This document shows, in pieces, positions 1 through 22,219 of a DNA stretch of 22,219 nucleotides. The notes under the pieces are model-generated. The model saw only the letters and a list, made by a program, of their open reading frames with translations. It was not told where the DNA came from and made no database searches. Numbering within the stretch: position 1 is the first letter of the stretch; the number at the start of each line of letters is the position of its first letter. Origin of the DNA: a virus; IMG/VR virus record IMGVR_UViG_3300006793_004801, positions 1 to 22,219 of that record; one strand, given 5' to 3'. The position numbers were made by a program, and so were the translations under genes.

Positions 1-966
1 CCAATCTCACACCAATGGAGTCGAATCATGGGTCACACTCACACCAATCTATGGATGAGCGAGTTCGGGCGACAGGAGTATCTCAAGTTCATCGAATCGC
101 ACCGAAGCGATGGTGATGCACACCCAGCATTGAAGTTCGCTGACCTTGACAGATACGGCAACAATCCAATCGAGAATCCGATGATTTATCACGGGGTCGA
201 TACTCATGTTTTCAAGCCAATGACGAAGAAAGAAAAATCCACAGTTCGCCAGAACTTGGGCTTGGATTTCAAGACCATCATTTCATCGGTTGGTCGAAAC
301 ACGAATCGAAAGCAGATTCCAAGATTGCTCAAGGCTCTCCGTATTGCTCTCGATACAATTGGAGATGACAAGTCGATTGGATTGATTATCCATTGTGGCG
401 ACCCAACGGATTCAATGGGAATGGGCGGTTGGAAACTGCCAGACCTGATTAAGCAATTCGGACTGAACGACAATGTGATGTTCTCCGATGGTTCAAGCAA
501 CCCACTACACGGATTGAGCCGAGAGGACTTGGCTAAATTGTATGCGTGTTCGGATGCTCACGCTCTCGCAACTGGTGGAGAAGGATTCGGAATCCCATCC
601 GCTGAAGCGATGGGTTGCGGAGTTCCAATCATCCTCCCAGATAATTCGACTGGTGCTGAACTTATCGGAGTCGATAACGAAAGAGGATGGCTCGTTCCAT
701 GCTCGGATTCAATCATCGGCCCCAAATGGGGAGTCGAGATGGGATTGGTTGATGTCGATGAACTCGCCAAAGCACTGGTCGCAGTTCACCAAAATCCAAA
801 GGATGCCAGAATCAAAGGCGAACACGCTCGAAAGTGGGTCGTCGAGAATCTGGATTGGGATATAATCACCAAACAATTCCACGAACTGGTGGAATCCAGA
901 ATCGGAATGGAACACCCAATGCAGGTGTTCATGGAAAATCGAGGCGAGGACAATGACGAACTCTGA
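1..966 (+). CDS. Glycosyltransferase family 4-like protein, 5' partial
   Basis: Group 1 (GT4, GT-B fold) glycosyltransferase, predicted to transfer a sugar from a nucleotide-sugar donor to a protein or glycan. The frame is open to the left edge. The first in-frame ATG is at 28, but the usual N-terminal acceptor domain is missing, so the gene probably starts before the window. Visible signatures are SEFGRQEYLKF (end of the N domain), the linker YHGVDTHVFKP typical of GT4, SSVGRNTNRKQI at the start of the donor domain, and GEGFGIPSAEAMGCGVP. The last contains the E-x7-E donor-binding motif. A C-terminal helical tail follows the donor domain. It overlaps the next gene by 14 bases, so the two are probably co-transcribed. 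Its place beside tail genes suggests glycosylation of virion proteins or of the host surface; that role is inference. Confidence 0.85.
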   Translation, partial: PISHQWSRIMGHTHTNLWMSEFGRQEYLKFIESHRSDGDAHPALKFADLDRYGNNPIENPMIYHGVDTHVFKPMTKKEKSTVRQNLGLDFKTIISSVGRNTNRKQIPRLLKALRIALDTIGDDKSIGLIIHCGDPTDSMGMGGWKLPDLIKQFGLNDNVMFSDGSSNPLHGLSREDLAKLYACSDAHALATGGEGFGIPSAEAMGCGVPIILPDNSTGAELIGVDNERGWLVPCSDSIIGPKWGVEMGLVDVDELAKALVAVHQNPKDARIKGEHARKWVVENLDWDIITKQFHELVESRIGMEHPMQVFMENRGEDNDEL

Positions 967-1384
967 TACGACGAAGAAGCAACGAAAGCGGTTCAAACCA
1001 AAGAAGGCCGATAAACCCCTCCAGAAGCGAGAGAAAAAGCCTCGCCCTATCAAGAGGCCAGTCAAGTGCGGAACTCGCCATAAGACGGTGTGTGAGGCTC
1101 ATGGATTGCCATGTGCGATTGAAGTCGACTGGCCTGAATCCGATGATAGGCACAGATTCAAGAAAGAACTGCTCAAATTAGGCGCACCAGCGCATGACGA
1201 AGATAGCGACCATCGTTGCGTCGAGTGCATGAAAGAACGATTGATTGACAGCCCACATAAGCACTTAGATGTTGCAGGGTTGAATGAAGCGCAATTGAGG
1301 CGTATCAATTCTGGTGGTGGAATGACTATCCCGTCGTCGTCAAATCAACGCCAAGCGTTAAAACCCCCGAAGGACACCAGATAG
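953..1384 (+). CDS. Basic Cys/His-containing protein of unknown function
   Basis: A 143-residue protein that I do not recognise. The N-terminal 40 residues are extremely rich in Lys, Arg and Pro, suggesting nucleic-acid contact or a disordered arm. The middle holds Cys and His residues (KCGTRHKTVC, CEAHGLPC and later HRCVECMKER) that could form a small zinc-binding unit. The C-terminus is polar and probably unstructured. ATG 953 overlaps the end of the glycosyltransferase and is preceded by GAGGCGAGG, a purine-rich stretch compatible with a ribosome binding site. The gene ends 14 bases before the tail tube gene. Its position between the glycosyltransferase and the tail tube fits a head-tail connection or other structural or packaging accessory role, but nothing in the sequence proves this. 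Confidence 0.7.
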   Translation: MTNSDTTKKQRKRFKPKKADKPLQKREKKPRPIKRPVKCGTRHKTVCEAHGLPCAIEVDWPESDDRHRFKKELLKLGAPAHDEDSDHRCVECMKERLIDSPHKHLDVAGLNEAQLRRINSGGGMTIPSSSNQRQALKPPKDTR

Positions 1385-1398
1385 GTTAAGGGATTATC

Positions 1399-1806
1399 AT
1401 GGCCGTTCACTCATACACAGGTTGCACAGGAAAAATCACCGCCGGACCCGTCGGTTCTGAAACACTGGTTGGCTTCGTATCTGGCGACTTTTCGTTGGCT
1501 CAAGCAACTGGAAAATACATCACTCTCGGAACTAATACGAATGTTGCACACACTCGTGGTGTCAAGACCGTCAGCGGCTCTCTCAAGAAGGCTTGGGGAA
1601 TCTCCGACGAGGACTTATGGACTTGGTTCAACGGCTCTCTCGAATACAACATATTCTTCGACGCTGAACAAACTGGAACTGACACATATATTATTTCAGG
1701 CTGCATCCTGACAGACCTCGCTATTGAAGGTCTTGAGGCTGGTGCTGAAGGCGCACTTATGATTAACGCATCCTTTGAAGGTCTATCCTTCAACCGAGAT
1801 GCTTGA
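1399..1806 (+). CDS. Major tail tube protein
   Basis: A 135-residue protein rich in beta-forming residues, Gly and Thr, beginning MAVHSYTGCTGKI. It has the size and composition of tail tube subunits of long-tailed viruses, which stack as hexameric rings around the tape measure. The context is the strongest evidence: it comes directly before a G/T-like chaperone pair and the tape measure, the classic order in siphovirus and myovirus tail modules. The repeated short beta segments (GFVSGDFSLAQ, LEYNIFFDAEQ, GALMINASFEG) fit a tail-tube beta sandwich. No sheath gene is visible here, so a non-contractile tail is favoured, although a sheath gene could lie outside the window. ATG 1399 has no strong ribosome binding site. 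Confidence 0.75.
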   Translation: MAVHSYTGCTGKITAGPVGSETLVGFVSGDFSLAQATGKYITLGTNTNVAHTRGVKTVSGSLKKAWGISDEDLWTWFNGSLEYNIFFDAEQTGTDTYIISGCILTDLAIEGLEAGAEGALMINASFEGLSFNRDA

Positions 1807-1814
1807 GGGGTGAT
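1805..1814 (+). promoter_or_regulatory. Ribosome binding site selecting a TTG start
   Basis: GAGGGGTGAT ends five bases before TTG 1820. Its GGTGAT core is complementary to the 3' end of archaeal and bacterial 16S rRNA. It overlaps the stop codon of the tail tube gene (1804-1806), so translation is probably coupled. This is the reason for choosing the TTG start. Confidence 0.6.
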
Positions 1815-1819
1815 TTAGA

Positions 1820-2185
1820 TTGGCTCAATGGTTGGATTCGACGCTCGACAAAGCGGGGCAGGACATCGAAGTGGACATGGATGGCGTTGGACTCGTTGGT
1901 GCGGATGGAAAAGCCGTCACAGTTCTGCTATGCCGACCCATTTCAGCGGCAGAATATCAAGTTCTCAAATCCGACCCAGCGGCATTGAAGTTATCTGGCG
2001 AGGACAAGACCGAATATCTCGGCCTTCGCATGACATACGAGATGCTCGCCAAGTGCGACTCTTCAATCTCTTGGGGTCAGTTTCAAAAATTGCCTCTCGT
2101 ATTGCTTGGAAAAATCGCAGAGCGAGTCGTCAAAGCGGCAGGGCAACCACTCCCAGATGGAGAAGGTGCGCTGGGAAAATCGTGA
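1820..2185 (+). CDS. Tail assembly chaperone, lambda G-like (frame 0)
   Basis: A 121-residue protein placed between tail tube and tape measure, where long-tailed viruses encode the tail assembly chaperone that coats the tape measure during tail assembly. The sequence (MAQWLDSTLDKAGQDIEVDM, then EYLGLRMTYEMLAKCD and a helical C-terminal half) resembles other gpG-type chaperones in size and layout. The start is TTG 1820, supported by a well-spaced GGTGAT site. Just before its stop lies the heptamer GGGAAAA (2173-2179) in the correct phase for a -1 slip into the frame that continues to 2376. The predicted fusion is about 185 residues. The family match rests on gene order and this frameshift logic; I could not run a profile search. 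Confidence 0.7.
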   Translation: MAQWLDSTLDKAGQDIEVDMDGVGLVGADGKAVTVLLCRPISAAEYQVLKSDPAALKLSGEDKTEYLGLRMTYEMLAKCDSSISWGQFQKLPLVLLGKIAERVVKAAGQPLPDGEGALGKS

Positions 2186-2210
2186 CCTTTAGTCACACGA
2201 TTGAAGGTCA
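2173..2210 (+). promoter_or_regulatory. Candidate -1 programmed frameshift site
   Basis: GGGAAAA occupies 2173-2179 with frame-0 codons GGA and AAA, the canonical X-XXY-YYZ phase. The lambda G/T site is GGGAAAG. The frame-0 stop TGA is at 2183-2185. A perfect seven-base stem, TGACCTT (2183-2189) with AAGGTCA (2204-2210) and a 14-base loop, begins three bases after the heptamer. A shorter alternative hairpin pairs 2182-2186 with 2192-2196. The alternative to frameshifting is re-initiation at GTG 2182, which overlaps the stop as GTGA. Confidence 0.65.
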
Positions 2211-2376
2211 ATTTTATTTTCATTTGCTGAAAGAACTCGGCATGACTCCGCAACAATGGAGAGAACTCGACCCTCGTGATTCAGCATTCTTAGCGAATGC
2301 CTTCGCCGAATCAAAGCGAAAGGAGAGGGATGAGATGAAGCGTCGTCAACAACGACAACGACATGGGAGGCGATGA
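2182..2376 (+). CDS. Tail assembly chaperone, lambda T-like C-terminal extension
   Basis: A 64-residue stretch in the -1 frame relative to the preceding chaperone. It is probably made as the C-terminal part of a G-T fusion through the GGGAAAA slip. It reads FSHTIEGQFYFHLLKELGMT, then a Trp-containing helix, then DPRDSAFLANAFAESKR and a highly charged Lys/Arg/Gln tail. T-type extensions of tail chaperones typically bind the tape measure, and this placement immediately before the tape measure gene agrees. If made separately it would start at GTG 2182, overlapping the TGA of the first frame by translational coupling. Its TGA stop (2374-2376) overlaps the first ATG of the next frame. The highly basic end could also contact nucleic acid. 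Confidence 0.65.
   Translation: MTFSHTIEGQFYFHLLKELGMTPQQWRELDPRDSAFLANAFAESKRKERDEMKRRQQRQRHGRR
2366..2374 (+). promoter_or_regulatory. Ribosome binding site of the tape measure gene
   Basis: GGAGGCGAT differs at one position from the ideal GGAGGTGAT. GGAGG ends eight bases before ATG 2379, which favours that codon over ATG 2373, because 2373 overlaps the site itself. Confidence 0.6.
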
Positions 2377-2378
2377 GT

Positions 2379-4661
2379 ATGGCTAATGACATGAATATCA
2401 ATGTCAAGGTCGGTGCGAACACGCAGGGCTTCTCGCAGGGCATGAAAGGAGTTCAAGGTGGACTCGGTGCATCTGGCGCATCCATGTCCAAGTTCTCGAT
2501 GGGTGCGGTTGCTGGATTCGCAGCGGTTGGTGCAGCGGCTCTCGGTGCGGGTGCTATGTTGTTCAAGTTCGTGTCGAGTGCGACCAGTGTTTTCATCGAC
2601 TTCGAGGCTTCTCTGACAAAGACAGCGGCCATCATGGGGAAAACCTCGATGGATGCGATTCCTGAAATAGTGTCGGAGGTCGAGCGACTTGGAAAAGCAA
2701 CCAAATCAACCGTCAGCGAAGTCGCTGAAGCAGCCCAGATTCTCGCTCTCGCAGGTCTGGGGAGAGAGGATATTGTCGACCAAAAGGCACTTGAGAATCT
2801 CAACAATCTCGCTATTGCGGCGGGTGTCACAATCCCCGAAGCGGCGAGCGTGGCAATCTCCAGCCTGAAAGGTTTCCAGATGGAAACCTCCGAACTTGGT
2901 CGTGTCAACGATGTATTGTTGAACACGATGACTTCGACTTTCACCAACATTTCAGGCTTGGGAGAGTCGATGAAGTTCCTCGCACCAACCGCAGCGGCGA
3001 CTGGAATCTCGATTGAAGAAGCGGCTGCTGCCGTTGGAAAATTGGGTGACGCAGGGTTGCAGGGTTCGATGGCTGGAACTGCATTGAGAATGGCAATCAC
3101 CAAATTGCTGAAACCAACCGACGACGCTCGAAAATTGATGGACTCTCTGGGTCTTGACTTCTTCACGCTATCTCCTGCTGGAGAAGCGGCCAAATCAGCA
3201 CTCCGTTCCGTCGGTCAACAACTGGAGGTCAGTAAGATACAAGCGGAGGCAACCAACGCTCAAATGAAGGCTCTAAACGAGGAACTCTCGGACTTGAGCA
3301 TCGAGCAACAGACCAATAGCCTCGCCATTATGAAAATCAAGCGCAGGGCGGAGAAGGAGGGTCGTGAACTCAACAAGCGTGAACTGGAACAAATCGACAG
3401 ACTCGAAAGTGCAAATGCCGATTTGAATATCACGATGGCCGAGCGACGAATCGAACAACAAGTCGTCGGCGCAGAGCAAAAGAAAGTCAACGCCACACTC
3501 TCCGACCAGAAGGCCGAATACTCCAGTTTGAATAAGACAGTTCAAGAGCAAACGACGGGGTTGACAAGCCTCTCCGATGTGTTCGGACAATTGCAGGCTG
3601 CGGGTGCTACAACCAATCAAATGCTTGAGATATTCGGTGTTCGTGGTGGAACGGCAGCGAACATTCTTTTGTCCAATGTCGATGGCATGGATGAACTCAC
3701 AGCGTCAAATCTCAAGGCTCAAGAAGGCATGGGGAAAACCTCCGAGATGGTCGCAACGATGTCGACAACCACTCTCTTCGCCACTCAATCATTGAGTGCT
3801 GAATGGGAGGGATTCCTTCTCAAAATTGGAAAGGAGTTCGGACCCGTATTGCGAGATGAAATAATACCTGCTCTCAAAGACATGATTGTCGCTTTAGAGC
3901 CGAGCATTCCAGCATTCGCAGAGATGGCGGTGGCTATCGCCGAAGTGATTCCAATGCTCGCCGAATCTATGATTCCAATGATTGGACACTTTGCTCACTT
4001 GATGACGCTGCTCGCACCGATTATCAAATTGGTTGCGTATGCGATGGAGTTCATGTTTTTCTTCATGGAACCCGTTTGGCGAATGCTATCGGGAATCGCT
4101 CAAGTCATTGTATCAATTATCGAACTCGATTTCGATGGAGTTATCGACGGCTTGGCTACTGCTTTTGGCGCATGGTTTGAAGTTATCAATCCCGTTTGGC
4201 GTATATTGAAGTCAATAGCCCAGATGCTTGGATTCGACATGGGCGGATTGGCGAATGACATTGAAGAGTCGACTGGTTTCAATGTCGGCTCGGCTGCGGC
4301 TGGCGCTGGAATCGGCATGATGTTCGGCGGACCCGTCGGTGCGGCTGTCGGTGGATTGATTGGCGGAGTGTTCTTCGCCGAAGGTGGAATCGTGAGTGAG
4401 CCAACTGTTGGAATGGTCGGCGAGGCTGGAACAGAAGCGATTATGCCGATTGAAAAAATCGACGGAATTATCGCCAGTTCGTTGAAAAAAGCAGGGGGAA
4501 CTTCTATCGGGTCCGATAGGCCGAGCATAACTTTGAACGGAGGAATCCACATCGGCGCAGGCAATAATGTGAATAAGGCCGAAGTTCAAGAAGCATTTGA
4601 GAAGTCATTGATTGTTGCTTTGACTGGTCGAAAGTTCAATCAATTGAGAGGCGTGATTTGA
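2379..4661 (+). CDS. Tail tape measure protein
   Basis: A protein of about 760 residues that sets tail length and is ejected with the DNA. The N-terminus has a Gly/Ala/Met-rich hydrophobic stretch (GAVAGFAAVGAAALGAGAML). Residues of about 70-250 resemble the TP901-type tape-measure domain (FIDFEASLTKTAAIMG, AAQILALAGLG, VAISSLKGF). Residues of about 275-395 form a charged Gln/Glu/Lys-rich coiled coil. Residues of about 500-620 are hydrophobic and could enter a membrane. Near the C-terminus is GGIVSEPTVGMVGEAGTEA, a motif commonly seen at the end of tape measures. By the usual rule of about 1.5 angstrom per residue the tail would be roughly 115 nm. ATG 2373 is possible, but 2379 has the better-spaced ribosome binding site. 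The stop is one base before the next gene's ATG. Confidence 0.92.
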   Translation: MANDMNINVKVGANTQGFSQGMKGVQGGLGASGASMSKFSMGAVAGFAAVGAAALGAGAMLFKFVSSATSVFIDFEASLTKTAAIMGKTSMDAIPEIVSEVERLGKATKSTVSEVAEAAQILALAGLGREDIVDQKALENLNNLAIAAGVTIPEAASVAISSLKGFQMETSELGRVNDVLLNTMTSTFTNISGLGESMKFLAPTAAATGISIEEAAAAVGKLGDAGLQGSMAGTALRMAITKLLKPTDDARKLMDSLGLDFFTLSPAGEAAKSALRSVGQQLEVSKIQAEATNAQMKALNEELSDLSIEQQTNSLAIMKIKRRAEKEGRELNKRELEQIDRLESANADLNITMAERRIEQQVVGAEQKKVNATLSDQKAEYSSLNKTVQEQTTGLTSLSDVFGQLQAAGATTNQMLEIFGVRGGTAANILLSNVDGMDELTASNLKAQEGMGKTSEMVATMSTTTLFATQSLSAEWEGFLLKIGKEFGPVLRDEIIPALKDMIVALEPSIPAFAEMAVAIAEVIPMLAESMIPMIGHFAHLMTLLAPIIKLVAYAMEFMFFFMEPVWRMLSGIAQVIVSIIELDFDGVIDGLATAFGAWFEVINPVWRILKSIAQMLGFDMGGLANDIEESTGFNVGSAAAGAGIGMMFGGPVGAAVGGLIGGVFFAEGGIVSEPTVGMVGEAGTEAIMPIEKIDGIIASSLKKAGGTSIGSDRPSITLNGGIHIGAGNNVNKAEVQEAFEKSLIVALTGRKFNQLRGVI

Positions 4662-4662
4662 G

Positions 4663-7600
4663 ATGGCATCAACCAAGCAGGACATAACCTATCTCTTTTC
4701 AAGAAGGTTGAACGGACTCGCTGAAAAGCAACGCTGGTGGCCTGCTCACATCACCGATAAATCTGGAATTGGAATCACGGTTGACCCGATGTTGTTCAAC
4801 ACGAACTTCGGACCCTCAACCATCGAGGATGAAGGTCGTGGAAAAGCAACCGAAGCAAACACCGCTGGGGTTCGTGTCGAGTGCTTGAATATCGACGGAA
4901 CTGCACCATCTGGAACACCAACAATTCAAATCATTGATTCTGGAACTCTCAATGCTCGATGTGTAGTGACTCATCCTGACGGAACAAAAACCGAATGGAG
5001 ATTCGTTGCACCATCGGCTGACTCTCAAGTCGGCAACGGATATGGAACACAGATTGGCACTGGTGCTGGTTCAATGAATCCATCATCAACAAGCCCGTTG
5101 CCAGCCGAGCCATCCTTCAAGACAACGGCGGGTCCATACCCCGTTTTCGCCACTCTCCAAGACTTCATTGATTGGCTCGATGGACTATCCAATTCATGGT
5201 CGAAGTTCACCTTCGACACATACTGGGCGGGTGCTGGTGGGATGGCTCAAGAGGCCGTCAAATCGGCATGGTTGCCACACGGACTCTTGGGTGATATTGC
5301 CTATGGTGGTTCAACGGCTGCATCAGCAGCGTGGCCTAATGCTGAAAATGACCCACGAATTGCGGCTGGGAATGCGGATGCGTTGCCAACGACGGGGTTG
5401 TATATTGCGACAATGTTCCAACCACTTCTCTATGATAACAACCAATTGTCATATTCATCCGACAACGCCAACACCGACATCGTGAAGGGCATATACGACC
5501 AGACCAGACCACTCGAAGATGGGTCGGGTTCATCGGGTGCATACTTCAATTTTTATAACGACGGAATGACTCGATATTCACAGCAGCCTCAAGAGCCAGC
5601 AGACAATTCTGGCTATCCTCAAATCGACACTATCGACGGCGGCTCATACAAATGGTTCAAGAATAGTGGCGACTTCAAAAATGGAAAGGTTGGGTCGTTT
5701 CAAAAGGTTGACACCGAAGAGAATCCGAACAATGTTTTCGACTATGTGAACTGGGATATTGACCCGTCAAGTTCGGCCTATGGGGGTCCGTCATATCGGA
5801 TGCGAACTGCGCTGGCATGTTTCTTGAAAGACGGAACATACTCACTATCTGGAGGGTCTTTGATTCCCTATGTCTATGACCCAAATCGAACCATCGGCGG
5901 TGCAGATGGAACAACCTGCTACGCCGTTTGGAATGGAAAAGGAGGTCGAGCAAATACGGCTGCTGAATTGAACCAGCCTGTGACGGATTTGAGCCAATCG
6001 GCGCAGATATTCCCACTCTTCGATTTCCTTCAAGGGCCTGTATCTCCAGCGGGTCAAGGTTGGAATTATGATTGGGATTCAATCTCTTCAAATTATATCA
6101 ACTGGCCGTTTTATGCGAAGTATGCCAACGAGCAATTCGATGCTTATACAAACGGCAATACGGGTGACACCAACACGGGTGGTGCGACGGGAACATCGTC
6201 AAACACCATGCGTGGACCCGTCACAGCGACGAGAAGGCAACAACCTCGCTCTGGGTTGGTGCGACCAAACCCGACTCGTGCGCCCCTCTATGCAATATCC
6301 CAATCTGGGGCTGGAACTTCGACAACAATCACCACATCTGGAGATTGCGCTGGACTCATTGAGATATGGGTTGAGGACAACAATGTCAGCGCCACCAAAG
6401 TGAATTATTGGCGTGAAGGAATGCCCGTCGTTTTCCAAACCGATGGTGTTCTCGGTGGCCTTCAAATTAACGGAGTCAATCAGTATTTGTTTCAGAAGGG
6501 GCCGAATGCAATCACGACATGGGTCAAAGGCACTGGGTCAAGCCTGACAGATATTCAATTCGGAACTGCAACATCACTCAACGAACAAGGTGAAGTTCAA
6601 GGCTTTATCAATCGTTCAGGCTGGTATGTATGCAACGATGTTCAAGCGTTGTCAGGCGTGGCTAAAAGCACGATTGTATCGGGCGCAACTGGAACATTCA
6701 CGGGTCATAAATTGACTTTCATCATCAACACTGGATATGACTTCAATGCGATGGACTCAACGGACTACGGTGCGATGGAGGATATTGCGGCATACGAAGT
6801 CACGGATGGATGGGCTTGTCAAGGCATTCTGGGAGGGTCTGAATATGCGTGGGGTGGGTTGAACACCTTTGACCCTATCGGACCCGTTGAAACCGCCATT
6901 AAGCGAACTGGCAGCGGCACATTCCCATTCAACCCCGCCAGTGGATTCTATGCGGGTATGGGAACTCGCTGCGGCTTGGATAGAGCACTTGGTCGTTCTG
7001 GTTATCCACCAAACCGATACAGCATTGGGTATTATGGCGAATCAATCCAATATGACTTCAACGGCGGCATGGGATTCTATGGAGGCTACGGCCAAGCATC
7101 TCAAAATGTTCCATCATACGGTGGACTCAATTTCACATCTCCAACCAGATTGACACTCGACCCTCTCGCCTTTTGGTATACTGAATATGGCGGATGGTAT
7201 GGTGATGATGCAAATACTCCTGCTGGAATCGCACTCCAAAATGATGAAACCTCAAAGTTCGTATCGAACCCGATAGCCAACGGACATGGTGGAGGAATGT
7301 TGAGATTGAATGCGCCCAGTTCCTTCGGTCACGCTGGAATGTATTTTTCACAGACCGATATGACTCAAGTCACCAATGGTGGGGTCGTGTTAAGCGGCGA
7401 CACGGTGATGCAAAACCCATCAACGAATGGAGATGCGGTCAGTCAAATGACAGCAACCGACCCAGCCAATGTGTTCAATAAAAATGGGTCAGCAATATCT
7501 CAACGAACTGGCGGCGCAGGCTGGTATTCAAAATCAATATCGGTGTTGTTCCAATCGTTCTATGAACAATCGACGGGAAAGAACTCGTGGGATTATTGTC

Positions 7601-9924
7601 CTTCTGGAACTGGCGTAGTCAAGTGGCCGTATGGTCGCAATCGAGTATGGCCTGTTCACGAGCGAGTCGGCACTAAAATGGGCTACGGACCCCTCGCTGG
7701 TGTTGGTTTTGGATGGGGAAAGAACTTCGACGAAACACACACCGCCAACCATCCGCAGGTTGGTGCTGAAACCATCAAAATGGGATTGACCGAAGTCGGG
7801 TGTTCACCTATGTGGCTTGACCTTCAAATCCGAGCATGGTGGCCTGTTCGAGATGGCCTTATGACGACTATCAATTTTGATAGTGGACTCGCTGATTTGT
7901 ATATGGGTCGTCACTCTCACAACGGTCTTGGCGGCAACACATATCAAAGAAGTCAAGGTTTCACGCAATTGCGTGGCGAAGGTGCATCCGCTACAAATGC
8001 CGAGATTGAATGGTCGACTTGGGGGTCGTTGCTTGCTGAAAACGATGTGAGTGCGAGCGTTGCGGCGTTCAATCCGCAGGTCAATTTAGGTGGAGTCGGA
8101 TTCAGTAAAATGTGGTCTGGCGAAGCCTATGATTATCAAGCCACTCCAGCAGGTGCTTGGTCTGGACAAGCGTCGTCAAATGGATGGCCGTATTCAGCCG
8201 TCGGAACGAACAATGTCCTTTGGGGCAACATGGGGAACTGGCTTGGAACTGGAACTCCATTCGCCATGACCGAAGGTTATCACACGCTGCGAACTGTCTT
8301 TGAAGAAGAGGGAATGACCGTCTTTATGGATGGGGTCAACAAAGGAAAAGACCTGAACTCAAACGACCCAATCTGGGGATTCTCGATACTGTTCCAAAAG
8401 GCTCAAGGCCGAGCGACCAAAGCAAACACATCACCAATCCGAGATAATCAAGGATGGAATCAATGGGTTTCAAATCCAGCATACAACAAAACATCTGCGG
8501 CTTTGCAGATTGACGAACTGACGATTCGTCACATTCCAACAGATGCTATGATTCCATTCCCCGTTGACAGCGCAACCCAAGCAATCGCAGGCGTTGGAAA
8601 ATATACTGGATTGAGTATCGAAGTCGATAACATCAAGGAATCCAAGAACATGAATGTCAAGGTTTCAATTTGTCCAGTTAACGACAACATCGCAGCCGAT
8701 GGAACGGTATTGCGTATGGGAGAAGGAGGAACTCCTTATTCTGGATTCGATAAACTGTCGATAAACGCCATCGGTGGATTCGGCTCGATAGATTTGACAG
8801 ACCTGCCAGCCGACGCAATCACCAATGGATTCGTGATTCGATTCCACTTCTATGTTCCATCCGCTGCTGACTCCAGCCTGATGCCAGTCGATTGGTCGAC
8901 AACGCCCGTCGTCAAGTCATGGACTCTGGAATACGACCTCGCACCGACATCGGGAATCTCGTGCATAGGGAACACATACAACGGCGATGTCACCGCACCA
9001 ATCGACACGAAGGTCGGACACATTGTATCATTCAGAGGAACAGCAACAACCGCCGACATTGACCGAACTGTCGAATCAATGAAGTTCGACTTCGGCGACG
9101 GAACTGTCACGGATTGGTTGCCATTCACGGATTCGACTCTCCAAACGAACTTCTATGATACGGCTCACTCGTATTTGACAAGCGGAACTTTTTCAGCCAA
9201 AGCATATGCCAAAGACGATGCTGGCAACGAATCGGAGTATTCCGACATCACGATTGTAGTCATTAACGCTGCACCAGTAGCGGTTCTTCGTGCAGTTCCA
9301 TCTCTCATCAGAGCAGGCAATCCCGTGACTTTCGACGCTTCGGATTCATTTGACATCAACGCAGGGGCATCGCTCGCATCATACACATTCACCTTCGGAG
9401 ATGGGTCGGGTTCAACCACCAATGCCAGTGGTTCAGCACAGCACACTTTTTCGCAGGCTGGAGAATATCAAGCGACATTAGTGTGCGTCGATAACGACGG
9501 TGCATCCTCTCAAACGGCAATCGCAATCGTCAAGGTTCTCCCAGCAACACTCGTGATTCCATTGGTGTTCAATACCAAGCCACGAGCGTTCCAGAGAGTT
9601 CGCAGCGCCGAGTTCGGTCAAACGCCAGTTCTCGATGCGGTCTATCCAGAATTGACAGATACGGGGCAACGCATGGATGAGTTCTCTTTGACGGGTTCAT
9701 TCTTGACGGCAACCGCCAATTCCGACATCGAGTTCGTTGAGGAACTGCTGATAAGCGGCTCACTCGTCGAGTTCATGTGGGAGGATATTGACTATGAGGG
9801 CATTCCATCAGGAAAAACATTCGTTGGCCGAATCAAAGCATTCGACTACAATCGAGAAGGCGGCGCACACGGCGAAACCCCATACACGATAACTCTCACT
9901 CGTGAAGCAGGTCTGGGCGTTTGA
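4663..9924 (+). CDS. Giant tail-tip protein: lectin-like and PKD domains with a distal-tail-like C-terminus
   Basis: A 1753-residue protein directly after the tape measure, where the distal tail protein normally lies. Most of it is rich in Gly, Asn, Tyr and Trp, typical of beta-structured adhesins. Around residues 1020-1290 a concanavalin/LamG-like region is suggested by YHTLRTVFEEEGMTVFMDGV. Two PKD domains follow: one near residues 1430-1537 (FDFGDGTVTDW) and one near 1540-1622 (FTFGDGSGST, then HTFSQAGEYQATLVCVD). The final 125 residues (FQRVRSAEFGQTPVL, DEFSLTGSF, SGKTFVGRIKAFDY) look like a ring-forming distal-tail or gpU-type domain. I therefore infer a distal-tail protein with a very large N-terminal adhesion module that binds the host surface. 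GAGGCGTGAT lies five bases before ATG 4663. There is no obvious signal peptide. Confidence 0.75.
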   Translation: MASTKQDITYLFSRRLNGLAEKQRWWPAHITDKSGIGITVDPMLFNTNFGPSTIEDEGRGKATEANTAGVRVECLNIDGTAPSGTPTIQIIDSGTLNARCVVTHPDGTKTEWRFVAPSADSQVGNGYGTQIGTGAGSMNPSSTSPLPAEPSFKTTAGPYPVFATLQDFIDWLDGLSNSWSKFTFDTYWAGAGGMAQEAVKSAWLPHGLLGDIAYGGSTAASAAWPNAENDPRIAAGNADALPTTGLYIATMFQPLLYDNNQLSYSSDNANTDIVKGIYDQTRPLEDGSGSSGAYFNFYNDGMTRYSQQPQEPADNSGYPQIDTIDGGSYKWFKNSGDFKNGKVGSFQKVDTEENPNNVFDYVNWDIDPSSSAYGGPSYRMRTALACFLKDGTYSLSGGSLIPYVYDPNRTIGGADGTTCYAVWNGKGGRANTAAELNQPVTDLSQSAQIFPLFDFLQGPVSPAGQGWNYDWDSISSNYINWPFYAKYANEQFDAYTNGNTGDTNTGGATGTSSNTMRGPVTATRRQQPRSGLVRPNPTRAPLYAISQSGAGTSTTITTSGDCAGLIEIWVEDNNVSATKVNYWREGMPVVFQTDGVLGGLQINGVNQYLFQKGPNAITTWVKGTGSSLTDIQFGTATSLNEQGEVQGFINRSGWYVCNDVQALSGVAKSTIVSGATGTFTGHKLTFIINTGYDFNAMDSTDYGAMEDIAAYEVTDGWACQGILGGSEYAWGGLNTFDPIGPVETAIKRTGSGTFPFNPASGFYAGMGTRCGLDRALGRSGYPPNRYSIGYYGESIQYDFNGGMGFYGGYGQASQNVPSYGGLNFTSPTRLTLDPLAFWYTEYGGWYGDDANTPAGIALQNDETSKFVSNPIANGHGGGMLRLNAPSSFGHAGMYFSQTDMTQVTNGGVVLSGDTVMQNPSTNGDAVSQMTATDPANVFNKNGSAISQRTGGAGWYSKSISVLFQSFYEQSTGKNSWDYCPSGTGVVKWPYGRNRVWPVHERVGTKMGYGPLAGVGFGWGKNFDETHTANHPQVGAETIKMGLTEVGCSPMWLDLQIRAWWPVRDGLMTTINFDSGLADLYMGRHSHNGLGGNTYQRSQGFTQLRGEGASATNAEIEWSTWGSLLAENDVSASVAAFNPQVNLGGVGFSKMWSGEAYDYQATPAGAWSGQASSNGWPYSAVGTNNVLWGNMGNWLGTGTPFAMTEGYHTLRTVFEEEGMTVFMDGVNKGKDLNSNDPIWGFSILFQKAQGRATKANTSPIRDNQGWNQWVSNPAYNKTSAALQIDELTIRHIPTDAMIPFPVDSATQAIAGVGKYTGLSIEVDNIKESKNMNVKVSICPVNDNIAADGTVLRMGEGGTPYSGFDKLSINAIGGFGSIDLTDLPADAITNGFVIRFHFYVPSAADSSLMPVDWSTTPVVKSWTLEYDLAPTSGISCIGNTYNGDVTAPIDTKVGHIVSFRGTATTADIDRTVESMKFDFGDGTVTDWLPFTDSTLQTNFYDTAHSYLTSGTFSAKAYAKDDAGNESEYSDITIVVINAAPVAVLRAVPSLIRAGNPVTFDASDSFDINAGASLASYTFTFGDGSGSTTNASGSAQHTFSQAGEYQATLVCVDNDGASSQTAIAIVKVLPATLVIPLVFNTKPRAFQRVRSAEFGQTPVLDAVYPELTDTGQRMDEFSLTGSFLTATANSDIEFVEELLISGSLVEFMWEDIDYEGIPSGKTFVGRIKAFDYNREGGAHGETPYTITLTREAGLGV

Positions 9925-9928
9925 TATT

Positions 9929-9958
9929 GGATTCGATACATCGGAATCCCAATGTTTT
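9929..9958 (+). terminator. Candidate terminator after the tail-tip gene
   Basis: GGATTC (9929-9934) pairs with GAATCC (9944-9949), followed by TTTT at 9955-9958. It lies just after the stop codon and before an independent promoter. Archaeal terminators depend mainly on T-runs, so support is moderate. Confidence 0.4.
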
Positions 9959-10001
9959 GCTCGACAGTATATGAACTATGCAAAATCGGAACTAAATTGT
10001 T

Positions 10002-10025
10002 GAGAACCAAACAATTGATATACTC
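10002..10025 (+). promoter_or_regulatory. Cassette promoter A (TATA type)
   Basis: GAGAAC (10002-10007) is followed by an A-rich spacer and ATTGATATACTC. The TATAC core (10019-10023) is 27 bases before ATG 10046, the expected distance for a leaderless archaeal transcript. Unlike the related promoters at 10353 and 12573, it has one CATTGATAT-type element rather than two. Confidence 0.65.
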
Positions 10026-10045
10026 GAAGGTCGTGCATCGACAAC

Positions 10046-10354
10046 ATGGGAAAAACCCGCAGGTATCATGGCCGTGAAAATGGCGAAGAAGCAAAGTTCC
10101 ATCGCTGGTGGAGAATCAACGAAGGCGATGTCGATAGAAAAGACCATGACCGAAGCAAAATGCAACAGGTCGCAGTTCAGATTGCATGTGAAGAAGGTGT
10201 CAAACTGAAGAGTCGAAAGACCAAGAAGCCTCCGAACCGAGCAACCCCAAAGGGATATGGATTCAAAATCGGACAACACACACTGGATAAGTGGGAACTT
10301 GAACGGGCTGGAAAAACATCTCGATACAACGACCTCGACTGGAATCTGTTTTGA
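10046..10354 (+). CDS. Small basic protein of unknown function (cassette gene)
   Basis: A 102-residue, strongly basic protein starting MGKTRRYHGRENGEEAKFHR. It has an aromatic cluster (HRWWRINEGDV), a central Lys/Arg/Pro-rich stretch (KLKSRKTKKPPNRATPKGYG) and an acidic-aromatic end (DLDWNLF). I recognise no family. The charge suggests nucleic-acid binding or a disordered structural role. The start is supported by a TATA-like box 27 bases upstream, giving a leaderless transcript independent of the tail operon. It interrupts the normal order of tail tip and baseplate hub, and its stop overlaps the promoter of the next small gene. Such self-contained units in a late operon resemble morons. There are no membrane segments or Cys-rich motifs beyond one Cys. 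Confidence 0.65.
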   Translation: MGKTRRYHGRENGEEAKFHRWWRINEGDVDRKDHDRSKMQQVAVQIACEEGVKLKSRKTKKPPNRATPKGYGFKIGQHTLDKWELERAGKTSRYNDLDWNLF

Positions 10355-10390
10355 GAACTAAAGCATTGATATTCCGATACATTGATATAC
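10353..10390 (+). promoter_or_regulatory. Cassette promoter B (TATA type, two-element)
   Basis: GAGAAC (10353-10358), then CATTGATATT (10364-10373), then CATTGATATAC (10380-10390). The two CATTGATAT copies start 16 bases apart. The TATAC core at 10386-10390 is 25 bases before ATG 10411. The module begins inside the stop codon of the preceding gene. Confidence 0.7.
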
Positions 10391-10410
10391 TCGGATGCGT
10401 AGCGAAGGAT

Positions 10411-10704
10411 ATGAGCCGACAACCACACATCGCCGCATCCGAAGCACACGGAATGAGCAACGAAGTATATTTCAACCGAGCAAATCCTGACGCTGGAATC
10501 TTCATCAAAATCGAAGAGTCGAAAGCAATCGAGATGGGAATGACCGTTATCGAAACAACTGTCGACCATGTTATCGTCGGATGCACTGGTTCAGAATACT
10601 TAGTCACCGAGCCTCGCACCTTCGCTTTCGTTGAAATCACCAACGACGACAGATTCACCATCACCGCTTGGAAACAAGACGATGGAAAAATCGTCTTTGA
10701 GTGA
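10411..10704 (+). CDS. Small protein of unknown function (cassette gene)
   Basis: A 97-residue protein beginning MSRQPHIAASEAHGMSNEVYF. The rest is dominated by predicted beta strands (AGIFIKIEES, MTVIETTVDHVIVGCTG, RTFAFVEITNDDRFTITAW). It looks like a compact beta-sheet protein without membrane segments or a recognisable active site, and I cannot assign a family. A longer reading from TTG 10351 is possible, but the promoter predicts transcription starting at about 10411, exactly at this ATG, so the shorter leaderless form is preferred. It sits between another cassette gene and the baseplate hub. Possible roles include a moron product affecting the host or a small tail decoration protein; both are guesses. 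Confidence 0.65.
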   Translation: MSRQPHIAASEAHGMSNEVYFNRANPDAGIFIKIEESKAIEMGMTVIETTVDHVIVGCTGSEYLVTEPRTFAFVEITNDDRFTITAWKQDDGKIVFE

Positions 10705-10742
10705 ACCCAAGCGTGATAACCCGCAACGACACACCATGACTC

Positions 10743-12569
10743 ATGGACAGCGATAGCATCGAGCGTTTCCATCGCTTGGTTCGGGCTGGTGACGACGAAC
10801 TCATCATCACCCCTCCAAAGGGGTTGCTGGATGAAATCGAGAATCTCGGAACTGACCCTCGACGACCACGAACCGCAATCGCTCGCTGGGCTTCTCAAGT
10901 CTGGGCTGAACACGCCAAAGAATCCAACATGGAGGCGGGTGGGTTCACACTGGATGCGAGTCACAGCGAGAAGGAATTGATGTTCAGACCTGCTCACTAT
11001 CCACCAGATTGGGGCTTGGATTTGATTCCATTCCCAAACGACACGGGTGGAGTATGGACACGAGATAGGATGACAACGCTATGCTACACGAGCCTGACGA
11101 CTCCAAGACCGTTTGACCCACATCTGCATGGTGCGGTGGGCGGAGAGGCCGCTGAAGCACTTGGATTTGGTTATCATTATCAAGGCCGAACTGGATTCCC
11201 AGACCAGCAGGACATCATCACTCGTCGTGGTGGGGGTCCGAGAGGTGGGTTCTCCATGACTACGGGTCCGACGGAGGGTGCATATCCAAGTGCAGTTCTC
11301 CCTCAACCAACATTCAATTTAGGCCGTTTAGGACACTCTGACGGCGGTTGGAATCCCGAAGGGCTACAATGGACTAATCGACCCAAAAGGATGCGTCTGG
11401 GAGGGCTTAGAAACGGCTGGGCGCATAAGGTCATGTTCGCTCGCTCTCGTCAAGTGATGTTTAGGAATCTGTATGGAGATATTGCACGAGATGAAGCGAC
11501 TCCCCAAGCACCGACGGTTGTCATCAATGGACTCAATGATTTGCATGGAGTCAAGTCGGTCAGCATGACTCAAACATTCAACGCACCAACAGAGGTCAAT
11601 ATCGAACTCAATAATCCCAGCGGAAAAAGAACAGGCTGGATAAAACGAGGCGACACAGTTCAGGTGTTCGCCAGCCCAAGACGGTGGGCGACTCCGCCAT
11701 TGGTGTTCACTGGGTTTGTTCACGAAGTTCACGAATCCAGCACAGACATTTCATTCAAGTGTTCGGACTCTCTGGGCTATCTGAATCTCGAAGTCGTGAA
11801 GAAGTCTATGACATACTTTCAAACCGATGCTGCAACGGTTGTCAAGGACTTGGTTGCGAACTCAATCTATGCCCCTCCAGTTGGTCGAATGGCGAATCAA
11901 TCCTTCGTCATTCTGCCTGCTGGAATGAACTTCGTTGGAGAGTCACGCTTATCTGCGGTTCAAGCAATTTTGAACATCATAAACAGCACACCGACACTCA
12001 ATCAAATCTATTGCTCTCCAGATGGCTACATCAATTTGAGAAGGCTTCGTGAGGTCGACGACCCGACAATCGTTCCATTGATTGGTGGCAGATTCCCACG
12101 AACTGCAGTTCCTCAAGACTTCTATCCAACCGCCATAGAGCGACAATCTGGAGATACGACTGGATTCAATGTCATCGTCGTAGCGAACAACGACATCGGC
12201 TTATCGGTGTCGATACCTGCTGCTGACAGCCTGCGCTATCCAGCAATCCCAGTCGAGAAGCGAATCGAGGACAAATCCATCACGGATGCGACCCAAGCAA
12301 AACTGGTCGGAGAGTATTATCTCAACACCCAATCGCTCAAGCGAGTCAGATGGATTGTCGAAGGCATTCCAGAACGATTTGACATCAAGGTTGGCGATGT
12401 CATTGAGTTCCAATCTGGAGAGGCCAGCCTCGCAGGTCGACACCGCATTTTCAATTTGACTTGGAACTATTCCGTCGGAGGTTCGACAATGACATTGACG
12501 GTGGGTCGTCAAGCAGCAGACCTGATGTCGACTCTCAAATACACACTTGGCGTATCTCAATCTGGATGA
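10743..12569 (+). CDS. Baseplate hub protein (gpD / XkdQ / gp27-like)
   Basis: A 608-residue protein whose residues of about 255-600 read like a tail hub: VKSVSMTQTFNAPTEVNIEL, then GDTVQVFASP, VFTGFVHEV and SFKCSDSLGYL in the first barrel. These are followed by DAATVVKDLVANS, CSPDGYINLRR and IKVGDVIEFQSGEASLAG. This is the pattern of gpD, XkdQ and T4 gp27-type hubs, which form the trimeric plug at the end of the tail. The first 250 residues are a Gly/Pro-rich extension not normal for the family. Its position between tail tip and giant fibre fits. ATG 10743 follows the previous gene by 38 bases. A weak TGATAAC box lies about 27-30 bases upstream, so leaderless expression is possible but unproven. 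Confidence 0.8.
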   Translation: MDSDSIERFHRLVRAGDDELIITPPKGLLDEIENLGTDPRRPRTAIARWASQVWAEHAKESNMEAGGFTLDASHSEKELMFRPAHYPPDWGLDLIPFPNDTGGVWTRDRMTTLCYTSLTTPRPFDPHLHGAVGGEAAEALGFGYHYQGRTGFPDQQDIITRRGGGPRGGFSMTTGPTEGAYPSAVLPQPTFNLGRLGHSDGGWNPEGLQWTNRPKRMRLGGLRNGWAHKVMFARSRQVMFRNLYGDIARDEATPQAPTVVINGLNDLHGVKSVSMTQTFNAPTEVNIELNNPSGKRTGWIKRGDTVQVFASPRRWATPPLVFTGFVHEVHESSTDISFKCSDSLGYLNLEVVKKSMTYFQTDAATVVKDLVANSIYAPPVGRMANQSFVILPAGMNFVGESRLSAVQAILNIINSTPTLNQIYCSPDGYINLRRLREVDDPTIVPLIGGRFPRTAVPQDFYPTAIERQSGDTTGFNVIVVANNDIGLSVSIPAADSLRYPAIPVEKRIEDKSITDATQAKLVGEYYLNTQSLKRVRWIVEGIPERFDIKVGDVIEFQSGEASLAGRHRIFNLTWNYSVGGSTMTLTVGRQAADLMSTLKYTLGVSQSG

Positions 12570-12572
12570 TTA

Positions 12573-12611
12573 GAGAACAAATCCATTGATATTAGCGAAG
12601 CATTGATATAC
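12573..12611 (+). promoter_or_regulatory. Cassette promoter C, driving the structured RNA region
   Basis: GAGAAC (12573-12578), CATTGATATT (12584-12593) and CATTGATATAC (12601-12611) reproduce promoter B almost exactly, with the two copies starting 17 bases apart. No start codon of a good gene lies 25-27 bases downstream. The predicted transcript start, about 12632-12634, falls at the beginning of a stretch rich in hairpins. Confidence 0.7.
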
Positions 12612-12632
12612 TTGATAGTGTTCCCTTAGATT

Positions 12633-13345
12633 GTTGGGGGCGCAAACCCCTGACCGAAGCGATACTTCTCGATGCGAGTCGAGGGGTGAATTGGAAACAA
12701 CAATGAGGCGTTCACATATTTTGAATGGCGATGCCCCGTAGTAAAACTGATAACAGGAGTTCTTCGGAACTTGGACAGGAGATTCAATGGGATTCAACAC
12801 ACTCTATTGCGCTCATTGTTGGACTATACTCGGACTAAACTGAAGCCCCAATTGGGGGGTGGAGGGGTGGCACTTCTCACCAAGTCGCAAAGAGTGGCTC
12901 TGACCTAAGTGGTTAAGGGCGTGAAGTCGGAACTTAGATTCCTTCACGATTCCTGACTACGCCGATACGGTGCTGGAAAATAGACCAGCAACGGGAACGG
13001 GCTGAAAGAATGCGTTAAACCGAATTAGTTCTGGGTGTGTTCGCCCCAGATGTAGTCGCATCCGTAAAGAACACAAAGGCGGTGAGTGAAGAAAAGCACA
13101 CACTCATCAAGGCTGGCGACGGATTCCAGTTCCCCCAAATCTCCATCGAGAGTGTCGTTTCATCCAACACTCCCATCCTTGCTGGGTTGGGTGTGGTCGC
13201 ATCTGTAAGGAAGCCGTGAACTCGGTGATGACGACCTTTGAGGACAAGTAAGACCCCCCTGCGTGGTGAAATCGGCGGCTTGAATCCTAACCCGACCTAA
13301 GCGAGTTCCTATCAACAACCACTTAAACGGCCAAGCCCGACCCTT
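12633..13345 (+). ncRNA. Large structured non-coding RNA candidate (about 710 nt)
   Basis: This stretch has no convincing gene but its own cassette promoter. Local helices visible by eye include: a three-way junction with 12646-12650/12683-12687 enclosing 12656-12659/12665-12668 and 12669-12672/12679-12682; 12758-12762/12767-12771 capped by a C(UUCG)G tetraloop; 12846-12849/12854-12857; 12871-12877/12891-12896; 12904-12908/12913-12918; 12920-12925/12943-12948 with inner 12929-12932/12939-12942; 12971-12976/12985-12990; 13030-13035/13045-13050; 13081-13088/13101-13108; and 13150-13155/13167-13172. Size and viral late-gene context recall ornate large RNAs such as GOLLD and ROOL, but I see no specific sequence match. 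It is not recognisably RNase P RNA, a group I or II intron, rRNA or tRNA. The 3' end is unknown. It could instead be a long structured leader of the 13350 gene. Confidence 0.6.
13051..13212 (+). repeat. Pair of 21-base direct repeats inside the RNA candidate
   Basis: Positions 13051-13071 and 13192-13212 share 18 of 21 bases, with core GTCGCATC. All three differences are transitions (A/G, C/T, A/G), and the copies are 141 bases apart. Both follow a CTGGGT stretch. The core TCGCATC is complementary to GATGCGA at 12671-12677. Confidence 0.7.
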
Positions 13346-13349
13346 TGAT

Positions 13350-16300
13350 GTGTCGCCAGCGCCAGCAATCACACCGTCGACGGGGATGCCCGTTGATTCC
13401 GTTGGGGCGTTGCCACCAATCGGCTCTCGTGGATTGCCATTGACTCTCGTCTTTATGGACTCACCAATGGACAATATCTCCGATGCTACTGGCACTCGCT
13501 TGGCTCTCTTTGATGAAGCAATCTGGCAACCACGAGCGACTCAATCGGCGAGTGTATCTGGAACAACAATCAACCCCACACCCGTCGTTCCATCGACCAC
13601 CCAATACGCATCTGGAGTCAATCCATTCCCATCATTCGATGGGTTGAATCAAACGGCGAGAGCGATGGGATTGAGAACCAATATCAGTTCTCCAGTTCTA
13701 AATCATAATCAAGCACATCTGTTGTTCGGTCAAATCGGCCAAGATGTCAGCAGGTCGAGATGGAGTCAAGACAAATTGACAAACACATTGTCGTTTGCTG
13801 GATTGTCAAAGACGGAGTGCGGTCAATATACCGACCATCCCGAACAGATGTATTCTTCTGGCAGACCTGCAAATCACACATGGCAAAAACCCAGCAGCGA
13901 CCAAATCAATCTATATCGAAGTCAATATGACTTGGCATTCGGAACAACTGTTGCTGCAACAACAAACAATTGCGTTGAAGAAACATTCTTGGGCGGCGGT
14001 CAAATCGAAGCGATTGTTCACGATACGATTCCAGCAATCCCATCAAACGGATTGGGAATTATCTATGGCGACAACCATAACTCGGAGTATTTGACGACCA
14101 TCGTGTCATCTCCACTTGATTCTCGTGCCACATTCCCAGACACAAACATGAACACCATCGACGATATTGGCGCTGGCGATGATGCCACCCAATTCTCGGC
14201 GAACTGGTGCGTGAACCTGCTCAATCAGCAACCATTCGTTTTGGGCGATGGAGTGACGGCGAAGAAAGGAACTTCGTCACCAGATGGAACGCTCGCTGCG
14301 GGTCCGACACCATCGGCGGCGATGTTGACAACCCAGTTCAGCGCTGGAACAACAACGATTCAGCACATATTGACAGATGATACTTTCAGCGATGGACAGA
14401 TTGCACCAACCCCTCTCATAAACACACCACTGGGTCGGGTCGATTTGGGTGCGAGTGTTGTCGCAGATAGTGTTGGTTTGATTGGATTCGAGGGCGTTAT
14501 AACTGCGACGGCGTTCTTCGCACCGACCAAGAACACAGACCCGAATGCGATTGCTGGAGTCGTGACAAATACAGACGAGTCGAAGGGCTACGCTGGATTG
14601 AACATTCAAGTGTCATCGGGAACTACGATGCGACGAAACGGCACTCGTCAAATGGATATTGCACCATACAAATACGGCTCGGATGGCGCAATCGTTCAAC
14701 CAATGTCAGATGCGTTGTCGACTAAGGCATCCAGAGGGATTGGCGTTGCCAATATCAGCGTTGAGAATGCCAACAAAACATGGTTTAGAAACACCCAGTT
14801 CGGCCACATCAACGCACCAATTCAAACCCCAGCAATCGGCAATTCAATACCGACTCCTGCTGGATTTGGCGGCGTGATGCAGGTCGGTGCGGCTGGTGGC
14901 GATGGTGGAATTATCGGGTCGAATACGGTTGGTGGAGATGCGCCAGCAACAATCGACAGTTCGTATTCAACGGGTCGTTGGATTGCAGATGGAGTTCCAA
15001 CAAAGGTCGAGATAATTCCTATCATAACAGGCTACAAAGATGTTGAGGTTTCAGTCGGCCAGTTCAAGGCGGGGCTATATCCAAGTGCAACGCCAATCAC
15101 ATTTAGAAAGCCATTGGTCGATTATCATGTAGTCGTGTCCGTAGTCAAGCCTTCTCATGTTCCAGACGCATCCGCTGACACTACGATTGGCAACACCAAC
15201 ATTGGGAGTCCGAACAGAAGGAATGACCCGAATCCGAACAGGCTGCATATCAACGCCGACTTCTCCGATACCCCAGCAACATTGTATCATGGCATATTCA
15301 GAATTGACCCACAGACTTTGGAACAGGTTTTCATCGAAGCGAGTGAAGGAACTCTCGCTGGTATTGTTCCCGACAATGACGAGTATATGTGCCAACATTC
15401 CGTGATGCCTCGTGAGTCGTTTTCTAAGGCCACAGGCGGTGCGATGATGATGGGTTGGGGGTTGCATCAAGCAACGCCGTTTAGACCCCTCGCATTGGCT
15501 AATTTGGACACTTTAGTTCCAGACCTATGTGCGGCCATAGAAGGTGGAGGTTCGTTCCAGAGAGGCGGTATATCGCACCTATGGGATGCAACCGCATTTG
15601 GTGGCGAACTGTTCGTCGGTGCTGACATCATTGACCCGATGCAAATGTGCATCAACGAGATAACTCCCAAGAACTCGCCGACGCAGTTCGGAATCTGGGG
15701 GAACGGTCAGGTTTGGCCTGATGGTTCTTTGACTCCGACTCGACCAAAGGGTTGCGAACTTTTGGTTTGGAGATATTCTCCAACAAACGACCCGTTGTAT
15801 TCCAGCAGCAGCCTCTATTTATCGAACCCGATACGAGATGCTTTTCCAACTGCATTCCAAACCTATCAACAATCGACTCACGATTCGATGGTTCGACTCG
15901 AAACCGACAAGGTGAAAGCGGGTCAACGAAAGAGTTCGCTCGGAATCGGTGCGGTCTGGGAGATTCACGATTGGGTCATGCCTCAATTGGAGATGATGAG
16001 ATACTTGGGTCGTGAAGAGAAGTTCAGCGTGACCCATCCAAAGAGCCATGAAGGCTTGAAAAATGGAAGCCCACCGATATTCCACCCGACACTTCATTGT
16101 TCCAGCCTGCGAGCAACCGACGAAGGAAAGTTCATCATGGCGGCGGTTCATGTTGACTACATCAAAACGGAGAATGACTATCCAGCGGTTGACATCAAAT
16201 ATCCATTGAATCCCGACCTTGACACTGGTGGATGCCCTGCTGGGTATTATCAATCGGGTGGAAAATGTATTCCAATGGCGGGTGGTGGAGATTATCCAGC

Positions 16301-19300
16301 GGGAGAGGGGCCTGACCCTCAATCTGGAGATGGAGTTCCAAACAATAACGACTATCCGTCACCCGTCAACGGGTCGGGTGGGTCGACTCCAAAGAGTGAC
16401 AATTTTTCAGCATATCCAACATGGTCGAAATTGATGGCGAACACACAGGCTCGTTCTCTCATCTTGATGTTCTCCGATATTGGGTTCGATAAGGACACAG
16501 GCTTGGCGCATCGAGGAAAAGCACTTTTCGACATCACTTGGGAAAAAATGAAAACTGGAACAAACACCGTTGATGAGTTCGCAACCCAAACATGGTCGCA
16601 GCCTGATACTTGGTGGAGTGGTGCGAGAATCTCATATTGGTATCAAGAATCGGGTCAAAGAGCCATTCCAATCACCTATGGCTCATACCCAGATTGTCGA
16701 ATGTCTTATGCAAATCTCCCTCGCTCGTTGCCGTTCCTCATCAACACATTCAACCAAGACATCGCTGGCGACCCAGTTCTCGGCGTTGCCAAAATCCAAT
16801 CTGGATTCCCAACCATTCAACCTGCTCTCGTAGCCCAAACCACGAATCCAATTTGGAACACCATACGAAGCAACGGCGACCCAGATTCTTTGGCAGCGTG
16901 GAGTGACACTCGACAGAAGTTCATTGATTTGACTCGATATGTTCCAACAACAATCGGCTTCGCTGACTTCGGTGCTGGTGCAAATCCTCATCAAGAACTG
17001 GGATGGTCTGGTTGGTCTTTTCCAAAGGGATTGTATGACCCAGCGGGGTATGGCGACAACACCGTTTTCTTCTCCGATGCACCAGAGGTTCTCGATACGA
17101 CAGGTTATGGAGTTCCAATAGTTCCAACCGAACAAGCGATATTCAAAGGATTCGGCGACAATTCGGATGATGTTGCTGGCAATTCGGCGGTGTATGCACC
17201 GTTGACAGCGCACTACGCTGACTTGACAACTGTCACATTCCCAGCAACCGTCACGAGCCTCATCGTGTATCAAAACGGCGACTTAGTTCAAGAGCGATTG
17301 ACGGCGGGTCCTCAAGGCTTTGGCTCAATCGGCGAACTGGCGTTTGTTTTGAATCAAACTGCGCTTTGCGATTATATTCCAAAGTATGACCTTGAATACG
17401 AAATATCATCTGGCGGTCAAATCGGATTCCAAGAACTCCCCGTTGGAGTCTTGGCTCGGACATATGACCCGAATGCACCACCACCGATTGACCCATCAAT
17501 GAACTGGGTGTCAATCACCATCGACGGCGTTGTCTATCCGTTCTCATCGGCGCAACCTTCGGGTCACAGATTGATGCAGGGTGTCAAGGGTGGATGGGCG
17601 CATCACGGACCCCTCCACTACGGTGTATCGACTCGATTCCATCCATACCGAGTCGACAGGGTATTCAAGCAGGTTCATGGCGGCGTTGGCTACAATATAC
17701 CCATCCATTTGCTCAAGCCTCCAGCGGTTCATGTGAGAGCCAGAGCAGGAGGGCAGAACTCAATCGAACTGGAGATGGAAACGCCGTTCCATCGAACAGA
17801 TAATATCCACTTAATCGGTGCATCACGATTCAATAACGGCTTCGATATGGCTGGTGATTCTCCACCAGATTCGCCTCGAACTGTTCAAGGTCAATACTTC
17901 TTGAGAACCAATCTATGGGATAAGCCAACATGGGGGTCGGCTGGTGTTTCAGGCTCTCTCATTGAACCACTTGAAGAAGTCGGTGCGAGAGTTCACGGAC
18001 CCATAATATCGGGGTCATTCGGACTTGAGGCGTTTTGGCACGACCACCCAACCGACCACTTTCACGCTTCGGCCATGCCGATATTGCCGAACACGGACTA
18101 CGACCTGCCGATGATTGAAAACAATCGGTATTCACCGCTGATGTTCTCTCGCAACAAAGAGATTCACGAACTCGATGTCCTCGCCATCTCCGAGCAACTG
18201 CAATCGAGCGTCGATGTGCATGTATCTCAATCGGCCAAACCATTCTGGGATTCAGGCTCAATTGCATCGGCGGTTGGAATGGGATTCGCAGATAATTATG
18301 GGTTGCACATGATTCAACGGCAATCCAGTATGGATGGCAACATGATACAACCAGTATCAACAGCCAGCGGAGGTTCAGGCTCTCAATCAATGGGAATGGG
18401 TCAAAGACAGGTGAGAACGCCCGAAGGAACTCTTCACCAGTTCTTCATCCGACGCTCATGTCAAACTGGCAGCAACAATCTCCCCCAATGGACTCACATC
18501 AAGAAGCCACTTTGGAGTGATTTGTTCTGGAATCGAAAGGCAACAAAGCCTCAACAAGCGAGTGCTGTTTTTGGTGGCGAGGATGAATGCGGACCCCTAT
18601 TGGCCTCGATAGGTGCTGGCCTGACAACGCCTGCTGACTACGACAAAGGTCGAGTCATGGGTGCTGCATTTGCTTCGGATTCGGCTGGAACGATTCACGC
18701 AGTTATCGAATATCATGCAAATCCAGATGATTCGGCCAATCATCGGGCGCACCGATTGTATTATCATAAGGCAACACGAACCTCATACGGTTCACAGCCT
18801 GAACCAATTTATGACTGGGATTGGTCGGTTCACACGCCAGTGTTGATTCAAGGAGGAACTGGATGGGATGGACTCAATGCTGGAGGAACGATGTGGGATT
18901 TGAGAATGCCTTCTTTGGTGTGCGACGGCGACGACAGATTGCATCTCGCATTCCAGCAGGTGTTGAGTCAAACAGGGTCGACGGGATTGCCTCAATGCTC
19001 TCGAATCTTTTACACGAGCAAATTGACAGACGAAGATTCATTCCCCACTTGGACACCCGTTGAAGCCAACGAAGCGAAGCCGTATGACAACCGATTCGTA
19101 TGCGTTCACGGACTCATCACAGATGCAGGACAAACATCGCTCAACCAAGCATCAGCGGGTCCGCATTTCACCACATACAACGATTGCCCGAAGGTCGTTT
19201 TGAGAGGCGACAACATACCCATCGTATTCTATCGAGGGCAACCAATACAATCATTCGCTGATGCAGATAGGAACTGGAATGCAATTTATTGCAGCGTCGG

Positions 19301-20345
19301 CCAATCTCCGAACCGAGTGAGTGACCCATCGGGTCGATTCACATTCGACTCCAACAAATCATTCCATGTAGTCGGACTCGCACCAGATTCCAAGAATCCG
19401 ATGGAACTGAAGAATGTCGTGTATTATGACGCAATCATTGACGAGAACGACAGAGCAATCGTGTTGACGACCAAAGACGATAGGGAAACCTCTCCAGCAA
19501 CCTATGCACCCCGCCAGACGCTCATCACGACATTCGATAGTCGAAAGACCCTTGAAGTGCAATACTCGGCCACAGACGGGCTGGGAACGCACATAACGCT
19601 ATGGCGAGGACCCGTGTATGATGGAACAACCGAATTGCGAAAGGTCGACCCGAACTACAAAAATGTCAGCCTGACGACAGATGGAAAAGGCAATATCCAT
19701 GTCGTCATGGGATTCTCAATGATTGGCGACGACCAATCCAGATATGGTGAAATCTATCGTGACGCTGCCAATCCGAAGGTTCGACAATCAGCACTCGCCC
19801 CATTGATTTGGGCTGCGACTCCAACAGGAAAAGAGAACATGCAGGGTGATGAAACGCCATACGCTGGAGGATTCATCAAGCCAGTTATTCCACCGAACTG
19901 GTCTGGTCTAATCACTCCACCATACCCACCATATCAAGACTCTCAAGTGGGTCGTGAGTATCAGCATTTGCTTCATGCTTGGATTCCATCATTGGAGTTC
20001 GACACGACGCATAACACACTTCGCTCGGTCAACATTCGATGGTTGTCAGTTCCCAGCCTGCGATGGGATTCGGCCAACAACACATGGTCGCCAGTGGGGT
20101 CAGCGCAGACTATGGCTGGAGAAGAGGACTTTCCACACCATAGCCCTCAATTGCGATTCCAACGATTCTGGGGCTACGATGCTTCGGAGATTGACCTGCG
20201 CTGGTTCACCAACGAACTGGCTTGGTATTCGACCAACACCAAAGGTTCAGAAGTGTATTATCCATCAAAGGGCGGAATACAGATGGAACTCGGTGACTCG
20301 ATTGAGGGTGGCGGAGAAGGTTTGGCTGGTTATCCAAACGGTTGA
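13350..20345 (+). CDS. Giant tail fibre / tip adhesin with C-terminal beta-propeller-like region
   Basis: A protein of about 2331 residues, rich in Gly, Asn, Pro and Trp with few Cys and typical of fibrous or adhesin-like virion proteins. Residues 1-950 show no domain I recognise. Near residues 961-976, GGCPAGYYQSGGKCIP forms a small Cys pair, followed by a Gly/Pro/Asn linker to about 1015. From about 1740 to 2240, spaced blade-like segments appear: AGTIHAVIEY, DDRLHLAFQQ, DNIPIVFYRG, NDRAIVLTTK and KGNIHVVMGF. DEDSFPTWTP resembles an Asp-box. This suggests a sialidase-type beta-propeller for glycan binding or cleavage; catalytic residues cannot be assigned. GTG 13350 and ATG 13386 are both possible starts; the frame is open from 13284. 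An AT-rich ACTTAAAC stretch lies about 29 bases before the GTG. Confidence 0.75.
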   Translation: MSPAPAITPSTGMPVDSVGALPPIGSRGLPLTLVFMDSPMDNISDATGTRLALFDEAIWQPRATQSASVSGTTINPTPVVPSTTQYASGVNPFPSFDGLNQTARAMGLRTNISSPVLNHNQAHLLFGQIGQDVSRSRWSQDKLTNTLSFAGLSKTECGQYTDHPEQMYSSGRPANHTWQKPSSDQINLYRSQYDLAFGTTVAATTNNCVEETFLGGGQIEAIVHDTIPAIPSNGLGIIYGDNHNSEYLTTIVSSPLDSRATFPDTNMNTIDDIGAGDDATQFSANWCVNLLNQQPFVLGDGVTAKKGTSSPDGTLAAGPTPSAAMLTTQFSAGTTTIQHILTDDTFSDGQIAPTPLINTPLGRVDLGASVVADSVGLIGFEGVITATAFFAPTKNTDPNAIAGVVTNTDESKGYAGLNIQVSSGTTMRRNGTRQMDIAPYKYGSDGAIVQPMSDALSTKASRGIGVANISVENANKTWFRNTQFGHINAPIQTPAIGNSIPTPAGFGGVMQVGAAGGDGGIIGSNTVGGDAPATIDSSYSTGRWIADGVPTKVEIIPIITGYKDVEVSVGQFKAGLYPSATPITFRKPLVDYHVVVSVVKPSHVPDASADTTIGNTNIGSPNRRNDPNPNRLHINADFSDTPATLYHGIFRIDPQTLEQVFIEASEGTLAGIVPDNDEYMCQHSVMPRESFSKATGGAMMMGWGLHQATPFRPLALANLDTLVPDLCAAIEGGGSFQRGGISHLWDATAFGGELFVGADIIDPMQMCINEITPKNSPTQFGIWGNGQVWPDGSLTPTRPKGCELLVWRYSPTNDPLYSSSSLYLSNPIRDAFPTAFQTYQQSTHDSMVRLETDKVKAGQRKSSLGIGAVWEIHDWVMPQLEMMRYLGREEKFSVTHPKSHEGLKNGSPPIFHPTLHCSSLRATDEGKFIMAAVHVDYIKTENDYPAVDIKYPLNPDLDTGGCPAGYYQSGGKCIPMAGGGDYPAGEGPDPQSGDGVPNNNDYPSPVNGSGGSTPKSDNFSAYPTWSKLMANTQARSLILMFSDIGFDKDTGLAHRGKALFDITWEKMKTGTNTVDEFATQTWSQPDTWWSGARISYWYQESGQRAIPITYGSYPDCRMSYANLPRSLPFLINTFNQDIAGDPVLGVAKIQSGFPTIQPALVAQTTNPIWNTIRSNGDPDSLAAWSDTRQKFIDLTRYVPTTIGFADFGAGANPHQELGWSGWSFPKGLYDPAGYGDNTVFFSDAPEVLDTTGYGVPIVPTEQAIFKGFGDNSDDVAGNSAVYAPLTAHYADLTTVTFPATVTSLIVYQNGDLVQERLTAGPQGFGSIGELAFVLNQTALCDYIPKYDLEYEISSGGQIGFQELPVGVLARTYDPNAPPPIDPSMNWVSITIDGVVYPFSSAQPSGHRLMQGVKGGWAHHGPLHYGVSTRFHPYRVDRVFKQVHGGVGYNIPIHLLKPPAVHVRARAGGQNSIELEMETPFHRTDNIHLIGASRFNNGFDMAGDSPPDSPRTVQGQYFLRTNLWDKPTWGSAGVSGSLIEPLEEVGARVHGPIISGSFGLEAFWHDHPTDHFHASAMPILPNTDYDLPMIENNRYSPLMFSRNKEIHELDVLAISEQLQSSVDVHVSQSAKPFWDSGSIASAVGMGFADNYGLHMIQRQSSMDGNMIQPVSTASGGSGSQSMGMGQRQVRTPEGTLHQFFIRRSCQTGSNNLPQWTHIKKPLWSDLFWNRKATKPQQASAVFGGEDECGPLLASIGAGLTTPADYDKGRVMGAAFASDSAGTIHAVIEYHANPDDSANHRAHRLYYHKATRTSYGSQPEPIYDWDWSVHTPVLIQGGTGWDGLNAGGTMWDLRMPSLVCDGDDRLHLAFQQVLSQTGSTGLPQCSRIFYTSKLTDEDSFPTWTPVEANEAKPYDNRFVCVHGLITDAGQTSLNQASAGPHFTTYNDCPKVVLRGDNIPIVFYRGQPIQSFADADRNWNAIYCSVGQSPNRVSDPSGRFTFDSNKSFHVVGLAPDSKNPMELKNVVYYDAIIDENDRAIVLTTKDDRETSPATYAPRQTLITTFDSRKTLEVQYSATDGLGTHITLWRGPVYDGTTELRKVDPNYKNVSLTTDGKGNIHVVMGFSMIGDDQSRYGEIYRDAANPKVRQSALAPLIWAATPTGKENMQGDETPYAGGFIKPVIPPNWSGLITPPYPPYQDSQVGREYQHLLHAWIPSLEFDTTHNTLRSVNIRWLSVPSLRWDSANNTWSPVGSAQTMAGEEDFPHHSPQLRFQRFWGYDASEIDLRWFTNELAWYSTNTKGSEVYYPSKGGIQMELGDSIEGGGEGLAGYPNG

Positions 20346-20377
20346 AATCTGAAAACCCGCTGGGGGGTGTTCAGATT
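20346..20377 (+). terminator. Hairpin terminator after the giant tail gene
   Basis: AATCTGAA (20346-20353) pairs with TTCAGATT (20370-20377), continued by ACCC (20355-20358) with GGGT (20365-20368). It starts at the base after the stop codon. There is only a short T-run after it (GTT), so it may act as a processing or stability stem as well. Confidence 0.55.
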
Positions 20378-20383
20378 GTTCCC

Positions 20384-20398
20384 AGTTCGTATCGAACT
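20384..20398 (+). repeat. Short palindrome, operator-like
   Basis: AGTTCG (20384-20389), spacer TAT, CGAACT (20393-20398). It lies between the terminator stem and cassette promoter D, about 26 bases before the promoter's GAGGAAC element. It could be a repressor site or a second RNA stem. Confidence 0.35.
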
Positions 20399-20423
20399 CG
20401 ATAATGAGCAAACAGAGAAAGTC

Positions 20424-20462
20424 GAGGAACAAAACCATTGAGATTCCGATACCTTCTTATAC
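20424..20462 (+). promoter_or_regulatory. Cassette promoter D (diverged)
   Basis: GAGGAAC (20424-20430), CATTGAGATT (20436-20445) and CCTTCTTATAC (20452-20462). The elements keep the 16-base spacing of promoter B although the TATA copy has drifted. The TATAC core at 20458 is 25 bases before ATG 20483. Confidence 0.6.
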
Positions 20463-20482
20463 CCCCAACCCCACCGATAAAC

Positions 20483-20734
20483 ATGAGCAACCAATACCTG
20501 CGAACATATTTTTCAGAGCGCAACCTGCCAAACCGTGTCATCGAAGTTCAAGAATCAGCACCGTTCCGCCTTCACTTCATCGAATCCAAAGACATCATCC
20601 GCATGGCTCTTAACGCACCATCTGGAGAACAAGAGCAAATCGCTTCAATGATTCGCAAAATCGAATGGGAAAACCCATCAGCAATTCACGGATTCATCGA
20701 CCACTTGGCTCGATGCTACATCGCAACCCTTTGA
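20483..20734 (+). CDS. Small protein of unknown function (cassette gene)
   Basis: An 83-residue protein, MSNQYLRTYFSERNLPNRVI at its start, with a beta-rich first half (IEVQESAPFRLHFIESKDI) and a helical second half (GEQEQIASMIRKIEWEN, AIHGFIDHLARC). I recognise no family. The frame is open further upstream to about 20438, but promoter D predicts a transcript starting at ATG 20483, so a leaderless start is preferred. It is the last small gene before the switch to the replication module and is isolated from the tail operon by a hairpin terminator. The mixed fold and single Cys do not suggest a virion protein. A regulator or host-modifying moron are both possible, with no direct evidence. Confidence 0.65.
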   Translation: MSNQYLRTYFSERNLPNRVIEVQESAPFRLHFIESKDIIRMALNAPSGEQEQIASMIRKIEWENPSAIHGFIDHLARCYIATL

Positions 20735-20745
20735 GATTGTGATTT

Positions 20746-20773
20746 GAGAGTCGTCAACCATTGATAATCTCGG
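20746..20773 (+). promoter_or_regulatory. Degenerate cassette-promoter-like element E
   Basis: GAGAG followed by ACCATTGATAATCTCGG resembles the upstream half of promoters B and C, but no second TATAC copy follows. A transcript from its TGATAAT would begin about 20787, just before the GC-rich hairpin at 20793. It may be a relic or may drive a tiny RNA. Confidence 0.3.
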
Positions 20774-20792
20774 ACAATTTCATCTGAATCAT

Positions 20793-20816
20793 TAACCCCC
20801 CCTAAAGGGGGGGTTA
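20793..20816 (+). terminator. Strong GC hairpin at the module boundary
   Basis: TAACCCCCCC (20793-20802) pairs perfectly with GGGGGGGTTA (20807-20816) across a TAAA loop, a ten-base stem. It lies between the last cassette gene and the helicase. No T-run follows, so it may block transcription from either side or mark an RNA end rather than act as a simple terminator. Confidence 0.5.
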
Positions 20817-20820
20817 TCCC

Positions 20821-20906
20821 AATGAATCAAACCCATAGGGGTGTTGATAGACATATACATGAGTCAAGGTGTGTGTGTATGGAGATAGGGGTCTGTTTGA
20901 TTCATT
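20821..20906 (+). promoter_or_regulatory. Control region before the helicase: inverted repeat around a TATA box
   Basis: AATGAATCAAAC (20821-20832) and GTTTGATTCATT (20895-20906) are perfect 12-base inverted repeats. Between them lies CATATAC (20852-20858), a TATA-like box. The core TGAATCA also occurs at 20785-20791, giving three copies around this promoter. This is the arrangement expected of an operator bound by a regulator controlling the replication module. AT/GT-rich sequence (20869-20878) precedes the predicted start at about 20879. Confidence 0.5.
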
Positions 20907-20908
20907 AA
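20879..20908 (+). other. Nine-codon leader reading frame
   Basis: ATG 20879 lies exactly 25 bases after the TATAC core at 20854. It opens a frame MEIGVCLIH followed by TAA (20906-20908), ending 22 bases before the helicase ATG and overlapping the right operator arm. It could be a leader peptide, or the ATG could mark the transcript start by chance. Confidence 0.3.
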
Positions 20909-20930
20909 GGTGGGAGTTCACCATCAGGTC

Positions 20931-22219
20931 ATGTCAGTCGTGCGTATCGACATTCCGTCGAAGCATCCTCTCCCAGATATGTGGGATGAAGTGCAACCTC
21001 ATTTTCCAATGCCAGCACCAAGAGCGTTTCAAGGCGAAGCGTTGTCGGTTATTTACTGGGCGTTGGAGAATGATAACTTCGACAACATCGTTGTTGAAGC
21101 ACCGACAGGAATAGGCAAATCCGCTATCGCTATGACGGTGCAGAACCGATTCCAGTCCGCATACCTCTTGACACCCACGCTTGGCCTCACAGAGCAATAC
21201 AGGCGTGATTATGGACATGTCGTGAAAGAAGTTCGAGGGCGTTCCAATTTTCCATGCTGGGTTGAATCTGGCGATGCCAGTAAAGCACCATGTTATGTTG
21301 GAAAAAAGAGATGCGCCCACACGAAAGAAGCAGACCCGTGTCCATACTATGCTCAAAAGTTCCAAGCGAGGGATGCGAGAATCACACTATCCAATCCATC
21401 GTATTTGTTCCGAGTCGTCAAATCTCCAGATGGTTCATTCGGCCAGCGTGACTTCGCCATCATCGACGAGGCTCACCAGATGGAACAGTTCGTGATGGGA
21501 TTGATGGAATGTCGAATCACTCACACCGACTTCAATCGAGTGTTTGGTGCGAGAACACCATTCCCAATGCACTATCATCCAGCAGATTGGAAGGATGATA
21601 TTCAACGACTCTATGAGGGCGCAACCAAGACACTGGGAGTGGCGGAGGCTGACGAGGATGCAAACAAAGTCGATGAGATGAGAGCGATTGTCCAGCGCAC
21701 ATCTCAATTGCTGGAACTGCTTGAAGAACCGAATGATGTCGTGGTAGAACTGGACACAGACCGTCGAGGGAATCGAATCCTCATCGCCAAGCCAGTTCGT
21801 GTCAACAAAATTGCACCATCGCTATTGGACTCGATAAGTCGCCAGCGGATATTCCTATCTGCAACAATTCTCAACATTGACACCTTTTTGTCAGGTCTGG
21901 GTCTTGACGACCAAAAGACATTGTTCGTGAGAATCGTCGACTCTCCATTCCCGAAGGAGAACTTCAATGTTCACTATTCTCCATGCGGCTCAATGTCCTA
22001 TTCTCGTCGAGAGGCATCGTTGCCCCGTCAAGTCAAAGCAATCGCTGGAATCATGGCTAAGTGGCCGAATAAGAGGGGTGTGGTGTTGCCTCACACTCAC
22101 GCAATACGAAAGGCATTGGTCGAAGGACTCCGTGACGCTGGACTGGGCGACAGGGTTATCACTCACGATTCAAACGGTATTGCTCGACAAAAGGCACTCG
22201 ACGAGTTCTTCACATCAGA
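20931..22219 (+). CDS. XPD/DinG-type iron-sulfur helicase, 3' partial
   Basis: The N-terminal 429 residues of a superfamily 2 DNA helicase; it runs off the right edge with no stop. It begins MSVVRIDIPSKHPLPDMWDE. Walker A is APTGIGKSA (near residue 62), the DEAH box is AIIDEAHQ (near 178) and motif III is IFLSATIL (near 308). Four Cys between Walker A and DEAH (FPCWVE, APCYVG, KRCAH, DPCPYY) match the 4Fe-4S cluster of XPD and DinG helicases, which unwind DNA 5'-3'. It opens the replication or repair module. ATG 20931 is chosen; GTG 20910 is in frame and possible. A GGTG-CACC hairpin (20909-20922) lies just before the ATG. The promoter with inverted repeats upstream suggests regulated expression. 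Confidence 0.88.
   Translation, partial: MSVVRIDIPSKHPLPDMWDEVQPHFPMPAPRAFQGEALSVIYWALENDNFDNIVVEAPTGIGKSAIAMTVQNRFQSAYLLTPTLGLTEQYRRDYGHVVKEVRGRSNFPCWVESGDASKAPCYVGKKRCAHTKEADPCPYYAQKFQARDARITLSNPSYLFRVVKSPDGSFGQRDFAIIDEAHQMEQFVMGLMECRITHTDFNRVFGARTPFPMHYHPADWKDDIQRLYEGATKTLGVAEADEDANKVDEMRAIVQRTSQLLELLEEPNDVVVELDTDRRGNRILIAKPVRVNKIAPSLLDSISRQRIFLSATILNIDTFLSGLGLDDQKTLFVRIVDSPFPKENFNVHYSPCGSMSYSRREASLPRQVKAIAGIMAKWPNKRGVVLPHTHAIRKALVEGLRDAGLGDRVITHDSNGIARQKALDEFFTS

Follow-up and report, generated by a model that had tools for sequence, protein, structure and literature searches.

The stretch of DNA analysed here (the window, 22,219 nucleotides) belongs to a tailed virus, of which IMG/VR contains this 22.2-kb fragment. 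Besides a 1753-aa protein, it contains the following features:

2373-4661: tape measure protein
10743-12569: hub-like tail protein (PHROG tail match, E = 3e-8)
12570-13349: 780 bases without a gene, between the hub end at 12569 and the fibre start at 13350
13350-20345: giant 2331-aa protein with a GTG start, taken as the fibre
20910 onwards: helicase

The probable fibre has no Pfam or PHROG match. Its start at 13350 is backed by the closest relative outside near-identical fragments (L001/L002, in which the hub is 79% and the fibre about 66% identical), since similarity to L001 begins at 13311 and the context of the start is identical. Gaps elsewhere between major ORFs in the window measure 1-202 bases. 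The longest ORFs inside the 780-base gap encode 76 aa (minus strand) and 60 aa (plus strand), while a 111-aa minus-strand ORF overlaps only the right end of the gap. The view of the initial annotation that this gap holds no convincing gene in an otherwise dense genome is therefore borne out.

The left end of the gap carries a promoter, and its right end belongs to the fibre gene:

12584-12610, plus strand: promoter CCATTGATATTAGCGAAGCATTGATATA, a TATA-like box with a second copy of the same motif before it (from the motif count and the box-to-start spacing)
12629-12632, plus strand: predicted transcript start and single-stranded GAUU ahead of helix H1 (from the fixed 18-base spacing)
13311-13349, plus strand: fibre-gene leader, which lies beyond the RNA and is conserved in L001

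The window has five copies of the promoter motif CCGAANCATTGATATA where 0.6 would be expected (0 of 100 shuffles). One copy lies at 12595-12610 and others precede the small genes near 10046 and 10381, in agreement with the earlier proposal that the gap starts with a promoter of the type used by nearby small genes. In the members of the family that were read, the TATA-like box is located 18 bases before the start of the RNA, and from this fixed spacing we infer that the transcript starts near 12629.

Related loci were collected with the hub protein and a five-sequence hub alignment, which yielded 63 of them, and the gap was compared with these loci by blastn and nhmmer. In L067 the similar segments occupy the corresponding position and form two blocks with about 80% identity, and L028, L032, L053 and others have similar segments on the opposite strand. 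The elements share a common head, in which a TATA-like box is followed after 18 bases by GAUUGUUGGGG...CCCCGACCGAAG and then by a second hairpin. This head pattern was found in 17 stretches of viral contigs, and a search of 85,000 cellular genomes gave only three bacterial matches, which were taken as chance. A covariance model built from seven 5′ domains (R1) recovered members outside its training set, namely L083 (55.8 bits), L052 (27.3), L055 (24.9) and L001 (21.3, E = 6e-7), as well as L131 and L127, where the element is near the portal gene. A further model (R2) added L180 and L181. A descriptor consisting of the TATA-like box, 18 bases, TT, H1 and CGAAG found thirteen members at scores of at least 13.2, whereas the best other match scored 11.5 and 1 Mb of shuffled sequence gave none; the window scores 17.4 (listed as the identical copy in L008). 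The descriptor scan also added L128 and a second copy in L055, a virus that carries two different RNA heads (at 212 and 5871) about 5.7 kb apart on the same strand. Altogether, about 17 related elements are present across about 16 virus lineages (that of the window and about 15 others), and in this analysis the family was found only in viruses. Model and descriptor scans detected no copy in several long relatives (G006-G010), which indicates that the element is accessory.

Several weaker candidates also emerged. Weak model matches in L141, L137, L171, L168 and L146 were rejected as coding-like sequence without a promoter. A hairpin pattern of the form CUGGG...GUUCGCCCCAG gave a single new true member, L121, near-identical to L067 in the part read, and its remaining matches were chance-like. 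At L153, 5545-5605 (G012), a weak match of 14.5 bits consists of an H2-like hairpin followed by AAAATTGGAAAC, with neither the promoter nor H1.

The 5′ module of the window consists of two hairpins and a short linker:

12633-12654, plus strand: helix H1, GUUGGGGG paired with CCCCUGAC, loop CGCAAA (pairing kept, with both-sided changes across lineages)
12655-12659, plus strand: linker CGAAG, invariant in alignments A4 and A5
12665-12686, plus strand: helix H2, CUUCUCGA paired with UCGAGGGG, with a GCGA (GNRA) cap

The 5′ module of every member has the same order of GAUU or a similar start, H1, CGAAG and H2, with a GNRA-type cap in several lineages. H2 folds with differing caps (GCGA in the window, GGGA in L083, GAAA in L052). 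The arms of H1 are GUUGGGG/CCCCGAC in L075, GUUCGGG/CCUGAAC in L131, GUAGC/GCUAC in L128 and GUGUCGGG/CCUGACGC in the second copy of L055. Across 13 sequences, 98.3% of the cells in H1 and H2 are paired and 6 of the 15 pairs show both-sided changes (in shuffles the mean is 1.4 and 0 of 500 reach this; sliding the register yields 0 or 1), although these counts lean towards structure because the sequences were aligned by a model built with that structure. In a MAFFT alignment, which is independent of the structure model, both-sided changes are still present. When hand-picked arms were swapped between lineages, pairing dropped to 78% in H1 (99% before the swap) and to 52% in H2 (100% before the swap). 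Helices with compensatory changes are thus present in homologous viral loci. Single-sequence folding of the 5′ domain gave z values from -2.5 to -4.6 in seven of nine sequences and was not significant in L001 (z -1.5) and L055 (z -0.6). The third pair of H1 is U-G in 7 of the 13 members. In L181 (about 1480-1570, minus strand) the H1-linker unit is apparently duplicated in tandem, as ...CCCCCTGCCGAAG followed by TTGTGGGGAAGTAAAATTCCCTGCCGAAG.

The other end of the RNA forms a domain with a homologue at the 3′ end of the element in L181:

13181-13302, plus strand: 3′ domain
13181-13191 with 13291-13302, plus strand: helix A (terminal, 11 pairs)
13195-13203 with 13227-13236, plus strand: helix B
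13213-13216 with 13223-13226, plus strand: helix C
13246-13249 with 13278-13281, plus strand: helix D

The final segment of the L181 element matches window positions 13159-13297 (nhmmer E about 5e-9). Between these two sequences, on which the support for the domain is based, all 28 pairs are kept despite 14 substitutions at paired positions, and 5 pairs are changed on both sides. Random placement of an equal number of substitutions was never as good in 100,000 trials, a figure that overstates the case because the choice of helices was made with knowledge of both sequences. The L181 hub is only about 43% identical to that of the window and yet the 3′ module is common to both, while it is absent from the nearer relatives L067 and L001, which suggests exchange of the module. 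The RNA of the window has no clear terminator; judging from the 3′ domain, it probably ends just after 13302, and would thus be about 674 nt long (12629 to about 13302), filling the gap nearly to the fibre leader. An imperfect direct repeat is also present in the window (13051-13071, TGTAGTCGCATCCGTAAAGA; 13192-13212, TGTGGTCGCATCTGTAAGGA), the second copy of which is the 5′ arm of helix B and the first of which may be a partial duplicate.

The features between the two modules are as follows:

12688-12696, plus strand: 5′ strand of a possible helix P3, GAAUUGGAA
12705-12811, plus strand: middle block common to L128, including the UUCG hairpin at 12758-12771 (72% identity, E = 3e-6)
12876-13052, plus strand: second block common to L067 (80%)
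12920-12948, plus strand: hairpin CGUGAAG/CUUCACG, within the block shared with L067
12971-12990, plus strand: hairpin UGCUGG/CCAGCA, which is UUCUGG/CCAGAA in L067
13031-13049, plus strand: hairpin CUGGG/CCCAG, within the block shared with L067
13124-13132, plus strand: 3′ strand of the possible helix P3, UUCCAGUUC

For the possible long-range helix P3, p is 0.065 in the window alone, and the combined value is about 0.001 for seven lineages and about 0.005 for all ten; the partners found elsewhere form 10 pairs in L001 and 15 in L028. Support is poor for the middle third of the RNA in the window. A pairing of the linker CGAA with UUCG in the loop at 13036-13044 was considered and abandoned, since neither stretch varies among the compared members and the pairing is hence beyond the reach of covariation. 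A natural deletion is seen in L127 (388-680), a short member of about 290 bases in which the 5′ module and the final 78 bases are retained while most of the body found in L075 and L131 is missing.

The initial annotation had described about ten local hairpins in this region. However, local folding energy on the plus strand, relative to shuffles, is unexceptional (the mean z is -0.78 here and -0.55 elsewhere in the window), so such a list is by itself no evidence. Comparison backs H1, H2 and the 3′ domain, and in part also the UUCG stem, while most of the other hairpins are unproven. The UUCG hairpin can form and its stem AGUUC/GAACU also occurs in L128, which, however, lacks the UUCG loop. The eight-pair stem described at 13081-13108 can form as well but receives no support from relatives. 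The compact three-way junction could not be unambiguously identified, although the 3′ domain has such a shape.

Comparison with known RNA families gave no relative. An Rfam covariance search found no match for the window up to E = 10 and none for seven relatives up to E = 2; the only hits, to poplar-1 (window, E = 1.5) and P11 (L091 minus strand, E = 0.03), were far below the cut-offs and were discarded. No report of such an RNA was found in the open-access literature, and the RNA appears not to have been described before. A coding sequence is ruled out by gaps not divisible by three in the L067 alignment, where one-base gaps occur and no shared frame is seen; codon-like conservation is therefore absent. 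No group I or group II intron matched in Rfam up to E = 10, and the element is not an intron because hub and fibre are each a complete gene of their own, both of which are retained in L001 around a different element. A parallel in outline is GOLLD, which is also large, structured and encoded by viruses, has no known function and combines a conserved with a variable part (PMC12286853). However, the universally conserved part of GOLLD is 3′, whereas in the present family it is the 5′ module that all members share and the 3′ module that varies. GOLLD is often near phage tRNA genes, while ARAGORN finds no tRNA in the window, and it is often longer than 0.8 kb, while the elements described here span 0.2-0.7 kb and have an archaeal-type promoter. 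ROOL is likewise a large structured RNA of phages and prophages with no known protein partner (PMC12286853), but the window element is not near tRNA genes. Neither GOLLD nor ROOL matched in Rfam (gathering score; E ≤ 10 for the window, E ≤ 2 for seven relatives), so the element is neither of the two and kinship with these RNAs is unsupported, as the initial annotation had allowed.

The gene neighbourhoods bear on whether the element is a gene of its own or part of another one. It lies between hub and fibre in the window, L067 and L001, before the portal gene in L075 (with terminase upstream), L127 and L131, and beside the hub gene on the opposite strand in L028, L030, L081 and L084. In L083 it has no recognised structural gene close by, and replication genes follow further downstream. 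A very long structured 5′ leader acting as a riboregulator of the next gene (the fibre in the window, the portal in L075, L127 and L131) would account for its position just upstream of, and in the same direction as, a structural gene in the window, L067, L001, L075, L127 and L131, and for the only about 24 bases between the end of the possible P3 and the likely portal start in L075. In being promoter-proximal and upstream of a large structural gene, some members do resemble structured 5′ leaders and riboswitches. However, a leader is unlikely given that the element is opposed to the hub gene in four members and that the downstream gene varies (fibre, portal, a 667-aa protein). A terminator-like hairpin and T6 follow the element in L083, T6 separates it from the fibre gene in L001, and L001, the closest relative, keeps the fibre leader 13311-13349 behind a different, shorter element. 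The occurrence in at least four gene neighbourhoods, with opposed direction in four lineages, therefore indicates a free-standing RNA gene, the reading that the initial annotation had preferred to a leader of the 13350 gene. The interval before the portal gene, and that between terminase and portal in L075, would also suit a packaging or assembly RNA encoded within the packaging module, with a role comparable to that of phi29 pRNA, which is also encoded by a virus. We regard this as quite improbable, as other members are located among tail genes, L083 has no recognised structural gene nearby and many related viruses of similar size show no copy; no Rfam match to pRNA was reported either.

The composition of the 5′ module raises two further alternatives. 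A short G+C-rich hairpin followed by CGAAG, in a family found only in viruses, could be a decoy or mimic of a host RNA such as a CRISPR repeat, which we presume the module to resemble. But viruses that differ greatly in their proteins retain the same module, and it heads bodies of 0.2-0.7 kb, which would be superfluous for a repeat mimic; this role is very unlikely. An operator or origin acting as DNA, whose inverted repeats merely resemble RNA helices, would explain why the element starts at a promoter and contains such repeats. It is extremely improbable, because H1 and H2 retain G-U pairs, which in a palindrome of DNA would count as mismatches and which point to RNA, and because the arms change in sequence and yet remain complementary.

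A second hairpin element, GCGCATACCGAGAATCCCNNNAGGGCAAAGTTCTCGCTCCCTGCGCC, is present in one or two copies between the RNA and the hub in L084 (about 2520-2620), L081 and L028. The outer arms of its copies differ but are complementary, a promoter-like TTCATATAGGAGTGG lies ahead, and it is possibly a second small RNA.

The virus of the window is likely an archaeal virus, because the promoters are of archaeal type and because the genes of the L002 virus include those for a family B DNA polymerase and for the small subunit of replication factor C. The best solved matches of the latter are the RFC small subunits 2chq and 1iqp (E about 1e-65), which we take to be archaeal. Among INPHARED phages there was neither a DNA match nor a match to the hub protein, and the host-marker profiles for PCNA and small primase had no matches. 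A chaperonin was not used as a host marker; its single match (L179, 143-1717, G008; 524 aa) is in a related virus without the RNA and by eye is GroEL-like rather than thermosome-like. Kinship with the magroviruses of Poseidoniales (PMC10160649) is suggested by inference.

At the level of sequence comparison, the promoter motif, its spacing to the RNA start, the pairing of the 5′ and 3′ modules and the independence from the neighbouring gene are established. The covariation of H1 and H2, the relatives and the lack of an Rfam match support the proposal that this probable archaeal virus carries a large structured RNA gene under its own promoter, and a discrete non-coding RNA gene is very probably present at this locus. 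Taken as a whole, the observations are probably best explained by a virus-only modular RNA gene with its own promoter, about 674 nt long and acting in trans. A trans-acting RNA fits the constant front module, the changing bodies, the own promoter and the varied neighbourhoods, and it is fairly likely that it acts so during infection. The gene would be transcribed rightwards from its archaeal-type promoter, starting at about 12629 and ending at about 13302. The constant 5′ module may be a docking site for one partner, which would be a protein or else a tertiary contact within the RNA. The variable body would be the working part, most likely in the role of scaffold or decoy for a complex, whether of RNA and protein or of RNA only, though we propose this role only tentatively. 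Body and 3′ module would be exchanged between lineages while the 5′ module stays fixed. The chances are about even that these RNAs represent a new class of large RNAs, restricted to archaeal tailed viruses, which have spread among viruses and gene neighbourhoods and in which a universal 5′ dock is combined with exchangeable modules to give, during infection, a scaffold in trans or a self-assembling particle.

The large structured RNAs of unknown function described earlier come from bacteria and their phages. If archaeal viruses have a family of their own, this would suggest that big RNAs arose independently in the viruses of either side. The modular build offers a direct handle, namely identification of what binds the constant front end, and the covariance models together with the 5′ and 3′ boundaries can now be used for checking metatranscriptomes.
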